Positions 1 to 64,000 of a stretch of DNA of 64,000 nucleotides are shown piece after piece. The position numbers and the translations under genes were made by a program. Location: assembly GCA_017417055.1 (NCBI GenBank), contig JAFPZX010000096.1, positions 1 to 64,000 of the forward strand, given 5' to 3'. Below the pieces are notes generated by a model. It searched no databases. It was not told the DNA's origin and was given only the letters and a program-made list of their open reading frames with translations. Position 1 is the stretch's first letter. Each line of letters opens with the position of its first letter. Origin of the DNA: Anaerolineaceae bacterium (lineage in GTDB: Bacteria > Chloroflexota > Anaerolineae > Anaerolineales > Anaerolineaceae).

Positions 1-247
1 CGTGGTCGAGATGGACTGCGAAGATGGCATCCGGGTACATCTGGTCAGCGCTGCGGATCAGACCTTCGAGCATGATGGTGCTGGTGTATTTGCGGGCACC
101 CTTGGAGATCTGGATGATGAACGGGGCTTTGGACTGCATGTTGCCTTCGAACAGACCGATGATCTGTTCGGCATTGTTGATGTTATATGCGCCGATTGCG
201 TATTTGCCGTAAGCAGCTTTGAACAAATCTTTTGTAGTAACGATCAT
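1..247 (-). CDS. fba: Fructose-bisphosphate aldolase class II, N-terminal part
   Basis: Class II aldolases are zinc enzymes that split fructose 1,6-bisphosphate into glyceraldehyde 3-phosphate and dihydroxyacetone phosphate in cytosolic glycolysis. Only the first 82 codons lie in the window; the gene runs off the left edge. The N-terminus MIVTTKDLFKAAYGKYAIGA followed by YNINNAEQ is typical of this family, and the partial protein ends at AVHLDH, where the family places its catalytic Asp and first zinc His. The ATG is preceded by AAAGGAG at good spacing. A PPi-type phosphofructokinase gene lies just upstream on the same strand, so the two consecutive glycolytic steps are probably co-transcribed, with repeats in the gap of about 200 bp. 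Confidence 0.85.
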   Translation of the reverse strand, partial: MIVTTKDLFKAAYGKYAIGAYNINNAEQIIGLFEGNMQSKAPFIIQISKGARKYTSTIMLEGLIRSADQMYPDAIFAVHLDH

Positions 248-268
248 TTGTATAAACTCCTTTTTGAA

Positions 269-348
269 GGGATCGTCCCTTGTATGGGATTGTCCCCATT
301 TGTTGTGAAACATTATTTCGGGACAGTCCCGTGAAGGGACAGTCCCTG
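269..348. repeat. Two GGGACNGTCCC palindromes (repeat family I)
   Basis: Two inverted repeats lie side by side (269-296 and 320-348). Each has GGGA(C/T)NGTCCC-like arms around a short spacer. The same motif recurs at 13773, 15610, 36705, 49312 and 53112. It sits between pfp and fba and can form hairpins on either strand. Confidence 0.7.
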
Positions 349-361
349 ATTTACGAATTAA

Positions 362-455
362 TAGATTCAGATACGCACAAGGAGTGCAGTCCTGCTGTGC
401 GGACTTCGCCGCAGCATCAGGGCAGACCTCGGTGTGCTTTAACCCCGCAGCATTT
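362..455. repeat. Interspersed repeat family B, divergent copy
   Basis: This stretch (GTGCAGTCCTGCTGTG...CATCAGGGCAGACC...GTGTGCT) closely matches 16600-16665 and is flanked by the GCAC/GTGC ends of family B. Its right end runs up to the 3' end of the phosphofructokinase gene. Confidence 0.6.
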
Positions 456-1620
456 AGCTGAGGAACATCGGGACGCCGAGGAAGTCCTTGATCTTCGGGC
501 GGTACTTTTCGATATCGTAGTAAGCAGCGATGTCGACGATCTTCTTGCCGGAAAGGATCATGGTGACCGGGACGGTGGTGTATTTACCGCCATGCAGCGC
601 GACCATACGGCCGGTGTCGCCGCGTTCAACACATTGCCAGGCCAGGTTACCGAAGGAAGAGGCAACCATGCGGTCCAGGGAGTCCGGTGCGCCGGAGCGC
701 ATCATGTAGCCAACCTGCTGGTACATCACGTTGGAGCCGGTGCGCTTCTTGACAGCTTCCGCAACGATCATGCCGATACCGCCGAGCTTGCGGTGGCCGT
801 AGGCATCCATTTCTCCGGTTTCGATCACGTCGCCGCCTTCCATAATGGCGCCTTCGGAAACGGTCATCACGGAGTAGTGGGACGGGTTGTTGCGCTTGTC
901 AGCGAGCAGGAATTCGGAAAGTTTATCAATATTGAAGTGAACTTCAGGAATAACAGCACGATCTGTGGAGGCAAGGTAGGAAGCGATCAAACTGGTTTCG
1001 CCGGAGTTGCGGCCGAACAGTTCGATGATACCGATACGTTCATGGGAGCCCAGGGAGGTGCGCATGTTGGTGATGACTTCGACAGAGCGGGTCATGGCGG
1101 TGGAGAAGCCGATGCAGTAGTCGGTGCCGAACACGTCGTTGTCCATGGTCTTCGGGATGGCGACCACCGGGATGCCTTCGTTGTGCATGCGGACAGTGTA
1201 GCTCAGGGTATCATCGCCGCCGACGGTGACGAGGTAGTTGATGCCCAGGTTTTCCAGATTGCGCAGCACGTGCGGGGTGAAGTCCCAGGTCGTTTCATTC
1301 TTCTGGACGCCGAGCGGGGAATCCTTCAGAAAATCGGGGATAACGTCTTTCTTCACATTCTGCGGATTGGTCCGGGAAGAGTGAAGGAAGGTACCACCGG
1401 AGCGGTCGATCTTGCGAACGTCGTTGTAGGTCAGTTCACGGATATAGGTCGTTTTCGTTTCCGGATCTTCAGGGTTGTAGTTCAGCAGACCGCCCCAACC
1501 GCGTCGGATACCCAAAACACGATAGCCGGCTTCCAGAGCATTCACGATCGTGGCTTTCATCGCTACGTTCAGCCCGGGGACGTCGCCTCCGCCGGTCAGG
1601 ATTGCAAGTGTTTTTGTCAT
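454..1620 (-). CDS. pfp: Pyrophosphate-type 6-phosphofructokinase
   Basis: Phosphorylates fructose 6-phosphate in glycolysis. The 388-residue protein starts with the nucleotide/PPi loop [12 protein letters not shown]. Two signatures point to pyrophosphate rather than ATP as phosphoryl donor: GGDD at residues 134-137, where ATP enzymes have GGDG and the second Asp blocks ATP, and PKTMDND at 156-162, where ATP enzymes have PGTIDND. Residues [10 protein letters not shown] and [10 protein letters not shown] fit substrate-binding segments. Use of PPi is known from the family; the actual donor is inferred from these residues. It is upstream of the aldolase gene on the same strand, so the reaction order matches gene order. 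PPi-PFKs are reversible and save ATP, which suits an anaerobe. Confidence 0.9.
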
Positions 1621-1730
1621 ATTTGCCTCCGCAAAAATAATGTACGTATTTTATATGGTAATCATCAAAAATTATCCGAAACCATTATATCACATGTCTG
1701 CCCTTTGGCGTGAGATTGTGTTATTTTCAG

Positions 1731-1885
1731 TAGTCAGTGGATAGTGGTCAGTGGGCAGCGGACAGTGGGCAGTGGACAGCAGCCAGCAGTCAGTGGATAG
1801 AAACTACCAGCCATCAGTCATTACCCACCAAATATTGACCACAGGTAACTGACTACTGATCACTGGCAACTGTCCACTGGCAGCT
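1731..1885. repeat. Degenerate CAGTGGACAG-type short tandem repeats
   Basis: Many imperfect units of about 7-10 bases (CAGTGGACAG, CAGTGGTCAG, GCAGCGGACAG, then their complement CTGTCCACTGG) fill the gap upstream of radC. The second half is roughly complementary to the first, giving an overall palindromic tendency. Short pieces of the same pattern occur near 6404 and 27863. A possible -10 box TATAAT for radC lies at 1900-1905. Confidence 0.7.
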
Positions 1886-1924
1886 GTTCACTTATAGTGT
1901 ATAATTGCGGCAGGGACAAAAACG

Positions 1925-2611
1925 ATGAACCATTTTCGCATTTCAGATTTTACGGATGACAGCAAACCGCGGGAAAAGCTGCTGAATTTTGGCGCAGGAG
2001 CGCTTTCCGATGCGGAGCTCCTGGCGATTTTGCTGGGCAGCGGCACGAAGGAAATGAATGTACTGGAACTTGCCAACTTTATTTTGAAAGAGTATGGCGG
2101 GCTTGCGGGACTGCGGAAAATCAGCAAAGAGAAATTGTTTGAAATTGGCGGCATCGGGCCGGCAAAGGCAGCCTCGATTTTGGCAACGATCGAACTGGGA
2201 CGCCGGTTTTCAAAGGCTGTCAATAAAAATGGCGAGCGTCCGCGTCTCAGATGTGCGGAGGATATCTACGAGTATATTCATTATCAAATGGAGCACCTGG
2301 ACCATGAGGAACTGCATGTTATCAGTCTGGACACCAAGAATTACGTCATCGGTGAGGAAATGGTTTACCGGGGTACCATCAATTCTTCGAATATTCGTGT
2401 AGCTGAAATCTTCAAAAGGCCGATGCTGCTGAATGCTGCCAGTTTTGTTATGGTTCATAATCATCCCTCCGGTGACCCGACGCCCAGCGCGGCCGATATC
2501 GTCACCACCAGAAATGTGATCACCGCCGGAAAAACTCTGGACCTTCCGCTGCTGGATCACCTCATCATCGGCGCGGGTACCTATGCCTCGATCAAGAGTT
2601 ATCTGGATTAA
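1925..2611 (+). CDS. radC: RadC family JAB-domain protein
   Basis: The 228-residue protein has full RadC architecture. An N-terminal segment (PREKLLNFGAGALSDAELLA) is followed by a helix-hairpin-helix region (LFEIGGIGPAKAASILA, about residues 77-93) and a C-terminal JAB/MPN metalloprotease-like domain with the zinc motif HNHPSGDPTPSAAD (about 177-190). A conserved Glu lies upstream in the EELHVISLD region. RadC proteins were once linked to DNA repair, but the exact role remains unsettled, so only the family call is firm. The gene stands alone on the plus strand between a tandem-repeat region and tRNA-Met. The ATG follows AGGGA at eight bases. Confidence 0.93.
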   Translation: MNHFRISDFTDDSKPREKLLNFGAGALSDAELLAILLGSGTKEMNVLELANFILKEYGGLAGLRKISKEKLFEIGGIGPAKAASILATIELGRRFSKAVNKNGERPRLRCAEDIYEYIHYQMEHLDHEELHVISLDTKNYVIGEEMVYRGTINSSNIRVAEIFKRPMLLNAASFVMVHNHPSGDPTPSAADIVTTRNVITAGKTLDLPLLDHLIIGAGTYASIKSYLD

Positions 2612-2633
2612 TCACGAATTTTCACGAACTTTA

Positions 2634-2662
2634 TTGACAAATCAAAAAGATTCAGGTAATAT
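2634..2662 (+). promoter_or_regulatory. Sigma-70-type promoter of tRNA-Met
   Basis: TTGACA (2634-2639), a 17-base spacer and TAATAT (2657-2662). Transcription would start about seven bases before the tRNA. Confidence 0.8.
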
Positions 2663-2676
2663 ATAACACGTTGAAC

Positions 2677-2749
2677 GGCGGGGTAGCTCAGTGGCCAGAG
2701 CAGGGGACTCATAAGCCCTTTGTCGAGGGTTCGACTCCCTCCCCCGCCA
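2677..2749 (+). tRNA. tRNA-Met (CAU anticodon, elongator-type)
   Basis: A 73-nt cloverleaf. The acceptor arm is GGCGGGG paired with CCCCGCC, the D stem GCTC/GAGC, and the T arm GAGGG-TTCGACT-CCCTC. The anticodon loop CTCATAA has CAT at 2710-2712. Position 1 pairs with 72 (G-C) and the anticodon stem lacks three G-C pairs at its base, so it is not the initiator. CAU could also be an Ile tRNA modified to lysidine, so that alternative stays open. The discriminator is A and CCA is not encoded. A T-run at 2751-2757 likely ends transcription. Confidence 0.93.
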
Positions 2750-2851
2750 CTTTTTTTATTTAATTCCAAGTTGGGTTTGTTTTTATACGGAATACTTCAT
2801 ATTATGATGGAGTAATAAATTTGCTTCTTTGTAGAGGTGAGAATAATCAGA

Positions 2852-2896
2852 AAGGCAGGGAGATGATTATATACTTCATCTGTCCCTGCTTTGTTC
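2852..2896. terminator. Hairpin with T-rich tail
   Basis: AAGGCAGGGAGATGA pairs imperfectly with TCATCTGTCCCTGCTT, followed by TGTTCT. It lies about 100 bases after the tRNA and could be a back-up terminator. The stem has mismatches. Confidence 0.4.
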
Positions 2897-2989
2897 TAAG
2901 GAAACGTTGATATGGGGTCAGTTCCGGGGGTACTATTCAGGGGACAGACAGATTTGCTGTGACGCACATGGGGACAGACACACCAATCC
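2896..2989. repeat. Partial family A end joined to a family B copy
   Basis: TAAGGAAACGTTGAT (2898-2912) matches the left end of family A but breaks off. It is followed by ATTCAGGGGACAGACAGATTTGCTGTGACGCACATGGGGACAGACAC, nearly identical to 13826-13885 (family B). Confidence 0.65.
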
Positions 2990-3172
2990 GCCCAGAGTGG
3001 TACGAGCTTTGCTCGATTTGATTCTGAAAGGGAGCTTCGCCCGCTTGTGAGTATCATGTATCAGGATACGCTGATGAATCTTAATGCGGGCGTAGTGAGC
3101 GCGATTGACCGGGAAGTTCCTGCCATTTCCGCAGACGCTGACATAAATCTATTGATTTTGACTCCTTTTTAA
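2990..3172 (+). pseudogene. Unidentified C-terminal gene fragment
   Basis: From about 2990 to the TAA at 3170-3172 one frame stays open without a start codon. It reads as protein-like sequence including SFARFDSERELRPLVS and VVSAIDREVPAIS. Upstream the same frame enters the family B repeat and meets a stop, so I read it as the tail of a gene truncated by the repeat. I do not recognise the family. It may be chance; the coding look (G-rich first codon positions) is the only support. Confidence 0.3.
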
Positions 3173-3186
3173 GGTATGATTGTTAT
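3158..3186 (+). promoter_or_regulatory. Promoter for the leucine-rich repeat protein
   Basis: TTGACT (3158-3163), a 17-base spacer and TGTTAT (3181-3186), about 28 bases before the start codon. It overlaps the end of the gene fragment above. Confidence 0.6.
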
Positions 3187-3213
3187 GAAGTAGTACATAA
3201 AAGGAGAGAGCAA

Positions 3214-5157
3214 ATGAAGAAATCAATCATTTTCATTATAATCATGCTGCTCTGTGCCGTGATTCCCGTGAGTGCGCAGGAAGCGGAGCCGGAGATACTG
3301 ACCTCGGGGGATTGGCAGTACCAGGCCAATGAGACCGGCTGGACGATCACAGAATACACCGGAACGGCAAAGAATATCACTATTCCGAGTGAATTTGACG
3401 GCACGCCGGTCACAACGCTGGCGGAGAGCCTTTTCCAGAATTACATGAACCTTGAAAAAGTTGTGATCCCCAACAGCGTGACTACACTCGGAAAATTCGT
3501 CTTCCAGGGTTGTGGAAATCTGAAAGAGGCGACCCTTTCGCTCAATCTCAAAGCCGTTCCCGAAAGCACCTTTGAATACTGCGCCGCGCTGGAAAATATC
3601 GCGTTTCCCGCTTCAGTGCGAACCATTGGCAACTCTGCTTTTAAGGACTGCACTTCGCTTTCAGACATCAACTTGCCCGGAAATCTTTCGACCGTCGGCG
3701 AATCCGCTTTTGAGAACTGCTCATCCCTGCGCACGATCAATGTGTCACGGAGCCTTTCGACTGTGGGTGCTGACGCCTTCAAAGGTACGCTCTGGTTGGA
3801 AAGACAGACTGATGAATTCGTTTATATCGGCCGCGGGATCCTGCTGCGTTATAACGGCGAGTCCGCCCATGTTGAACTCCCCTACGGGACTGTCGCTATC
3901 GCCAATGCCTTTGATGGCAATACGAAAGTCGAAAGCGTTTTCCTACCCGATACCGTTCGGCGCCTTATGACTTATGCATTTCGGGACGCGGTGAACCTGA
4001 CAGAGATCAATTTCCCGCAGTATCTCACGACCATCGCTGGAGGCGCTTTCTGGGGATGCCGTCGGCTGGAGACTGTGGAACTCCCCGAAAGTCTGACCAC
4101 GATTGGTTCGAATGCTTTCCGTGACTGCGAACGGCTGACAAATCTCGCAATTCCCTCGAATGTAAAAAGAATTGAGTCTTACGTGGGCGGTAACTGTGCA
4201 TCACTGACCGATGTGTGGATTCCGGCAGATGCCACATACTTCCATAAAAACGCCTTTGCCAAATCTCCCAATGTGAACATCCAAATCGCCGCGGGATCCG
4301 AAGTGGAAAAGATCCTGATTGATAATAAAATTGCGTATAGTTATTATAATCAGAAAAACGAAGATTTTATCTATAATTCCGACGGTGAAAACATAAACAT
4401 TGTGAAATATGTCGGAAACCTCTACGATGTTGAAGTTCCTGCGGAACTGGACGGCATGCCCGTGACAGCCATCGGTGTTGCCGCTTTCCAGAACAATCCA
4501 TCCGTCCGCCGTGTGAAGCTGCCGCTGACAATTCGTTCCATCGGCGATTGGGCTTTCTCTTATATGGACGACTTGCAGGTCGTTGCCCTGCAGTCCGGCA
4601 TTGAATCCATCGGTGCCAATGCCTTTACCGGTGATACCAAATTAGCCGAACTCAAACTGCCGGAAAGTCTGACGAGTGTCGGCATCAATATCTTTGACAA
4701 AGATGCCATGACGAAAATCTGCGCTGTTGAAGGCAGTATGAGCTATGATCAGCTGACCAATGACGGCTATGAGGTCCAAACCTCCGCGCAGTGCAGTGAG
4801 GATGACGTTCTGTTAGACCAGTGGGCAATTGCCAACCTGACCGTTGGCATGACCATTGATCCTGATCTGGCCGGATCGCTCAACACTCCATCAACCGCGC
4901 TTACCTCCCGCTATGGTGAGGATATCAACATCTTCCGTATTCCCGATGGGACAACCACTGTCACAGCCGGAATGCTTACCGGAGCCGCTTCCAACCTGAT
5001 TCTTGCCGTTCCCAACAGCGTCACCGCCATCGACACGGAGATCCTCAATGACCGTATTCTCACGCTCGTTGGCAATACCGGTACTTTCGCCGAGCAGTTC
5101 GCAAGAGACAACAATCTCAAATTCATCGTTCGCGTGAACAGCTGGCTCGGAAATTGA
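3214..5157 (+). CDS. Secreted BspA-type leucine-rich repeat protein
   Basis: A 647-residue exported protein. The signal peptide is residues 1-22 (Lys pair, hydrophobic core, cleavage near VSA-QEAE). The rest is built of about 23-residue BspA/TpLRR-type repeats with the pattern I.FP.S...IG..AF..C..L, as in IPNSVTTLGKFVFQGCGNLK. Two blocks begin with related lead-in modules: one near residue 33 (WTITEYTGTAKNITIPSEFD) and one near 380 (INIVKYVGNLYDVEVPAELD). This suggests internal duplication. There is no sortase signal, membrane anchor or catalytic domain, so release or non-covalent surface binding is likely. Such proteins often mediate adhesion to host or plant polymers; that role is inference. 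AAAGGAGAG precedes the ATG. Confidence 0.9.
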   Translation: MKKSIIFIIIMLLCAVIPVSAQEAEPEILTSGDWQYQANETGWTITEYTGTAKNITIPSEFDGTPVTTLAESLFQNYMNLEKVVIPNSVTTLGKFVFQGCGNLKEATLSLNLKAVPESTFEYCAALENIAFPASVRTIGNSAFKDCTSLSDINLPGNLSTVGESAFENCSSLRTINVSRSLSTVGADAFKGTLWLERQTDEFVYIGRGILLRYNGESAHVELPYGTVAIANAFDGNTKVESVFLPDTVRRLMTYAFRDAVNLTEINFPQYLTTIAGGAFWGCRRLETVELPESLTTIGSNAFRDCERLTNLAIPSNVKRIESYVGGNCASLTDVWIPADATYFHKNAFAKSPNVNIQIAAGSEVEKILIDNKIAYSYYNQKNEDFIYNSDGENINIVKYVGNLYDVEVPAELDGMPVTAIGVAAFQNNPSVRRVKLPLTIRSIGDWAFSYMDDLQVVALQSGIESIGANAFTGDTKLAELKLPESLTSVGINIFDKDAMTKICAVEGSMSYDQLTNDGYEVQTSAQCSEDDVLLDQWAIANLTVGMTIDPDLAGSLNTPSTALTSRYGEDINIFRIPDGTTTVTAGMLTGAASNLILAVPNSVTAIDTEILNDRILTLVGNTGTFAEQFARDNNLKFIVRVNSWLGN

Positions 5158-5276
5158 TCAAAAATTGCAGCGATTTAATCTGCAGCGCATGATGTTTTTG
5201 ATTTGTTGACAAAAAAATGCGGAGCGTTTGATCCATTACCGGATACCGAACAGTTTCCTATCCACTGTATTTTCAA

Positions 5277-5306
5277 GAACCCACGGTTGAAAAATCGTGG
5301 GTTCTT
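5277..5306 (+). terminator. Rho-independent terminator
   Basis: A perfect 9-bp stem, GAACCCACG (5277-5285) with CGTGGGTTC (5295-5303), an A/T-rich loop and then TTT. It closes the leucine-rich repeat gene. Confidence 0.75.
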
Positions 5307-5376
5307 TAGCAGCCGGGATACCCTCTGGATATGCATCAGTGATTACCCGGATGCTAAAAATGGTCAGCAATAGTTT

Positions 5377-5390
5377 TGTAAACGATTACA
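5377..5390. promoter_or_regulatory. LacI-family/cre-like operator
   Basis: TGTAAACGATTACA fits the LacI-family and catabolite-repression consensus TGNAANCGNTTNCA. It lies 137 bases upstream of the first ABC permease gene, so the transporter operon is probably under LacI-type control. The regulator gene is not adjacent. Confidence 0.65.
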
Positions 5391-5465
5391 AAAAGGGATT
5401 TATGTCATATGATTTTTCATGACATTTGATAATGACATTTTTTATCAAAATTTTTTATAATTCAA

Positions 5466-5505
5466 GACCTCTGAAGATATTTTTAATTCAGAGGTTATTT
5501 GTTTT
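5466..5505 (+). terminator. Leader hairpin before the ABC operon
   Basis: ACCTCTGAA (5467-5475) pairs with TTCAGAGGT (5487-5495), followed by TATTTGTTTT. It lies between the operator and the first permease gene, so it could act as a leader attenuator or as the terminator of an upstream transcript. Confidence 0.5.
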
Positions 5506-5526
5506 AGAGCCTTACTGGGAGGATAA

Positions 5527-6363
5527 ATGAGAGTTTCAACCGGAAGAAAGATATTTAATGTCGTTGTGAGTGCTATTTTACTGATCATTGCCCTATTCCC
5601 GATTTACTGGCTCATTTCATTAGCCTTTCGTGATACAGCCGAACTATCCGGTAATATTTCGATCATTCCCAAAACCTTTACTTTTGAACATTTCGGAAAA
5701 CTCTTTACTGAAAGAGGTTACGTCAATATTATCAAAAACAGTTTGATCGCGACTGTCATTTCCACCATCTTTTCGCTGGCATTTGGTCTGGCAGCCGCTT
5801 ATGTGATGGTGCGCAGCCGGTTTCGCCTGTGGATAAAAGCTCCTTTGACGGTATGGGTGCTGCTGATCCGCATTCTGCCGCCGGTTGCCTTCATTATCCC
5901 GTTGTATACGACATTCAGCAATGCCGGTATGCTGGGAACCAGGGTCCCGATCATTATGGCTTGTATTTTGATCAATCTGCCGCTTATCATCTGGTTCATG
6001 ATGACCTTCTTCCGTGATTTGCCGGAAGAGGTTGAGCAGAGTGCGAAAATCGATGGTGCGACCGAATTCCAGTTGTTCTGGAAAATCGTTCTGCCGCTGG
6101 TAGCTCCTGGTATCGCGGCTATTTCCATGCTTTCCTTTATGTATGCCTGGAATGAATATACCTATTCCGTGATCTTTATCCAGAAATCATCCTCTTATAC
6201 CATTCCGATTTCATTGGCTCTGCTGAACACGGAAGATAACCTCACCCAGTTCGGTCTGGTTGCCGCGGGCGGCGTGATTTCTGTGATCCCGATCACACTC
6301 TTCGTGATCTTTGCCCAGCAGTATCTGATCGCCGGTTTGTCCTCCGGTGCGGTGAAAGAGTAG
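5527..6363 (+). CDS. Sugar ABC transporter permease, MalG type
   Basis: An inner-membrane permease subunit of a CUT1-type carbohydrate importer. The 278-residue protein has six predicted membrane helices, the first at residues 10-32. The EAA loop that contacts the ATPase lies at about 167-195 (EEVEQSAKIDGATEFQLFWK...LPLVAPG). It ends with the MalG-type tail IAGLSSGAVKE. Gene order permease-binding protein-permease is unusual, since the binding protein normally leads. No ATPase gene is present in the operon, so a shared MsmX/UgpC-type ATPase encoded elsewhere is inferred. The substrate cannot be read from sequence. The ATG follows GGGAGGATAA. Confidence 0.92.
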   Translation: MRVSTGRKIFNVVVSAILLIIALFPIYWLISLAFRDTAELSGNISIIPKTFTFEHFGKLFTERGYVNIIKNSLIATVISTIFSLAFGLAAAYVMVRSRFRLWIKAPLTVWVLLIRILPPVAFIIPLYTTFSNAGMLGTRVPIIMACILINLPLIIWFMMTFFRDLPEEVEQSAKIDGATEFQLFWKIVLPLVAPGIAAISMLSFMYAWNEYTYSVIFIQKSSSYTIPISLALLNTEDNLTQFGLVAAGGVISVIPITLFVIFAQQYLIAGLSSGAVKE

Positions 6364-6566
6364 AAAGTAAGGAGTAAGAAGTAAGGAATGGTGATATAGA
6401 GATTAGTGGTCAGTGGCCAGTGAGCAGGTGGCGAAAATATATTCCAACAGCACGGAATTGAAATGGACTTTTGGGAAATGTAAGTTGGAAACCTAAAACC
6501 TGACACCTGACACCTGAAAAGTGAATAACCCTGCTTTTGCAGGGATAACAGTGCGGAGCTCCGCAC
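6364..6566. repeat. Short tandem repeats plus two palindromes before the binding-protein gene
   Basis: The gap holds units of AAGTAAGGAGTAAG (6364-6388), GTGGTCAGTGGCCAGTG (6405-6423) and ACCTGACACCTGACACCTGA (from 6498). These are followed by a CCCTGC-TTTT-GCAGGG hairpin (6529-6544) and the perfect palindrome GTGCGGAGCTCCGCAC (6551-6566). The hairpins lie 18-55 bases upstream of the next start codon and may affect its expression. Confidence 0.65.
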
Positions 6567-6583
6567 GGAAAGAAAGGAAAAAT

Positions 6584-7774
6584 ATGAAGAAAATTGCTGT
6601 CGTTTTGTCATTACTGCTGGCGCTGTGCCTTTGCAGTGCGGTTCTTGCTGATGATCCGGAAACCCTCACGCTCATCCTGCGTGCCGGTACCTATGCCGAT
6701 GTTCTGAAAGAAGCTATCCCGGCTTTTGAAGAAGCAAATAACTGCAAAATCGAATTTTCTGAAGAAACCTTCGATGATCTTCACACCAAGATCGCTCTTG
6801 ATGCAGTCAACGCTGAAGGTGCTTACGATGTCCTGATGCTGGATGGTACCTGGATGACCGAATTCACTGAAAACGGCGTTCTTGCCAACCTGAGCGATAT
6901 GGGCTACAAGTTCGATGAAGATATCATTCCCGCCACCACCGCTGCCGGTGTTGACGCTGATGGCAACATCTACATGCTGCCTTACTACGGCAATGTCACC
7001 ATCTTCATGTACAACAAAGACCTCATTGACAAATACAATGAAGGTGTTGTTCCTTCCACCTGGAACGGCGTTCTGGAACTTTCCCAGAAGATGAAGGCTG
7101 ATGGTGTTGATGGTTACATTCTCCGCCAGGGCGCCGGCGACCCGAACGTCACCGATTTCCTCCCTGTCCTCAAAGCCTTCGGCGGCTGGGTTCTCAATGA
7201 AGACTTCTCCGAAGTTACCTTGAACACCCCCGAAGCCAAAGCTGCTCTGGAATTCTACATCGACCTGTACAAAGCCGGTAACCTGCTCGACAAAGATAAC
7301 ATGGTCGCTGCTGTCAACAATGGTTCCGCTGCTATGGCAGTCGGCTGGCCGGGCTGGGGCGCTTCCAATTACACCGTCATCCCGACAAAGGTCTCCGATG
7401 ATTCCGCAGAACAGTACACATCCATTTATGGCTGCTGGTTCCTTGGTATGGCTGAAAATTCCGCCAAGAAAGATCTTGCTCTGAAGTTCCTGGAATATGC
7501 AATGGATCCGGAAGTCCAGCTCGCCACTGTTTCCAAGGGCGGCGTTCCGTGCCGTGAAAGCTCCCTGCTGAACAAAGACGTTCTGGCCGAAAAACCGAAC
7601 CTCGAAGTTGTCTACGGTGCTCTTTCTACCGGTACCTACCGCCCGGCAGTCGGTTTCTACACCGACCTGGTCAACACCTTCGGTCCGTATCTGGACAGCG
7701 CTGTCATGGGCACCATGAGTGTCGATGATGCACTGGCTCAGGGTCAGGCTGCCTGCGAAGCTTTGCTTCCGTAA
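6584..7774 (+). CDS. Sugar ABC transporter substrate-binding protein
   Basis: A 396-residue exported family 1 solute-binding protein that captures the sugar outside the membrane for the flanking permeases. The signal peptide is MKKIAVVLSLLLALCLCSAV with cleavage near LA-DDPE. No lipobox Cys follows, so membrane attachment is uncertain. The mature part has the usual two-lobe pattern (LTLILRAGTYADVLKEAIPA, VLMLDGTWMTEF, AAMAVGWPGWGAS, LALKFLEYAMDPEVQ). I chose the ATG at 6584 because GAAAGGAAAAAT precedes it and a clean signal peptide follows; an upstream in-frame ATG at 6521 lies in repeat DNA. A strong hairpin follows the gene. Confidence 0.92.
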   Translation: MKKIAVVLSLLLALCLCSAVLADDPETLTLILRAGTYADVLKEAIPAFEEANNCKIEFSEETFDDLHTKIALDAVNAEGAYDVLMLDGTWMTEFTENGVLANLSDMGYKFDEDIIPATTAAGVDADGNIYMLPYYGNVTIFMYNKDLIDKYNEGVVPSTWNGVLELSQKMKADGVDGYILRQGAGDPNVTDFLPVLKAFGGWVLNEDFSEVTLNTPEAKAALEFYIDLYKAGNLLDKDNMVAAVNNGSAAMAVGWPGWGASNYTVIPTKVSDDSAEQYTSIYGCWFLGMAENSAKKDLALKFLEYAMDPEVQLATVSKGGVPCRESSLLNKDVLAEKPNLEVVYGALSTGTYRPAVGFYTDLVNTFGPYLDSAVMGTMSVDDALAQGQAACEALLP

Positions 7775-7787
7775 TTTAGATTTTCGG

Positions 7788-7820
7788 AAAGGAGGCTCGG
7801 ACCTCTGAGCCTCCTTTCTT
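7788..7820 (+). terminator. Intra-operon hairpin after the binding-protein gene
   Basis: A perfect 11-bp stem, AAAGGAGGCTC (7788-7798) with GAGCCTCCTTT (7807-7817), followed by CTTTC. It lies between the binding-protein and second permease genes. Partial termination or 3'-end protection would keep the binding protein in excess over the permease. Confidence 0.8.
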
Positions 7821-7866
7821 TCAGCCCATAAGATTGTAATAAACGATAAACCACGGAGAAAAAATT

Positions 7867-8784
7867 ATGAACGCGAGTATCACCAAAAATAAAAAACGAG
7901 AGTTCGATCAGGATCGGGCATTTCCCCATATATTGATGTCTCCGACCATTATCGTCATGCTGGCGCTGACGGTTTATCCGCTGCTGTTTACAGTTTATTA
8001 CAGTTTTACGGATTACAACCTGTTGAAAAGCCGCAAGAACGGCGTGAATTTCATCGGTTTGCAGAATTATGTGAAGCTGTTTGAGAACCCCATTTTCCGG
8101 ACCGCAATTCTGAACACAGTGAAGTTCACGATTTGCGCGGTTATTCTGGAAACGATCATCGGACTTTTGATCGCTCTGTTTGTCAACAGCCTGCATCGCG
8201 GACAGAAGGTGATGCGTACGCTTTTGCTGCTGCCCTATCTGCTCCCGACCGTAACAGTCGCGCTTGCCTGGCGTATGCTGCTTTCCAGCAATTACGGGCC
8301 GGTGATGCAATGGCTGGTGAACATGGGGTTTAAAAATCTTCAGAATTATAATGTATTCTTCCATGTGGAAACGGCATTCTGGGCTGTGTTGGCAATCGAT
8401 GTCTGGCAAAGTTCTCCATTCGTGTTCCTGCTGTGTTATGCGTCGCTGCAGGGTGTTCCGACCCAGCAGTATGAGGCCGCGGAACTGGATGGAGCCAATA
8501 TCTTCCAAAAGTTCTGGTATGTGACGGTTCCCAATATCAAGAGCGGTATTTTCCTCTGCCTGCTGCTCCGTACCATCGACTCGTTCCGTTTGTTCGATAA
8601 GGTCAACATTCTTACAGGAGGCGGTCCGGCGAATTCAACAACGACGATCACGCAGTATTTGTACACTTTCGGGATCAAAAACCTGAATTTCGGGTTTGGT
8701 TCCGCAGGCGCGTTGATCATGACCGTGATTGTGATGGTTCTGGCGATTCCGTATATCCGCAATGCCATCAGCAGTCAGCGTTGA
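7867..8784 (+). CDS. Sugar ABC transporter permease, MalF type
   Basis: The 305-residue partner permease of the MalG-type subunit at 5527. It has six predicted helices and a cytoplasmic N-terminal tail rich in Lys/Arg. The EAA loop reads QYEAAELDGANIFQKFWYVTVP, and the MalF-type segment FDKVNILTGGGPANSTTTI follows. It forms the membrane channel with the other permease. It lies last in the operon, about 90 bases after the binding-protein gene. The ATG follows ACGGAGAAAAAATT. Confidence 0.92.
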   Translation: MNASITKNKKREFDQDRAFPHILMSPTIIVMLALTVYPLLFTVYYSFTDYNLLKSRKNGVNFIGLQNYVKLFENPIFRTAILNTVKFTICAVILETIIGLLIALFVNSLHRGQKVMRTLLLLPYLLPTVTVALAWRMLLSSNYGPVMQWLVNMGFKNLQNYNVFFHVETAFWAVLAIDVWQSSPFVFLLCYASLQGVPTQQYEAAELDGANIFQKFWYVTVPNIKSGIFLCLLLRTIDSFRLFDKVNILTGGGPANSTTTITQYLYTFGIKNLNFGFGSAGALIMTVIVMVLAIPYIRNAISSQR

Positions 8785-8814
8785 TATCGTTCACTTAATA
8801 TATCTGAATTTTGT

Positions 8815-8851
8815 CCCGCAGGAATAACACACTGCGGGATTTTCCTTTTTT
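8815..8851 (+). terminator. Terminator of the first ABC operon
   Basis: CCCGCAG (8815-8821) pairs with CTGCGGG (8832-8838), followed by ATTTTCCTTTTTT. Confidence 0.8.
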
Positions 8852-8864
8852 GAAAAGATGAAAT

Positions 8865-8995
8865 GGGGCTGTCGCACATCTTTTTATGTTTACGACAGTC
8901 TTTTTTGAACTGCCATCAAGAGCATATGCTTCGCCGCGTCCCTGCGAAGCATTCCCTCCCGCAGGCTTTCCTATATGATTATTTGCGACAGCCCC
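8865..8995. mobile_element. MITE-like element or IS remnant with 12-bp perfect terminal inverted repeats
   Basis: GGGGCTGTCGCA (8865-8876) and TGCGACAGCCCC (8984-8995) are perfect inverted ends of a 131-bp block with no coding capacity. Inside are GACAGTCTTTTTTGA near the left end and TCCCTCCCGCAGGC near the right. The size and ends fit a non-autonomous element; the parent transposase is not in this window. Flanking target-site duplication is not clear. Confidence 0.55.
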
Positions 8996-9476
8996 GTATT
9001 GAATGGGCCTTGCAAGGTAAATGAGGCAGATTCTGTGAATTATTGGCTAAAACTCCTTGATGTGCTGAAACAAACACGGGACGGTTGACGGTTCCGGGGT
9101 AACCGTCCCAAACTGAGATATGGAGCCCAAAACAGAAAAGCCCGGGGTGTCCGGACTTCCTGTGAGAAGAAATGTACTTTTGTTATTGAAAAGAAGAATG
9201 TGCTTTATGTTTTAGAAGGTACCTCCGTATTCGGTTTGTGCCTTATTCCCCGATTGACCATAACGAGGAAGTTGATATATGTGAAGGTTAGTTTATTCTA
9301 ACAGTTATTAGTATAAAGTAACATTTCTGCTTTGTCAATTATTTTCCCAAAATTAGTGATTTTGCCTTGTTCCCTCGTAAGTATGATTCACGCGTCTGCC
9401 AATATTGCTGTGACGTACAGAGTATCCGTTCTGCATGTGCTCTGTGAATCGCAGCCCATCGTAGGTTGACCAAATA
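8996..9476. other. Non-coding gap with hairpin and family B copy
   Basis: I see no gene here. GGGACGGTT (9078-9086) pairs with AACCGTCCC (9101-9109). A family B copy (about 9395-9460, TTGCTGTGACGTACA...GCATGTGCTCTGTGAAT) lies next to the 3' end of the minus-strand gene that follows. Confidence 0.6.
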
Positions 9477-10256
9477 TCAGTCACGGGAAGGCAGGTAGAC
9501 AAAGTCGAGATCCTTGTACATCGCATCAGGGGTATCATCTTTCCAATAGCGGTGCAGCGTTTCGGTTTCTGCGTCATATTCAAATATCATCTCAAAGCCA
9601 TCGGATAATGTCAATGTGACCTGATCGGTGTGGCAGCGCCAGCTTCCGGATTCCTCCGCGCCTTCCGGCAGAGAGACGGATGCAGTCCCGTCCGCAAAGA
9701 GATAATAAACGTTGCTGCTTTCGGAATAAAGCGACGCGGCTGACTCCGGATCCAGCACTTTCGGTTCGTTTCCGGGTTCTGTGGAAATTACCTGTGTCAT
9801 TTTCCAGCTGCCGGCGGGAACTTTCGTGTAGACGAAGTCAAGATCGTGATAGGTGGAATCGGCTGCGGACTCCTTCCAGTACCGGTGCAGCGATTTGCCG
9901 TCTTCTGACGGGAACAATTCCATTACGGGATCGGATTCGTCCATGCTCACGCGGAGCATACCGGAACTGTTTTCCCATGTTCCCCGTTGGAACAGTTTCT
10001 CTCCGCCATCATTCATCACCATTTCGGCAGAGCCGTCCGGGGAAAAGGTGTAAATATTTGAGGATTCCGCATAAAGAGAAGCGGCGTTTTCGGGCTGGAG
10101 TTCCAGTGGGTTTTCGCTTGAAGCAAATTCGTAAACTCGGTCAAGCATCCATGAACCGATCCAAACCGGCTGGGCATCTTCCGTGTCTGCAAACGCAGCC
10201 GGAGAGATCGAAATGCAGGTTAACAGAATTGCAAACAGTATCAAAAATTTCTTCAT
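9477..10256 (-). CDS. Secreted protein with two tandem lipocalin-like domains
   Basis: A 259-residue exported protein of unknown function. The signal peptide ends near AFA-DTED (residue 24). The mature part holds two copies of one domain of roughly 110 residues. Copy one has SLYAESSNIYTFSPDGSAEM and SLHRYWKESAADSTYHDLDF; copy two has SLYSESSNVYYLFADGTASV and TLHRYWKDDTPDAMYKDLDF. Each starts with a GSW-M segment (GSWMLDRVYE, GSWKMTQVIS). The GSW start, polar beta-strands and compact length resemble lipocalin-like/calycin domains of secreted bacterial proteins; no ligand can be named. The near-identical HRYWK...DLDFVY tails indicate a recent internal duplication. The gene stands alone, behind a palindrome (10281-10299). 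Confidence 0.75.
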   Translation of the reverse strand: MKKFLILFAILLTCISISPAAFADTEDAQPVWIGSWMLDRVYEFASSENPLELQPENAASLYAESSNIYTFSPDGSAEMVMNDGGEKLFQRGTWENSSGMLRVSMDESDPVMELFPSEDGKSLHRYWKESAADSTYHDLDFVYTKVPAGSWKMTQVISTEPGNEPKVLDPESAASLYSESSNVYYLFADGTASVSLPEGAEESGSWRCHTDQVTLTLSDGFEMIFEYDAETETLHRYWKDDTPDAMYKDLDFVYLPSRD

Positions 10257-10332
10257 AACTTTTCTCCATTGTGAAATAGGGCAGGCACCTGTGCCTGTCT
10301 TGACAAGCGCTGATCAGCATTGATATGTAAAA

Positions 10333-11340
10333 TTACTCAAATGGGTACTTCAAGCCCCATTGTTTGCGAATCTCGTCACATCCGGAAAGCACCGCTTCCG
10401 TGACGGCGTGTGGGAGGAGCGGGGATTCTTTCAGATCCTTCCAGAGACAATCCTGGACATGGCGGATCTCAAACTGGTATCCCTCGTCTGTGATCCCTTC
10501 AACCATCTGCGGAACAGGACTGGAAAAGACTTCGGATTTTTCCTGCGTAATGAGTTTAAATTCCTCTGCTTTCCAATACATAGGAATTTCAATGTAGCCT
10601 TTTGTCCCAAAAATTTGGGCAGTGTTCGGTATTTCGGTTCTGATCGCGCTGGTGAGGATGGCAAAAGCGCCGTTGTCGTATTCTCCGACATAGCATGCCT
10701 GCTCGTCTACGTTCAGTTTCATTTCATCGTTTCCGATAGAAGCGAGTGATACCCAGTGGAGAGGTGACCGTCCGAAAATCATGTGAGCGAGGTGCAGATT
10801 GTAAACACCCACGTCCAGCAGAGAACCGCCGGCTGCCATCGGATCGGTAATACGCCCCTGATAATCATCCGCAATTCGATAGGCAAAGGCAGCCTGAAGG
10901 CAGCGGATATCGCCGATTTCTCCGGACCTGATCACACTCAGAACCTTTTTGATTGTCGGAAAAAAACGTGTCCAGACTGCTTCCATTAGAAAAACGTTAT
11001 TTTTGCGGGCACATTCGACCATCTCGCGCCAGTCTGCTGCGGTAACAGCTGCCGGTTTTTCCACCAGCACCGGGAACCCCGCATCCATCGCCCGTATTGC
11101 CAGTTCTTTGTGTGCTGTGTGAGGAACGTCAATATACATGACGTCGATATCGGTACGCTTGAGTAATTCGTCATAAGTCATAGCATCCGCAATATCGAAT
11201 CGCGCGGCCTGTTTTTTTGCTGTTTCGATTGTTCGTGACGCGATACCGGCAATTTCGGCATCATCCATTTGTTCAAATCCCTTCAGCCAGCGGTTGAGCA
11301 GTGCGCCTGCACCTAAAAGGCCCCATCTGATTTTTTCCAT
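10333..11340 (-). CDS. Gfo/Idh/MocA family NAD(P)-dependent oxidoreductase
   Basis: A 335-residue cytosolic dehydrogenase. The N-terminal Rossmann fold has GLLGAGALLNRW (residues 7-18), and the family EKP motif lies at 94-96, where the Lys assists hydride transfer. The C-terminal alpha/beta domain starts near residue 120 and contains GGSLLDVGVYNLHLAHMIFG, which carries the family's Asp and His region. Close relatives act on sugars, inositols or trans-dihydrodiols, so the substrate is open. It is transcribed on the minus strand with its own upstream region. A distant paralogue lies at 31177, with longer sequence and Cys-rich insert. Confidence 0.88.
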   Translation of the reverse strand: MEKIRWGLLGAGALLNRWLKGFEQMDDAEIAGIASRTIETAKKQAARFDIADAMTYDELLKRTDIDVMYIDVPHTAHKELAIRAMDAGFPVLVEKPAAVTAADWREMVECARKNNVFLMEAVWTRFFPTIKKVLSVIRSGEIGDIRCLQAAFAYRIADDYQGRITDPMAAGGSLLDVGVYNLHLAHMIFGRSPLHWVSLASIGNDEMKLNVDEQACYVGEYDNGAFAILTSAIRTEIPNTAQIFGTKGYIEIPMYWKAEEFKLITQEKSEVFSSPVPQMVEGITDEGYQFEIRHVQDCLWKDLKESPLLPHAVTEAVLSGCDEIRKQWGLKYPFE

Positions 11341-11610
11341 GAATACGCTCTCCTGTTCAAGAATAACTTATATTCTGATTTTTGTTTTCCATATGATTCT
11401 GATTACATCTGTGATCTGTTGTTTGCGCGGGGAAAGCCGAACAAAGAAAAATCTCCGCACTGTACGTCACCTAAGTGCTGAATCGTAAATCTTTTTTTTA
11501 ATTATATCATCTGCCAAACAAAAAAAGTTGGTATTGACAAAATCTGTTCGGTTGGGTCTACTTCAAATAGACATATTCTGGCATTTCGTGCACCGATTGG
11601 CAGAGCCGGA

Positions 11611-11805
11611 CCCGATCCTTCTGATGGAAGGGGGACGCTCTATTCCCTCACAAAAGCCGGTGAGACATTTATTCAGGAGCACATTTCACTCAGTAATGCA
11701 CATTTTCTTCAGTTTCTTGATTCTTTGGATGAGCGGAATCGTGTAAAACTGATAAATGCGCTGAACGATCTTGATGAAGTGTTTTGCGATTCCAAAAATG
11801 TATGA
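11611..11805 (+). pseudogene. MarR family regulator, C-terminal remnant
   Basis: The frame ending at TGA 11803-11805 reads GRAGPDPSDGRGTLYSLTKA, then GETF, SNAHFLQFLDSLDERNRVKL and INALNDLDEVF. This matches the wing and C-terminal dimer helices of MarR proteins (R-PD-D-R...LT..G...., ...L...ER..L...L..L). The frame stays open back to 11482 without a usable start, and no DNA-binding helix precedes it, so the N-terminal two thirds are lost. The surrounding gap (11341-11910) shows no other gene. Confidence 0.55.
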
Positions 11806-11910
11806 TTTGAAGACAATCCGTCTTGTTACGTCTTATTCAATCCAGTCTGGCGAAGACATGATTTTTTGTTTCAAGATGGATGAATAAATACTTTCCTTTT
11901 GCATTTCCTG

Positions 11911-12546
11911 TTATTTCCGTGCTGTCAGATGCATACGGAATTTTTTCTGTTTTTCCAGTTTTTCCACTTTCAGTCCGGCTTTATGGCAGAATTCACGAAC
12001 CTGGTCCCGTGTATAAGCACGGACGTCGCCATGTCCGATAAGGTTGACAAGGGGCATTTCCACGTGGTTCATCAGCCAGACGAGCCAGTCAAAGGAAGTG
12101 TAATCACGCAGGATCAGCCGGCCGCCCGGTTTCAGAACCCGCTGCACACCGTCGAAAAATTTCTGCGGGTTGGGGTAGTGATGGAAGCTGTTGGCACAGA
12201 TGACCGCATCGAAGCTTTCCGGATCAAATGGCAGGTTTTCGCTGTCCCCTACCTGAAAAACGGTATTCGGAAGATGCTTTGCGTTTGCAATTTCAATCAT
12301 TTTCGGTGTTAAGTCCAATCCGGTGTAGTGCTTTTCAGGATATTTTGCGGAAAGCAGCTCAATCATCGGCCCTGTCCCGCAGCCCACATCCAGAAGTGTA
12401 TCGAATGGTTCTGTCTCCAATTCTTCAAGAATCGGCGGATAATCATCCTTGCATAATTCATAAATTCCGGCATGTCCGGAGTCATATATCTCCGCTGCCT
12501 TTGTGAACTCTTTAATACTCAGTGCTTTATATTGTGCTGTATCCAT
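11911..12546 (-). CDS. Class I SAM-dependent methyltransferase
   Basis: A 211-residue methyltransferase of the UbiE/type 11 kind. Motif I is LLDVGCGTGPMIELL near residue 50, motif II TGLDLTPKMIEIA, motif IV FDAVICANSFHHYP and motif VI VLKPGGRLILRDYTS. These bind S-adenosylmethionine; the acceptor is unknown, but the fold suits small molecules. I placed the start at the ATG giving MDTAQYKALS, which has GGAGA 13 bases upstream (a long spacing). An in-frame start at 12600 would add 18 residues without a better ribosome site. The single gene lies between a MarR remnant and a region of short tandem repeats. Confidence 0.85.
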   Translation of the reverse strand: MDTAQYKALSIKEFTKAAEIYDSGHAGIYELCKDDYPPILEELETEPFDTLLDVGCGTGPMIELLSAKYPEKHYTGLDLTPKMIEIANAKHLPNTVFQVGDSENLPFDPESFDAVICANSFHHYPNPQKFFDGVQRVLKPGGRLILRDYTSFDWLVWLMNHVEMPLVNLIGHGDVRAYTRDQVREFCHKAGLKVEKLEKQKKFRMHLTARK

Positions 12547-12639
12547 TATCTTTATTGTCTCCATTAAGACCATTTGAAAAGGAACCGGTCTGTCAGCCAT
12601 TCCATATCTTCATAAACCATGTGTCTTCCGTCAAACGTC

Positions 12640-12800
12640 TTGCATCATTCCTTATCCATCTTACGTCAAACGTCATCCGTCATCCATCTTACGTCATACA
12701 TCATTCCTCGTCCATCATCCGTCATTCTTCATATGTCATCCGTCATCCGTCATACGTCTTACGTCACTCCTCACTCCTCACTCCTAACTCCTAACTCTCT
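12640..12800. repeat. Degenerate CGTCATCCGTCATACGTC short tandem repeats
   Basis: About 150 bases are built of units such as TCATCCGTCATACGTCTTACGTCA, ending in CACTCCTAACTCCTAACT. Similar tracts occur at 29757-29822 and 61140-61197. The stop codon of the metallo-beta-lactamase-fold gene (12791-12793) lies inside the tract. Confidence 0.75.
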
Positions 12801-13675
12801 CCCCTGCTCCCATACGCTTTCCCGAGCCGGATAGTGCGGGCTTTTTCCTCCGTATCATCGGACTCATCGTAGCCGTTGTATGGGGCAGTCGGATCGACCG
12901 GTTTCTGGGTCCTTTTGAGTGAATTGCAGACCTGATCAATATGTGCGAAGGAGAAATCAAAATCCTTACTCCACCCGGTATGTCCGGTGATTACCATCGG
13001 ACGCAAATTATCCCTTTGCAGTTTGTTGTACAGTTTTGCGAGAGACTTTTTGGAAAGCTCGTTATCCTCTGCCAGGACATTGATGAAACTGTAACCGCCG
13101 TCAGCGCCGAACCAGAGCGTGTCCCCGGTGAAGAGGTAGCTGTCGTCGATCAGATAAACCATATGTCCCCAGGTATGTCCCGGGACAAGCAGACACTCCA
13201 CTTTGATCCCGTTGAAATCAAGCACATCACCATCTTTCAGCAGAACCCGTTCATTGTCCGTTTTCACCATCGGGAGTTTGTACATGTGGAACATCACCTT
13301 GCGGCGGACCTCGCCTGTGAGGTAGCGGTTTTCGATCTCACTGAGGTAAAGTTTTGCATGGCGGAAAAGCTGGTCACTGTCCGTTTCAACGGCTCCCACG
13401 TGATCTGTGTCCTGATGGGTGAGCAGGATGTGTTTGACAGAAGCCGGATCGATTCCCAGCCAGCTCATTTTTTCCCGGAGCCGTTCGTAGTTATATCCCG
13501 CGTCGATCATGATGGTGGTATTGTTTTTTGTGTAGAAATAAATGTTGGCAATATATTCGCGGATGCATCCGACATGTTCATCGATCCATCCGGTGTTGAG
13601 CGGTTTGAAGATCCCTTTGCCCCGGTAGATGATGGGCATTATTTTTTCCTGAAATTGTGACGCCTGTTTTGACAT
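12791..13675 (-). CDS. Metallo-beta-lactamase-fold hydrolase
   Basis: A 294-residue hydrolase with a two-metal MBL fold. The core motif is THQDTDHVG at residues 86-94: metal ligands His87, Asp91 and His92, with Asp89 where many members have His. Later ligands are in VPGHTWGHM (about 165), the bridging Asp of FTGDT (about 182) and the final His of VITGHTG (about 229). The family includes glyoxalase II-like thioesterases, lactonases and phosphodiesterases; I cannot choose. A C-terminal extension past residue 260 is charged and probably disordered. The ATG is preceded by AGGAAGCGG. The 3' end falls inside short tandem repeats, so the last residues may be repeat-derived. Confidence 0.87.
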   Translation of the reverse strand: MSKQASQFQEKIMPIIYRGKGIFKPLNTGWIDEHVGCIREYIANIYFYTKNNTTIMIDAGYNYERLREKMSWLGIDPASVKHILLTHQDTDHVGAVETDSDQLFRHAKLYLSEIENRYLTGEVRRKVMFHMYKLPMVKTDNERVLLKDGDVLDFNGIKVECLLVPGHTWGHMVYLIDDSYLFTGDTLWFGADGGYSFINVLAEDNELSKKSLAKLYNKLQRDNLRPMVITGHTGWSKDFDFSFAHIDQVCNSLKRTQKPVDPTAPYNGYDESDDTEEKARTIRLGKAYGSRGES

Positions 13676-13772
13676 ATTTCCGCTTCCTGTTTCACATAAG
13701 TTAGTTAATTATAACTATTGTACTCCTGAATAAGAAAATTCTTTATGATTCTCGGATAAATTGTGAACGATC

Positions 13773-13940
13773 GGGGGCTGTCCCTTTATGGGACTGTCCC
13801 CACTGAAGTTGCATCCAGGCTGCTGTTATTCAGGGGTAAGTCAGATTTGCTGTGACGCGCATGGGGACAGACACACCCGTGTCGGCTTGCGCGACACAGG
13901 GTATCAGTCCCGCATGTGCTCCGTGAATAGTAGTGTCCCC
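13773..13940. repeat. Family I palindrome plus family B copy
   Basis: A family I hairpin with GGGGGCTGTCCC and GGGACTGTCCCC arms spans 13773-13801. The following TTGCTGTGACGCGCATGGGG...CGCATGTGCTCCGTGAATAGT (13846-13932) is a full family B copy with inverted ends. Confidence 0.7.
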
Positions 13941-13976
13941 GGTCAAAGAAGATTGTTACAAAATTCACAAAAAGAA

Positions 13977-14004
13977 TTGACAAAGAATTTGTTTCGTATA
14001 TAAT
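13977..14004 (+). promoter_or_regulatory. Strong sigma-70-type promoter of the iron alcohol dehydrogenase
   Basis: TTGACA (13977-13982), a 16-base spacer and TATAAT (13999-14004). An untranslated leader of about 100 bases precedes the ATG at 14112; no riboswitch fold was recognised in it. Confidence 0.85.
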
Positions 14005-14111
14005 GAATTGTGAAATAAATAACAAACAGTTTGCAATGAAAAGGAACTTTTTGTTATTTACACCAAAAACAGCCCGGCTGGTGCACAGCCGGAATATACA
14101 GGAGATGAATT

Positions 14112-15335
14112 ATGGCACGTTTTACTTTACCCCGCGATTTGTATCATGGCAAGGGTTCATTGGAAGCATTAAAGACCTTCAAAGGCCATAAGGCGATGAT
14201 TTGTGTCGGCGGCGGCTCCATGAAGCGTTTCGGCTTTCTTGACCGCGCTGAAGCTTATCTGAAGGAAGCCGGCATGGAAGTTCAGATTTTTGACGGTATC
14301 GAATCTGATCCGTCTGTCGAAACCGTAATGCGCGGTGCAGCTGCGATGCAGGAATTCCAGCCGGACTGGATCGTTGCCATTGGCGGCGGTTCCCCGATCG
14401 ATGCCGCGAAGGCAATGTGGATCAAATATGAATATCCGGACTGCACCTTTGAAGATATGTGCAAGGTTTTTGGTATTCCCGAACTCCGCAAAAAGGCTCA
14501 TTTTTGCGCAGTTTCCTCCACTTCCGGCACTGCTACCGAAGTGACCGCTTTCTCCATCATCACCGACTACAGCAAAGGCATCAAATACCCGATCGCTGAC
14601 TTCGAAATCACCCCGGATGTCGCCATTGTTGATCCTGAACTGGCAGAAACCATGCCGAAGAAGCTGGTTGCCCATACCGGTATGGACGCTATGACGCATG
14701 CAATTGAAGCCTACGTTTCTACTGCCAACTGCGATTACACCGATCCACTCGCGATCCATGCCATTGAAATGATCATGAACGACCTGGTCCCGTCCTATAA
14801 CGGCGATATGGCTGCCCGTGACCGCATGCACAATGCGCAGTGCCTGGCCGGTATGGCTTTCTCTAACGCATTGCTGGGTATCGTCCACTCCATGGCTCAC
14901 AAGACCGGTGCGATCTTCGCTGATTACGGCGCTCACATCATCCATGGCGCAGCCAATGCCATGTACCTGCCGAAGGTTATTGCCTTCAACGCCAAAGATG
15001 AAACCGCAAAGAAACGCTATGGCGTGATCGTCGATTACATGGGCATTGCTGACAAGAACGCTTCCGATGATGATAAGGTTGCTGCCCTCATCGCCTATCT
15101 GCGCAAGATGAACGACGATCTGAACATCCCGCACTGCATCGGACACTATGGCGCCGATTCCTATCCGACCGAAAAAGGTTTCGTTCCGGAAGAAGTCTTC
15201 CTTGAAAGACTGCACGACATCGCAGTCAATGCCATTGCCGATGCCTGCACCGGTTCCAACCCGCGTCAGCCATCCGTTGAAGAGATGGAAAAACTGCTGA
15301 AGTGCTGCTACTACGACACCGAAGTTGATTTCTAA
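14112..15335 (+). CDS. Iron-containing alcohol dehydrogenase
   Basis: A 407-residue group III alcohol dehydrogenase that reduces aldehydes to alcohols with NAD(P)H, recycling cofactor in fermentation. The N-terminal domain carries the GGGS nucleotide motif twice (CVGGGSMKRFG and IVAIGGGSPIDAAKA). The C-terminal helical domain has the iron ligands: Asp/His in HTGMDAMTHAIEAY, His in HSMAHKTGA and His in IIHGAANAMY. Length and motifs fit the butanol dehydrogenase/1,3-propanediol dehydrogenase branch; substrate range is not readable. The gene has a near-consensus promoter and good ribosome site (ACAGGAGATGAATT). It ends directly inside a family A repeat. Confidence 0.93.
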   Translation: MARFTLPRDLYHGKGSLEALKTFKGHKAMICVGGGSMKRFGFLDRAEAYLKEAGMEVQIFDGIESDPSVETVMRGAAAMQEFQPDWIVAIGGGSPIDAAKAMWIKYEYPDCTFEDMCKVFGIPELRKKAHFCAVSSTSGTATEVTAFSIITDYSKGIKYPIADFEITPDVAIVDPELAETMPKKLVAHTGMDAMTHAIEAYVSTANCDYTDPLAIHAIEMIMNDLVPSYNGDMAARDRMHNAQCLAGMAFSNALLGIVHSMAHKTGAIFADYGAHIIHGAANAMYLPKVIAFNAKDETAKKRYGVIVDYMGIADKNASDDDKVAALIAYLRKMNDDLNIPHCIGHYGADSYPTEKGFVPEEVFLERLHDIAVNAIADACTGSNPRQPSVEEMEKLLKCCYYDTEVDF

Positions 15336-15431
15336 GGAAGCACTGATTAATTGGAGAGCGGGGACGGTTCTCCCGGGGAACGGAGGGAACTGTCCTCCAG
15401 CTTTCACAGGAGTTAATCAGTGTTTTCCTAA
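15334..15431. repeat. Interspersed repeat family A, full copy
   Basis: AAGGAAGCACTGATTAATT at the left end is inverted at the right as TTAATCAGTGTTTTCCT. Inside is a GGGGACGGTTCTCCCGGGGAACGG hairpin and GGGAACTGTCCTCC. The repeat begins within the stop codon of the alcohol dehydrogenase gene. Confidence 0.8.
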
Positions 15432-15440
15432 AGTTAATGA

Positions 15441-15530
15441 TTACATCGGGGGCAGGCACCTTGCTGGTGCCAAGCAGACACAAGGGTGCCTGTCCTCATG
15501 TGCGCCGCTTGATCTTTGAATAGCAGCAGA
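15441..15530. repeat. Family B-related palindromic repeat
   Basis: TTACATCGGGGGCAGGCACC...GGTGCCAAGC...GGGTGCCTGTCCTCATGTGCG: arms of a long imperfect palindrome ending in the family B sequence CATGTGC. A GGCAGGCACC variant also occurs at 10281. Confidence 0.6.
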
Positions 15531-15541
15531 AATATAATTTA

Positions 15542-15591
15542 AAACCCAAAACGGCTCTGTATGGTTCCCCGTACAAAGCCGTTTTGGGTTT
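15542..15591. terminator. Bidirectional terminator between convergent genes
   Basis: AAACCCAAAACGGCT pairs with AGCCGTTTTGGGTTT around an inner TGTA/TACA stem. With A/T tracts on both sides it can stop transcription from the alcohol dehydrogenase side (+) and the SDR side (-). Confidence 0.85.
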
Positions 15592-15609
15592 ATTCTCAGA
15601 TTCGTCATT

Positions 15610-15638
15610 GGGGACTGTCCCGTAACGGGACAGTCCCC
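15610..15638. repeat. Family I palindrome
   Basis: A perfect inverted repeat GGGGACTGTCCCG-TAA-CGGGACAGTCCCC, 25 bases from the 3' end of the SDR gene. Confidence 0.8.
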
Positions 15639-15663
15639 GCAAAGATATCTGCTGAAATTCGGA

Positions 15664-16449
15664 TCAGACGCAGGTGTAACCGCCATCGACCGCGATAGCC
15701 TGACCGGTTACATAGCTGGATTCTTCAGCACCCAAAAAGACCGCGACGGAATTCAGTTCACCCGGCTGGCCGTACCGCTTCATCGGAACGGACTGATTGG
15801 CGAAAGTCTGGAAATATTCGCTGTCCAAAGTCTGCGTGGTCAGTTCTGTGTAGAAATACCCCGGGCAGATCGTGTTGACAGTAATATTGGAAGTGGCCAA
15901 TTCAGCCGCAGCACCTCTGGAGAAGTTGACAACTGCACCCTTGGTGGTGTGGTAGGCGATTGTCGGAATGGCTGTATTGCCGACCAGTCCGTAAATGGAA
16001 GCGATATTAATCACACGGCCGTATGTCTGTTTGCCTGCTGCCATGGCTTCTTTCATAAAGTTCACGAACGCCTGTGTTACAGCAAAGACAGAGGTTAAGT
16101 CAAGGTTCAGTGTGAAATCCCAGTCTTCCTTTTTATAGTCAACCAACGGTGTGCCGGTACCTTTTTCACCGCCGGCATCGTTGACGATCACTTCACAATG
16201 ACCGAAATGCTCTTTGACAGCTTTTACGGCATTGGCGATGGATTCCGCGCTGGTAACATCGCATGCCACGGGAAGGACATCAACGCCATACTTTTCAGCC
16301 CATTCTTTTGCACTGGCTTCGAGTCTTTCAACTCTTCTTGCCAGCAGAACCAGATTCGCATGCTGTTGCGCATAGCCTTCAGCCATCTGCTTTCCCAAAC
16401 CACTGGATGCGCCGGTAATGGCTACGACTTTTCCTGTGTAATCGAACAT
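15664..16449 (-). CDS. Short-chain dehydrogenase/reductase
   Basis: A 261-residue classical SDR, cytosolic NAD(P)H-dependent oxidoreductase. Cofactor motif TGASSGLG lies at residues 13-20, and NDAGG at about 90 is a variant of the usual NNAG. The catalytic Ser is in NIASIYG and the YxxxK pair in AYHTTKGAV. The C-terminal GYFYTELT and VTGQAIAVDGGYT match the gluconate 5-dehydrogenase/3-oxoacyl-ACP reductase-like branch. Specificity is open; the neighbouring genes give no pathway. It converges on the iron alcohol dehydrogenase gene and shares a bidirectional terminator with it. The ribosome site GGAGGGAAAAGA is strong. Confidence 0.92.
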   Translation of the reverse strand: MFDYTGKVVAITGASSGLGKQMAEGYAQQHANLVLLARRVERLEASAKEWAEKYGVDVLPVACDVTSAESIANAVKAVKEHFGHCEVIVNDAGGEKGTGTPLVDYKKEDWDFTLNLDLTSVFAVTQAFVNFMKEAMAAGKQTYGRVINIASIYGLVGNTAIPTIAYHTTKGAVVNFSRGAAAELATSNITVNTICPGYFYTELTTQTLDSEYFQTFANQSVPMKRYGQPGELNSVAVFLGAEESSYVTGQAIAVDGGYTCV

Positions 16450-16565
16450 TCTTTTCCCTCCATGTAAAAAAGAATTGAAAATTATACATAACTAATTATA
16501 GTGATAATTTGAAAAAAGTCAACATAACATTCTTCCTTTTTTCGTTTTCAAAAATTTTGAATGGT

Positions 16566-16675
16566 TACTATTCAGTGGTTCGCCAAAATTGCTGTGACGC
16601 ATCACGAAGTGCAGTCCTGCTGTGCCGGCTTCGCGTCAACATCAGGGCAGACCTTGTGTGCTCCGTGAACAGTAA
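16566..16675. repeat. Family B copy
   Basis: TTCAGTGGTTCGCCAAAATTGCTGTGACGCATCACG...GTGCAGTCCTGCTGTG...CATCAGGGCAGACCTTGTGTGCTCCGTGAACAGT. It shares its interior with the copy at 362 and its ends with 9395 and 13846. Confidence 0.65.
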
Positions 16676-16785
16676 TGATATGACTGAAATAGACATATAA
16701 ACTGCGGAATTTATCACTTGTTCCCATAGAATTGGGTTTATAATTAGTCTGATATTACTTATCATTCTGATTCTGGAATGCTGTT

Positions 16786-17017
16786 ATGGAATTGCGTGAC
16801 AACAAAGGTCTGACAGAAAAAGAATTTCTGGCAATATATGCAAAAAAGAATTATCCACGGCCTTATCTGACCGCGGACGTTGTATTTCATAATTATAAAT
16901 TTAGCATTTACATTGACCCATGGCGAAATCGGCCTGACGGGAAATGAAGAAAAATCGGATCTGGCGTTTGACCACAACCGGATCCTGATCAAAGCGATAA
17001 AAAAGTTTTCCAAATAA
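16786..17017 (+). pseudogene. NUDIX hydrolase gene with internal deletion
   Basis: The 5' part (ATG 16786) reads MELRDNKGLTEKEFLAIYAK, then KNYPRPYLTADVVF, a typical NUDIX N-terminus, and then runs to an early stop near 16946. A second frame just downstream reads SDLAFDHNRILIKAIKKF up to the TAA at 17015-17017, matching the C-terminal helix of the same family (DLAFDH..I...A). The catalytic NUDIX box GX5EX7REUXEEXGU is missing between them. About two thirds of the gene has been lost, leaving both ends. It lies directly before nfnA. Confidence 0.65.
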
Positions 17018-17038
17018 AAGGGAAGGAATTGTTGTAAT

Positions 17039-17887
17039 ATGTATAAGATCGTACGGAAACGGGAGCTGAATCCCACCGTTACCCAGATGGAGATCGAAGC
17101 TCCGCTGGTGGCCAGAAAAGCGAAACCCGGCCAGTTCATTATCCTTCGCGTGGATGAAGAAGGCGAACGTATTCCTCTGACAGTTGCCGGAACCAATCCG
17201 GAAGAAGGTACTGTGAAGATCATCTTCCAGATCGTCGGTGCCACAACTGAAATCCTCAATCATAAAAATGAAGGGGAATATCTCCAGGACTTCGTCGGCC
17301 CGCTGGGTGTGGCAACACATACCGAAGGGATCAAAAAAGTCTGTATCGTCGGCGGCGGTGTGGGCTGCGCGATTGCCATGCCCGTTGCTCAGGAATTCCA
17401 TCGCCTGGGCGCTGACGTCACTTCCATCATCGGTTTCCGCTCCAAAGATCTGCTGATCCTCGAAGATGAATTCAAAGCCTGTTCCGACAAACTGGTTGTC
17501 ATGACCGATGACGGTTCCTATGCCCGCCACGGCAACGTGACTGTTCCTCTCAAGGAAATGTTGGAAGCCGGTGAAAAATTTGATATGGTCATCGCCATTG
17601 GCCCCGGCATCATGATGAAATTCGTGGTTGCCACCTGCAAGCCTTTCGGCGTTCCGGTGACAGTTTCCATGAACCCGATCATGATCGACGGTACCGGCAT
17701 GTGCGGCGGCTGCCGTCTGACACTGAACCAGGATGGCAAGCGTGTTACAAAATTCGCCTGTGTTGACGGTCCTGATTTCAACGGTTACGAAGTGGACTTT
17801 GACGAAGCTATGTCCCGCGGACGCATGTATTTCGATTACGAACGTCACGCTTATGAAGAAGCCTGTAATCTTTTCAAGAACGCATAA
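17039..17887 (+). CDS. nfnA: NfnA, FAD/[2Fe-2S] subunit of electron-bifurcating transhydrogenase
   Basis: The small subunit of NADH-dependent reduced ferredoxin:NADP+ oxidoreductase. The NfnAB complex couples ferredoxin and NADH oxidation to NADP+ reduction by flavin-based bifurcation. The 282-residue protein is a ferredoxin-NADP reductase-type fold: N-terminal FAD barrel (KPGQFIILRV, ERIPLTVAGT), NAD-binding domain (CIVGGGVGCAIAMPVA) and C-terminal Cys cluster for [2Fe-2S] (GTGMCGGCR and FACVDGPDF). It also resembles the sulfide dehydrogenase beta and dihydroorotate dehydrogenase PyrK subunits, but the partner gene 11 bases downstream makes NfnA the best reading. A NUDIX remnant precedes it. 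No clear promoter was seen. Confidence 0.9.
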   Translation: MYKIVRKRELNPTVTQMEIEAPLVARKAKPGQFIILRVDEEGERIPLTVAGTNPEEGTVKIIFQIVGATTEILNHKNEGEYLQDFVGPLGVATHTEGIKKVCIVGGGVGCAIAMPVAQEFHRLGADVTSIIGFRSKDLLILEDEFKACSDKLVVMTDDGSYARHGNVTVPLKEMLEAGEKFDMVIAIGPGIMMKFVVATCKPFGVPVTVSMNPIMIDGTGMCGGCRLTLNQDGKRVTKFACVDGPDFNGYEVDFDEAMSRGRMYFDYERHAYEEACNLFKNA

Positions 17888-17898
17888 GGAGTGTAACA

Positions 17899-19308
17899 AT
17901 GGCTATTGATCCGAAAAAACATGAAATGCCGACCCAGGCTCCCGAGGTGCGTGCACATAATTTCAGCGAAGTTGCGCTCGGTTATGATCAGGAGACTGCT
18001 CTCGCGGAAGCGAACCGTTGCCTGAACTGCAAAAACCGCCCCTGTGTTTCCGGCTGTCCGGTGAACATCCATATTCCGGAATTCATCGCGAAAGTCAAGG
18101 AAGGGGACTTTGAAGCTGCTTATCAGATCATCAATCAGACATCCTCTCTGCCGGCTGTCTGCGGACGTGTGTGCCCGCAGGAAAATCAGTGCGAAAAGTA
18201 CTGCACACTGGCGAAGAAATTTGAAGCGGTCGGTATCGGCCGTCTGGAACGCTTTGTCGCGGACTGGCACAATGCTCACGCCACAGAAAAAGCTCAGGCG
18301 CCTGAATCCAACGGGCACAAAGTTGCCATCGTCGGTTCCGGCCCGTCCGGCCTGACCTGTGCCGGTGACCTGGCCAAGAAGGGCTACAAAGTGAGCGTAT
18401 TCGAAGCGCTGCACACTGCCGGCGGCGTGCTGGTCTACGGTATTCCGGAATTCCGTCTGCCGAAGTCCATCGTTGCCAAGGAAGTTGAAACCCTCAAGGA
18501 TTTGGGCGTGGATGTGGAAACCAACGTCATTATCGGTAAGACACTGACCATCGATGAGCTGTTTGAAATGGGCTATGAAGCTGTGTTCATCGGTTCCGGC
18601 GCCGGTCTCCCGAACTTCATGAACATCCCGGGCGAATCCCTGAAGGGTGTATATTCCGCCAACGAATTCCTGACCCGTTCCAACCTGATGAAGGCTTATA
18701 ACGAAGACCCGAAGACCCCGATCATGAAGGGTGGAAAAGTCGCTGTTGTTGGCGGCGGCAACGTGGCAATGGATGCGGCCCGTACCGCGCTGCGTCTGGG
18801 CGCTGAGAAGGTTTATATTGTCTACCGCCGTTCCATGGAAGAACTCCCTGCCCGCCGTGAAGAAGTTGAACACGCTCAGGAAGAAGGAATCGACTTCCGT
18901 CTGCTTCACAACCCGGTCGAGATCCTGGGCTACAACAACCCGGACGATCCCCGCGACCCTAAGAACGGTTTCGTTTCCGGTATCCGCTGCGTAAAGATGG
19001 AACTCGGTGAACCGGATGCCTCCGGCCGCCGCCGCCCTGTTGCCATTCCGGGCAGCGAATTTGATCTGGACGTGACCGCTGTCGTTATCGCCATTGGTAC
19101 CAGCCCGAACCCGCTCATCAAGTCCACGACCAAGGGTCTGGAAGTCAACTCCCATGGCGGTATTATCGTCAATGAAAATGGCCTGACTTCCCGTGAAGCT
19201 GTCTACGCCGGCGGCGATGCGGTGACTGGCGCCGCGACCGTTATTTCCGCGATGGGTGCCGGGAAAGTTGCCGCGAAGGCGATCGACGAATATCTTTCTG
19301 CAAAATAA
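17899..19308 (+). CDS. nfnB: NfnB, large subunit of electron-bifurcating transhydrogenase
   Basis: The large FAD/[4Fe-4S] subunit that forms NfnAB with the preceding protein. The 469-residue chain has the GltD-like layout. An N-terminal helical ferredoxin domain has two Cys clusters (RCLNCKNRPCVSGCPVN and VCGRVCPQENQCEKYC). It is followed by an FAD-binding Rossmann fold (VAIVGSGPSGLTCAGDLAKK), an NADP(H)-binding fold (VAVVGGGNVAMDAARTALRL) and the closing GGDAVTGAATVISAMGAGK. Glutamate synthase small subunits share this fold, but the adjacent nfnA argues for transhydrogenase. It begins 11 bases after nfnA with AGGAGTG as ribosome site, so co-translation is likely. In fermenters the complex balances NADPH supply against reduced ferredoxin. 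Confidence 0.93.
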   Translation: MAIDPKKHEMPTQAPEVRAHNFSEVALGYDQETALAEANRCLNCKNRPCVSGCPVNIHIPEFIAKVKEGDFEAAYQIINQTSSLPAVCGRVCPQENQCEKYCTLAKKFEAVGIGRLERFVADWHNAHATEKAQAPESNGHKVAIVGSGPSGLTCAGDLAKKGYKVSVFEALHTAGGVLVYGIPEFRLPKSIVAKEVETLKDLGVDVETNVIIGKTLTIDELFEMGYEAVFIGSGAGLPNFMNIPGESLKGVYSANEFLTRSNLMKAYNEDPKTPIMKGGKVAVVGGGNVAMDAARTALRLGAEKVYIVYRRSMEELPARREEVEHAQEEGIDFRLLHNPVEILGYNNPDDPRDPKNGFVSGIRCVKMELGEPDASGRRRPVAIPGSEFDLDVTAVVIAIGTSPNPLIKSTTKGLEVNSHGGIIVNENGLTSREAVYAGGDAVTGAATVISAMGAGKVAAKAIDEYLSAK

Positions 19309-19370
19309 GTTTTGAATCTTTCCGGGATGTTTCCGCTCAGAGGATCTTTCCCGGATAAATCATAAAATCA

Positions 19371-19405
19371 AAAAAGAGGGTGGTAAGCAATATCATCCTC
19401 TTTTT
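19371..19405 (+). terminator. Terminator of nfnAB
   Basis: AAAAAGAGG (19371-19379) pairs with CCTCTTTTT (19397-19405); the right arm supplies the T-tail. Confidence 0.75.
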
Positions 19406-19434
19406 ATACGAAAAATGTAATTGTTCAGTAGAGA

Positions 19435-19493
19435 GTCAAAGTGACCTGTTTTCGGTGACTCAGAACTGAGTCATCAGAACAGGCTGCTTTGAC
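19435..19493. repeat. Interspersed repeat family C
   Basis: GTCAAAGTGACCTGTTTTCG, then GTGACTCAGAACTGAGTCA and TCAGAACAGGCTGCTTTGAC: a long imperfect palindrome of 59 bases. Copies lie at 36268, 58754 and 59529, with a half copy at 55981. Confidence 0.8.
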
Positions 19494-19538
19494 ACTTTCG
19501 GAATAAATACAAAATCAGAAATGGGATAAGGAGGACTG

Positions 19539-21218
19539 ATGAGCAATTGTTTGCGATTGAAAAAATCAAATTGTAAGAACTGTTATAAATGCATCCGGCA
19601 CTGTCCGGTGAAATCGATCCGCTTTTCCGCCGGACAGGCACATATCATCGGCGATGACTGCATTCTGTGCGGACACTGCTTTGTGGTCTGTCCGCAGAAT
19701 GCCAAAGAAATCGTCAACGATACGGAAAAAGTCCGCGTTATGCTGAACGGTGACGCTCCGGTTTATGCCAGTCTTGCTCCCTCCTTTATCGCGAATTACG
19801 AGGGTGTGGGCATTGAATCCATGCGGAAGGCACTGCAGCAGCTTGGATTTGCCGACGTTGAGGAGACTGCCATCGGCGCGACCATGGTCAAGCGGGAATA
19901 TGAACGCATGCTGAAAACGGAAGAGCACGATCTCATCATCTCCTCCTGCTGCCATTCCGTGAACCTGCTGATCCGCAAATATTACCCCTCTCTGCTCAAA
20001 TATCTTGCTGATGTGGTCACCCCGATGCACGCCCATTGCAAGGATATCAAGCGCAGGCATCCGGAAGCGAAAACGGTCTTTATCGGACCATGCGTGGCAA
20101 AAAAGGACGAAGCGGAAGAAAGCCACGGCATGATTGACGCGGCACTGACCTTTGAAGAACTTACGGAATGGCTGAAGGCGGAAAACATTACACTTGAAAA
20201 AGAAATCATCCCGAATGACGAAAGCCGTGCCAGGTTCTTTCCGACAGTGGGCGGCATCCTGAAAACCATGACTTTGGATGCGCCGGGGTATCAATATATG
20301 GCGGTGGACGGCGCGGAAAACTGCATCACGGTATTGGATGACCTGATGAAAAACAAAAAACCGCCCCGCTGTTTTATTGAAATGTCCATGTGCGCGGGCA
20401 GCTGCGTCGGCGGACCGGTGATGGAAAAATATCACAAAACACCGATCCGGGATTACATCGCGGTTTCTGAATATGCCGGGACAAAAGATTTCCCGGTGGA
20501 GCAGCCCGAAGTGGTCGAAATGAAGCATGACTATCTGCAGATCAAACGGGAGAAACTGGTCCCCATGGAATATGAGATCACAGAGATTCTTCGCGACATG
20601 GGAAAATTCAAACCGGAAGATGAACTGAACTGTGGGTCCTGCGGCTATAACACCTGCCGGGAAAAGGCGATCGCCATTTTCCAGGGCAAGGCGGATAAAT
20701 TCATGTGTCTGCCCTTCCTGAAGGAAAAGGCGGAAAACTTCTCTGACAGTATCGTCAAAAATACTCCGAACGCGGTATTTGTCGTCAATGATCAGATGGA
20801 AGTTCAGCAGGTCAACAGCGCAGCGGTGCGGCTGGTGAACCTGCGCGGGGAAGGAGATATCCTTGGTGAAAATATCGTCCGTGTTCTGGATCCGCTGCCT
20901 TTCCTGAAGGTCCAGCAGACCGGAAAAGCGATCATGAACCAGCGGGAATACCTGGCCGAGTATGACAAATATGTGGAACAGACCATTGTCCCGGTGGAAA
21001 GCGGACGCTCCATGCTCTGCCTGATGCATGACGTGACAGAAGAGGAAGAAGAACGCAGCCGGAAGGAAGAAATCAGCCGTCAGACCGCGGAAGTAGCGGA
21101 CCAGGTGGTTGAAAAACAGATGCGGATCGTGCAGGAAATCGCCTCTCTGCTCGGTGAAACGGCTGCCGAAACAAAGGTCGCTCTCACAAAACTGAAGGAG
21201 TTCGTCCATGAGGAATGA
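19539..21218 (+). CDS. Sensory [FeFe]-hydrogenase-like protein with PAS domain
   Basis: A 559-residue soluble protein that I read as a putative H2 sensor rather than a catalytic hydrogenase. Two [4Fe-4S] motifs lie at Cys12/15/18/22 and Cys41/44/47/51. The H-cluster domain keeps its Cys ligands: SSCCHS at 135-140 (catalytic enzymes have TSCCPxW), PCVAKK with Cys185, and MCAGSC with Cys285 and Cys289. A further Fe-S cluster domain follows (LNCGSCGYNTCREKA, about 364-378), then a PAS domain (about 405-500) and a C-terminal coiled coil. This order and the phosphatase gene that overlaps its end match the phosphatase-linked sensory [FeFe]-hydrogenase group (group C). Sensing H2 or redox state and passing the signal to the phosphatase is inferred. 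GGAGGACTG precedes the ATG. Confidence 0.88.
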   Translation: MSNCLRLKKSNCKNCYKCIRHCPVKSIRFSAGQAHIIGDDCILCGHCFVVCPQNAKEIVNDTEKVRVMLNGDAPVYASLAPSFIANYEGVGIESMRKALQQLGFADVEETAIGATMVKREYERMLKTEEHDLIISSCCHSVNLLIRKYYPSLLKYLADVVTPMHAHCKDIKRRHPEAKTVFIGPCVAKKDEAEESHGMIDAALTFEELTEWLKAENITLEKEIIPNDESRARFFPTVGGILKTMTLDAPGYQYMAVDGAENCITVLDDLMKNKKPPRCFIEMSMCAGSCVGGPVMEKYHKTPIRDYIAVSEYAGTKDFPVEQPEVVEMKHDYLQIKREKLVPMEYEITEILRDMGKFKPEDELNCGSCGYNTCREKAIAIFQGKADKFMCLPFLKEKAENFSDSIVKNTPNAVFVVNDQMEVQQVNSAAVRLVNLRGEGDILGENIVRVLDPLPFLKVQQTGKAIMNQREYLAEYDKYVEQTIVPVESGRSMLCLMHDVTEEEEERSRKEEISRQTAEVADQVVEKQMRIVQEIASLLGETAAETKVALTKLKEFVHEE

Positions 21219-22386
21219 GTTATGCGCTGAAATCGGGTACCGGAGCATTTATCACGCGGGGGAACAACTGTGCGGGGATCACGTCGATATCGCCGAACAG
21301 GAAGACGGATCTCTGGTGATCGTGCTCGCGGACGGACTGGGCAGCGGCGTGAAAGCCAGCATCCTTTCCACGCTTACGTCAAAGATCATTTCCACCATGA
21401 TGGCTGCCGGTTTGTCGATTGAAGAATGTGTCTCCACGATCGCGGCGACTCTGCCGGTTTGTTCTGAACGCGGCGTGGCCTATTCCACGTTCACTATCAT
21501 CCATCTGATCCGCAATCAGGTCGCGGAAGTGATCCAGTATGATAACCCGATGATGATCATGATCCGGGATGGGGAAATTTTTGATTATCCCAAAAAGGAG
21601 CACATGATCGAAGATAAAAAGATCATCTCCAGTACCATCCGGCTGCAGGAGAACGATATTTTTATCGCCATGAGCGACGGCTGTCCCTATGCCGGTTCCG
21701 AAGCTGAATTAAATTACGACTGGAAGCTGGAAGATATCGCGGAGTTCATGGCACAGATGTCCATGGTGGGGTATACGGCGAAGGGGCTCTGTTCGCTGCT
21801 GATCGATGAGTGTGACCGTCTTTATAACGGCGAACCGGGGGATGACGCGACGGCCTGTGTGGTGAAGATGCGGGAACGGGTTCCGATGAACCTGCTGTTC
21901 GGTCCTCCCTCCGACCGGGATGACTGCAACCGGATGATGCGGCTGTTTTTCTCCAAACGCGGGAAACACATCATCAGCGGCGGCACGACCGCTTCCATTG
22001 CGGCGGATTGGCTGCACAAGCCGCTTGTTCAGGACAACGATATTCCCCGTGGTGCGGATATCCCGCCGATCGCTTCCCTGGAAGGGGTAGACCTGGTGAC
22101 GGAAGGCGTGCTGACCATGAGCCGCGTGCTGACCAACGCTCAGGACTATCTGGATAAAAACGAGCTTTATGACAGCTGGAACCTGGGACATGACGGCGCT
22201 TCGCTGATTTGTCAGATGCTCTTCCAGGAAGCTACGGATATTGATTTCTTTGTGGGCCGGGCGATGAACCCCGCGCATCAGAACCCGGACCTGCCGCTGA
22301 ATTATAATATTAAAATGACTATCGCCAAAGACCTGGCGGAGTGCCTGAAAAAGATGGGTAAACAGGTCCGGGTCAATTATTTCTGA
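21208..22386 (+). CDS. SpoIIE-type PP2C phosphatase linked to sensory hydrogenase
   Basis: A 392-residue Ser/Thr phosphatase of the SpoIIE/RsbU branch. Metal-binding residues are in VLADGLGSG (about residues 33-41), MSDGCPYAG (about 153) and GDDATACVV (about 210-218). The C-terminal third (starting NLLFGPPSDRDDCNRMMRLF) is a separate domain that I see only in this context and cannot name. The start overlaps the end of the sensory hydrogenase gene by 11 bases, so translation is coupled and a shared signalling role is likely. Phosphatases of this type usually act on anti-sigma-factor antagonists, but no such partner gene is visible. It converges on the DUF1846 gene across a palindromic terminator. 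Confidence 0.85.
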   Translation: MRNELCAEIGYRSIYHAGEQLCGDHVDIAEQEDGSLVIVLADGLGSGVKASILSTLTSKIISTMMAAGLSIEECVSTIAATLPVCSERGVAYSTFTIIHLIRNQVAEVIQYDNPMMIMIRDGEIFDYPKKEHMIEDKKIISSTIRLQENDIFIAMSDGCPYAGSEAELNYDWKLEDIAEFMAQMSMVGYTAKGLCSLLIDECDRLYNGEPGDDATACVVKMRERVPMNLLFGPPSDRDDCNRMMRLFFSKRGKHIISGGTTASIAADWLHKPLVQDNDIPRGADIPPIASLEGVDLVTEGVLTMSRVLTNAQDYLDKNELYDSWNLGHDGASLICQMLFQEATDIDFFVGRAMNPAHQNPDLPLNYNIKMTIAKDLAECLKKMGKQVRVNYF

Positions 22387-22396
22387 ATTCATCACG

Positions 22397-22438
22397 GAGC
22401 ACATGGGGGCGGAGCAGGAGCTGCGCCCCCATGTGCTC
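22397..22438. terminator. Family B palindrome acting as terminator between convergent genes
   Basis: A perfect 15-bp stem, GAGCACATGGGGGCG (22397-22411) with CGCCCCCATGTGCTC (22424-22438), in the 64-bp gap between convergent genes. Its ends CACATGGGG/CCCCATGTG are the family B core, so a repeat copy seems to serve as the only terminator. No T-run follows. Confidence 0.7.
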
Positions 22439-22450
22439 TGTACGAAAGGT

Positions 22451-23935
22451 TTATTTGTGATACAGGCGGTTCACCTCATAGCGCGGTTCACAGGTGACGC
22501 TGATGCCGAGCCGTTTGAGGAGCTTTTCGTCTTCATCGCTGATGATTACGGAAAAATGAGCTTCGGAATCGCTCAGCCGGCTGAGCTGTTCTTTAGCGAC
22601 CTGTGCCATGGGATTGGTCAATGCGCAGATCGTCAGCGCCAGCAGCACCTCATCCGTGTGCAGACGTGGATTTTTATGCTGCAGGTAGCGGGTTTTGAGG
22701 TCACAGACCGGTTTGAGAACCTCGGTTGAAATCAGGTCGAAATGGTCATCAATTTTTCCCATAGCTTTGAGCGCATTCAGCAGCAGCGCGGCGGCAGCTC
22801 CCAGGATGTCGGATGTTTTCCCGGTAACAACTCGTCCGTCCGGCAGCTGCATGGCGCCGGCCGGTCCACCGGTCATTTCCGCTTTCTGCAATGCTGCGGA
22901 AATCTCCGGACGGATTTCTGCTGTTATTGAGGCCTGCTTCATCAGCAGGTCCAGTTTCCGGACGACTTCATCACTGCATTTCCCCTGTATGTTTTGGACG
23001 GACGCGATGTAATACCGGCGCAGGATTTCTTTGTAAGAAGCTTCCTTACAGACTTCATCGTCCACAATGCAGGAACCGATCATATTGACACCCATGTCTG
23101 TTGGGGACTTATAGGGGCAGGAACCCTGGATCAGTTTGAAAATGGATTCCAGAACCGGGAATATTTCCACATCCCGGTTATAATTTACCGCCAGTTCTCC
23201 GTATGCTTCCAGGTGATAAGGATCGATCATGTTGACGTCGTTTAAATCAGCTGTGGCTGCTTCATAAGCCAGGTTGACCGGGTGTTTCAGCGGCAGGGAC
23301 CAGACCGGAAACGTCTCAAATTTCGCGTAGCCTGCTTTGATTCCTCTTTTGTTTTCGTGATACAACTGTGAAAGGCATGTTGCCATTTTTCCGGAACCCG
23401 GACCGGGTGCGGTAATGACCACCAGTGGACGGCTTGTTTCGATGTAATCATTCTTGCCAAGGCCATCTTCGGAAACGACATGATCCACTTTGGATGGATA
23501 CCCTTCGATGGGGTAGTGACGGTAACTGCGGATACCCAGTGCAGTCAGACGGTTCAGAAAAGCATCTGCCGTTGTCTGCCCGCTGTAGTGGGTCAGAACC
23601 ACAGAACCTACATAAAGATCCATGCTGCGGAATCCATCGATCAGACGAAGTACGTCATCTTCATAGGTGATTCCCAGATCGCCGCGCATTTTGTTCTGTT
23701 CAATTGCTTCCGCGTTAATGGCGATAACGATTTCTACGTCATCTTTGAATTGCTGAAGCATAAGAATCTTGCTGTCCGGTTGGAATCCGGGCAGAACGCG
23801 GGAGGCATGGTAATCATCAAACAGCTTTCCTCCGAATTCCATATAAAGCTTCCCTCCGAACTGGTCGATCCGTTCACGAATATGTTCTGATTGGATTTTC
23901 ACGTATTTTTCATTATCAAAACCGATCTTTTTCAT
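22451..23935 (-). CDS. DUF1846 family protein
   Basis: A 494-residue cytosolic protein of the DUF1846 family, widespread in anaerobes and Gram-positive bacteria. The function is not established. Landmarks include the N-terminal MKKIGFDNEKYVKIQSEHIR, the P-loop-like VVITAPGPGSGKMATCLSQL at about 180-200 and the central LKHPVNLAYEAATADLNDVN. The glycine-rich PGPGSGK suggests a phosphate-binding loop; nucleotide use is inference. The length equals the family norm. I chose the ATG at 23935, with GGGGAG seven bases upstream; in-frame codons further upstream would add a non-family hydrophobic leader. It runs against the sensory-hydrogenase operon. Confidence 0.85.
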   Translation of the reverse strand: MKKIGFDNEKYVKIQSEHIRERIDQFGGKLYMEFGGKLFDDYHASRVLPGFQPDSKILMLQQFKDDVEIVIAINAEAIEQNKMRGDLGITYEDDVLRLIDGFRSMDLYVGSVVLTHYSGQTTADAFLNRLTALGIRSYRHYPIEGYPSKVDHVVSEDGLGKNDYIETSRPLVVITAPGPGSGKMATCLSQLYHENKRGIKAGYAKFETFPVWSLPLKHPVNLAYEAATADLNDVNMIDPYHLEAYGELAVNYNRDVEIFPVLESIFKLIQGSCPYKSPTDMGVNMIGSCIVDDEVCKEASYKEILRRYYIASVQNIQGKCSDEVVRKLDLLMKQASITAEIRPEISAALQKAEMTGGPAGAMQLPDGRVVTGKTSDILGAAAALLLNALKAMGKIDDHFDLISTEVLKPVCDLKTRYLQHKNPRLHTDEVLLALTICALTNPMAQVAKEQLSRLSDSEAHFSVIISDEDEKLLKRLGISVTCEPRYEVNRLYHK

Positions 23936-24214
23936 AACGTAACTCCCCATCCACAGCCTAATGAACAAAATTACTGCAATTTTACCAATTATGCCCCCAA
24001 AAGGAGGCATAACAATTATATTCCTGAGGTTCAAATCACGCTTGTGTGTCCCTGCTGCTGCAAAGCCGGCACTGTGGGAACATCGCTCGTGCTGCTGTTT
24101 TGTATAACAATGATTTTTAATTTATAACATAAAAAAAAATTTAAAAAAAAATAAGGGACAATGAATTTGCCGGGGGTTCCAGGATGTTTCTGTTCATGAG
24201 TTGCAGTGCGCGGG

Positions 24215-25102
24215 TCACCTCATATCCCTTATCTTTTTCATTTCATACTCCGGGATAAAAGGTTCATTTTCACGGGGTAATTCGGCATAGGGGATAATGA
24301 AGAAGAAAGTCCGCCGCAGAACATCTTTTTCATCATTCAGATAATTCAGCGACCAGATGCCGTCGAAACTGTCATAAGAAAATTCGATGAGTCCGGTGGA
24401 TTCCCATGGGTCCAGAATGCGGATGACATCCCGTGCCGGGTCATAGCCGATAATGACAGCCATATGGTTGCCGCCTTTGGGTGTCCAGTTGACTTTTGTC
24501 AGCACCAGCAGCGGACCGTAGCGTTCCAGAGCTTCCAGCAGTTCCTTCCGGTTGCTGTCCATGCGGGTCCCGAGATAATAATTCATTTTGTTCAGGTCAT
24601 CTTCCGTGTTCATGATGTTCAGACCTGTGCCGGGGTTGAAGGCGTTCTGATCGATATTGAGGTTGAGAAGCTGCTGCGCTTTGATCGTTGGATACTCTTC
24701 TTTGTAATTATGCCAAAAATCCAGCAGCATCTGAACAGAAGCTGCGGTGCAGCCGGTGTTGATCTTTGTGCCTTTATATTTCAGCCCTACCTGCGTAACG
24801 AATTCCGGTTCATACCATATGGATCCGTGAAAATATTCCGGTCCCAGCGTCGGTGTGGGAGAAGGTCCATATGTGGGCGTGAGTGTTGGACTGGGGATAA
24901 TCGTGGGTGTGTCGGAAGGGACAGGTGTCTGTGTTGGGGTATTGGTTATGGTCGGAACCAATTCGGTCTGGATAACAGCGGCTATCTGCGTATTTATCTG
25001 GTGCGATTGAACTTGAGCCAGATGATTCTCAGGCATGTTGCATCCTCCTGACAGGATGCAGAGCAACAGCAAAAGGGGAAAGATGGAAGTAAACTTCTTC
25101 AT
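24215..25102 (-). CDS. Lipoprotein with C39-like peptidase domain
   Basis: A 295-residue surface lipoprotein. The signal peptide ends in a lipobox LSGGC with Cys21 as lipidation site. A Pro/Thr-rich linker (about residues 50-88, with TPTQTPVPSDTPT) lifts a C-terminal papain-like domain off the membrane. The predicted catalytic residues are Cys118 (NTGCTAASVQML), His213 (GGNHMAVIIGYD) and Asp231 (RILDPW), which is the C39-like peptidase arrangement. Relatives without a transporter domain have unknown substrates; wall or surface protein processing is inferred. It is divergent from the sortase-like lipoprotein gene with 178 bases between, so the two could share a regulatory region. The ribosome site is weak. 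Confidence 0.85.
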   Translation of the reverse strand: MKKFTSIFPLLLLLCILSGGCNMPENHLAQVQSHQINTQIAAVIQTELVPTITNTPTQTPVPSDTPTIIPSPTLTPTYGPSPTPTLGPEYFHGSIWYEPEFVTQVGLKYKGTKINTGCTAASVQMLLDFWHNYKEEYPTIKAQQLLNLNIDQNAFNPGTGLNIMNTEDDLNKMNYYLGTRMDSNRKELLEALERYGPLLVLTKVNWTPKGGNHMAVIIGYDPARDVIRILDPWESTGLIEFSYDSFDGIWSLNYLNDEKDVLRRTFFFIIPYAELPRENEPFIPEYEMKKIRDMR

Positions 25103-25280
25103 TAATTCTCAATTATAGTGCAGTTTTATTTTTGTACCGGAAGAATTCCGTTTATCACGTGGCATGCTAATTGCAAGATTCTTTATTGGGAGATGTAATA
25201 ATAATGCATCTGAATCAACACCAGAAATGAGGGATATCGTTCAGAGCCGATATTCAGTGTTCTGAATTTGAGGAGGAAAA

Positions 25281-26300
25281 ATGAATCGAAAAGTTAAAAT
25301 CATCCTCTGTCTTCTGATTTTTACATTAATCGCTGCGGGATGTTCTTCCAACAACAGCGGGCGCAGCTCTGTGCTGGAATTCTTTGGATTCAATCAGCCG
25401 GCGAAGCCTGAAACCAATGGGCAGACTGCGCAAAATGTTCAGGAAAAGTCAAATGAAAATAAAGAATCTCAATCCTACAGCAGTATGGCTGATTTGGATT
25501 GGGATGATCTTGATCCTGCGCTAATCGAACCAGATGATTCTGAGGTAAAAGAAAAAGGCAATGGTGACGCACAAACAGCCTGGGAAGATGATCCTTTTGC
25601 CAATTCTTCCAGCCCCAGCCGTTTTGAGAATGTACCGCTGGATACGGAACAGAAACAGCCCGGCGGACCTCAGCCGGTCGGGCCGGCTCCGATGAATCCC
25701 GTTCCCGGGCCGGTGAATCCACCTTCAAACCAGTCCCGTATGGATGACAATGACCGGCTGACGTGGTATTATATCGACAACAGCCCGGTTTTCCGCCCGA
25801 TGCGGGAACTTCCCAGGACCGGTATCACTTCCAGACAGCCTGTCAATCTCGAGGCATCCGTGAGTTATGCGGCAACAAACATGTCTCTGTCAATTCCGAC
25901 TTTAAACGTAACGGAAGATATTGTCGTTGTTCCGCTGGTTGAGGATAATTTCCCTGTGGAAGGGCTGGGTGAGAAAATCGGTCTGCTGGAAGGCAGCGGG
26001 CCCGGACCGGAAGATTTGTTTGTTCTTGCCGGACATAACCATATTAATAAAGAGGAACAGGGACCGTTCCTGAAGCTGAGCGCATTGCAGGAAAGCGACC
26101 TGATTTTTGTGCGAGGCGCAAAGGATGCCTCCCGGACGTTTGTGGTTTACGCCAATGAAAAATTTGCAGCAGATGATATTCAAGGATTGCTCTCTTATGC
26201 CCGCCCGGGCTGCATGATCCTGATCACCTGCGAAGATGAGTCGATCGAAGGCGGATATCTCAACCGCCGTGTGATTTTTGCGGAAGCAAAAGCAGAATAA
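25281..26300 (+). CDS. Lipid-anchored sortase-family protein
   Basis: A 339-residue protein with lipobox LIAAGC (Cys21), a long low-complexity acidic and Pro-rich region (residues 25-175, including GPAPMNPVPGPVNPP) and a C-terminal sortase domain. Sortase residues are His252 (LAGHNHIN), Cys317 (ILITCEDE) and Arg329/330 (NRRVIFAE), the known catalytic triad of this transpeptidase family. Sortases usually carry a membrane helix; attachment by a lipid with an extended linker is unusual. No LPXTG-type substrate gene was recognised in the window, so hydrolase or transpeptidase activity on an unknown target is possible. AATTTGAGGAGGAAAA gives a strong ribosome site. A good terminator follows. Confidence 0.82.
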   Translation: MNRKVKIILCLLIFTLIAAGCSSNNSGRSSVLEFFGFNQPAKPETNGQTAQNVQEKSNENKESQSYSSMADLDWDDLDPALIEPDDSEVKEKGNGDAQTAWEDDPFANSSSPSRFENVPLDTEQKQPGGPQPVGPAPMNPVPGPVNPPSNQSRMDDNDRLTWYYIDNSPVFRPMRELPRTGITSRQPVNLEASVSYAATNMSLSIPTLNVTEDIVVVPLVEDNFPVEGLGEKIGLLEGSGPGPEDLFVLAGHNHINKEEQGPFLKLSALQESDLIFVRGAKDASRTFVVYANEKFAADDIQGLLSYARPGCMILITCEDESIEGGYLNRRVIFAEAKAE

Positions 26301-26364
26301 GTCAAGTTTGTTTCGGAAACTTTCATGGTTTCCTTCCTTTCCAAGATCCTCCTGTTTGTGAAAA

Positions 26365-26403
26365 CCCCGCGGATGAACAAAACTCTCCGCGGGGTCTTTC
26401 TTT
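26365..26403 (+). terminator. Terminator of the sortase-like gene
   Basis: CCCCGCGGA (26365-26373) pairs with TCCGCGGGG (26386-26394), followed by TCTTTCTTT. A second A/T-armed hairpin (26478-26519, CACTGT with ACGGTG, then a T-run) lies further on. Confidence 0.85.
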
Positions 26404-26524
26404 GGCATGTCAGCACAAATGTCATATCTCGAACGGGATTGCACTTTTCATAATAAGCTGCATATTCTTCTAAGTGAAAAAAAAACACTGTAAAGTCATA
26501 TAGAGACGGTGCTTTTTTTCATTA

Positions 26525-26553
26525 TTGACATTAATTATCCTGAATGTTAAAAT
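26525..26553 (+). promoter_or_regulatory. Promoter of the second sugar ABC operon
   Basis: TTGACA (26525-26530), a 17-base spacer and TAAAAT (26548-26553). Transcription would begin about 35 bases before the binding-protein start. Confidence 0.8.
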
Positions 26554-26594
26554 GTTTGTATGTGTTTATCACAAATCATTTCAGGAGGTTGATT

Positions 26595-27857
26595 ATGAAA
26601 AAAATCATCATGTTGTGTATGGCATTGATCCTTGCTTTGGGATTTGCCAACGGCGTAATGGCTCAGGACAAAGTCACACTGACTTTTGCGGAAACCATGA
26701 CGTCACCGGAACGAACGCTTGTTCTTCAGAACGCCATTGACGCATTTGTTGCGGATCATCCGAACATCAATGTTGAACTGGTTTCCCCTCCGTATGAGTC
26801 CGCGGAAACGAAAGTCGCTTCCATGCTCGCTGCCGGGCAGGAAGTGGATATCGTCGAAATCCGTGACAACTCTGTCGGTGCCTGGATCAATAACGGTTTC
26901 CTTTACGGACTTGATGATCTCGTTGCTGATTGGGACGGAAAAGATCAGCTCGTTGATGCCGCACTGCTTGCCGGCGCTTCCATGGGCGATGCGACTTACT
27001 TTATCCCGCAGTATCTGTATGTCAAAGCACTGATGGTCAGGACCGACATCCTGGAAAAATTGGGCGTAACTGAAATGCCGAAGACCACGGATGAATTCCT
27101 TGCTGTCTGTAAGCAGATCACTGATCCTGCGAAAGGACAGTATGCCTTCGCACTCCGCGGCATCGGCTCTCCCTGCAAGACTACCGATATCATGTGGGCA
27201 ACTGAAGTTTCCAACCTGCGTCTGGATAACTTTTATCTGACCGAAGACGGTACTTTCTTTATGGATACCGACGGCGGACGCAAAGCTGTCAATGATTATC
27301 TCGAACTCTTCAAAGAAGCCTGCCCTCCGGACTCTGTCAACTGGGGGTACAATGATCAGATCAACGGCTTCGTTTCCGGTATTACCCCGTTCCTGGTCCA
27401 GGACCCGGATGCTGTCGGTTCCGTTATGGGTTCCCTTTCCCCGGATCAGTACACTGCTATTCCGATGCCCGTTGGTGCTTCCGGAACCCGCTATCTGGAT
27501 TACGGTTATGCCGGTCTGGCAGTTACTGCCAACTCCGAACACCCTGCTGAAGCCTTTGAATTCATCAAATACATGATCTCTGCTGAAGTCAATGCTTCCA
27601 TCTGCGAATTCTATGGTGCACTGCCGGTGAACAAGGGCGCTTATGAATCCAGTGAAATGTTTGAACTTCCGGTCTACAAGGCCTGGGCTGATGAAATGGC
27701 TGACGAAGCCACTGTCTTCACCAAGTTCCCGCTGGAAGATCCCCGCTTTACCGAATATTCATCTACCGTCCATCTTGCAGCGATCCAGAGTTATCTGCTC
27801 GGTCAATCTACTGCGGAAGAATTCATCCAGACCTGCAAGGATTTCTGGGGCTACTAA
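26595..27857 (+). CDS. Sugar ABC transporter substrate-binding protein
   Basis: A 420-residue exported family 1 solute-binding protein, first gene of the second transporter operon. The signal peptide MKKIIMLCMALILALGFANG ends near VMA-QDKV. As in the first operon there is no lipobox Cys after it. Family landmarks are VTLTFAETMTSPERTLVLQN, VDIVEIRDNSVGAWINN and the C-terminal YAGLAVTANSEHPAEAFEFI. The ATG at 26595 was chosen over one at 26544 because AGGAGG lies just before it. A GC-rich hairpin separates it from the permease genes. The ligand is unknown; an adjacent oxidoreductase of the Gfo/Idh/MocA family at 31177 hints at a sugar or inositol. Confidence 0.92.
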   Translation: MKKIIMLCMALILALGFANGVMAQDKVTLTFAETMTSPERTLVLQNAIDAFVADHPNINVELVSPPYESAETKVASMLAAGQEVDIVEIRDNSVGAWINNGFLYGLDDLVADWDGKDQLVDAALLAGASMGDATYFIPQYLYVKALMVRTDILEKLGVTEMPKTTDEFLAVCKQITDPAKGQYAFALRGIGSPCKTTDIMWATEVSNLRLDNFYLTEDGTFFMDTDGGRKAVNDYLELFKEACPPDSVNWGYNDQINGFVSGITPFLVQDPDAVGSVMGSLSPDQYTAIPMPVGASGTRYLDYGYAGLAVTANSEHPAEAFEFIKYMISAEVNASICEFYGALPVNKGAYESSEMFELPVYKAWADEMADEATVFTKFPLEDPRFTEYSSTVHLAAIQSYLLGQSTAEEFIQTCKDFWGY

Positions 27858-27959
27858 AATTAAGTGGTCAGTGGTTCGTGACCATTTGTCAGCATAAATT
27901 AATAAGCTGATTAATCATGTATGAGCATACCCACTGATTCATTGATGGTATATATCCAA

Positions 27960-27991
27960 GGGGGCTGCGGCAAACCCGCGGCTCCCTTTTT
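27960..27991 (+). terminator. Intra-operon hairpin after the binding-protein gene
   Basis: An 11-bp stem with two G-U pairs, GGGGGCTGCGG with CCGCGGCTCCC, a CAAAC loop and a TTTTT tail. It occupies the same relative place as the hairpin at 7788 and would raise binding protein over permease. Confidence 0.8.
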
Positions 27992-28006
27992 ACAAAAGGG
28001 GATTTC

Positions 28007-28885
28007 ATGAAAACAGACAAATGGTATCTCTTGATGATCCTGCCCGCACTGGCATTTATCTGCTTTTTTATCTTCTATCCGCTTCTTCAGGGCGGTGTGA
28101 TGGCTTTTCAGAATTACAGCCTTTTCAATTTGAAAGATATCCACTTCATCGGGCTGGAAAACTTCAAAACGATCATAAACAGCAAAAGTGTAAACTTTTG
28201 GCAGATTATGTTCAACACGCTGAAGTGGACAGTGCTTTCTCTTGTTTTTCAGTTTTTACTGGGCTTTCTGTTAGCCATGATGCTCCGTAAGCCCTTCCCG
28301 GGACGCAGTTTATACTGTGGTTTTGTGTTTTATCCCTGGGCACTGTGCGGGTTTGCCATTGGGCTCATCTGGTCCTGGCTTTTCAATGGACAATTTGGGG
28401 TCATTAATGATTTGCTGATGAAAGCCGGTATCATCAAGGAGAATATAGGCTGGCTGTCCAATCCCAAAATTGCCATGTACAGTGTAGTCATTTCTAATGT
28501 TTGGTACGGGATCCCTTACTTCGGCATCATGCTGCTGGCTGCGCTGCAGTCTGTCCCGAATGATTTGTATGAGGCAGCCAAGCTGGACGGCGCGAACGGG
28601 ATCCAGCAGTTGTTTCATGTGACGATTCCTTACATCAAGCCGACGATTATCAGTACGGTGCTGCTGCGCAGTATGTGGATCGTGAACTTCCCGGACCTGA
28701 TTTATGCTATGACGAACGGTGGGCCGGTGAACAGCACGCACATTCTCGGGACGATGATGATCAACAAGGTTTACAAGGAATTTGATTACGGACAGGGTTC
28801 AGCCTATGGGGTCATGATCATGGTGCTGCTGCTGGCTTATGCGGTCATCTATCTTAAAGCTGCAAAAAGGAAAGGAGACGACTAA
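28007..28885 (+). CDS. Sugar ABC transporter permease, MalF type
   Basis: A 292-residue membrane permease with six predicted helices, the first at residues 5-28. The EAA loop is DLYEAAKLDGANGIQQLFHVTIP and the MalF-type LIYAMTNGGPVNSTHIL follows. It pairs with the permease encoded two bases downstream. No ATPase gene lies in the operon, so a shared ATPase is inferred. It starts with ATG after AAAGGGGATTTC. Confidence 0.92.
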   Translation: MKTDKWYLLMILPALAFICFFIFYPLLQGGVMAFQNYSLFNLKDIHFIGLENFKTIINSKSVNFWQIMFNTLKWTVLSLVFQFLLGFLLAMMLRKPFPGRSLYCGFVFYPWALCGFAIGLIWSWLFNGQFGVINDLLMKAGIIKENIGWLSNPKIAMYSVVISNVWYGIPYFGIMLLAALQSVPNDLYEAAKLDGANGIQQLFHVTIPYIKPTIISTVLLRSMWIVNFPDLIYAMTNGGPVNSTHILGTMMINKVYKEFDYGQGSAYGVMIMVLLLAYAVIYLKAAKRKGDD

Positions 28886-28887
28886 CC

Positions 28888-29733
28888 ATGAATGTGCGCA
28901 AAGTCAAACAATTTATCGGTACGCTGATCAGGATCCTTATTCTTGTTTGTTTTTTCCTTTCCGCAACACTGCCGCTGTTCTGGATTTTTGTCACCAGTAT
29001 CAAAAGCGGAACCGAACTGTATGCCATCCCGCTGGTTTACTGGCCGAAGGAACCAACGATAGCCGCTTACCAGCGATTGTTTTCGTATAGTAATTTCGGG
29101 CAGTATTTCAAAAATTCTCTGTTTGTTACGCTTAGCTCCTCGATTGTGGCGATGGTACTCTCTGTCATGGGCGGTTTTGCGCTTTCCCGCTTCCGTCATA
29201 AAAGGATGAAGGGAATACTGGAACTCCTGATGTATTTCACGCAGACGATTCCTTCTTTTATGATCATGCTGCCGCTGTTCATGTTTTTCTCCAAGCTGAA
29301 ACTGGTTGACAACTTGCCGATCCTAGCGGTGATTTATGTTGCTACTGTTATTGCTTTCAGTACACTCATGTCCCGGAGCTTTTTTGACCGCATCCCTGTG
29401 GACCTGGAAGAAGCCGCAAAGATCGATGGCTGCAACCTGGCGCAGTCTATCATTCATGTTGTTCTGCCGCTCACGCTGCCCGGTATTGCTGCTATATTCT
29501 GCTTTGCTTTTGTGAACATCTGGAATGAGCTTTTTATCGCTGTGATGATGATCAATAAGGCGGCGAAATATACAGTTCCGGTTGCGTTGAATTCTTTTAT
29601 TTCAAAAGCCGGTGTCAGCTGGGACCTGATGAGCGCGGGAATCGTGGTATCTTTATTACCGACGATGATTGTTTTCGGTATCGGTCAGAAATATATCGTG
29701 GCCGGGCTTACTGAAGGCGGTGTAAAAGGATAA
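28888..29733 (+). CDS. Sugar ABC transporter permease, MalG type
   Basis: A 281-residue partner permease of the preceding protein. Its EAA loop is DLEEAAKIDGCNLAQSIIHV followed by VLPLTLPGIAA, and it has the MalG-type tail IVAGLTEGGVKG. Six helices are predicted. The start lies two bases after the upstream stop with AAAGGAGACGAC as ribosome site inside the upstream gene, so translation is coupled. It closes the operon; no terminator hairpin of standard form is seen before the short tandem repeats that follow. Confidence 0.92.
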   Translation: MNVRKVKQFIGTLIRILILVCFFLSATLPLFWIFVTSIKSGTELYAIPLVYWPKEPTIAAYQRLFSYSNFGQYFKNSLFVTLSSSIVAMVLSVMGGFALSRFRHKRMKGILELLMYFTQTIPSFMIMLPLFMFFSKLKLVDNLPILAVIYVATVIAFSTLMSRSFFDRIPVDLEEAAKIDGCNLAQSIIHVVLPLTLPGIAAIFCFAFVNIWNELFIAVMMINKAAKYTVPVALNSFISKAGVSWDLMSAGIVVSLLPTMIVFGIGQKYIVAGLTEGGVKG

Positions 29734-29756
29734 ATAAGAAATAAGAAATAAGAAAT

Positions 29757-29822
29757 TTGAATGAAGAATGACGTGTGACGTAAGACGTATGGGGAATGAC
29801 GTAAGACGTATGAAGTATGAAG
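29757..29822. repeat. Degenerate GACGTAAGACGTATG short tandem repeats
   Basis: GAATGACGTGTGACGTAAGACG, then TATGGGGAATGACGTAAGACG and TATGAAGTATGAAGATG. It is the reverse complement of the pattern at 12640-12790 and the same class as 61140-61197. The tract lies just before the PLP-enzyme start. Confidence 0.7.
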
Positions 29823-29853
29823 ATGTAAAGGAAATACAAATACAGGAGTATTT

Positions 29854-31032
29854 ATGGATCAAACGATGAGTCAGATGAATATTACCGATATCCTCCACCA
29901 CATGGGTGAGTATAATTTGCCGGGCCACGCGGTAGCACCGCCGTTGTTTCAAAACTCGATTTTCTGCTTCGATTCCTACGAAGACTTTCATGAAGCTCTT
30001 GCGAATGAGGCGGAGCATTACATCTACTCCCGCGGCAATAACCCGACTGTAAACCTGTGTGAGGAAAAAATTGCCGCGTTGGAGCATACGGAACGGGCAA
30101 AACTGGTTGCCTCCGGCGTAGCTGCCATTTCCTGCGCTGTGATGGCTTTTATGAAACAGGGTGACCATGCCATCTGCATACGCAGCGCCTACAGCTGGGC
30201 AAATTACCTCTTCCGGACTTACCTGAAGCGCTTCGGTATAGAAACCACCTTTGTGGAAGGAAATACGATCGAGGAGTTTGAACAGGCCCTTCAGCCAAAC
30301 ACAAAAGTGATTTATTTAGAAAGCCCTGCGACCTTCACTTTTACGCTGCAGCCGCTGGAGGAGGTCGCAAAACTGGCGAAAAAACACGGTATCAAAACCG
30401 TTATCGACAACACCTGGGCTACCCCGCTGTTTCAAAATCCCGCTGATTTGGGGATCGACCTGGTGGTACACTCCGCTTCCAAATATCTCGGCGGTAATTC
30501 CGATATTGTCGGCGGTGTAGTCTGCGGAAATAAAGAAGATATCACGAGGATCTTCAATACGGAATTTATGATGCAGGGCCAGGTGCCGGATCCCTTTATG
30601 GCATGGCTGATCCTGCGCAACCTCCGCACCCTTCATCTGCGGATGCCTGTTCATTACCGCAACGCGCTGGGGCTGTCCGAATTCCTGGAAGCCCGGGATG
30701 ATGTAGAAACGGTCAATTATCCGCTGCTGCCATCCTTCCCACAGTATGAACTGGCGAAAAAACAGATGCGGGGCGGCAGCGGTCTGTTTTCTTTCCGGCT
30801 GAAAACAAGAGACCTGAGCAAGGTTATCGCCATCACCAACCATGTCAGATACTTCAAGCTGGCTGTCAGTTGGGGCGGATATGAGAGCCTGTTTGAACCA
30901 ACCGCACTTGTATTCAAAGAGGGAGAAGCTATTCCGGACGACCGTGTTTCCCTGATCCGGGTCCATGCAGGTCTCGAGGATCTTGACCTTCTCAAAGAAG
31001 ATCTGGCTCAGGCATTGGACAGTGTCAGATAA
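29854..31032 (+). CDS. Cys/Met metabolism PLP-dependent enzyme
   Basis: A 392-residue member of the cystathionine gamma-synthase/methionine gamma-lyase fold family, which uses pyridoxal phosphate to make or break C-S bonds. The PLP Lys lies in HSASKYLGGNSDIVGG (about residue 209). The Asp that pairs with the pyridine nitrogen is in VIDNTWATPLFQNP, and the phosphate-binding YSRGNNPT is near residue 58. The active site of the lyases usually has a Tyr-x-Arg pair, seen here as YSR. Synthase versus lyase cannot be settled. Alone in its transcription unit or distal to the ABC operon (120-base gap of repeats). CAGGAGTATTT is the ribosome site. Confidence 0.9.
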   Translation: MDQTMSQMNITDILHHMGEYNLPGHAVAPPLFQNSIFCFDSYEDFHEALANEAEHYIYSRGNNPTVNLCEEKIAALEHTERAKLVASGVAAISCAVMAFMKQGDHAICIRSAYSWANYLFRTYLKRFGIETTFVEGNTIEEFEQALQPNTKVIYLESPATFTFTLQPLEEVAKLAKKHGIKTVIDNTWATPLFQNPADLGIDLVVHSASKYLGGNSDIVGGVVCGNKEDITRIFNTEFMMQGQVPDPFMAWLILRNLRTLHLRMPVHYRNALGLSEFLEARDDVETVNYPLLPSFPQYELAKKQMRGGSGLFSFRLKTRDLSKVIAITNHVRYFKLAVSWGGYESLFEPTALVFKEGEAIPDDRVSLIRVHAGLEDLDLLKEDLAQALDSVR

Positions 31033-31176
31033 TTCGTTAGCAGTTAGAAGTTATCAGTTATCAAAAAAATACGCTGTCTCATAGTATCTCTTTTGATTGG
31101 AGAGCATCAAAAAATTGATTATGAACAGTTACACTTTTTATACTGAGAAATAAATCTTATTGAGAAGGATTCGTTT

Positions 31177-32460
31177 ATGCACAAAAAAATTTCACTCGTT
31201 ATCATCGGACTTGGCAGCCGGGGTAAAAATGCTTATGGAACGGAACTGTTGAATCTGCGGGATCGTGCGGAGGTCGTTGCTGTGGCGGACCCCAATGAAG
31301 AGCGTTTGGCGATTGGTGGAAATGAACATAACATTCCGCCTGAAAGGAGATATCATACCGCGGAAGAGCTGCTCGCTCAACCGAAACTGGCAGATGCCGC
31401 GCTCATCTGTACGCAGGACCGGCAGCATGTTGGTCATGCTGTCGCGGCTCTTCGTAAAGGTTATGACGTGCTGTTGGAAAAACCTGTTTCACCTGATCTT
31501 TCTGAATTACAGAAAATCGTCCGTGTGGCGCGGGAAGAAAACCGCAGTGTTGTGGTATGCCATGTGCTGCGATATACGCCCTTTTTCCAACTCATCAAGG
31601 AAACGATTGACAGCGGCAGACTGGGACGGGTCGTCAACATTCAGGCGCTGGAAAATGTCCGCTATTGGCATCAGGCGCACAGTTTTGTCCGCGGCAACTG
31701 GCGGCGTTCGGAAGAGACCAGCCCTATGATTCTGGCGAAATGCTGTCATGACCTGGATTATCTGATATGGCTGTGCGGCAGCCGCTGTGAAAAGGTCTCT
31801 TCTTTTGGTTCTCTCATCCATTTTAAACCGGAAAACGCTCCGGAAGGTGCCGCTGCCCGCTGTCTTGACGGCTGCCGGGCGAAAGAGAATTGCCCGTATG
31901 ACGCGGAAAAGATTTATCTTTATAATAAAGATACGGGCGTTTTGGAAGGAAACACGGAGTGGCCGGTGGATATTCTGTCTGAAAATCCGACGGAAGAAAC
32001 GATCCGGGAAGCGATTCAAAATGGTCCTTACGGCCGCTGCGTATATGCTTGCGACAATGACGTTGTGGACAACCAAATCGTCAATATGCAGATGGAAAAC
32101 GGGGCGGCATTGTCATTGATGATGAGTGCATTTACCAGCATCGGCGGACGGACGATCAAGGTGATGGGAACCATGGGTGATCTTTGGGGCGATATGAACC
32201 GCAACATCATCCGAATCTGTGAATTTGGGAAGGAACCGGAAATCATCGATTTTGGAAAGCCGAAAAATGATTTTAATGACCATGGCGGCGGTGACAGAGG
32301 GCTGATTCTCTCTTTCCTGGATTATCTGGAAGGAAAAAAGACAGATAACACGATTACGACGCTGGAGACATCGATCGAAAGCCACCTGGCAGCTCTGGCT
32401 GCGGAAGAGTCCCGTTTGAAAGGCGGCATGCCGATCGATATCGCTCCGCTGCGGGGATAA
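31177..32460 (+). CDS. Gfo/Idh/MocA family oxidoreductase
   Basis: A 427-residue NAD(P)-dependent dehydrogenase. The Rossmann motif is IIGLGSRGKNAYG near residue 9 and the EKP motif lies in LLEKPVSPDL near residue 95. The C-terminal domain has the HDLDYLIWLCG segment with the family His/Asp. An unusual Cys-rich insert (ARCLDGCRAKENCPYDAEKI, near residue 230) is a known feature of one branch of the family and could bind metal. Sugars, inositols or their derivatives are likely substrates. It follows the PLP enzyme by 145 bases. Paralogue of the protein at 10333, but with different length and insert. Confidence 0.9.
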   Translation: MHKKISLVIIGLGSRGKNAYGTELLNLRDRAEVVAVADPNEERLAIGGNEHNIPPERRYHTAEELLAQPKLADAALICTQDRQHVGHAVAALRKGYDVLLEKPVSPDLSELQKIVRVAREENRSVVVCHVLRYTPFFQLIKETIDSGRLGRVVNIQALENVRYWHQAHSFVRGNWRRSEETSPMILAKCCHDLDYLIWLCGSRCEKVSSFGSLIHFKPENAPEGAAARCLDGCRAKENCPYDAEKIYLYNKDTGVLEGNTEWPVDILSENPTEETIREAIQNGPYGRCVYACDNDVVDNQIVNMQMENGAALSLMMSAFTSIGGRTIKVMGTMGDLWGDMNRNIIRICEFGKEPEIIDFGKPKNDFNDHGGGDRGLILSFLDYLEGKKTDNTITTLETSIESHLAALAAEESRLKGGMPIDIAPLRG

Positions 32461-32475
32461 GAGAATTTATTTGTA

Positions 32476-32550
32476 TTGAGTGATGCACATGGGGGCGGAC
32501 CTTTTTTATCGTACAATCGGCACAAAAGGACTGTCCCCATGTGCTCTGCC
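32476..32550. repeat. Family B copy
   Basis: GAGTGATGCACATGGGGGCGG at the left and AGGACTGTCCCCATGTGCTCTG at the right, making a palindrome with a T-rich centre. It lies 15 bases after the oxidoreductase stop, so it may terminate the transcript. Confidence 0.7.
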
Positions 32551-32553
32551 ATT

Positions 32554-32640
32554 TAGAAAACGCTGTTTAATTCCTGTGAAAACGGGAGGACAGTTCTGCG
32601 CTTTGCGCAAAACCGTCCCCAACCATTTTATCAGTAATTA
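32554..32640. repeat. Family A copy
   Basis: TAGAAAACGCTGTTTAATTCC, GGGAGGACAGTTCTGCG, CGCAAAACCGTCCCC and ATCAGTAATTA. It abuts the 3' end of the MATE gene on the minus strand (32644). Confidence 0.75.
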
Positions 32641-32643
32641 TTT

Positions 32644-34086
32644 TTACAAACTGGCTTTTTCCCGGAGGATACCCTTGGGTTCCGGGCTGCGCTGCCGGTC
32701 ATTGTCCCCGATATATTCCTTTTTGAAATTGCGGATCACAAAGGCTGCTGCAATTGCGGCCATGACGGTGGAAGCGATGTTGCTGACCATCATCACGATG
32801 CCTACGCTGGCTTCGCCGTAGTTTGTGTAATTCTGCAGATACCAGAACACCGGAATGCGAAAGACAAAAACCCTCGAAAAATTCAGCACCAGTGTCAGTT
32901 TGGTTTTCCCGAGCCCGTAAAGCAGTGCCAGAACAGCCGCGTTCACACCCAGCGGAACAGCGCCCAGCGCTTCATAGCGGTAAACCAGTTTGATCATCTC
33001 GTGAAACTCACGGCTTCCTGAGTCAAACAGTCCGGCGAAGAAATCCATCTGCCAAATCTCAATTCCGGAAATGATGATCCCGATGATGACATTGACCGCG
33101 AGAGCGGCATAAAATGCCTCCAGGACTCTTTTATATTTCCCGGCACCGTAATTTTGACTGATGATAGAGGCTGTCCCTTCCTGATATCCGTTCTGCGGAT
33201 TGGTGGTAATGCCACCCAGGTTGTTGGAAACGCCCATGGCGCCGACCATCAGGTCTCCGTAGACGGTGCACATGGAATTGACGATAGTTTTCCCGAAGGC
33301 GAACAGAGCTTTTTCCACGATGACCGGAATGGAGCGGGTAATCATCGGGGCGGTGACTTCACCTTTCATGGAGACTGCTTTCAGTGAAAAGGTGAATGCG
33401 CCGTCGCCATCCAGACTGTTTTTGATCGCGAACACAAACAGCAGTGCCTGAGATGCCAGTGATGCGACCGCGATCATGACCAGAGTGCCGTTCAGAATAT
33501 AAACGAACAGTGCGGTAAGGGAGAGCTTCACCACAATAATCAGCAGGTTCAGCCGGAAAATACGTCCCGTGTTTCCTCTTGCCCGTTCCACAGCGATATA
33601 AACGTTGTTCAGGAAGGTAATGACCAGGGTGAAGAGCTGTACGATAAAATACTGCGTCCCGACGGTGATCAGCGTTTCCGGTGTCCCTGCCATGCGCAGA
33701 AATTGATTCGTGAAGGGAAGAATGCCCAGTAAAATCGCGAGCCCTGCGGCAAAGGCAATTGCATACAGGCTGCTGACGCGTTTCCGCACCAGGGTGAAAT
33801 TGCCTTCTCCGTAAGCGCGGCTGATCAGGATCCCTGCTCCGACTGCCAGACCGCCGCCGACTGCTGAAAGTATATGGTTCAACTGGGCCAGATAGGCGAC
33901 TGCGGAAACGGATTCCTTGCTGATATGCGCTGCCATCATGGTGTCGAGGATAACAAAAAGCTGGCTGAGCGCTTGATAGAGCGCCAGCGGAGTGCCGACT
34001 TTGAGAATGACCTTCCACATCGGGGCATTCAGGCTCTGTTCGAGAAATTTTTCATCTTTTTTCGTAAGTGTTGCTTTGACTTCCAT
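32644..34086 (-). CDS. MATE family efflux transporter
   Basis: A 480-residue multidrug/toxin extrusion pump of the inner membrane, driven by H+ or Na+. Twelve helices are predicted in two six-helix halves: PLALYQALSQLFVILDTMMA near the start of half one and a matching TRSIPVIVEKALFAFGK at the start of half two. Landmarks are LNHILSAVGGGLAVGAGILI and QNYGAGKYKRVLEA. I placed the start at the ATG 34084-34086, with AAAGG ten bases upstream; a codon eight residues earlier lacks a ribosome site. The C-terminal end carries a short charged tail rich in Arg and Pro. The AraC regulator 3' of the repeat block is on the same strand upstream and could control it. Confidence 0.9.
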   Translation of the reverse strand: MEVKATLTKKDEKFLEQSLNAPMWKVILKVGTPLALYQALSQLFVILDTMMAAHISKESVSAVAYLAQLNHILSAVGGGLAVGAGILISRAYGEGNFTLVRKRVSSLYAIAFAAGLAILLGILPFTNQFLRMAGTPETLITVGTQYFIVQLFTLVITFLNNVYIAVERARGNTGRIFRLNLLIIVVKLSLTALFVYILNGTLVMIAVASLASQALLFVFAIKNSLDGDGAFTFSLKAVSMKGEVTAPMITRSIPVIVEKALFAFGKTIVNSMCTVYGDLMVGAMGVSNNLGGITTNPQNGYQEGTASIISQNYGAGKYKRVLEAFYAALAVNVIIGIIISGIEIWQMDFFAGLFDSGSREFHEMIKLVYRYEALGAVPLGVNAAVLALLYGLGKTKLTLVLNFSRVFVFRIPVFWYLQNYTNYGEASVGIVMMVSNIASTVMAAIAAAFVIRNFKKEYIGDNDRQRSPEPKGILREKASL

Positions 34087-34234
34087 TTTTGTCAGGCCTT
34101 TAATCTTCATTTAATCTGTATATAGAATACACTGAAATTCAATAATAAACCATGGAAAATCGACAAAGTTGAGGAAATAATACAGATTAATCAACAGTGT
34201 TTTGGAAAACGGATTCTGTAAGCATAATAACATG

Positions 34235-34383
34235 CAGTGCAGTCTTTTTGTGCCGGCGGAGCGGCAGCAAAAAGGCAGACCTGGTGCGGCGGAACGGGCA
34301 GCAAAAAGGCAGACCTGGTGCGGCGGAACGGGCAGCAAAAAGGCAGACCTGGTGCGGCAGAACGGCGCAAAAAGACTGCACTG
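34235..34383. repeat. Inverted repeat enclosing 34-bp tandem repeats
   Basis: Outer arms CAGTGCAGTCTTTTTGTGCCG (34235-34255) and its complement at 34363-34383 match except one G-T pair. Between them, three copies of a 34-bp unit (AAAAAGGCAGACCTGGTGCG then GCGGAACGGGCAGC) stand head to tail with almost no variation. A related single hairpin sits at 53911. The unit lacks spacers, so it is not CRISPR. It lies between the AraC regulator gene and the MATE gene. Confidence 0.8.
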
Positions 34384-34410
34384 TGTGCTGCATCCATAAA
34401 CAGCTGCAAA

Positions 34411-35217
34411 TTAATGGGTTTTCCGGTATTCTCTCGGGGCGAGTCCGTATGCTTTTTTGAAGGCGTCTTTGAAGTAATTGCTGTCCGAAAACCCGCAGCG
34501 GAAGGCGATTTCCGTGATCGGGTCGTTTGTGGAGATCAGTTCCTCCGCCGCATGCTTTAGCCGGATAAAAGAAAGATATTGATGCACACCGATCCCGGCA
34601 GCTTCCCGGAATTTTTTGCTCAGATAATTCGGACTGAAGCCAACCGCCGCAGCAATCTCCGCGGTTGTGATTGGCTCGGTGTATTTTTCACTGATATATT
34701 TGGCGGCGGTAAGGATTTGCCGGTCGGTTGTGTGAATTTCCGCGGGTATGTCCTGAAAAAAATTGCAGACCCTTCCGCATAACAGGAACATCGTCTGCAG
34801 GATCATTTCCAGAATTGGAGAGGAGAAATTATCGGAGATTTTTCCCTCCGTGATCATCTGTGAAAATAACAGCGAAATCTGCTTTCGGTAGGCTTCCGGG
34901 ACATGGAAGATTCGCATTTCGTCAAAGAAACTGCCTTCCCCCGGAAGCAGTTTTTTTACATTTTCGCTGATGTCCTGCCCGTTGAAAAAGATCGTGTTTC
35001 GTTTGCAGGAACCGAACAGGTACCGGGTGTAGTGAAGCACATACGGCGGGATCAGGATAAAATCTCCGGGGTGCAGGTCGTACATGTTGTTTTCGATCGT
35101 AAACCTGCATCCTCCGGTTTCCACATAAAAAAGCTCGTAATACGGATGGCAGTGGTGAGCTGCCATCACAAATCCTGCTTCCCTTACTTTGCTGTCTGCG
35201 TGTATGGTTCTGTTCAT
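34411..35217 (-). CDS. AraC family transcriptional regulator
   Basis: A 268-residue regulator with an N-terminal cupin-like sensor domain (about residues 15-85: HHCHPYYELFYVETGGCRFT and GDFILIPPYVLHY) and a C-terminal double helix-turn-helix (about 165-265: TTAEIAAAVGFSPNYLSKKF and DPITEIAFRCGFSDSNYFKD). The ligand is probably a sugar or related small molecule. The C-terminal domain is full length. The closest same-strand target is the MATE pump gene, separated by a 149-bp repeat; regulation of that gene is inference. Confidence 0.92.
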   Translation of the reverse strand: MNRTIHADSKVREAGFVMAAHHCHPYYELFYVETGGCRFTIENNMYDLHPGDFILIPPYVLHYTRYLFGSCKRNTIFFNGQDISENVKKLLPGEGSFFDEMRIFHVPEAYRKQISLLFSQMITEGKISDNFSSPILEMILQTMFLLCGRVCNFFQDIPAEIHTTDRQILTAAKYISEKYTEPITTAEIAAAVGFSPNYLSKKFREAAGIGVHQYLSFIRLKHAAEELISTNDPITEIAFRCGFSDSNYFKDAFKKAYGLAPREYRKTH

Positions 35218-35230
35218 TTACAGTTTGTTT

Positions 35231-35320
35231 GTTAGGCAAATGCGGATTAATTCCCGCGAAGGCGAGAGGACAGTTCTGCGCTCCGCGCAAAACCGTCCCC
35301 GAATCTCAATTAATGTCTTC
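35231..35320. repeat. Family A copy
   Basis: GTTAGGCAAATGCGGATTAA, GCGAGAGGACAGTTCTGCG, CGCAAAACCGTCCCC and GAATCTCAATTAAT. It fills the 108-bp gap between the AraC gene and the FMN-enzyme 3' end. Confidence 0.8.
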
Positions 35321-35325
35321 TGGAT

Positions 35326-36216
35326 TTACAAATCCCAGATCACGGAATCATTGATTTGATCCGTGGTTTCGAAGCCGGTGCGTCCCATGTATGAGACAAG
35401 TTCACCGGTCATGGCTCTGATTTCCTTTTCGATCCCGTCCGCGCCGGTTGAATAGGTCTTATCCAGAATATGTCTGCTGACGCTGACCGCCTTCGCACCG
35501 AGTGCAAGCGCTTTGAACACATCCAGTCCTGTTTCGAACCCGCAGTCGACAAAAACTTCCAGCTCATCCCCGACTGTTTCCAGAATATCGGGCAGGATGA
35601 GGAGCGGCGGAACTGCTCCGTCAAAAATCCCATGATGATGAGAAACGATGATGGCACGGGCGCCTGCTTCAGCACATTTTTCCGCGTCTGATTCGCTCAG
35701 AACACCTTTGACGACAAAAGGCAGGTCTCCTGCTGCATTGATGTAGCGGGTCAGTTGGATCAGGCTTTTCGGTTCCATTTTGAACCCGGCAACGTCATCA
35801 TATGTGCCGTACTTGCCGAAAGCATGATCGATGTCCATGCCGACCGCGAACGCTCCGTGCGCCTTTGCGAATTCTATGCGGTGGAAGATCAGAGCCTCGT
35901 CTGTATACGGTTTGATGATTTCGATGGTATCAGCTCCGGTTGCGTATATATTGTTCATCTCCTCGTCAGTGCTCATGCCCCACATGTTGAGCGCACCGGC
36001 CTGTTGGAAGCCTTTCGCCATTTCAACCGGATACCCCGGATGAGCTTTTTCCAGATGGGAAAAGGCGGCATTCATGATGGGCGTGGAAAACTTTTTCCCG
36101 AGGATCGTGGTTTCGGCAGAGGGAAGGACGGAATCGATCAGCCTTTGTTCGATCATCAGGCTGTCCAGAAATTTTCTGGTGATTACATTGGAATTATAGT
36201 TTTTTTCAGCTGTCAT
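35326..36216 (-). CDS. FMN-dependent alpha-hydroxy-acid oxidizing-type protein
   Basis: A 296-residue TIM-barrel protein related to lactate oxidase/glycolate oxidase and IPP isomerase type 2. Barrel landmarks are TPIMNAAFSHLEKAHPG near the N-terminus, LPFVVKGVLSESDAEKCAEA near residue 180, the phosphate-binding VFVDCGFETGLDVFKALALG and ALGAKAVSVSR. The strand-6 segment IIVSHHHG replaces the usual SNHGGR with catalytic His and Arg, so typical hydroxy-acid oxidation is uncertain. FMN binding is likely. The ATG at 36216 has GAGGTAAAT before it; an in-frame codon 19 residues earlier lies in family A repeat. Confidence 0.8.
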   Translation of the reverse strand: MTAEKNYNSNVITRKFLDSLMIEQRLIDSVLPSAETTILGKKFSTPIMNAAFSHLEKAHPGYPVEMAKGFQQAGALNMWGMSTDEEMNNIYATGADTIEIIKPYTDEALIFHRIEFAKAHGAFAVGMDIDHAFGKYGTYDDVAGFKMEPKSLIQLTRYINAAGDLPFVVKGVLSESDAEKCAEAGARAIIVSHHHGIFDGAVPPLLILPDILETVGDELEVFVDCGFETGLDVFKALALGAKAVSVSRHILDKTYSTGADGIEKEIRAMTGELVSYMGRTGFETTDQINDSVIWDL

Positions 36217-36230
36217 ATTTACCTCATTTC

Positions 36231-36330
36231 TTAGAAAACGCTGATTAATGGTGATTTCACGTTGAAGAGTCAATGCAACCTGTTTTGTTGACTCAAGTCT
36301 GAGTCAACGAAAACAGGTCACTTTTGACTC
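36231..36330. repeat. Family A left end plus full family C copy
   Basis: TTAGAAAACGCTGATTAATG (36231-36250) is a lone family A end. It is followed by AGTCAATGCAACCTGTTTTG...CAAAACAGGTCACTTTTGACTC (36268-36330), a family C palindrome. Confidence 0.7.
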
Positions 36331-36359
36331 AGTTGAATAAATCATCGCTTTTTTATGAC

Positions 36360-36668
36360 TTATTTCAAGCTGTTCATCCTTCCGATGCCTGTTTTCATCA
36401 AAAGAATAAAACTGACGATAAGAACAGCAGCGGCGATCCCGATATTGAGTCCGCTGCTGCCAAACAATCCGACGATCCCGCTGAGCAGCGGTGCGCACGC
36501 GGTTAGAAAAAGAACATTGGAAAACTCCTTTGCATATGCTTTTTTATCCTTTGGATTGGCCGCCCAATTTTTGGGGATCAGGTCATATCCGTCGGCTCTG
36601 ACCAGTGCGGCATAGATGGCCATTCCTGCTGCCAGGAGAAACATAAGATAAGAATATCCGTGTTCCAT
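36360..36668 (-). CDS. Small membrane protein, DUF3784-like
   Basis: A 102-residue membrane protein with three hydrophobic segments: residues 6-22 (LMFLLAAGMAIYAALV), about 55-72 (VLFLTACAPLLSGIVGLF) and about 77-95 (IGIAAAVLIVSFILLM). The loop GYDLIPKNWAANPKDKKAYA fits the DUF3784 pattern in which a Gly-Tyr rich loop follows the first helix; the match is by eye and tentative. Function unknown. The ATG at 36668 has AAGGA ten bases upstream. The gene lies between two palindromic repeats. Confidence 0.6.
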   Translation of the reverse strand: MEHGYSYLMFLLAAGMAIYAALVRADGYDLIPKNWAANPKDKKAYAKEFSNVLFLTACAPLLSGIVGLFGSSGLNIGIAAAVLIVSFILLMKTGIGRMNSLK

Positions 36669-36704
36669 ATGCTGTGAATCCTTATATGTGTCCAAACCTG
36701 AGGC

Positions 36705-36736
36705 CGGGGACTGTCCCTTTATGGGACTGTCCCCGG
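36705..36736. repeat. Family I palindrome
   Basis: CCGGGGACTGTCCC-TTTAT-GGGACTGTCCCCGG, an almost perfect inverted repeat. Confidence 0.8.
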
Positions 36737-36833
36737 CAGTTCCATGAAAAGTAACACTCAGTGCTTTCCTTAGTTCTGAATACTTACCATAATGGTATGA
36801 ATATGATTATAATAGAGAAATCAAATCTTTTGT

Positions 36834-36934
36834 TTAAGGAAACGCTGATTAATTCCGATAAAGGCGTGAGGACAGTTCTCCTCGTTCCTCGTGAGAACCG
36901 TCCCCGAACCTCAATTAATCAGTGCTTCCTTAAA
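36834..36934. repeat. Family A, best-preserved copy
   Basis: TTAAGGAAACGCTGATTAATT at the left and AATTAATCAGTGCTTCCTTAA at the right are nearly perfect terminal inverted repeats of about 20 bases around a 60-base hairpin core (GAGGACAGTTCTC...GAGAACCGTCCCC). It lies 28 bases before the pyridoxamine-oxidase-like gene. Confidence 0.85.
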
Positions 36935-36961
36935 TCAAATCTGAAAATAAGGAGTTTAAAA

Positions 36962-37363
36962 ATGGAAGGTATTGAAAAAGTTTGTAATTTTCTGGATGAA
37001 GCGCAAACCTATTATCTCGCGACGGTTGAAGGCGACCAGCCCAGAGTCCGTCCTTTCGGAACGGTTCTCCTCTATGACGGAAAGCTTTACATCCAGACCG
37101 GAAAGGTGAAGCCTGTTTCCAAACAGCTTGCCGCGAATCCGAAAGCCGAAATCTGCGCATTCAAAGGCGGAAAATGGCTGCGTGTGTCGGGTGAGCTTGT
37201 GAACGATGACAATCATGATATCAAAGTTGCCATGCTGGAAAAGATGCCGAGTCTGAAGGGTATGTACAGTGCGGATGATGACAACATGCAGATGCTGTAC
37301 TTCAAAAACGCTGTGGCGACCTTCAGCTCTTTCACTGAAGCGCCTGAAACTTTCACATTTTGA
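36962..37363 (+). CDS. Pyridoxamine 5'-phosphate oxidase-like flavin protein
   Basis: A 133-residue split-barrel protein of the PNPOx-like FMN-binding family. The N-terminal LATVEGDQPRVRPFGTVLLY is the family's flavin-contact strand, followed by KLYIQTGKVKPVSKQLAANP and FKGGKWLRVSGELV. Full-length PNPOx enzymes exceed 200 residues; this short form is typical of heme- or F420/FMN-binding relatives with unknown reaction. I chose the ATG at 36962, preceded by AAGGAGTTTAAAA; the reading frame upstream runs through the family A repeat. A terminator hairpin follows directly. Confidence 0.82.
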   Translation: MEGIEKVCNFLDEAQTYYLATVEGDQPRVRPFGTVLLYDGKLYIQTGKVKPVSKQLAANPKAEICAFKGGKWLRVSGELVNDDNHDIKVAMLEKMPSLKGMYSADDDNMQMLYFKNAVATFSSFTEAPETFTF

Positions 37364-37368
37364 GAGAT

Positions 37369-37408
37369 AAACGTCTGTTGATTTGTTGAAAATCAGCAGA
37401 CGTTTTTG
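37369..37408 (+). terminator. Rho-independent terminator
   Basis: AACGTCTG (37370-37377) pairs with CAGACGTT (37397-37404), the stem extended by a TGATTT/AAATCA inner section, followed by TTT. A GTGGGCAG-C-CTGCCCAC hairpin lies at 37434-37450. Confidence 0.8.
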
Positions 37409-37490
37409 TTTGGAACAAAGAATTATTAAAAAGTGGGCAGCCTGCCCACCTATTTTTGTATCTCCCTTTTTATAATTATTGTAATTATTC

Positions 37491-37578
37491 AGAGCTTGAA
37501 CAACGTACATGGGGACTGGCACGCTTGTTTGGGCTGCGTTGTACAAGGTGCCAATCCCTATGTGCTCCCTTCTGAATA
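37491..37578. repeat. Family B copy
   Basis: CAGAGCTTGAACAACGTACATGGGGACTGGCACGC at the left, GTGCCAATCCCTATGTGCTCCCTTCTGAATAG at the right. It ends 40 bases before the first gene of the kinase/AAA cluster. Confidence 0.7.
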
Positions 37579-37618
37579 GATATGTTTCTTGTTACAAATC
37601 CGACAGGGAGGCGCATAT

Positions 37619-39508
37619 ATGGAAATCAGTAAAAGTGTTCAGGAAGTATTGACACAGGCGCAGATGCTGAAGCTGAATACAAACAGCGGCACGTTATGTG
37701 TGGAGCATTTTTTATATGCTCTGCTGCTCATGGCAAAGTATCTGGATGAACCGATGAACAAAAAGGAATACCTTACTGAGGCAAAGAAGCTGCGGAAGAT
37801 GCTGGAAAAGCAGATCAACAGTATCGCCATGGCGGAACAGGAGCTGAGAGTAAAGGCATATCAGGACCCGGCTGCTTTCCATAATGATCCATCTGTACTC
37901 GGCAGGGCTGTCGAAATCGCCGGTGCGAAGGCTGTGAGTACCCTGGATTTGGCGAATGCAGTCCTGGAAAAATCAGAGCCCACGGTCAGCTGGCTCAACA
38001 GTCTGGATATCTCACCCGCTGCTGCGGAAGACGATGCCAGATATGGAACAAAAAAGCCGGCAAAACAAAAACCGCCTCAGCACAAGCCACTCCCCTCTCA
38101 AAACAGCGATACCCTGTTTTCCATCAGTGGAACTGATCAAGATCCCAATCAGACGATTGTTGAATCTGAGCTTAATCAGACGATTGCCGAATCTGAGCCT
38201 AATCAGACGATTGACGAACCGGAGCCGAACCTTGATGAATTACGGAAACTTCTTAATGAAGAACGGAAACGTTTTGAGAAAGAAAAAAAGCAGTTTGAAG
38301 CAGAACGGAAACAGTTTAGCGAAGAGAAAAAGCAATTTGAGGTAGAGCGGAAAATTCTTGAAGAAGAGCAGGAAGTATTCTTTGACAGGCAGGAGCGGCT
38401 AAACATTGACCGGGAACAACTTAAAAATGATAGGGATCGTTTTGAAAAAGATCGGAAAGCTCTGGATGAACGGGAGAACCATCTCGATGACTATCGCATT
38501 CATCTGGAACGGGAAAAAGCGAAACTGAACGAACTGCAGGCACAGCCTCAAAAACAGGCACCAAAAAAACAAAAAGATTTATGGACCTTTATCGGACCGT
38601 TTCAGTTTCGGGGTTCGGCTTTTTGGGGATTTCTGCAATATTTTTTGTTGGGTGCGGTGGTTTTCTGCGGTGCGCTCTTCGCGCTGGAGCATTTCACCCA
38701 TTATGTCACCAAACCGCCGACGGCCTGGTGGTCTTTCGGCATCAATGCTTTCATTGTTGTGAGTGTTTATTACCATCTGCGAGGCATTACTTATCTGATG
38801 GAGCGCAAGTGGCCTGCCTGGGCGCTGTTCACACGGCAGATATTCGATATCCTGCTGATCCTCTCTCTGATGTCGGTTTATCTCTTTGAATTCTGTGTAC
38901 CTGGTTATTTCCCGAAATGGCGGGAATATGTTATGGGGCGGTTCCTGACCTTCAAACCCAGTCCGCTGCCTTATGTGCCGCGCTGGCTGAAATATGTGGG
39001 TGGCGTGTTTTGTGTGCTGGTGTTTTCTGTTGGGTCGATCATCTATAACAGCTTGCACTACGGTCCGGAAGACGAGAAGAAAAAAATCAAATATGGGAGC
39101 AATGAAGGACCGGTCGGGAAAGTTATATTCCAGTCTGTTTCCGGAAATCTGGCATTTCCGGTGGCGCTGCTGTTTGCCATCTGGGCTTATGATAAACCAT
39201 TCAAACCCTGGCATATCAAGGTTTTCTGGTGCTATGGATTTTTGACTCTCTGGACAATGTTTTTCACCATTTTCAGCTGTTGGCACCAGGCGGTCCATGC
39301 AAAATGGTACCGCGGAAAGATGTTCAATATCGTCCGGTTTATATTCCGTCTGCATATTTCGCTTTTCATCCCGGAGCTTGTGCTCTTCCTGCACTGGCTG
39401 TTTGGCTGGTCCCCGATGCAGCTGTGGGTGAAGATCATTCTGTGCGTTTATACCGTGATCGCGGTCATCATGTCAGCTGTTGGCGCCTGGCTGCTTGTCA
39501 GAAAGTAG
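37619..39508 (+). CDS. Clp_N-like, coiled-coil, polytopic membrane protein (cluster gene 1)
   Basis: A 629-residue protein of unknown family. The N-terminus (about 1-140) resembles the Clp N-domain that docks substrates and adaptors (KSVQEVLTQAQMLKLNTNSG, CVEHFLYALLL). A linker carries three units of nine residues with NQTI at 177, 186 and 195, each centred on a Thr (179, 188, 197) beside acidic residues. A long charged coiled coil runs from about 205 to 320 (EERKRFEKEKKQFEAERKQF). Eight hydrophobic segments fill 340-629. It may be the membrane-bound receptor of the cluster, with its cytosolic Clp_N-like domain matching that of gene 5 and the Thr units as kinase sites; both points are inference. 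The ATG follows GGGAGGCGCATAT. The next gene begins 12 bases later. Confidence 0.8.
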   Translation: MEISKSVQEVLTQAQMLKLNTNSGTLCVEHFLYALLLMAKYLDEPMNKKEYLTEAKKLRKMLEKQINSIAMAEQELRVKAYQDPAAFHNDPSVLGRAVEIAGAKAVSTLDLANAVLEKSEPTVSWLNSLDISPAAAEDDARYGTKKPAKQKPPQHKPLPSQNSDTLFSISGTDQDPNQTIVESELNQTIAESEPNQTIDEPEPNLDELRKLLNEERKRFEKEKKQFEAERKQFSEEKKQFEVERKILEEEQEVFFDRQERLNIDREQLKNDRDRFEKDRKALDERENHLDDYRIHLEREKAKLNELQAQPQKQAPKKQKDLWTFIGPFQFRGSAFWGFLQYFLLGAVVFCGALFALEHFTHYVTKPPTAWWSFGINAFIVVSVYYHLRGITYLMERKWPAWALFTRQIFDILLILSLMSVYLFEFCVPGYFPKWREYVMGRFLTFKPSPLPYVPRWLKYVGGVFCVLVFSVGSIIYNSLHYGPEDEKKKIKYGSNEGPVGKVIFQSVSGNLAFPVALLFAIWAYDKPFKPWHIKVFWCYGFLTLWTMFFTIFSCWHQAVHAKWYRGKMFNIVRFIFRLHISLFIPELVLFLHWLFGWSPMQLWVKIILCVYTVIAVIMSAVGAWLLVRK

Positions 39509-39520
39509 GGAGGTTCGTTT

Positions 39521-41200
39521 ATGTCTTCAAAAGTGATTTTAACTATTACCAAAGGTGAAAATGAAGGAAAAACCTATGAGTTTTCGGAAGTCAGCCGGGC
39601 AGTGATCGGACGGCAGGAAGATTGTGCGATCGTTGTTCCGGAAAAAACAGTTTCCCGCTATCACTGCCTGCTGGAGATCACACCTCCGAAGGTTGTCCTG
39701 CAGGATTTCGGCTCGTTGAATGGCACATTCCTGAATGGAGAAAAGATCGGTCAGCGGGACCGTGACCAGTCTCTGGAAGAGGCTCAGAAAGAGGCCCATG
39801 ATTCTTTTGAGATGAAAGATGGCGATGTGTTGGGACTGGGGAGACAGTGTGAGATTTCTTTGAAAGTGGAAACAAGTGAGAACTGTGCGCGCTGCGGTGC
39901 GGAATTGCCGGTTTTGCCTCCGCATAGTAAAGGCCTGGTCTGGACGAATGATGAAGGTCAGCGCATTTGTGAGAAATGTTGGAAGGCTGTTCAGAAGGAA
40001 AAAGAGGAAGAGGAACGCAGGCGGAAAGAAGAAGAGAAAAAACGACTGGATGAGGAAAAAAGGCGGAAAGAAGAAGAGCTGAAACTTCAGCAGCAGGCGC
40101 AGAAAACGAAACAGAAAAAATGTAAGAACTGCGGAAAGCTGTTCACGCCTGCAGCTCCGGACAATGCCCTTTGTCCCAAATGCCTCGCGGAGGAAGCAGA
40201 GATATTGAATGCCGCGCTGGCGGGGATCATTTTGAAAAACAATCAACCGGCGCAAAAGCCGGAGAAGCCCAGCGGACCTTCAATCATTCCGGGATACGAC
40301 AATGTCAAAAAGCTCGGTGAAGGCGGCATGGGTACGGTCTGGAAAGTCCGGAACCGCAAAACCGGCAAAGACTTTGCGCTCAAAACCATCCTGCCGAAGG
40401 TAGGTATGGATGAAAACGCGCGGAAACTTTTTATGCGTGAGGCGGATATCTGCAAATGTCTGGATCATAAGAATGTGGTGAAAGGCTATGAAACCGGTGA
40501 TGCGAACGGAACGCTTTACATCCTCATGGACCTCTGTGAGGGCGGCAGTGTGGATGACCTGATCGAGCAGAAAGGCGGTAAGCTGAGCATTGAGCTGGCG
40601 ACCTGGATCATGCTGCAGGTGCTTTCCGGCCTGGATTATGTTCACAACATGGATATCGATGTGCTGGTGAAGGCAGGACTGTTCCGTGGTATGAAAGAGG
40701 TCAACACAATCGGGGTGGTTCATCGTGATTTCAAACCCGGCAACGTTTTTCTTTCCGATACAAGTGATCATCCGGTGGCAAAGGTCGCAGATTTTGGTCT
40801 GGCGAAGGCCTTCAATACCGCCGGAAAATCCCAGGTATCCAAAACCGGTTCCATTAAAGGGACTCCGGTCTTTATGCCGAAGCAGCAGGCGATGAACTGT
40901 AAATACGCCAAACCGGAAGTGGATGTCTGGGCAGCTGCGGCTTCTTTTTATTATATGCTTACCGGAAAATTTCCAAAAGATTTCTACAGTGGGAAAAACC
41001 CTTGGCAGGTTATTATTCTGGAAAAAGCGATCCCGATCCGCAAACGGAATTCAGCGATTCCGGAAAAAATGGCAGCGGTAATTGATAAAGCACTTGTGGA
41101 AGACCCCTCTATCGGATACAAATCCGCCGCAGCGCTGCGCAGGGATCTGGTTGCTGCGCTGCCTTCAAATGTGAGAGAGTATTGTAAAGGAATTTTGTGA
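39521..41200 (+). CDS. FHA domain Ser/Thr protein kinase with zinc ribbons (cluster gene 2)
   Basis: A 559-residue cytosolic kinase. The FHA domain (about 20-95) has the phosphothreonine-binding residues Gly-Arg, Ser-Arg-x-His and Asn-Gly-Thr (VIGRQEDCAI, VSRYHCLLEI, GSLNGTFLNG). Zinc ribbon one uses Cys122/125/150/153. A short charged coiled coil follows, then ribbon two with Cys201/204/218/221. The kinase domain (about 258-555) is complete: glycine loop LGEGGMGT at 265-272, Lys288, HRD at 401-403 and DFG at 424-426. An insert of about 20 residues precedes HRD, and TPVFMPKQQ replaces the usual T-P-x-Y-MAPE/SPE. The FHA domain probably reads phosphothreonine on partners, perhaps gene 1. It overlaps the phosphatase gene at its stop codon. 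Confidence 0.92.
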   Translation: MSSKVILTITKGENEGKTYEFSEVSRAVIGRQEDCAIVVPEKTVSRYHCLLEITPPKVVLQDFGSLNGTFLNGEKIGQRDRDQSLEEAQKEAHDSFEMKDGDVLGLGRQCEISLKVETSENCARCGAELPVLPPHSKGLVWTNDEGQRICEKCWKAVQKEKEEEERRRKEEEKKRLDEEKRRKEEELKLQQQAQKTKQKKCKNCGKLFTPAAPDNALCPKCLAEEAEILNAALAGIILKNNQPAQKPEKPSGPSIIPGYDNVKKLGEGGMGTVWKVRNRKTGKDFALKTILPKVGMDENARKLFMREADICKCLDHKNVVKGYETGDANGTLYILMDLCEGGSVDDLIEQKGGKLSIELATWIMLQVLSGLDYVHNMDIDVLVKAGLFRGMKEVNTIGVVHRDFKPGNVFLSDTSDHPVAKVADFGLAKAFNTAGKSQVSKTGSIKGTPVFMPKQQAMNCKYAKPEVDVWAAAASFYYMLTGKFPKDFYSGKNPWQVIILEKAIPIRKRNSAIPEKMAAVIDKALVEDPSIGYKSAAALRRDLVAALPSNVREYCKGIL

Positions 41201-41961
41201 TGAGCAAAGAGAAGTTTTCACATGTTTATACCTATGCGGGTTTGTGTGATATCGGATCGCTGCGTCAAACCAATCAGGATCGCATCATCCTGCATCCCGA
41301 ACAGGATTTCTTTGCTGTTTCTGATGGCATGGGCGGTTTACTGTATGGAGAAGATTCGGCAATTTACGTCAGTGAAACCATGCCGAAGCTGGTGGATATC
41401 AGCGCACGGAACTGCTCAAAAAATACATCAGCGGAGGACGCGGCGGAGATGCTGGCGTCTTCAGCCAGGATGCTGAGTGACGCACTGTATCAAAAGGGCA
41501 ATTCTCCGAAACGATTTGATTACGGTGCGACGCTGGCTGGTGTCTGGCTGTTTGCAGATGAGGCCATATATATCGGTCTGGGAGACAGCCGCGGTTATCT
41601 GCAGCGGGACGGCGAGCTGAAGCAGGTAAGTGAAGATATGAATATCGCCGGGCTGATGGTCCGCAGTGGATTGATGACTCGGGAAGAAGCGGCGGAGAGT
41701 CCCGCGAACTCCCGTTTGACAGCTTTTGTAGGCATGGAAGCGCCTGCCGAACCAATCACCTGGCGGGTCAGGGTTCAGCCCGGGGATGTTATTTTGCTGT
41801 GCAGCGACGGTCTCTACGGCATGGTGCCGGAACCGGAGATCACGGAGGTCCTGAAGTCAGATGGATCATTGGATGGTATCTGTCAAAAACTCATCGGCAG
41901 TGCTAATGCGCATGGCGGGCGGGACAACATCTCAGCGGTGGTGATTCGTATCAACAAGTAG
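41200..41961 (+). CDS. PP2C-type Ser/Thr protein phosphatase (cluster gene 3)
   Basis: A 253-residue PPM/PP2C phosphatase, Mn2+/Mg2+-dependent, probably reversing the two kinases of the cluster. Conserved motifs are RQTNQDR (near residue 21), FFAVSDGMGG with a metal-binding Asp (near 41), YIGLGDSRGYL, LLCSDGLYGM and GGRDNISAVVI with the last metal Asp. There is no membrane helix or sensor domain. The ATG overlaps the kinase stop (TGATG), so translation is coupled. An in-frame GTG one codon earlier is possible. Gene order kinase-phosphatase is common in bacterial Hanks-kinase operons. Confidence 0.95.
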   Translation: MSKEKFSHVYTYAGLCDIGSLRQTNQDRIILHPEQDFFAVSDGMGGLLYGEDSAIYVSETMPKLVDISARNCSKNTSAEDAAEMLASSARMLSDALYQKGNSPKRFDYGATLAGVWLFADEAIYIGLGDSRGYLQRDGELKQVSEDMNIAGLMVRSGLMTREEAAESPANSRLTAFVGMEAPAEPITWRVRVQPGDVILLCSDGLYGMVPEPEITEVLKSDGSLDGICQKLIGSANAHGGRDNISAVVIRINK

Positions 41962-41999
41962 CGGTTTACGGATGGATGAAAACTTGAAAAGAGAGAAAA

Positions 42000-44900
42000 A
42001 TGGCGATGACAGACGATAACACGCAGCTCAGCAGTTTTGGAAATTCAGGTGATGATCAGGATTTTTGGGCTCAGCTGCTGGCTGCTGCTCAAACAGAGGC
42101 GGCCCGGAGAATAAACCTCAGTGATGCGGTTGATAACTCAGACAATCTTACAGCGAACGGTCCACGGCAATTTGTCAGGGGAGAATTGCTGATGAATACC
42201 TACCGGATCGATTCAAACCAAATTGATGGCGGGATGGGTTCGGTTTGGAAGGTTCATCATATCGGATGGAATGTGGACCTGGCGATGAAGCGTCCACAGC
42301 CGCAGCTGTTTTCAGATGAGAGGTCGAAGGATAATTTTATCAAAGAATGCCAAACCTGGATCGATCTGGGACTGCATCCGAACATTGTTTCCTGTTATTA
42401 TGTCCGTGAAATCGAGGGCGTTCCGACCATTTTCTCAGAATGGATGGAGAACGGCAGTCTGGAAAACCGTATTCAGGACGGATCACTTTATGAAGGGGCC
42501 GAAGCTGATGTGAATGCGCGGCTGCTGGATATCGCCATTCAGTATGCACGGGGACTGCATTACGCTCATGAGAAAGGCCTGATTCATCAGGATGTGAAAC
42601 CGGACAATCTGCTGCTCACCGGGGACTGGAAAGCGAAAGCCGCGGATTTCGGGCTGGCGAAAGCTCGGGCGCAACTGACTGTTCTGGAAGGTGATGCGAC
42701 ACTGTATGATGATGCCGGTGCGACGCATATGGCACCATCCGGCGGCTATACCCCTGCTTACTGTTCAATGGAGCAAATGGATGGCAAATTGCTGACCCGT
42801 CGTACGGATATCTATTCCTGGGCAGTTTCCGTGATGGAAATGTACCTCGGCAGCCGTCCCTGGTCCAATGGGGTCGTAGCCGGCATGGGCTGCCAAAGCT
42901 ATTTCAGTGCTGTGGATGCAAAGGTCGTTATGCCGCTGCCGCTTCAGAAACTTCTTGCAAGATGTATGGCTGCGGATCCCGATGACCGTCCTCATGATTT
43001 TGCTGTGATTGAAAAAGAGCTCCTCAATATTTACAAGAATTTCACCGGAAAGACTTATCCTCGTCCGGAGACGAAAGCCGCGTCAGATACAGCGGATTCA
43101 TTCAATAACCGTGCTCTTTCTTATCTGGATATGGGACAGCCTGAAAAAGCCGAAGAATATTGGAATTTGGCACATAATAAAGAGCCGGATCATGCGGAAA
43201 CGATTTACAATCAAAGCCTTTATTTGTGGCGGAGAGGGAAGATCAATGGCACGGACTTGATTCGGCGCTGTGCTTCTCTGACTGCCGGTAAAGATAGCGG
43301 AAGTGAATGGCAGGAGAAGGTCCGGCAGATCTATGCTGAGCGAAAAAACTCTGAACCTCGTTCTTTCAATTGTCAAAGCAGGACAGTTAGCAATTTCGGA
43401 ATTAACTTGCATCACCCACAGGTTTGTTTAAGCTCTGATGGGAAGAAGATTTATACAGGTTTCGACAGTATCTCCTGTTATGATGCGGTAACACTGAAAG
43501 AAGTTTTCAACCGGCCGGATCTGGTCGGTGAAACGCTGGTGGATATGCTGAAGCTGTCTTCTGACGGCAAATATCTGCTTTATCACAAAATGGAATCTTA
43601 TCACCATCCGACCCTGCTTAAAGATGTGCTTGTTAATCCCGGAGAAGCAGAAACCTTGTTCATTGCTGACGCGAAAACGGGAAAGCATCTGCGTATGTTA
43701 ACTGCTTCCGGGAGTTATGGACATCAAAAACCTGTCACTGCATTTTGTATTCACCCGGACAGCACCTTTTGTTATACCTCAGGACCAGACAAGATCCTGA
43801 AATGGAACTTTATCTCCGGTGAGCTTATTGCAGAATATGAATTGAAAAAGTCCGCTCCGGGAACTAAAATGGGACGAAATGTTTTCAGTTATGGAACGGT
43901 TTGTTCGATCGATATCAGTCCTGACGGGAAGTTATTGTGTGCTGTTATTTTAGGCAGTTCCTCCAGTATGATTGCTGTATGGGATGAAGAAAGTTATCAT
44001 CTGCTTGATCTGAATGAAGCAGATCACAGAATATCAGATATCAGTTTTTCAGCGGATGGCAGTGTTATCTATACTTGCGGAGAGGATGGCTTTGGCGTAT
44101 GGGATCCGAAATCGTTGAACTGTGAGAAATACAAAACACTGGTGCCGCTTGAAAAAATGTGGGTGTGTCCGGATGGATCAACGATCCTGGTCTCAGATTC
44201 ACTGCATAATGTAAACCTGTGGAAGGCCGGAACCTGGGAATGTGAGCGTGTTTTCCATACATCTGAAGTCAGGATTGAAAGTCTTGATGCGTCATCCGAT
44301 CTTACCATGGTGGCGGCCTGTGACTGGGACAAGAATGTGATGGTCTGGGATGTCAATGCGGAGATTCCCCGTGCACAGTGGGAATTGAGCCGTATCAAGG
44401 ATTACGACGTGGCGATCAGTATGGAGCGGTCGGTGGAGCACTTGCGGAATGAGATAACAACTGCACTTGAACAGGGAGACATCAGTAAAAGCCTTGTGCT
44501 TTTGGAAGAAGCAGAAAAAAAATTTGATCCGCATGCCTTTTTCCCGCTGAGAAGAAAGATCATGGCGTATTGCTTCAGAAACGAACTGACAAATGTCTAT
44601 GAAATTTCTTCGTTTAATATTCTTGATGACTTCTTTGAGCTCCCTACCATGCTCAGGCACGGTTCAATCTGCCCGAATCCGCAGGAAAATACGGCTGCGG
44701 TCAGGTTTTCGCGGGAGAATGTCATCCAGATTCGGGATGATCTGGGTTCCCGGGTTAAAGATTTTCGTATGCCGGAAGACTTCGATGGTGCGAATATCCT
44801 TTCCAGCCTGGCTTATTCTCGTTCAGGAAAAAAACTTGCTGTCGGTGGATATGATTCTGTTCTGGTGCTGGATGCGCAGCAGGGGGATGTTCTCAGGGAG

Positions 44901-45695
44901 CTCCGGGGGAATGAAGAAGCTTTCTGTTTTTCCGGTCTGAGTTTCAGTCCGGATGAAAAACTGCTGGCGGCCGGAACCGGAGATGATCATACGCTTTGCC
45001 TGTGGAATGTTGACACCGGACATCTGGTTTGTGAGTGGAAGGAAGATATACTATGCTCCAAGCGGATCCGGTTCATGCCCTCCGGGGATCGGATGATCGT
45101 TTCGACGCCATCAAACCTTCTCCTTTATGATGTAAAAAAAGGAATGTTGATCAAAACCATTCCTGTTTATGAGGGCTGTCTCGATTTTGATTTGTCTCCG
45201 GATGGTAAGAATCTATATCTCTTCACGGAAGAGGGATTCATACAAATGGATACCGTTTCGTGGCGCACCGATTACAGCTTCCGGCCTCATGAGCGAAACA
45301 AGTTTTCTGCGTCGGATCAGTATCGGGTCAGCCCGGATGGAACGTTATTGGCAACAATCAATGTCGGAAATATTCAGCTTTGGTCACTTGAGGATCGGTC
45401 GCTGATCCGTGAAATTCATTTGTATGAGACGGTATATCAGCTTGAATTTTCACCGGACAGCAGTATGCTTTATGCAGTCTGCGGGAATGTGGTTCGTGTG
45501 TACGCCCTGTTGAGAGAATTGGAATTTTCCGGTTGGTCAGAAAATACTGCCCCGGTTGACACTGTCATCGACACATTCAAAGCTGCTATCGGGCAGCCTG
45601 ACTCGGAACAGGTGCATCTGCTCCTGTGTGAATTCCGAAATCGTGGTTTTGGCTTTATCAGACCGGAGGTTATCAAAGCAAAATTCAGAAAATAA
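42000..45695 (+). CDS. Ser/Thr kinase with two C-terminal WD40-like propellers (cluster gene 4)
   Basis: A 1231-residue cytosolic protein. After a Ser/Asn-rich leader the kinase domain (about 65-345) has a shortened glycine loop DGGMGSV (76-82), Lys97, HQD at 196-198 where most kinases have HRD, and DFG at 216-218. The missing HRD Arg means activation need not depend on activation-loop phosphorylation. Residues 360-440 look like TPR helices (NNRALSYLDMGQPEKAEEYW). Two sets of WD40-like blades follow, about 450-810 and 880-1195, separated by a helical stretch. Typical blades are ISPDGKLLCAVI and SPDEKLLAAGTGDDHTLCLW. There is no membrane helix. The propellers probably scaffold proteins of the cluster. 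It starts 38 bases after the phosphatase gene with a weak ribosome site (GAGAG). Confidence 0.9.
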   Translation: MAMTDDNTQLSSFGNSGDDQDFWAQLLAAAQTEAARRINLSDAVDNSDNLTANGPRQFVRGELLMNTYRIDSNQIDGGMGSVWKVHHIGWNVDLAMKRPQPQLFSDERSKDNFIKECQTWIDLGLHPNIVSCYYVREIEGVPTIFSEWMENGSLENRIQDGSLYEGAEADVNARLLDIAIQYARGLHYAHEKGLIHQDVKPDNLLLTGDWKAKAADFGLAKARAQLTVLEGDATLYDDAGATHMAPSGGYTPAYCSMEQMDGKLLTRRTDIYSWAVSVMEMYLGSRPWSNGVVAGMGCQSYFSAVDAKVVMPLPLQKLLARCMAADPDDRPHDFAVIEKELLNIYKNFTGKTYPRPETKAASDTADSFNNRALSYLDMGQPEKAEEYWNLAHNKEPDHAETIYNQSLYLWRRGKINGTDLIRRCASLTAGKDSGSEWQEKVRQIYAERKNSEPRSFNCQSRTVSNFGINLHHPQVCLSSDGKKIYTGFDSISCYDAVTLKEVFNRPDLVGETLVDMLKLSSDGKYLLYHKMESYHHPTLLKDVLVNPGEAETLFIADAKTGKHLRMLTASGSYGHQKPVTAFCIHPDSTFCYTSGPDKILKWNFISGELIAEYELKKSAPGTKMGRNVFSYGTVCSIDISPDGKLLCAVILGSSSSMIAVWDEESYHLLDLNEADHRISDISFSADGSVIYTCGEDGFGVWDPKSLNCEKYKTLVPLEKMWVCPDGSTILVSDSLHNVNLWKAGTWECERVFHTSEVRIESLDASSDLTMVAACDWDKNVMVWDVNAEIPRAQWELSRIKDYDVAISMERSVEHLRNEITTALEQGDISKSLVLLEEAEKKFDPHAFFPLRRKIMAYCFRNELTNVYEISSFNILDDFFELPTMLRHGSICPNPQENTAAVRFSRENVIQIRDDLGSRVKDFRMPEDFDGANILSSLAYSRSGKKLAVGGYDSVLVLDAQQGDVLRELRGNEEAFCFSGLSFSPDEKLLAAGTGDDHTLCLWNVDTGHLVCEWKEDILCSKRIRFMPSGDRMIVSTPSNLLLYDVKKGMLIKTIPVYEGCLDFDLSPDGKNLYLFTEEGFIQMDTVSWRTDYSFRPHERNKFSASDQYRVSPDGTLLATINVGNIQLWSLEDRSLIREIHLYETVYQLEFSPDSSMLYAVCGNVVRVYALLRELEFSGWSENTAPVDTVIDTFKAAIGQPDSEQVHLLLCEFRNRGFGFIRPEVIKAKFRK

Positions 45696-45863
45696 TCAGC
45701 TGCTTATTAATGCATATAAAACGATGATTGGATTATCTTATTCCGGAAGGCTCGTTTCGGGAGAAAAGAAAACGTTTGAGAAAGATGAATGAAGGGAAAG
45801 CACGTAAGTCGTTTGAGGCATGCCGGAAGGGGAATGATCGAAAAATAAAAAGGAAGCGGGTGA

Positions 45864-48800
45864 ATGGATAGTAATAATTTGTCTTTATCAATGAAATATG
45901 TGGCGCTGCGGGCCAAGGCAGAAGCCGGTAACATGCGGAAATTCGAGTTCGGGGTTGAATATATGTTCCTCGGACTGCTTAAGTTAGCGGAGATCAGGTC
46001 GGAAGATGGGTTCAGGGAGAAGATACAGGAAGTGGATAACGACATCGCGGAAGTCAAGGCGATGTTCGTCAAGCATGGAGTTGATACCAGCAAAGCCCGC
46101 CCTGAACTGCGGCATGTGCTGAAACATGGCGGCAGCAGCGACCCGGACAAACTGGAAGCTTACCTTGATGATTCGCTGGAGATCGCGCGGAAAAACAAGC
46201 GGACTGAAGCGCACGCACAAGATTTGCTGACAGCCATCATCAAAAAACCGACAGATACGATCCTGCAGGTGTGTAATTTCAAATCCGCTGAAAATAAAAA
46301 TGTGAAACCGAATGAGGCAGCGGACGCTCCGGTAGATGAGATGTCGCTGGCGTTTTTGCCCGAGCTGACCAATCGGGTCCGTAAGCTGCGGGCGGAGCTG
46401 CTGAATGTGGTGCAGGGACAGGATCACGTGGTGCATGCCTTTGCGGAAGGAATTTTTGCTGCCGAGGTGCTTGCCGCCAGTGATATTGACCGCAAGCGTC
46501 CCAAGGCGATCTTCGTTTTTGCCGGCCCTCCCGGGGTGGGCAAGACCTTCCTTTCCGAGCAGGCTGCCCAGGCAATCAATATGCCATTCAAGCGTTTCGA
46601 TATGTCCTCTTTTGCTGACCGTGATTCCCAAACAGAACTCATCGGCTGGGAAAAGAGCTATCGCGGAGCGAAAGAAGGTGCGCTGACCGGGTTTGTAGCG
46701 GAAAATCCCTCTTGCATGCTGCTGTTTGACGAAATCGAAAAGGCGCATCTGGATGTGATCCAGATCTTTTTACAGATCCTGGATGCCGGACGGCTGAGCG
46801 ACCGCTATACCGGCGATACGGTTTCTTTCAAAGATACCATCATTATCTTTACGACGAACGCCTGTAAATCACTGTATGAGGGCGATTCCCGTCAGAACGC
46901 TGCTGGTGTTCCCCGTCAGACCATTCTGAACGCGCTGGAGACGGAAAAAGACCCGCGCACCGGTGTCCCGTTTTTTCCTGCCGCAATCACCAGCCGTCTG
47001 GGTACGGGGTGGCCGCTGCTTTTCAATCATCTGAAGGCACATGACCTGGAAAAAGTAGCCGGACGGGAACTGGAACGTTTCTGTGCTTTGTTTGAGAAAC
47101 AATACGGCATTCGGGTTTCCTTTGATGAAATGGTCCCGACTGCGCTGATGTTTCGGGAAGGTGCCGCGGATGCGCGGACAGTACGCGCGCAAACCGAGCT
47201 GTTTTTCAAAAACGAGATTTACAAACTCTGCAGACTGTGGGATCAGGATCACATCCCTTCCGCCCTGAAAAAGCTGAATGGAATCACGTTTATGGCTGAA
47301 ACCGAATCAACAGAGGCCGAGATCCGATCCCTGTTTTATCCGCAGGAAAAGGCGGAGGTCCTGATTTACGGTGACGAAGATTTTGCTGAGCATTGTCGGG
47401 AAAACCTGCCGGACTTTACTTTTTACGGTACGCAGAATGTCGATGAAGCGTTGGCGCTTGCCGGTGAAAAAGATATTCAGCTGGTTCTGCTGGACGTGAC
47501 GGAGAAAAGCGTTAGCCCGGAATTATGGCTGGCCACCATCATGGGCGAATTGAACAATGCCGATCCGTTTTCAACGAATGTGGGCTTCAATTACTCTCCC
47601 ATGGCCGCGAAATCGCTGAAGGATGGAAACCGGCTGCTGCGCATGCTGACGGAACGGCTGCCGGAGATTCCGGTGTATCTGCTGGAAACACCCTCCTTTG
47701 ACCTGGACGAGGAACTGACCATGAACTTTGTGCGGGCAGGGGCACGGGGGAAGATCACCATGCCTGATGAGGATTTTACAGTGTTTGAGGAAACGCTGGA
47801 GGATATCTGCGGAAAGCTTTATCTGCAGCATTCCGCGGCCCGCATCGCAGGAGAACATAAGATTCTTTTCTTTGAAACAGCACCTGCGCTTTCCAAAGAT
47901 CAAACACAGGTTGTGATCCGTCTGCGGGATTTTATGCTCAAGCGGGCTGCAGAAGCGGATGATTCCGGAGCGGTGCTGGATGATGTGGAAAAACCGAACA
48001 TCCATTTTTCCGACGTGATCGGGGCGTCAGATGCCAAGCAGGAGCTGAAATTCTTTGTCGAATACCTGAAAAATCCGAAAAAATTCTGTGCCCAAGGCAT
48101 CAAGCCCCCAAAGGGTGTTCTGCTCTATGGACCTCCGGGAACCGGGAAAACCATGCTGGCGAAGGCATTGGCAGGAGAAACGGATGTGGCGTTCCTGCCG
48201 GCAGCTGCCAGTTCCTTTGTAAATATTTATATAGGATCCGGTCCGAGAGCTGTGAGAGATTTGTTTAAACGGGCGCGGCGCTATGCCCCATCCATCATTT
48301 TTATCGACGAAATCGACACAATTGGGCGAAAGAGGACTTCGGGTGTGGGTACGCATGCTGAGGAGACAACGCTGAACGCGCTGCTGACGGAGATGGATGG
48401 CTTTGCTGTGGACCCGCGCAAACCGGTTTTTGTAATGGCAGCTACGAATTTTGATGTGGAAGAGGGCAAAGGCGGCATGGGTGTTATTGATCCTGCGCTT
48501 GCCAGACGTTTTGACCGGCAGATCCTGGTGGACCTGCCCAATGAAGAGGAACGGGAACAGCTGCTGAGAGCTTTACTTAAAAAGCATCCCGGAAACAGCG
48601 TGAGCGAAGAAATGATTCAACGTACCGCACAGCGTTCCACAGGTATGAGTCCTGCCGCTTTGACCGGAGTGATCGACCAGGCGAACCGTATGGCAGTCAA
48701 AGACGGAAAAGCAATGGATGACGCGATTCTCGATGAGGCTTATGAGCTCGTTCGTCATGGCGCGAAAAAGGATTGGGGGTATGATTATCTGGAACGGGTC

Positions 48801-49304
48801 GCCCGGCATGAGAGCGGTCATGCTTTTATGTGCTTTCTGAATGGGAATACGCCGGCTTACCTGACAATCGTTGCACGGGGAGATCATGGCGGATACATGG
48901 AACATTCCGCAAAGGAGATGGCGCCGCTTTCTACCAAAGAGGAACTTCTCGGCCGTATCCGTGTCAGCCTTGGCGGACGGGCTGCGGAGATTGTTTATTA
49001 CGGGAAACAGGCCGGGATTTCCACCGGTCCTTCCGGTGATCTGGAACAGGCTGCTCGGCTGGCGACGGCCATGCTGTGTGCTTACGGCATGGATGAGAAT
49101 TTCGGAATGGCACCTATGGATATGAATGACGCACTGCGGGACCCGGGTGTCCGGGAACGGGTCAATGAAATGCTAAGGAAGGAGATGAATGCCTCGATTG
49201 ACATTATCAAATCCAATAAGCACCGCATTGACCGTCTGGTGAAGGAATTGATGAAAAAGAACAAACTCACCGGTTCGGAGATAGAGGAGCTTCTTCAAGA
49301 ATAA
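45864..49304 (+). CDS. Clp_N - ClpB-type AAA+ - receiver-like - FtsH AAA+/M41 protease fusion (cluster gene 5)
   Basis: An 1146-residue fusion I have not seen described. Residues 1-150 resemble a Clp N-domain (LSMKYVALRAKAEAGNMRKF, KFEFGVEYMFLGLL). A ClpA/B D2-type AAA+ domain follows: Walker A GPPGVGKT 221-228, pore-like SYRG replacing GYVG, Walker B LLFDEIE 286-292, then ILDAGRLSD. A receiver-like fold spans about 498-655 (VLIYGDEDF, Asp544 in VLLDVT). The FtsH half has Walker A GPPGTGKT 756-763, Walker B FIDEID with Asp815, zinc motif HESGH 982-986 and the third ligand candidate Asp1059 (GPSGDLEQA). No membrane helix exists, unlike FtsH. All motifs look intact, so ATP-driven unfolding and proteolysis in the cytosol is predicted. 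It ends the cluster. The ATG lies after AAGGAAGCGGGTGA. Confidence 0.9.
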   Translation: MDSNNLSLSMKYVALRAKAEAGNMRKFEFGVEYMFLGLLKLAEIRSEDGFREKIQEVDNDIAEVKAMFVKHGVDTSKARPELRHVLKHGGSSDPDKLEAYLDDSLEIARKNKRTEAHAQDLLTAIIKKPTDTILQVCNFKSAENKNVKPNEAADAPVDEMSLAFLPELTNRVRKLRAELLNVVQGQDHVVHAFAEGIFAAEVLAASDIDRKRPKAIFVFAGPPGVGKTFLSEQAAQAINMPFKRFDMSSFADRDSQTELIGWEKSYRGAKEGALTGFVAENPSCMLLFDEIEKAHLDVIQIFLQILDAGRLSDRYTGDTVSFKDTIIIFTTNACKSLYEGDSRQNAAGVPRQTILNALETEKDPRTGVPFFPAAITSRLGTGWPLLFNHLKAHDLEKVAGRELERFCALFEKQYGIRVSFDEMVPTALMFREGAADARTVRAQTELFFKNEIYKLCRLWDQDHIPSALKKLNGITFMAETESTEAEIRSLFYPQEKAEVLIYGDEDFAEHCRENLPDFTFYGTQNVDEALALAGEKDIQLVLLDVTEKSVSPELWLATIMGELNNADPFSTNVGFNYSPMAAKSLKDGNRLLRMLTERLPEIPVYLLETPSFDLDEELTMNFVRAGARGKITMPDEDFTVFEETLEDICGKLYLQHSAARIAGEHKILFFETAPALSKDQTQVVIRLRDFMLKRAAEADDSGAVLDDVEKPNIHFSDVIGASDAKQELKFFVEYLKNPKKFCAQGIKPPKGVLLYGPPGTGKTMLAKALAGETDVAFLPAAASSFVNIYIGSGPRAVRDLFKRARRYAPSIIFIDEIDTIGRKRTSGVGTHAEETTLNALLTEMDGFAVDPRKPVFVMAATNFDVEEGKGGMGVIDPALARRFDRQILVDLPNEEEREQLLRALLKKHPGNSVSEEMIQRTAQRSTGMSPAALTGVIDQANRMAVKDGKAMDDAILDEAYELVRHGAKKDWGYDYLERVARHESGHAFMCFLNGNTPAYLTIVARGDHGGYMEHSAKEMAPLSTKEELLGRIRVSLGGRAAEIVYYGKQAGISTGPSGDLEQAARLATAMLCAYGMDENFGMAPMDMNDALRDPGVRERVNEMLRKEMNASIDIIKSNKHRIDRLVKELMKKNKLTGSEIEELLQE

Positions 49305-49311
49305 TCAATTT

Positions 49312-49340
49312 AGGGGACTGTCTTTTGTGGGACAGTCCCT
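49312..49340. repeat. Family I palindrome at the cluster end
   Basis: AGGGGACTGTC-TTTTGTG-GGACAGTCCCT, seven bases after the stop of the AAA+/protease gene and eight before the 3' end of the convergent lipoprotein gene; probably the terminator for both. Confidence 0.75.
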
Positions 49341-49348
49341 GAAATTTT

Positions 49349-50092
49349 TTACGAAAGACTCGAGTGCTGAAGGTCCAGCCAGAAAGCAGGCCGTACGACG
49401 TCCACGGTATCCACGACGCCGTATCCCGGATAAGTGATATATCCATCGTTGAGAACCATTGCAGCGGTTTGTCCGATCCGACCCGGGGAACGCAGCCACC
49501 ACCAGGAGTTGCCGTTTTCAGCAACATATGCTCCGTTGGCTTTCGCATAGGCAGTCGCCTCGCACTGCCGGGCTGTGTCATTGGTGAAGTATTTGTCTGC
49601 CTCATCGATGCTCAGCAGAAAGATTCTGTCTTTTGTTGAAAATCCGCCTCTTGCCCGGGAACAGCTGTTGCTCGGGTTGCTGTTTTTCACTTCCATAATG
49701 CCTGTTTTTTCCTCAGGACTGAAGGCACTGTGGTAGAACTCTTCATTGAGCCATTTCCGCAGTGTGCTTCGGAACCAGGTTACGTTGATGTAGGTCTTGT
49801 TGTATTGCTTCGCGTCAAGGGCATATCGGCTGATCAGCAGCGCGCGGTTGTTTTCGATTGCCAGAACCTGCCATTCGATGGGTTCGGTTCCGTTGTTCAG
49901 ATCGTTGTCCTGCTCGTAGCTTCCGAAAGTGAAGCTGTCTCCCACTTTCAACCCGGAGTTGTTGAACGAAGCTTTATTTTCCTGTGAAGGTGATTGTGTC
50001 GTTTTCCCGGTGCAGCCGCAGATCACCAGTGTTGTCAGCAGCAGCCACAGGAAAATATATTTGCGTTTGTTATTATGTGTCTTTATAATCAC
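49349..50092 (-). CDS. Lipoprotein with DUF6273 domain
   Basis: A 247-residue surface lipoprotein. A basic N-terminus and hydrophobic core lead to the lipobox LVICGC with Cys27. The mature part carries a DUF6273-type domain: FTFGSYEQDNDLNNGTEPIE, ALLISRYALDAKQYN, STLRKWLNEEFYHSAF and the closing WWWLRSPG...VRPAFWLDL. Such domains occur in secreted proteins of gut anaerobes; the function is unknown and a carbohydrate-binding or FGE-like fold is only a guess. The start is GTG (50090-50092) preceded by AAAGGGAAAAATCT. It is antisense to and convergent with the kinase/AAA cluster, so it is probably unrelated to it. Confidence 0.8.
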   Translation of the reverse strand: MIIKTHNNKRKYIFLWLLLTTLVICGCTGKTTQSPSQENKASFNNSGLKVGDSFTFGSYEQDNDLNNGTEPIEWQVLAIENNRALLISRYALDAKQYNKTYINVTWFRSTLRKWLNEEFYHSAFSPEEKTGIMEVKNSNPSNSCSRARGGFSTKDRIFLLSIDEADKYFTNDTARQCEATAYAKANGAYVAENGNSWWWLRSPGRIGQTAAMVLNDGYITYPGYGVVDTVDVVRPAFWLDLQHSSLS

Positions 50093-50297
50093 AGATTTTT
50101 CCCTTTCTGTATTGAGCCGGTATGGATTTGATTCTTCATAAATACTCTTCGTTTCTTTTTGATATTCATTATAAACGAAAAAAGGCTTTTCACAGACTTC
50201 AATCAGGCTTTATAATTTAGTAGATAGTAACTGTTCAGAGCATTCCCGATGTTCCTGCTGAACAGCTTTCAAAAAATTGAGAAAGGAGCAAGAAAAA

Positions 50298-51449
50298 ATG
50301 AAATGTGAATTAATGCACCGACAAATATCCGCTGCTGAAATCGAAATTGACAGCGACAGCGGATTTATCACGAAAATATACAGCGTTTCTGCTCCTGAAC
50401 ATCTTCCGCTTGCTGTAACTGATAAAGGCGGCAAATTGGACCGTTCCGCTCTGAACCGTTGGTGGCTGGAAAGATCAATTCCTGCCACGCGCTCGGGATT
50501 GCGGGACGCGTTGAATCTTATGGACATCGATGATTCAAAACAATTGCTTGCCCGGTGTTACGGGCTCAGCCTTTCCGATCAGTATTGGGTCAAACCCGAA
50601 AGCAGCGGATTGTCCTGGAAAACGATCAATTTTTTTGAAAATCCGTTTTCGGAAGATATCGGTGATGCTTTGTTCGGGAAAAAGAAGCATGATGTTTTCA
50701 GTTACAATTCGCCGGACAGTACCTCGGATGGAAATCTGAAAAAGCGCTGGAAGATCATCAACGGAAAACGTTTCCTGCTGAAAGGCGGAACTGATCCGTT
50801 TCGGCAGCAGCCTTTTAATGAGGTTGTTGCATCTGAAATTATGGACCGTCTGGAGATTCCTCATGTTCCTTATACTGTGACGCAAATCGATGGTCAGCCT
50901 TACAGTCTCTGTGAGGATTTCATTGCTCCGGAAACAGAGCTGGTTCCGGCTGCCCGGATCATTCAGGTGAAAAAGAAACGGAACGAAGTTTCCGCATGGC
51001 AGCATTTTGTGGATTGCTGTGAAATGCTGGGGATTCCAAATGTCGTATCTTTTTTGGATCAAATGGTTATGCTGGATTTTATTATCGCCAATGAAGATCG
51101 TCATTATAATAATTTCGGCGCTGTCCGGAATGCGATAACCCTTGAATGGATCGGGATGGCTCCAATTTTTGACTGCGGCTCGTCGCTGGGTTACAATAAA
51201 GTCGAAAGAAGAATCGCGGCCGGGACTGATATTATCTGCAAACCGTTTAAACAAAGTCATGAAGAACAATTGGAGCTTGTTACGGATTTCAACCGGCTCA
51301 ATTTTGACCGGCTGTCGGATGTTCGCGAAATGATTTCCGGCATATTGTCCACTGAGCTCGCCGCGGAAACGATCGATGAAAAACGGATCAAAACGATCGT
51401 GGATGCTGTAGAAAAACGTATCGAGATTGTAAAGATGAGGCAGCGATGA
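50298..51449 (+). CDS. HipA-like Ser/Thr kinase domain protein
   Basis: A 383-residue protein with a HipA-type kinase fold. The catalytic loop is ANEDRHYNNFG, with Asp267 and Asn272 as base and metal ligand, and the DFG-like metal segment is PIFDCGSSLG. Upstream lies the ATP-binding Lys candidate in RFLLKGGTDPFRQQPFNE. HipA proteins phosphorylate glutamyl-tRNA synthetase or other targets and cause dormancy; relatives without a HipB partner have unknown targets. No HipB-type antitoxin gene adjoins it. Instead the last four bases (ATGA) overlap a zinc macrodomain gene and then a class M sirtuin, so it may belong to that module. I placed the start at 50298, with AAAGGAGCAAGAAAA before it. Confidence 0.82.
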   Translation: MKCELMHRQISAAEIEIDSDSGFITKIYSVSAPEHLPLAVTDKGGKLDRSALNRWWLERSIPATRSGLRDALNLMDIDDSKQLLARCYGLSLSDQYWVKPESSGLSWKTINFFENPFSEDIGDALFGKKKHDVFSYNSPDSTSDGNLKKRWKIINGKRFLLKGGTDPFRQQPFNEVVASEIMDRLEIPHVPYTVTQIDGQPYSLCEDFIAPETELVPAARIIQVKKKRNEVSAWQHFVDCCEMLGIPNVVSFLDQMVMLDFIIANEDRHYNNFGAVRNAITLEWIGMAPIFDCGSSLGYNKVERRIAAGTDIICKPFKQSHEEQLELVTDFNRLNFDRLSDVREMISGILSTELAAETIDEKRIKTIVDAVEKRIEIVKMRQR

Positions 51450-52219
51450 ATCAGGATGAAAAAAGAATCTATCTGATCCGGGAGCTTCTGGCGGAAAACC
51501 CGGAACTGCGGAATGTGGAAATTCCGGAGGACAGGACGGAACAATGGTATTTGCTGCGCAGCCTGTTCAACATCCGCATGCCCGGCCCTATTTCTGAAGA
51601 AATTTTGAAAATACAGGACGAATTCCTGCAGGAAGAGATCCGGAAAAAGGGAATCACGGATATTTCCGAGATCCCGGAAATTGAGCCGGAACTTTGCCTG
51701 TGGCAGGGCGATATCACGACGCTGCGCTGTGACGCGATCGTCAATGCCGCCAATTCCGGGATGACCGGCTGCTATCAGCCATGCCATAATTGCATTGATA
51801 ACTGCATCCATACTTACGCAGGCATTCAGCTGCGGAACACCTGTGCTGCGATTATGGAGGCTCAGGGATATGAGGAGCCGACCGGTCAGGCCAAAGTCAC
51901 AGACGCCTTTAATTTACCTGCACGGTATGTGCTGCATACAGTCGGTCCGATCGTGCAGGGACAGCTGACCGGGCTTCATGAGGAACAGCTTGCTTCCTGT
52001 TACCGTTCCTGCCTGGAGCAGGCGGAGCTGTTTGATTGCAGCAGTCTTGCCTTCTGCTGCATTTCAACGGGCGTATTCGGTTTCCCAAACCAGCGGGCAG
52101 CAGAAATCGCGGTGAAAACAGTGCAAGCGTATAAAGCGGAAACAAAAAATCACATCAAGGTGGTGTTCAATGTCTTCAAGGATATCGATTACGGGATCTA
52201 CCGGGACTTACTCGGATAA
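51446..52219 (+). CDS. Zinc-containing macrodomain ADP-ribosylhydrolase
   Basis: A 257-residue protein. The N-terminal 75 residues are a helical extension (IYLIRELLAENPEL, QWYLLRSLFNIRMPGPISEE) typical of the Zn-Macro class, and the macrodomain follows. The ADP-ribose loop is AIVNAANSGMTGC (Asn100, Asn103) and the Cys/His-rich loop YQPCHNCIDNCIH (Cys109, Cys113, His114, Cys116) carries the zinc site. The second loop ISTGVFGFPNQRAA is also intact. Zn-Macro enzymes remove ADP-ribose added by class M sirtuins. The partner sirtuin gene overlaps its end by 50 bases. In known operons a GcvH-like protein is the target, but none is encoded here. Confidence 0.9.
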   Translation: MNQDEKRIYLIRELLAENPELRNVEIPEDRTEQWYLLRSLFNIRMPGPISEEILKIQDEFLQEEIRKKGITDISEIPEIEPELCLWQGDITTLRCDAIVNAANSGMTGCYQPCHNCIDNCIHTYAGIQLRNTCAAIMEAQGYEEPTGQAKVTDAFNLPARYVLHTVGPIVQGQLTGLHEEQLASCYRSCLEQAELFDCSSLAFCCISTGVFGFPNQRAAEIAVKTVQAYKAETKNHIKVVFNVFKDIDYGIYRDLLG

Positions 52220-53093
52220 TCTCGCGAGGTTAAAAATGGCTCTTGATGAAGCCGACGCTGTTGTGATCGGTGCGGGAGCGGGACTTTCCACTTCTGCTGG
52301 GTTTGTCTACTGCGGAGCACGGTTTGAGACGTATTTTTCTGACTTTGAACAAAAATACGGGTTCAAAGATATGTATTCCGGTGGGTTTTATCCCTATTCC
52401 GCACCGGAGGCGTTCTGGGGCTTCTGGTGCCGGAATATCTGGGTGAATCGGTATATGAAGGCTCCGAAACCTGTTTATGAGACCCTGCTGAAGCTTGTTT
52501 CGGACAAGGATTATTTTGTGCTCACAACCAATGTGGACCACTGCTTTCAGAAGGCCGGTTTTGATAAGAAGCGGTTGTTTTATACGCAGGGAGATTATGG
52601 CTTGTTTCAGTGCTCTGTGCCATGTCATCAGAAAACTTATGACAATCAGGATATGGTCCGGAGAATGATCGAATCCGAGGGGTGGCTGATTGGCCGGGTC
52701 AACGAAATAACGCCCTCTGAGGGAAAGCAGCCTCTGATGATGATTCCGACAGATCTGCTTCCTGTCTGCCCGGTCTGCGGAAAGCCGCTGACGCTGAACC
52801 TGCGGTCTGATGACACATTTGTTGAAGATGAGGGCTGGCATAAAGCATCGGAGCGGTACCGGAATTTTCTGGAAACGCATGACGGAAGGATCCTTTTCCT
52901 GGAACTTGGGGTCGGGTTCAATACGCCGGTCATCATCAAATATCCCTTCTGGAACATGACGATGGAGAATCCGGACGCTTTTTATGCCTGTCTGAACTAT
53001 GGTGAGGCGTTCTGTCCGGAACAGATCAGCGGGCGTTCGATTTGCATCGATGGGGATATTGGAAAAACGCTGAACGATTTGGAAAAGTGTTGA
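52170..53093 (+). CDS. Class M sirtuin, ADP-ribosyltransferase (SirTM)
   Basis: A 307-residue protein of the class M sirtuins, which transfer ADP-ribose from NAD+ to proteins rather than deacylating them. The NAD motif GAGAGLSTSAG is at residues 34-44 and TTNVDHCFQKAG at 119-130. The catalytic His of ordinary sirtuins is replaced by Gln140 (YTQGDYGLF), the class M hallmark. Cys154-type residues in the Zn region and CPVCGKPL near 205 are present. I chose ATG 52170 because AAGGTGG precedes it and the extra helix suits the family; ATG 52236 (GCGAGG upstream) would be shorter. It overlaps the macrodomain gene by 50 bases, giving tight coupling. Confidence 0.88.
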   Translation: MSSRISITGSTGTYSDNLARLKMALDEADAVVIGAGAGLSTSAGFVYCGARFETYFSDFEQKYGFKDMYSGGFYPYSAPEAFWGFWCRNIWVNRYMKAPKPVYETLLKLVSDKDYFVLTTNVDHCFQKAGFDKKRLFYTQGDYGLFQCSVPCHQKTYDNQDMVRRMIESEGWLIGRVNEITPSEGKQPLMMIPTDLLPVCPVCGKPLTLNLRSDDTFVEDEGWHKASERYRNFLETHDGRILFLELGVGFNTPVIIKYPFWNMTMENPDAFYACLNYGEAFCPEQISGRSICIDGDIGKTLNDLEKC

Positions 53094-53111
53094 TGTCTTG
53101 TAAAGCACACT

Positions 53112-53124
53112 GGGGACTGTCCCC
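53112..53124. repeat. Family I core palindrome
   Basis: GGGGACTGTCCCC, 18 bases after the sirtuin stop. An upstream AAAGCACAC resembles the family B end, so the site may be a fused remnant. Confidence 0.6.
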
Positions 53125-53254
53125 GATGGCGAACCCATGATTACAAAAAAATTGCACCCTGTGTGCGAAATGTGGTGATTATCTTTCCCTCTTGATAAGA
53201 TTTTGATTATAATTTTCTTACCGGAAGGATATAAAAAAAATAAAGGAGATAAAA

Positions 53255-53878
53255 ATGGATAAAATCATTTCAGCAGTTTTTAAAGTGGAAAGCGAAGGTT
53301 ATCAGGCGATGACGGAGCTCAAAAAGAATCCGGAGAACGATGCTTATACCGTCCCGCAGGCAGTGCTGATCAAAAAAGAAAACAACGGAATTGTCACACT
53401 TGACTCTTACGACACCGGGTTGGAGACAGCCGATGATACCCTGCTCGGCGGATTGGTCGGCGGAGTAGTCGGGATCCTGGGCGGACCGATCGGCATGCTC
53501 CTGGGCGGAAGCATTGGGCTTTTGACCGGCGGCGCGATTGATGCCGATGATGCTTTTGATAATGCTTCCATGATCGAAATGGTGACCAACATGGTTATGG
53601 ATGGTGAAGTTGCACTGATCGCTCTGGCACAGGAAACCGAGGCCGGGACAGTCAGAAATTTGTTTTCCAAATACGATGTATCTGTGATTGAAAATGATGC
53701 AAAGGAAGTCGCGGAAGAGATCGAGCTTGCCGCCAAGGCGCAGAAGGAACTGGAACGCGAAGCCCGTGCGAAATTGCGCGAGAGCAAAAAGGAAGAGCTG
53801 AAAAAAGGCGCAGAGGAAGTGCGTGCCAAACTTACCGAAGGTGTTGAATCATTAAAAGAAAATTTCAAAAAGAAGTAG
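53255..53878 (+). CDS. Glycine-zipper protein, DUF1269-like
   Basis: A 207-residue protein. The N-terminal 60 residues form a ferredoxin-like fold as in DUF1269 (ISAVFKVESEGYQAMTELKK). A glycine-zipper stretch follows at about 63-95 (LLGGLVGGVVGILGGPIGML), likely able to insert in or span membrane. The last 60 residues are a highly charged coiled coil (KELEREARAKLRESKKEELK). Function unknown; similar proteins occur in stress and envelope contexts. The gene is preceded by AAAGGAGATAAAA and is followed by a hairpin before the epimerase gene. Confidence 0.75.
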   Translation: MDKIISAVFKVESEGYQAMTELKKNPENDAYTVPQAVLIKKENNGIVTLDSYDTGLETADDTLLGGLVGGVVGILGGPIGMLLGGSIGLLTGGAIDADDAFDNASMIEMVTNMVMDGEVALIALAQETEAGTVRNLFSKYDVSVIENDAKEVAEEIELAAKAQKELEREARAKLRESKKEELKKGAEEVRAKLTEGVESLKENFKKK

Positions 53879-53910
53879 TCTTTATCATTCCTGCGGAACT
53901 CATAGTATTA

Positions 53911-53955
53911 TGCCTTTTTGCTGCCGTTTCTTCGGCGCAAAAAGGCAGCATTGCG
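53911..53955. repeat. Hairpin related to the 34235 inverted repeat
   Basis: ATGCCTTTTTGCTGCCG, a TTTCTT loop and CGGCGCAAAAAGGCAGCAT. The arms share GGCGCAAAAAG with the ends of the element at 34235-34383. It sits after the zipper-protein gene and could act as its terminator. Confidence 0.65.
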
Positions 53956-53999
53956 TGGTTTCCTGCCATGTTCAAGACAGACATAACCGGAGCATTATA

Positions 54000-54608
54000 A
54001 TGGCGCAGATCAAAGTTGAGTATAACATCGATGGAATCGAAGGACTGTGTGTCATCACACCGAAAGTTCACATGGACAACCGCGGCTATTTTATGGAGAT
54101 CTTCAATGAGAACGATATAAAAGAGGTCGGATTGGACTTCAGATTTGTCCAGGATAATCAGAGCGGCAGCATGAAAGGCGTACTGCGAGGTCTGCATTAT
54201 CAAAATAAATATCCTCAGGCAAAACTGGTTCGGGTCATAAAAGGTGTGGTTTATGATGTGGCAGTGGATCTTCGGCCCGGCTCTCCGACTTTTGGAAAAT
54301 ACCATGGGGAGCTGCTGACGGATCAGAATAATCGGCAGTTTCTCATTCCGCGTGGATTTGCGCATGGATTTCTGGTGCTGACGAATTTTGCGGAATTCCA
54401 CTATAAATGCGATGACTTTTATCATCCAAACGATGAAGGCGGTATCGCCTGGAATGACCCGACGATTGGTATTGCATGGGAAGATGTTGTGGGGGAATAT
54501 CCCGGCAGTGCTGATCCCTCAGGATATCAGCTGTCGGACGGAACGCCGTTGCTTTTGTCTGAACGGGACAGAAGTCTGCCTGGTTTGGATGCTTTTCTCA
54601 AAAAGTAG
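54000..54608 (+). CDS. rfbC: dTDP-4-dehydrorhamnose 3,5-epimerase-type protein
   Basis: A 202-residue cupin of the RmlC family, which epimerises dTDP-4-keto-6-deoxyglucose on the way to dTDP-rhamnose for cell-surface polysaccharide. Landmarks are the substrate loop MDNRGYFMEIF, the catalytic His in VLRGLHYQ, the Asp/His pair region VYDVAVDLRPGSPTFGKYHG and GFAHGFLVLTNFAEFHYKC. Length matches the family. The ATG at 54000 was chosen with GGAGCATTATA before it; no rmlA, rmlB or rmlD gene adjoins it, so the specific sugar is uncertain and close relatives act on other nucleotide sugars. A strong terminator follows. Confidence 0.9.
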   Translation: MAQIKVEYNIDGIEGLCVITPKVHMDNRGYFMEIFNENDIKEVGLDFRFVQDNQSGSMKGVLRGLHYQNKYPQAKLVRVIKGVVYDVAVDLRPGSPTFGKYHGELLTDQNNRQFLIPRGFAHGFLVLTNFAEFHYKCDDFYHPNDEGGIAWNDPTIGIAWEDVVGEYPGSADPSGYQLSDGTPLLLSERDRSLPGLDAFLKK

Positions 54609-54631
54609 CTGTTCACAAATTGTATGAGTTT

Positions 54632-54687
54632 AAAAGGTCCCGGCGGTCTGTGCTGTGATATTGACAAGGGCTGCCGGGACCTTTTTT
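54632..54687 (+). terminator. Terminator of the epimerase gene
   Basis: AAAAGGTCCCGGC (from 54632) pairs with GCCGGGACCTTTT (54673-54685), followed by more T. A 24-base loop separates the arms. Confidence 0.85.
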
Positions 54688-54690
54688 ACT

Positions 54691-54790
54691 GTTAGAAATA
54701 TGCTGATTAATTCCCGTGAATGTGGGAGGACAGTTCTGTGGTTCGCACAAAACCGTCCCCGATTCTCAATTACCTATTAATCAATGCTTA
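54691..54790. repeat. Family A copy overlapping a gene end
   Basis: GTTAGAAATATGCTGATTAATTCC, GTGGGAGGACAGTTCTG, AAAACCGTCCCCGATTCTCAATT and TTAATCAATGCTTA. The right end includes 54777-54790, which codes the last residues and stop of the convergent DUF362 gene. Confidence 0.8.
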
Positions 54791-55727
54791 CAAGGTTGTA
54801 GGTTCTGCTGCCGAGACCGATTTCTTCCGCATGTTCCAGTGTGTGGATCCCGTGAAGTGATTCAATCCTTCTGACCAGGGACTCATTTCCTTCAGCCTGC
54901 CATACCAGATCGACACAGGCCTGGTCAAGTGCGACCGGGTCGATTGAGGCGAGTATTCCGATGTCATGGATATCCGGTTCAGCGGGATTCCCGTCGCAGT
55001 CGCAATCAACAGAAAGGCGGTTCATCACGTTGATGTAAATAATATGCTCCGCACCTACATGGTCCCGGACGCCGCTCACCATTTCGCCCATAGCTTCCAG
55101 CCAGGCGTCCTGGTCGCTGTACCAGATGCCGCCGCTGGTTCTTGTTCCGGCAGTATGAACATAAACTTTCCCGCTGGCAGATGACATGCCGATTGCAACA
55201 TTCTTGATTGCCCCGCCGAATCCGGCCATAGCATGACCCTTGAAGTGGGAAAGGATCACCCAGTCTGTGTAGTTTTCTGCATGGCTGCCGACGATAGCTC
55301 TGTTGATACGTCTTCCGCCGCTTACCGGCCATTCCACTTCGCCTTCTTCGTCCATCAGGTCAAAATCCGCGAATGATGTAAAGCCATGATCCGCGGCTAC
55401 CTGTTTGTGCATGGCTGAATTTGAGCGGGAACCTCCGTAAGCGGTGTTGCATTCAACAATGGTCCCGTTCAGTCCTTTGACAAATTCTCCGATGAGTTCG
55501 GGCCGGAGATAGTTGCTGTTTGGCGGTTCTCCGGTGGACACTTTAACAGCGACGCTGCTGCCGGGCGTCCAGTTCAATGCTTCATAGACTTTTTGCAGAC
55601 CTTCCGGTGAGATGTCTGATGTGAAAAAGACGGTGGGATTGTCTGCATCCTGTGCGAAGCCGGTGATCGTGTGGAGCAGCACAGCTGTCAACAGAACCAA
55701 TAACAGTATAGAATATTTGTTTCTCAA
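54777..55727 (-). CDS. Secreted DUF362 family protein
   Basis: A 316-residue exported protein. The signal peptide (YSILLLVLLTAVLLHTIT) ends near FA-QDAD. The rest is a DUF362 domain: VAVKVSTGEPPNSNYLRPE, DWVILSHFKGHAMAGFGGAI, GMSSASGK and ILASIDPVALDQACVDLVW. Cytosolic DUF362 proteins often carry extra [4Fe-4S] motifs, absent here; the Cys pair DCDCDG could be structural or metal-binding. The function is unknown. The start is TTG (55725-55727), supported by AAGGAG at nine bases. Its stop codon lies in the terminal inverted repeat of a family A element, so the repeat has probably replaced the native end. Confidence 0.8.
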   Translation of the reverse strand: MRNKYSILLLVLLTAVLLHTITGFAQDADNPTVFFTSDISPEGLQKVYEALNWTPGSSVAVKVSTGEPPNSNYLRPELIGEFVKGLNGTIVECNTAYGGSRSNSAMHKQVAADHGFTSFADFDLMDEEGEVEWPVSGGRRINRAIVGSHAENYTDWVILSHFKGHAMAGFGGAIKNVAIGMSSASGKVYVHTAGTRTSGGIWYSDQDAWLEAMGEMVSGVRDHVGAEHIIYINVMNRLSVDCDCDGNPAEPDIHDIGILASIDPVALDQACVDLVWQAEGNESLVRRIESLHGIHTLEHAEEIGLGSRTYNLVSID

Positions 55728-55980
55728 TGTTCATTCTCCTTGTTAGCTTCTAAAATTTTGACTGGTATACATGGACAGACTTGACGTGCTTCGTTATTTT
55801 CCCGCTTTATCCTACCTGTGCAGAAAATTCAGATGGATTCTAAGGATAAACTTCTTGAGAAAGCAAGTCATTGCTAACTCTAATTATACATGTTTAACCG
55901 AGCCCGGTGCATGTTTGTCTGATAAATTGCCGCGATTGTGACATTTGAATAGATATATTTGATAGTAATTTTCTGTACCA

Positions 55981-56010
55981 AGTCAAAGCAGCCTGTTTTT
56001 GTTGACTCGC
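55981..56010. repeat. Family C half copy in a 413-bp gap
   Basis: AGTCAAAGCAGCCTGTTTTTGTTGACTC matches one arm of family C. The gap 55728-56140 otherwise shows no gene; it is AT-rich near 55860-55980. Confidence 0.6.
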
Positions 56011-56140
56011 CCTGAATAACTGACATTCGATATGATATTTGATTTATAAAAGGGAGATTTATGAAAACGAATTATAATTAGGAAAGGAAAAGCGGAAAGA
56101 GATACTTTTCTTCAAATCAACAAGATTTTCAGGAGTACTT

Positions 56141-56485
56141 ATGATTGATTTTGATAACCGTCCCTGGGGCCGCTGGGAAGAATATATTTTTGAGCCAACT
56201 TACCGTGTTAAAAGAATTTTCGTATTTCCCGGGAAACGTTTGAGCCTTCAGCGTCACAAGCTTCGCGCGGAGACCTGGGTGATCGTGGAGGGCAGCGGTA
56301 TTATGACCCTCGGTGAGGAAAGTTTCCCTGTGAAGAAAGGCGACGTTCTGAACATTCCCAAATACACCATTCACCGCATCGAAAACAATACCGAATCCGA
56401 ACCGCTGGTTTTTATTGAAACGCAGATGGGCATCTGCCCGGAAGACGATATAGAACGGCTGGAAGACGATTTCGGCAGAGCTTAG
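56141..56485 (+). CDS. Cupin of the mannose-6-phosphate isomerase type II C-terminal class
   Basis: A 114-residue single-domain cupin. The sequence matches the C-terminal domain of bifunctional mannose-1-phosphate guanylyltransferase/mannose-6-phosphate isomerase: NRPWGRWEEYIFEPTYRVKR, PGKRLSLQRHKLRAETWVIV, GDVLNIPKYTIHRIENNTES and PLVFIETQMGICPEDDIERL. The metal-binding His and Glu residues (QRHKLRAETW, TIHRIE) are present. It could isomerise mannose 6-phosphate to fructose 6-phosphate on its own, as do small cupin PMIs. TCAGGAGTACTT precedes the ATG. It stands alone between repeats. Confidence 0.87.
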   Translation: MIDFDNRPWGRWEEYIFEPTYRVKRIFVFPGKRLSLQRHKLRAETWVIVEGSGIMTLGEESFPVKKGDVLNIPKYTIHRIENNTESEPLVFIETQMGICPEDDIERLEDDFGRA

Positions 56486-56514
56486 AGCGGCATACAATAC
56501 CTCCTTTCGTCTGT

Positions 56515-56605
56515 TCCAAATCTGCAGTGACGCACATAGGGACTGGCACGCTCGTGTCAGCTTCGCGGCACATGATGCCAGTCCCCATGTACTTCAGCCA
56601 TGATT
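56515..56605. repeat. Family B copy
   Basis: TCTGCAGTGACGCACATAGGGACTGGCACGC at the left, GATGCCAGTCCCCATGTACTTCAGCC at the right: a palindrome with CGTGTCAGCTTCGCGGCAC inside, as in the copy at 37491. Confidence 0.7.
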
Positions 56606-56664
56606 AAATACAAGAAAATGACGATTTATGGCAAGTTTTTCAGTGGAGTATCAGGAGTATCAGA

Positions 56665-57414
56665 TTGAAAATCGCGATTGTTGATGATATCGAGGCGGAA
56701 GTCCGAAAGATTGATGATCTTTTAAATGAATACTCAGGATTAAAAGAACTGGAGATTCAGACGGAAACTTATTGTTCTGCAGAAAGTTTTTTGTCTGATT
56801 TCAATACCAAAGCTTTCAACCTGGTATTTATGGACATTTATATGGACGGGATAACCGGGGTTGAAGCCGCACAGGAAATCAGCCGGAAAAACAGTGATGT
56901 GCTGATTGTTTTTCTGACAACCAGTCAGGACCATATGCAGGAAGCTTTCCGTATCCATGCCTTCGACTATATCGCAAAGCCTGTCGAAAAGGATCGCTTT
57001 TTTGGAGTGATGAATGATGTTCAGGCCCGTCTCGCAAAAAAACAGCCTGATCCTGTGCTGACATTCATCAGCCAGCGAAATGAGATCAGCCTGTATTATT
57101 CCGAGATCGCAGCGATCACGAGTCTCGGAAATTATCTGGAAATCAGCATGAAATCGGGCAAAGTGTACAAAACCCGCATGACATTTTCGGTGATCAGTGA
57201 ACAGCTTTTGCAGGATCCCCGTTTTCTCATAATTAACCGCGGTGTTCTGGTCAACATGGATTTTGTTATCGATATCAGCGAAAAGAGCTGTGCGATTATG
57301 AATGGAATTCAGTTCCCGGTCAACACAAGAGAACACAAAAAAATGCGGCAGACCTGGCTGAACTATTCAATCGCGCAGATCCGGAAGGAGTCGCTGGAAA
57401 GAGGGAGCCGCTGA
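56665..57414 (+). CDS. LytTR family response regulator
   Basis: A 249-residue two-component regulator. The receiver domain (1-120) has the acidic pair in IAIVDDIEAE, phospho-acceptor Asp57 (LVFMDIYMDG) and Lys in FDYIAKPVEKDRF. A LytTR DNA-binding domain follows (about 145-240: ISLYYSEIAAITSLGNYLEI and FLIINRGVLVNMDFV). This is the AgrA/ComE-type output. The start codon is TTG (56665-56667) with AGGAG seven bases upstream; no better ATG exists nearby. The stop overlaps the next start (TGATG), so the sensor kinase is translationally coupled. DNA targets are not visible here. Confidence 0.9.
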   Translation: MKIAIVDDIEAEVRKIDDLLNEYSGLKELEIQTETYCSAESFLSDFNTKAFNLVFMDIYMDGITGVEAAQEISRKNSDVLIVFLTTSQDHMQEAFRIHAFDYIAKPVEKDRFFGVMNDVQARLAKKQPDPVLTFISQRNEISLYYSEIAAITSLGNYLEISMKSGKVYKTRMTFSVISEQLLQDPRFLIINRGVLVNMDFVIDISEKSCAIMNGIQFPVNTREHKKMRQTWLNYSIAQIRKESLERGSR

Positions 57415-58715
57415 TGGCTGCTTCACTGCTGTCTTATCTGATCTTTATACCGACTATAGTTATCAGCTGTTATCCGATGAAAAACAGCTTTCGCTATCAT
57501 CCCCGCAGAATCCTCATGAATCTGGGAATCTCTTCGCTGATCCTGATCCTGACAGCTGCGTTTGTGCGGTTTCGTTTTGGTTTTGATACGAATCTGGTTC
57601 TTCTCATCGGGTTAGCTGTGCTTTATTTCGCTTATCACAGGAATTTCACCGTTCCCGTGTGTAAATCGCTTTCAGTTTTTTTATGGTGTGCGGCGCTAAT
57701 AGGGATTATTTCAAATATCTCCTGCGGTTTTGACGCGATCCGCAATCCGACACTGGGAATCGAAAGCGACACGTTGGATTATGCTGTTTTTCAGCTCGCA
57801 CTCGGGATCGCCGCAGCATTTATCCTGTTTCATCCTGTAACAAAATATGGAAGCGTTCTGATCGATCACCTGAATCTGACAAAAATCTGGTATATGACCA
57901 TGCCGTTTTCGGTTATTATTCTTGCTGCGAACTATTTGCTGCGGCCGCGGCATTATGTGACACTTTATACCAATAATGTGTTTCTTGCTTTTTGGTCAAT
58001 TCTTTCCGCCACGCTGCTGATTTGGTGCCTGCTGAGTGTTTTTTTTTATTTCATCGTTACCGGGATCCTGAACGCGGCGAAGACAGAAGAACGAAACCGA
58101 TTTCTGGAAATGCAGGAATCACAATTCCTTTCCCAGCAAAAGTATCTGGAAGAATCTGCCCGTGTGAGGCATGATTTCAAACAAGTGATCCACACACTGC
58201 AGGAACTTGTACAAAACGAAAATTATGAAGAGCTCAGAGCCTACCTTGATAAATTCGCAAAGTCGCTTCCGGAAAACGAATTCATTCGGTATTGCGGTAA
58301 TACTGCGTTGAATGCTTTGTTGAATTATTATAAAAATTATGCCGATCGATGGCATATCCGGCTGGATCTGAAAATCGATTTGCCGGATCAGATGCCTGTC
58401 AGCGATGTGGATCTTTGCGGTATGATCGGGAATATTCTTGAAAACGCATCTTCCGCCTGTCTCAAACTTCCACCCGGGCAGCGCTGGATACAATTGACTG
58501 CATTGACGAAAAATAACGCTCAGCTTTTTATTATCGCCACCAATAGTTTCAATGGAAAAGTGAAGCAAAAGGACGGGCGGTATTTTTCAACCAGCCGCAA
58601 CGGCACGGGGCTTGGCCTGGCTTCTATCCGTACGACCGCGGAGAATTATAATGGCACCGCTGAATTTTCTCATCAGGATGGGGAATTTTATACCGACGTT
58701 GTCGTTCCGCTCTGA
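57414..58715 (+). CDS. AgrC-like sensor histidine kinase
   Basis: A 433-residue membrane sensor. Six hydrophobic segments fill about the first 210 residues, followed by a coiled coil (RNRFLEMQESQFLSQQKYLE). The phospho-accepting His is 253 (ARVRHDFKQVIHTL) and a GHKL ATPase follows (CGMIGNILENASSACLKLPP, GTGLGLASI). This is the AgrC/FsrC-type layout that senses peptides through the membrane domain. No peptide gene or AgrB-like protease is encoded in the window, so the signal is unknown. It begins at the stop of the LytTR regulator gene and uses GAGGGAG as ribosome site. Confidence 0.9.
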   Translation: MAASLLSYLIFIPTIVISCYPMKNSFRYHPRRILMNLGISSLILILTAAFVRFRFGFDTNLVLLIGLAVLYFAYHRNFTVPVCKSLSVFLWCAALIGIISNISCGFDAIRNPTLGIESDTLDYAVFQLALGIAAAFILFHPVTKYGSVLIDHLNLTKIWYMTMPFSVIILAANYLLRPRHYVTLYTNNVFLAFWSILSATLLIWCLLSVFFYFIVTGILNAAKTEERNRFLEMQESQFLSQQKYLEESARVRHDFKQVIHTLQELVQNENYEELRAYLDKFAKSLPENEFIRYCGNTALNALLNYYKNYADRWHIRLDLKIDLPDQMPVSDVDLCGMIGNILENASSACLKLPPGQRWIQLTALTKNNAQLFIIATNSFNGKVKQKDGRYFSTSRNGTGLGLASIRTTAENYNGTAEFSHQDGEFYTDVVVPL

Positions 58716-58753
58716 TTCTAAGATGAAACAAATGAGTGTACCGGTTCCAGGAT

Positions 58754-58818
58754 AAGTCAAAATGGCCTGTTTTCGCTGACTCAAGACTGAGTCAGCGAAA
58801 ACAGGTCATTTTGACTTA
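58754..58818. repeat. Family C, near-perfect copy
   Basis: AAGTCAAAATGGCCTGTTTTCG, CTGACTCAAGACTGAGTCAG and CGAAAACAGGTCATTTTGACTT: a 65-bp palindrome just after the histidine kinase gene, likely its terminator. Confidence 0.85.
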
Positions 58819-58914
58819 GGAAACCGCTGATTAAGCCGCGTGAAGGCGGAAGGACAGTTCCCCTCGTTCCTCGGGAGAACCGTCCCCGAACCTCAATTAA
58901 TCTGTTTTTCTTTA
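58816..58914. repeat. Family A copy
   Basis: TTAGGAAACCGCTGATTAAG, GGCGGAAGGACAGTTCCCCTCG, GAGAACCGTCCCCGAACC and TCAATTAATCTGTTTTTCTTTA. It directly follows the family C copy. Confidence 0.8.
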
Positions 58915-58923
58915 GCGAGTGTT

Positions 58924-59403
58924 TTACTCCTGCGGGCCGAGGTATTTTGATTTATCCATTCCCAGAATCAGCATGAAGATCGGGAACAGGAAGAATAGCC
59001 CGAGAACGAAGAAGAAGTTTTTGCCAAAAGCTTTTGCCAGCTGATAGCAGTCGATCACCATAATAATTACCACGGTAATCAGGACGACGATCATCAGCGC
59101 GTCATGAATATAGGGCTTGAAATGAAATATCGCGTTTATGACGCCGGTCAAAAACAGGCAGCTGAGCGCGACAAGACCAACCCACAGCCATGCGATCATT
59201 CTGTTCCAGGACAGGTCCAGCTGATGCCAGTCGCTGAGAATCGGAATAAAACCGTGCCAGGGCGTTTTGCCGGCTTTTTTGAAGACGAAAAACTTACCAA
59301 TGGCCTGTAATATGTAGCAGAAGGCTGCTACGACGATGACCAGCGTTAATTCGTAGGTCGCGGTAAGCCAGTTGAAAAAAGTTGAAATATAACTGTATTC
59401 CAT
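58924..59403 (-). CDS. DUF5684-like small membrane protein
   Basis: A 159-residue membrane protein with four hydrophobic segments (about 18-38, 68-92, 100-120, 128-150). A cytosolic loop FKKAGKTPWHGFIPILSDWH between helices one and two is the hallmark of the DUF5684 family (Gly/Lys-Trp-Ile-Pro loop). Members are found next to signal peptidases or secretion genes, but the function is unknown. There is no such partner here. Its 3' end lies just beyond the family A copy and convergent to the histidine kinase gene. Confidence 0.78.
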   Translation of the reverse strand: MEYSYISTFFNWLTATYELTLVIVVAAFCYILQAIGKFFVFKKAGKTPWHGFIPILSDWHQLDLSWNRMIAWLWVGLVALSCLFLTGVINAIFHFKPYIHDALMIVVLITVVIIMVIDCYQLAKAFGKNFFFVLGLFFLFPIFMLILGMDKSKYLGPQE

Positions 59404-59528
59404 AAATGCAAACCTCTTTTCTGCAATTGATTTCCTGCTTAAATTTTCACAGGTTTTCTGTCAGCCCGATTCGTTCCGCCCGGGAACCGGAACAGGGGCT
59501 TTTTTTAATTAAATTTCCCCGGTCTTGT

Positions 59529-59593
59529 GAGTAAAAGCAGCCTGTTTTTTTATCCAAAGTCCTGGTCAATAAAAACCGGTCACATTTGACTCA
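59529..59593. repeat. Family C divergent copy in a 324-bp gap
   Basis: AGTAAAAGCAGCCTGTTTTT, GTCCTGGTCAATAAAAACCGG and TCACATTTGACTC. In the gap 59404-59727, a hairpin with AGCCC/GGGGCT arms and a T-run lies near 59463-59498; no gene is seen. Confidence 0.65.
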
Positions 59594-59727
59594 AGCTATA
59601 GGAAGATCACTTCCGCGGTCATTCCTGTTTCCCCAATAATAATTTCAGCTGCAGTGGAGATCCGGTTTGCTTTCGCGCGCCATTTTCCATCGGCTGAATT
59701 TTCAACTGATGCAAAGTATCTCTTTTA

Positions 59728-60471
59728 TCACGGCCTCCTCTGATCTGTGGAAAGAATGTATTCCAGATATTCACAACATTCCTGAATTCTCGGTGTATTT
59801 GCGATGATTCCCATATAGACTGTTTCCGGGAAACACGCATCCCTGAATATGGAAATGCCGGAAAGATCGATCCCATTCAGTTTTTCTTTTGTCACTGCCT
59901 GATATGTATCCGCTTCACTGAGGTTGTATTCAATAGCGTTATCCTCAATGATCACGCTGTTTTCAGTCAGGTATGGCTTCAGGTTCCTGAACAAATCTTC
60001 ATCCTGCCCGGACAATTCGGTAAGGTCGAGCAGGTAATCGCTTTGAGAAAGAATATCGTATGCTTCTTTGTTCATCAGGGCAAAATCAAGTTTTTTCCCG
60101 TTGATGACGGCAAACATTTTCAGTTTGGAGGCATAGGCCATTTCATGGTTTTGTGCGCTCGGGTCGTTGGAAAGATACAGATTCCGGTAGAACAATATCT
60201 CGTTTTTTTGAGGGTTGATCTGCCTCGAAAGCAGATAATCCTCATGCAGTGTCTTTTCCAGTTCGTCTCCAATGACGACATTTAGCAAAGCGGTATAAAG
60301 AATCTGATCCTTTTTCGTGAAGTGCCGATGCAGCGAGGTGATGAGAATGACAAGAGCGATCACGCCCAGCAGAATCGGACCCCAATAGTAAGTCCGGATG
60401 TAGTCCAACTTTTCTGCTGGACTCATCTGACGGAAGGCTTGTTTGTTTGCGGCTTTTTCTTTCGGGTTCAT
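59728..60471 (-). CDS. Single-pass membrane protein of unknown function
   Basis: A 247-residue protein. A charged N-terminus (MNPKEKAANKQAFRQMSPAE) is followed by one hydrophobic segment (YYWGPILLGVIALVILITSL, about 29-48) and an extracytoplasmic domain with segments KKDQILYTALLNVVIGDELE, KLDFALMNKEAYDILSQSDY and AIEYNLSEADTYQAVTKEKL. I do not recognise a named family, but similar proteins follow YesL genes in other anaerobes. The start is two bases after the YesL-like stop, so translation is coupled. It likely works with YesL in sugar uptake or envelope stress; this is inference. The start at ATG 60471 excludes an upstream open stretch that is the YesL gene in another frame. Confidence 0.7.
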   Translation of the reverse strand: MNPKEKAANKQAFRQMSPAEKLDYIRTYYWGPILLGVIALVILITSLHRHFTKKDQILYTALLNVVIGDELEKTLHEDYLLSRQINPQKNEILFYRNLYLSNDPSAQNHEMAYASKLKMFAVINGKKLDFALMNKEAYDILSQSDYLLDLTELSGQDEDLFRNLKPYLTENSVIIEDNAIEYNLSEADTYQAVTKEKLNGIDLSGISIFRDACFPETVYMGIIANTPRIQECCEYLEYILSTDQRRP

Positions 60472-60473
60472 GG

Positions 60474-61127
60474 CTAATCCTGACTGGAATCCACAGGTGG
60501 ATTCGGATCGTAAGTAACAGATTTGAGAATGTTCTTGATCAGCCAGGAACAAATCATTGCGCATAGTCCTTCGCCCAACACGAACATCGGGGTGAACACC
60601 GCCACGATAATATAAAACATGGCGAAATGGACTAAAAACATCAGAATAGTGGAAAACAGATAATGCGTCCCGATGAGGAAGGCATTTTTCAGCATGGCAA
60701 AGGTTGTGTTTTCGACACTGGCCAGCAGCGGAAATACATAAAGCAGGACGATCACATAAATCACCGCCGCGGCGATGATAATTGCCAGCAGAAGTGTCCA
60801 CAGCACAGCCATTGCCCCGGTGGAATTGCTGCGGAGGTGGTAAAGAATATACCCGTCCCCGCCGAGAAAAATACCGGCTGCCAGCATGATCAGCCAGATG
60901 ACGGTGGCTTGTTTGAAGTTTTGTTTGAATGAATGGAAAAACATTCTGCCCGCGTCAAAATCCTCATCGCGTACGATTTTCAGGCAGGCATAATACAGTG
61001 CGGTGGTGGAAGCGCCGATAGTGATGATCGGAAGAGAACAAATCATCCAGAGCAGGTTCAGAAAGCAGGCATAGCACAGCTTGATCATCGTTTGACTGAA
61101 TTTGCTGTCATAGTTTAAAAACTTCAT
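60474..61127 (-). CDS. YesL-type DUF624 membrane protein
   Basis: A 217-residue membrane protein of the DUF624/YesL family with five predicted helices. The family signature is NLLWMICSLPIITIGASTTA (about 24-43) and YYACLKIVRDEDFDAGRMFF. It occurs widely beside sugar ABC transporters in Gram-positive bacteria, where its role is unclear. Here it lies downstream of the LacI regulator gene on the same strand, with the divergent LplB/YtcP permease genes beyond it, so co-regulation by that LacI protein is likely. A tract of short tandem repeats (61140-61197) separates it from lacI. Confidence 0.85.
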   Translation of the reverse strand: MKFLNYDSKFSQTMIKLCYACFLNLLWMICSLPIITIGASTTALYYACLKIVRDEDFDAGRMFFHSFKQNFKQATVIWLIMLAAGIFLGGDGYILYHLRSNSTGAMAVLWTLLLAIIIAAAVIYVIVLLYVFPLLASVENTTFAMLKNAFLIGTHYLFSTILMFLVHFAMFYIIVAVFTPMFVLGEGLCAMICSWLIKNILKSVTYDPNPPVDSSQD

Positions 61128-61139
61128 GATCTGTCCTTC

Positions 61140-61197
61140 TCCATTCTTACATCTTCATTCCTGCGTCATAAATCATACGTCATACGTCATAAGTTAT
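61140..61197. repeat. Degenerate CGTCATAAATCATACGTCATACGTC short tandem repeats
   Basis: TTACATCTTCATTCCTGCGTCATAAATCATACGTCATACGTCATAAG between the lacI and yesL genes. Same class as 12640-12790 and 29757-29822. Confidence 0.7.
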
Positions 61198-61199
61198 TC

Positions 61200-62249
61200 T
61201 CAAAGAAACGCTGTTTCTCTGTAAATCAGTTCGGTTTCCGTATAAACGGAGCGGAAATCCAGACGTGGTTCCTCGATGCGGGCAATCAGCAGCTGTGTGG
61301 CGGAGTAAGCCATGATTTGGGAGTGAATGTGAACTGTGGTCATCTGAGGAGTGATCATGCGTGATTCAGCTGAGTCATCAAATCCGGCAATCATCACATC
61401 CTCCGGAACTGTTTTCCCGATATCCCGCAGCGCATGCATGACATCCACCGCGACAAAATCATTGGCGCAGATGAAAAGGTCCGGGAGTTCTTTCATTCTT
61501 CTAAAAGAATCAAGCATAAATTCTTCATGGTTTTCTTTGACGATCCATTCGTCATTGACGGGAACGCCGTTTAGCATCATCGTTCCCTGAAACGCCATGT
61601 AGCGCTCAAAGAAAGATTCACAATGTTCGTAATTTCCAACAAAACCGATGCGTTTTTTTCCGGCGTTCAGCATATCTATGACCAGTTTTGAAATGCCTGT
61701 TGTGTTATCCATATAAAGCTGATCAGATGGGAGAGCTTTTCCGAATTTTTTACAGGGACCGTCAACAAAAAGAGTCGGTAAGCCCAGGTCGCAGAGCATC
61801 TCGTCATAGTCCCAGTCAAACATCTCCAGACAGATGATTGCGCTGGCTCGTTCTTTGATGAATGTTATCGGCAGTGTTTTGTTTTTCAGATTCTCAGGGG
61901 CAACACGGTGCGTATTGAGCGTGTACCCAAAATGAAGTAATTCACGCTGGAAGCGGTCCAGAAAAAGGGATGCAAAATGGGATGGATTGATGAAAATTGT
62001 TGTGAAAAGGGCAATCTCACCTTTAAAACCTGTCTCCGAATCAGTTCCGCTGATCCCGGACATGCCCACTGATTCCACAATTTTACTCACATAGGAGAAC
62101 TGCTTATATCCCATTTCGACAGCTTTTTGCAATATTTTTTCTCTCGTTTCATCTGCAAGCCCGTCGGAGTTATTGATGGCTTTGGAAACGGTGTTTCTGG
62201 AGATGCCAAGGGCATCTGCAATGTCTTGTATTCTGACTTTCTTTTTCAT
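61200..62249 (-). CDS. LacI family transcriptional regulator
   Basis: A 349-residue repressor. The N-terminal helix-turn-helix and hinge (RIQDIADALGISRNTVSKAI, residues 5-24) bind DNA. The periplasmic-binding-protein-like sensor domain runs from about 75 to 340 (ALFTTIFINPSHFASLFLDR, RIGFVGNYEHCESFFERYMA, VMIAGFDDSAESRM). The effector is probably a sugar. Divergent from the LplB-type permease gene; the shared 349-bp gap holds a perfect palindrome overlapping the expected start region of the permease transcript. The repressor is therefore expected to control that operon and perhaps its own gene and yesL. Confidence 0.92.
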   Translation of the reverse strand: MKKKVRIQDIADALGISRNTVSKAINNSDGLADETREKILQKAVEMGYKQFSYVSKIVESVGMSGISGTDSETGFKGEIALFTTIFINPSHFASLFLDRFQRELLHFGYTLNTHRVAPENLKNKTLPITFIKERASAIICLEMFDWDYDEMLCDLGLPTLFVDGPCKKFGKALPSDQLYMDNTTGISKLVIDMLNAGKKRIGFVGNYEHCESFFERYMAFQGTMMLNGVPVNDEWIVKENHEEFMLDSFRRMKELPDLFICANDFVAVDVMHALRDIGKTVPEDVMIAGFDDSAESRMITPQMTTVHIHSQIMAYSATQLLIARIEEPRLDFRSVYTETELIYRETAFL

Positions 62250-62484
62250 GTAAAATGCCCTCCTGATCGGTGAATTGTTTATATTATATTAGCACAATAG
62301 AATGCAAATGTCAAATACTATTTTACACTGAATTTTGCATTTGCATATCAAAACCGCTCTAAAATGAGATTGAAAAAATATGCCGTGATATGTGAATTAT
62401 TGCACAAATTACCGAATAAATTGACCGTGAAAATGAATTGAAAAATGATGTAATAAATTGTGCAAATAACCAATTATTAATGGG

Positions 62485-62513
62485 TTGACATTTTTAAAAT
62501 ACGGTGATATTAT
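62485..62513 (+). promoter_or_regulatory. Promoter of the LplB-type transporter operon
   Basis: TTGACA (62485-62490), a 17-base spacer and TATTAT (62508-62513). The start would fall near 62520, so the operator at 62534 lies just downstream. Confidence 0.85.
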
Positions 62514-62533
62514 GAATGGACAACACTATATTC

Positions 62534-62553
62534 TATTGTGCATATGCACAATA
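62534..62553. promoter_or_regulatory. LacI-type operator palindrome
   Basis: TATTGTGCATATGCACAATA is a perfect 20-base palindrome at about +14 to +33, suited to repression by road-block. Related half-sites TTGTGCA and TTTGCAT occur at 62290-62350, 62400 and 62458, so additional looping sites for the divergent lacI gene are plausible. Confidence 0.85.
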
Positions 62554-62598
62554 CAAAAGCTTCCGGAATAAGGGGAGCGATGTATAAAAGGAGGTACT

Positions 62599-63543
62599 AT
62601 GAGTAATGCTTCGGCAAAGACAAAGCGAAAGACTGATTTTGGACAATCGCTCCATAATACAATGATCTACCTGAAGCAGCACTGGCAGCTATATGTGTTC
62701 TTTATGCTGCCGGCTTTTGCTTTAACGGTCATTTTCCGTTATGTCCCGATGGGCGGTATTGCGATTGCATTTACGGAATACAATCCGATTCGTGGTATTT
62801 TCGCAAGTGAGTGGGTAGGGTTTGCGCATTTCCAGCGTTTCCTCTCTTCTCCTGACTTTATGAGATACCTGATGAATACGCTGAAGCTTAGCGTTTACGG
62901 ACTTCTGTGGGGGTTCCCGGCACCGATTTTGCTGGCGTTTCTGCTCAATCGTATTCTCAGTCAGAGAACAAAGCAGAACATCCAGCTCGTGCTTTATATG
63001 CCGAACTTCATTTCTGTCATTGTGCTTTGCGGTATCGTACGTATCATCCTTTCCCCGACCGGCATGATCAATTCCCTGTTGGGAACACGGACGAACTTCA
63101 TGACAATGCCGTCAGCCTTCCGAACCATTTACATTGCTTCTGGTATCTGGCAGGGCGCCGGTTGGGCCTCCATCATTTATACAGCTGCCCTTTCCAATGC
63201 CAGTAAAGATCAGAAAGAAGCCGCGGTTATTGACGGTGCGAACATTATCCAGCAGATCAAAGCCGTTGAATGGCCGGCAATCAAAGATACTGTTCTCATT
63301 CAGTTCATCATGGCTGTCGGTAACATCATGAGCGTTGGTTTCGAAAAGGCTTATGCGCTGCAAACGGATCTGAACCTCGGTACCTCTGAAATTATTTCCA
63401 CCTACGTTTATAAAAAAGGTCTTCTGGATGGGGACTATGGCTTCTCAACCGCGGTGGGGCTTTTCAATACAGTGATTAATGTTGTCCTGTTGGTCTCCAT
63501 GAACGCCATCGTTAAGAAGATGAATGAAGGAAGGGGGATCTAA
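62599..63543 (+). CDS. lplB: Polysaccharide/sugar ABC transporter permease, LplB type
   Basis: A 314-residue permease of the LplB/YtcP family, which imports complex oligosaccharides with a large binding protein. It has six predicted helices after a Lys/Arg-rich N-terminus. Landmarks are FMLPAFALTVIFRYVPMGGI, IQLVLYMPNFISVIVLCGIV, the EAA loop KDQKEAAVIDGANIIQQIKA and GFEKAYALQTDLNLGTSEII. Family members are controlled by LacI or AraC regulators, matching the divergent lacI. The ATG follows AAAGGAGGTACT. The partner permease begins three bases after the stop. Confidence 0.92.
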   Translation: MSNASAKTKRKTDFGQSLHNTMIYLKQHWQLYVFFMLPAFALTVIFRYVPMGGIAIAFTEYNPIRGIFASEWVGFAHFQRFLSSPDFMRYLMNTLKLSVYGLLWGFPAPILLAFLLNRILSQRTKQNIQLVLYMPNFISVIVLCGIVRIILSPTGMINSLLGTRTNFMTMPSAFRTIYIASGIWQGAGWASIIYTAALSNASKDQKEAAVIDGANIIQQIKAVEWPAIKDTVLIQFIMAVGNIMSVGFEKAYALQTDLNLGTSEIISTYVYKKGLLDGDYGFSTAVGLFNTVINVVLLVSMNAIVKKMNEGRGI

Positions 63544-63546
63544 GCC

Positions 63547-64000
63547 ATGGCTGCTAAGACTACTCAACCGAAGAAAAAAAGTGAGTTTTCAAAGAACACA
63601 CCGGGCGATAAGGTATTGCTGATCATTGCGTTTACCATTTTGGGACTGTTTGTTCTCGCGATCGTCCTGCCTGTTGTGTACATCATTCTGGCGTCTTTTA
63701 TCGACCCGATCACATTACAGAATAAAGGCCTGACATTTGATTTCAGTAAATGGACGACGATGGCTTATGAGCGTGTTTTGTCCAACAGTCAGATTTGGAT
63801 CGGCTTCGGAAACGCACTGCTTTACTCTGTCCTTTTTACGATTATTTCAGTCGTGGTGACGCTGCTTGCGGCTTATCCGATGTCACGGGCGGATTTCAAA
63901 GGCAGAGGATTTTTCCATACCATTTTCATGATCACCATGTTTTTTGGCGGCGGCCTGATCCCTACCTATTTGCTGATCAGCGATCTTGGAATGCTGGATA
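63547..64000 (+). CDS. ABC transporter permease, LplC/YtcP type, N-terminal part
   Basis: The second permease of this importer, cut off by the window end after about 151 codons. The N-terminus is basic and polar (AAKTTQPKKKSEFSKNTPGD), followed by a first helix (LLIIAFTILGLFVLAIVLPV). The segments YIILASFIDPITLQNKGLTF and TLLAAYPMSRADFKGRGFFH are typical of the YtcP/LplC side of the family. The EAA loop lies beyond the window. The gene starts three bases after lplB, so translation is coupled. Confidence 0.88.
   Translation, partial: MAAKTTQPKKKSEFSKNTPGDKVLLIIAFTILGLFVLAIVLPVVYIILASFIDPITLQNKGLTFDFSKWTTMAYERVLSNSQIWIGFGNALLYSVLFTIISVVVTLLAAYPMSRADFKGRGFFHTIFMITMFFGGGLIPTYLLISDLGMLD

Follow-up and report, generated by a model that had tools for sequence, protein, structure and literature searches.

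A five-gene kinase, phosphatase and Clp-FtsH protease cluster of an Anaerolineaceae bacterium, possibly a phosphorylation-gated proteolysis system with swappable sensors

KKP (PfkA/PfkB/PfpC) is a phosphorylation-based antiphage module of prophages that depends on the balance between two Ser/Thr kinases, one with an FHA domain, and a PP2C phosphatase; the gene order is PP2C-kinase-kinase, the FHA domain is C-terminal, a cold-shock domain is present, and the genes are 900–1300 bp long (PMC11341870). In type VI secretion systems (T6SSs), the PpkA kinase and the PP2C-type phosphatase PppA are found with Fha, an FHA protein that reads phosphothreonine on a membrane protein, and with ClpV (PMC3953482). 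The MoxR-vWA-FtsH ternary conflict systems include FtsH-type AAA+ proteins, beta-propellers and, rarely, ClpN repeats, and they diversify; both of their AAA domains are FtsH-type, the first being dead (PMC7159879). Finally, the tLST, or ClpK (ClpG)-FtsH, stress island encodes Clp-type and FtsH ATPases together, as separate clpG/K and ftsH genes accompanied by an sHsp (PMC8290217).

The locus compared with these systems lies in the window, i.e., the whole 64,000-nucleotide stretch of contig JAFPZX010000096.1 that was analyzed. ORF calling found five genuine, co-directional ORFs on the + strand: g1 (37619–39508), g2 (39521–41200), g3 (41197–41961), g4 (42000–45695) and g5 (45864–49304). The junctions are 12 nt (g1-g2), a 4-nt overlap (g2-g3), 38 nt (g3-g4) and 168 nt (g4-g5), so the five same-strand genes with short gaps reported by the earlier note are all there. 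Compared with a sister genome, all five genes display a purifying coding pattern, with third-position identity of 48–57% versus 68–91% at positions 1 and 2 (for g4, the kinase part was compared). The cluster is framed by two + strand terminator-like hairpins. One, upstream at 37369–37405 and just 3′ of a PNPOx-like gene, has a 16-pair stem followed by a T-rich tail; the other, directly 3′ of g5 at 49313–49340, has a 12-pair stem and a run of T. In a consensus scan the region holds 21 terminator-like sites versus 13.7 expected, and these two hairpins have the longest stems. We infer that g1–g5 form one transcription unit.

The earlier note had called for a search for this neighbourhood and its gene order. 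All five genes are present in the same order in a same-genus genome, G013. In Lachnospiraceae AC2029, from another phylum, the order FHA-kinase, PP2C, second kinase, Clp-FtsH is kept without g1, and three further ORFs are interspersed among the four genes. Between the two phyla, g3 is 52% identical, and g2, g5 and the kinase part of g4 are 53–63% identical. The kinase version of the cluster was found in only these three genomes, two of them from one genus. In a search of 28 genomes on a list of our choosing, g4-type kinases occurred in exactly three, the three that carry the cluster. The co-occurrence and the order kept in two phyla support the proposal of a self-contained kinase/phosphatase/FHA/unfoldase-protease system. 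In L082 (Oscillospiraceae), a g5-like gene is represented by just two short remnants, and the 15.8 kb examined there has no match to g1–g4. In a search for an empty site, the neighbouring PNPOx gene was matched in 7 of 14 same-genus genomes. The closest PNPOx orthologue outside G013, in G005, has an unrelated neighbourhood with no cluster, and thus gives no empty site.

Pfam agrees with the domains originally assigned to g2–g5, as follows. g2 joins an FHA domain (5.6e-16) to a Ser/Thr kinase (Pkinase, 6.9e-44); key residues of both are invariant in all three homologues. Zinc-ribbon-like Cys pairs also occur in g2, with zinc-ribbon Pfam matches below cut-off and the second set of pairs kept in 3/3 homologues. 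g3 is a PP2C phosphatase (PP2C_2, 1.6e-13). It matches the NCBIfam Stp1-type family at 1.8e-48, under the family cut-off, and the five PP2C motifs sought are all present in the three g3 proteins. PADLOC and NCBIfam matches to PD-T4-6 and MAD6 cover the kinase part and fall far under the NCBIfam cut-off; they were not taken as evidence of membership.

In g4, a conserved kinase and TPR-like part (residues ~60–420) precedes a WD40 sensor region, which is variable. The WD40 stretches lie in two places, and the TPR match is below the Pfam cut-off. In six g4-type modules (15 pairs), the kinase+TPR part is 58–75% identical versus 22–33% for the sensor end; an orphan kinase of G013, found later, was compared with the window g4 alone. 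Kinase motifs are intact in all seven modules. The segment 43194–45839 (+ strand), which takes in the gap before g5 and most of the sensor region, has no nucleotide match (blastn) in the syntenic cluster of G013, whereas the sequences flanking it do match. G013 has five g4-type kinases, three of them inside one 5,000-residue protein that also has FtsZ-like segments. The g4-type sensor ends have been exchanged or multiplied while kinase+TPR stays conserved, and g4 looks to be the variable sensor of the system.

g5 has a Clp_N-like N-terminus (modest support), a Clp-type AAA+ domain, a receiver-like insert, an FtsH-type AAA+ domain and an M41 metallopeptidase domain; Pfam reports AAA_2, AAA and Peptidase_M41, and hydropathy gives no membrane segment. 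Walker A and B in both AAA domains, HExxH and the distal Asp ligand are present in all six g5 proteins. The insert, at residues ~483–673 (47310–47882, + strand), is weakly receiver-like: the Pfam matches, Response_reg in the window g5 (E 0.16) and OKR_DC_1_N in a relative from G823 (E 0.0018), are below cut-off, and its profile matches PDB response regulators at E 0.011–0.014. Asp 544 is kept in 6/6 proteins and a Lys in 3/6. Against FtsH (TIGR01241), g5 scores 357.7 bits, under the 600-bit curated cut-off. In a tree of the six g5 proteins and 13 ordinary FtsHs from genomes other than the window genome and G013 (21 loci picked, eight lost because no motif-bearing ORF was recovered), the g5 proteins form a separate group. 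g5 belongs to a protease family for which no name was found. IetA matches on g5 are confined to the FtsH-type AAA domain, and a bpMoxR match on the first AAA domain of the G823 relative (E 0.0019) is below cut-off. A search with g5 residues 1–700 was too unspecific, matching 400/400 genomes, apparently via ordinary ClpB/ClpC.

Three further members of the g5 family are in genomes without g2- or g4-type kinases. They sit after small genes, with YbjN matches above the Pfam cut-off in two of four cases and below it in one. Phospho-gating is thus not intrinsic to the g5 protease. The earlier note held that g5 homologues without kinases would make the cluster a chance neighbourhood; such homologues do exist, but the conclusion does not follow, because four genes hold their order across phyla.

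g1 carries Clp_N-like N-terminal helices (modest support), a TxxE-repeat linker, a coiled-coil-like stretch and six hydrophobic segments detected by hydropathy. Its description as a Clp_N-like membrane protein thus holds for the membrane, while its Clp_N half is less secure. Pfam Clp_N is absent from g1 and from the g5 N-terminus. In hhalign comparisons with one profile of 12 Clp-family N-termini, whose single-target E-values are uncorrected for a library, the g1 N-terminus reached 70% (E 4e-5) over only 33 columns and the g5 N-terminus 78% (E 1.8e-5) over 105 columns, versus 0.1% for a PP2C negative control. Two kinase-free relatives of g5 reached 0.7% with their N-termini, and g5 against g1 directly only 2.8%. 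A g1 homologue, 59% identical, is present in G013; overall, g1 was found in 2/151 genomes, and of the 14 genomes examined from the same genus, two have it. It is not universal to the system, as the AC2029 locus has no g1 match within the 22 kb examined.

Rad53 FHA1 binds its ligand in the form pTxxD (PMC3146460). Three NQTIxE repeats with FHA-ligand-like TxxE motifs lie at g1 residues 179–200 (38153–38218, + strand). TxxD/E is over-represented in the linkers of g1 and some sensor kinases: T[VIL]x[DE] occurs 11 times versus 0.93 expected in ten regions (0/5000 shuffles as high), a count inflated by tandem repeats and by the choice of pattern and regions after they had been noticed. Any acid at +3 of Thr occurs 20 times versus 7.1 expected, whereas acids at +1, +2, +4, +5 and +6 number 9, 4, 2, 5 and 4 versus 7.3, 7.2, 7.2, 6.4 and 6.5 expected. 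In 14 other protein parts the +3 count is 84 versus 75.2. Four of the ten regions have no motif, including the tails of the window and G013 g4s. The earlier idea that g1 is the membrane receptor is only partly supported: it gains from the membrane segments and the FHA-ligand-like linker, and loses from the missing g1 at AC2029 and from g4 looking like the variable sensor.

It is plausible that threonine phosphorylation is coupled to proteolysis here, and the TxxD/E enrichment offers a lead. We propose, at roughly even confidence, that the operon is a phosphorylation-gated proteolysis system with swappable sensors, as follows. The g4-type kinases would be the sensors, a fixed kinase+TPR engine whose recognition end can be exchanged, with WD40 propellers in this operon and other ends elsewhere. 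On a cue, they would phosphorylate TxxD/E threonines in the g1 linker and, in part of the family, in the kinases' own N-terminal tails. The g2 FHA domain would bind the phosphothreonines and bring in the second kinase for relay or amplification, and g3 would reset the phosphorylation state. The output would be g5, a soluble machine whose Clp-type and FtsH-type motors unfold substrates for the M41 chamber to cut; the phospho-complex or substrate would probably dock on its Clp_N-like and receiver-like parts.

The purpose is probably conflict, i.e., a response to phage or competitors, perhaps through breakdown of proteins of the host or the invader, and possibly stress. The case for conflict is built on how variable the sensors are and how patchy the distribution is, because none of the 12 flanking window genes scanned was named as a mobile-element or phage gene, and viral contigs, scanned five times by pattern (g5, g5 linker, g2, g4 kinase and g1), yielded no close relative, only a single weak match to AAA and two matches at 28–29% identity confined to the kinase. 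Likewise, no place covering 80% was found for g5 in 3762 matching plasmid records or 220 matching phage records, or for the G823 g5 in 4005 matching plasmid records. A bolder version is less probable: a programmable immune-like system, transferred horizontally between Chloroflexota and Bacillota, in which the sensor kinases are interchangeable, some carry decoys of host targets (FtsZ, for example), and the phosphothreonine tags that they write are read by the FHA kinase at a membrane hub, unleashing the two-motor cytosolic protease as defence output.

A role in protein quality control or stress is unlikely but has some support: clpK and ftsH lie close together in 9 of 10 plasmid matches listed, jointly covering 63% of g5 (tblastn), and the kinase-free g5 relatives follow small genes, some YbjN-like. 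However, the 12 flanking genes scanned included none of the small heat-shock, thioredoxin or DegP type, and fast-changing sensor ends would presumably be unusual for such a role. It is improbable that the operon is a KKP-like toxin-antitoxin, with both kinases arresting growth, PP2C as antitoxin and g5 as an accessory. The two kinases, one with FHA, and the PP2C phosphatase resemble KKP (PMC11341870), but the order here is FHA-kinase, PP2C, kinase, the FHA domain is N-terminal, g4 is far larger, and no protease is named as a KKP component in the part of its description consulted. Housekeeping signalling in the envelope or cell division, with g1 as membrane hub, would suit the location of g1 and the FtsZ-like segments of the G013 sensor; it is highly improbable given the rarity of g1 within its genus and the presence of the other four genes in another phylum. 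A chance neighbourhood, suggested by the kinase-free g5 relatives, the mere three genomes and the extra AC2029 ORFs, is rejected as scarcely credible, being contradicted by the order and identity kept between two phyla and by the exclusive co-occurrence.

If the phosphorylation-gated reading is true, the operon would be a bacterial path that leads from Ser/Thr phosphorylation to the targeted destruction of proteins and that combines a constant kinase engine with changing recognition ends, as is known from immune receptors. The g5 family has kinases beside it in some genomes and small YbjN-like neighbours in others, which makes it possible to study one machine under different controllers. Given their small size, the parts could be transferred into E. 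coli K-12.

To summarize the comparison, the operon fits no described system found. Membership in KKP is rejected on gene order and on the cold-shock domain, for which none was among the Pfam families listed (13 of 13 for g2, the best 25 of 41 for g4); relative to KKP, the operon adds an AAA+ protease, WD40 and a membrane protein. Likeness to the T6SS parts list is best read as analogy. ClpV is not known to be fused to a protease, unlike the AAA+ protein here. A search of the three genomes that carry the cluster, of which two are incomplete drafts (G000, 85% complete; G013, 89%), found the sheath family TssC/VipB (PF05943) in none, with a positive E. coli control; T6SS membership is therefore rejected, in line with the earlier note, which saw no T6SS structural gene nearby. 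In contrast to the ternary systems, the first AAA domain of g5 is Clp-type and both Walker sets are intact in all six proteins; no MoxR or vWA match was among the families listed for the five genes (the best 25 of 41 for g4 and 25 of 46 for g5) or in 10 flanking genes. Where tLST has separate genes, the operon has a single fused ORF plus kinases, and no sHsp is among the 12 flanking genes scanned. With FtsH, g5 shares AAA and M41, and it differs by its soluble character, its extra Clp-type AAA domain and its receiver-like insert.

Five genes lie on the plus strand at 37619–49304 of the window. The window is contig C192, part of a draft genome of 4.4 Mb and 85% completeness. As the earlier note had it, gaps are short: g1 and g2 are 12 nt apart, g2 and g3 overlap by 4 nt, and gaps of 38 and 168 nt separate g3 from g4 and g4 from g5. 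Upstream of g1 there is a strong terminator-like hairpin (37369–37405, plus strand), and another is found directly 3′ of g5 (49313–49340, plus strand). The terminator scan found 21 such sites in the region versus 13.7 expected; on the plus strand, the gaps between g1 and g5 contain none. On sequence grounds, g1–g5 look like a single operon.

The g1 protein begins with ~330 residues that include a coiled-coil-like stretch, and six hydrophobic segments follow. Pfam places an FHA domain and a Ser/Thr kinase in g2, which also has zinc-ribbon-like Cys pairs; PP2C in g3; a kinase, a TPR-like stretch, and WD40 stretches at two places in g4; and Clp-type AAA_2, FtsH-type AAA, and M41 peptidase domains in g5. 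Of the residues that we take to be diagnostic of FHA, kinase, PP2C, AAA, and M41, the FHA and kinase residues are present in 3/3 g2 proteins, all five PP2C motifs in 3/3 g3 proteins, and kinase motifs in 7/7 g4-type modules, i.e., the kinase and TPR part plus a variable sensor end. Every AAA site, HExxH, and the Asp ligand are present in 6/6 g5 proteins.

The earlier note called g1 a Clp_N-like membrane protein. The hydrophobic segments agree with the membrane assignment, and Pfam detects Clp_N in neither g1 nor g5. When compared with a profile of 12 Clp-family N-termini, the g5 N-terminus profile scored 78% (E 1.8e-5, a single-target value) and that of g1 70% over just 33 columns; PP2C, as a control, scored 0.1%, the N-termini of two kinase-free g5 relatives scored 0.7%, and g1 versus g5 directly scored 2.8%. 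These comparisons lend modest support to a Clp_N-like N-terminus in g5 and, more thinly, in g1.

The ~200 residues linking the two g5 motors are weakly receiver-like. Pfam gives Response_reg at E 0.16 and, in one relative, OKR_DC_1_N at E 0.0018; the linker profile matches PDB response regulators at E 0.011–0.014; and Asp is kept in 6/6 relatives, Lys in 3/6. Linker profiles identified three distant g5 relatives (G823, G1154, and G548). Two came from the family of Lachnospiraceae AC2029, where 299 genomes were searched, and the third from its class, where 391 were; AC2029 is left out of both counts. All three have the Clp-type AAA, linker, FtsH AAA, and M41. In a tree built from FtsH parts, those of the six g5 proteins group together (100/100), separately from 13 ordinary FtsHs, seven of which come from AC2029, G823, and G548; order within the six is only partly resolved, and the G1154 branch is long.

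The g1 gene was found in 2/151 genomes and full-length g5 in 2/61, in both cases the window genome and G013, a genome of the same genus. The g5 linker was found in 1/301 genomes of the phylum, namely the window's own, G013 evidently not being among those drawn. G013 has all five genes, with tblastn identities of 58% (g1), 73% (g2), 73% (g3), 68% (g4 kinase part), and 83% (g5). Its left-hand neighbours are as in the window, flanking genes reach 95% identity (tblastn), and the right flank is unlike. A single scan of genome contigs, sensitive to close relatives only so that more may exist, returned three loci: G013, AC2029 (Bacillota), and L082, which holds just short g5 remnants. AC2029 has g2, g3, g4-kinase, and g5 in the window's order and strand, with g5 63% identical; three other ORFs lie among them, encoding a 403-aa protein without a Pfam match, a 223-aa ORF, and a DUF285/BspA-type repeat protein. 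The five-gene neighbourhood is whole in G013, and in AC2029 it is present as g2–g3–g4–g5, with g1 unmatched in the 22 kb of the locus that were covered.

The earlier note had held that g5 homologues occurring without kinases would point to a chance neighbourhood. Such homologues exist: g1–g4 are unmatched in the 15–20 kb of each locus around the three distant relatives (G823, G1154, and G548); yet the g2–g5 order is kept in AC2029. In G823 and G1154, g5 is directly preceded by a pair of small genes (L088:9071–9987 and L092:1374–2315). YbjN is over Pfam's cut-off in two of the four, both in G823, and below it in one of the two in G1154. TY-Chap/YbjN chaperones were compared from excerpts of PMC9503650; the small genes are possible substrate adaptors. 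In the G548 protein (L089:7435–13721), the FtsH motor is doubled and a viroplasmin/RNase-H1 N-terminal domain is present. Its gene is flanked by two further genes with a viroplasmin domain, one also with RNase H.

Several nearby and unlinked features were recorded. A DUF6273 gene (49349–50092, minus strand) faces the operon, and at 50277–53093 lie three mutually overlapping genes, one HipA_C-like (below cut-off), one with a Macro domain, and one without a Pfam match; these three are unmatched in the 2.9 kb that border the G013 cluster on its right. A second FHA/kinase-rich cluster of the window's genome (contig C110, L045:8526–19318) encodes two kinases, one fused to DUF6273, an FHA-DUF805 protein, an FHA-trypsin protein, and another FHA protein. 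Contig C138 of this genome has, around 39247, an 8,668-codon open frame containing an FHA domain.

A g4 kinase profile, run on 28 hand-chosen genomes, strongly matched one module in the window genome, five in G013, and one in AC2029; the other 25, including the three with kinase-free g5, gave no strong match. Across six modules, the kinase and TPR parts are 58–75% identical and the remainder 22–33%, with BLAST detecting sensor similarity in 5/15 pairs and none in 10/15. Window segment 43194–45839 has no nucleotide match in the syntenic G013 cluster while both sides match, so the G013 g4 slot carries a different sensor. The nearest relative of the window sensor is an unlinked G013 kinase (kinase 74%, sensor 29%); therefore, the WD40 plan itself persists. 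Between g4 and g5, G013 has a 5,000-codon open frame (L093:108–15107, minus strand) with three further kinase modules, WD40 stretches, and two FtsZ-like segments. A helical-looking motif, DPFAALMAQMEQEAKDRL, is repeated in this frame, C-terminus included, and a version is present in window g4. The FtsZ-like segments are 33% identical to each other and below Pfam's cut-off (E 1.9e-4 and 0.025); one matches a solved FtsZ (E 2.8e-7), and by eye their nucleotide-binding motif is degenerate. Our guess is that they are decoys.

In ten stretches that resemble linkers, chosen by eye as low-complexity from g1 and g4-type proteins, T-[VIL]-x-[DE] occurs 11 times versus 0.93 expected, and an acid at +3 after Thr 20 times versus 7.1, counts that are inflated by repeats and concern a pattern seen before testing. 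These stretches have no comparable acid excess at +1, +2, +4, +5, or +6, and fourteen other protein parts gave 84 acids at +3 versus 75.2. Four of the ten lack the pattern, and one precedes a propeller, not a kinase. The Rad53 FHA1 ligand has the form pTxxD (excerpts of PMC3146460).

The most economical reading runs from sensor kinase through g1 phosphothreonine to g2 and g5, with PP2C reset. A g4-type kinase would phosphorylate g1 threonines, and tails; the g2 FHA would dock on the phosphothreonine, bringing in the second kinase; g3 would reset phosphorylation; and g5 proteolysis would be the output. The first steps have precedent, because Fha of the Agrobacterium T6SS reads the phosphorylation, dependent on PpkA, that TssL, a membrane protein, undergoes (excerpts of PMC3953482). 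Position and co-occurrence suggest g5 as the output, and sensor turnover, patchiness, and occurrence in two phyla suggest a role in conflict. We regard phospho-gated proteolysis as an evenly balanced proposition and the full immune-like reading as rather doubtful.

A description of this gene set was not found in the open-licence PMC literature, as judged mostly by titles and abstract openings. On a sceptical view, the system could be counted among the phosphorylation-based conflict modules, as a new variant. It differs in the defining features tested from KKP (as excerpted from PMC11341870), T6SS, the MoxR-vWA-FtsH ternary systems (likewise, PMC7159879), and tLST (likewise, PMC8290217). Because of these differences from four systems, and because the matches listed from Pfam, NCBIfam, and PADLOC include no named family with the g5 architecture, as predicted from its domains, we rate the system categorically new.
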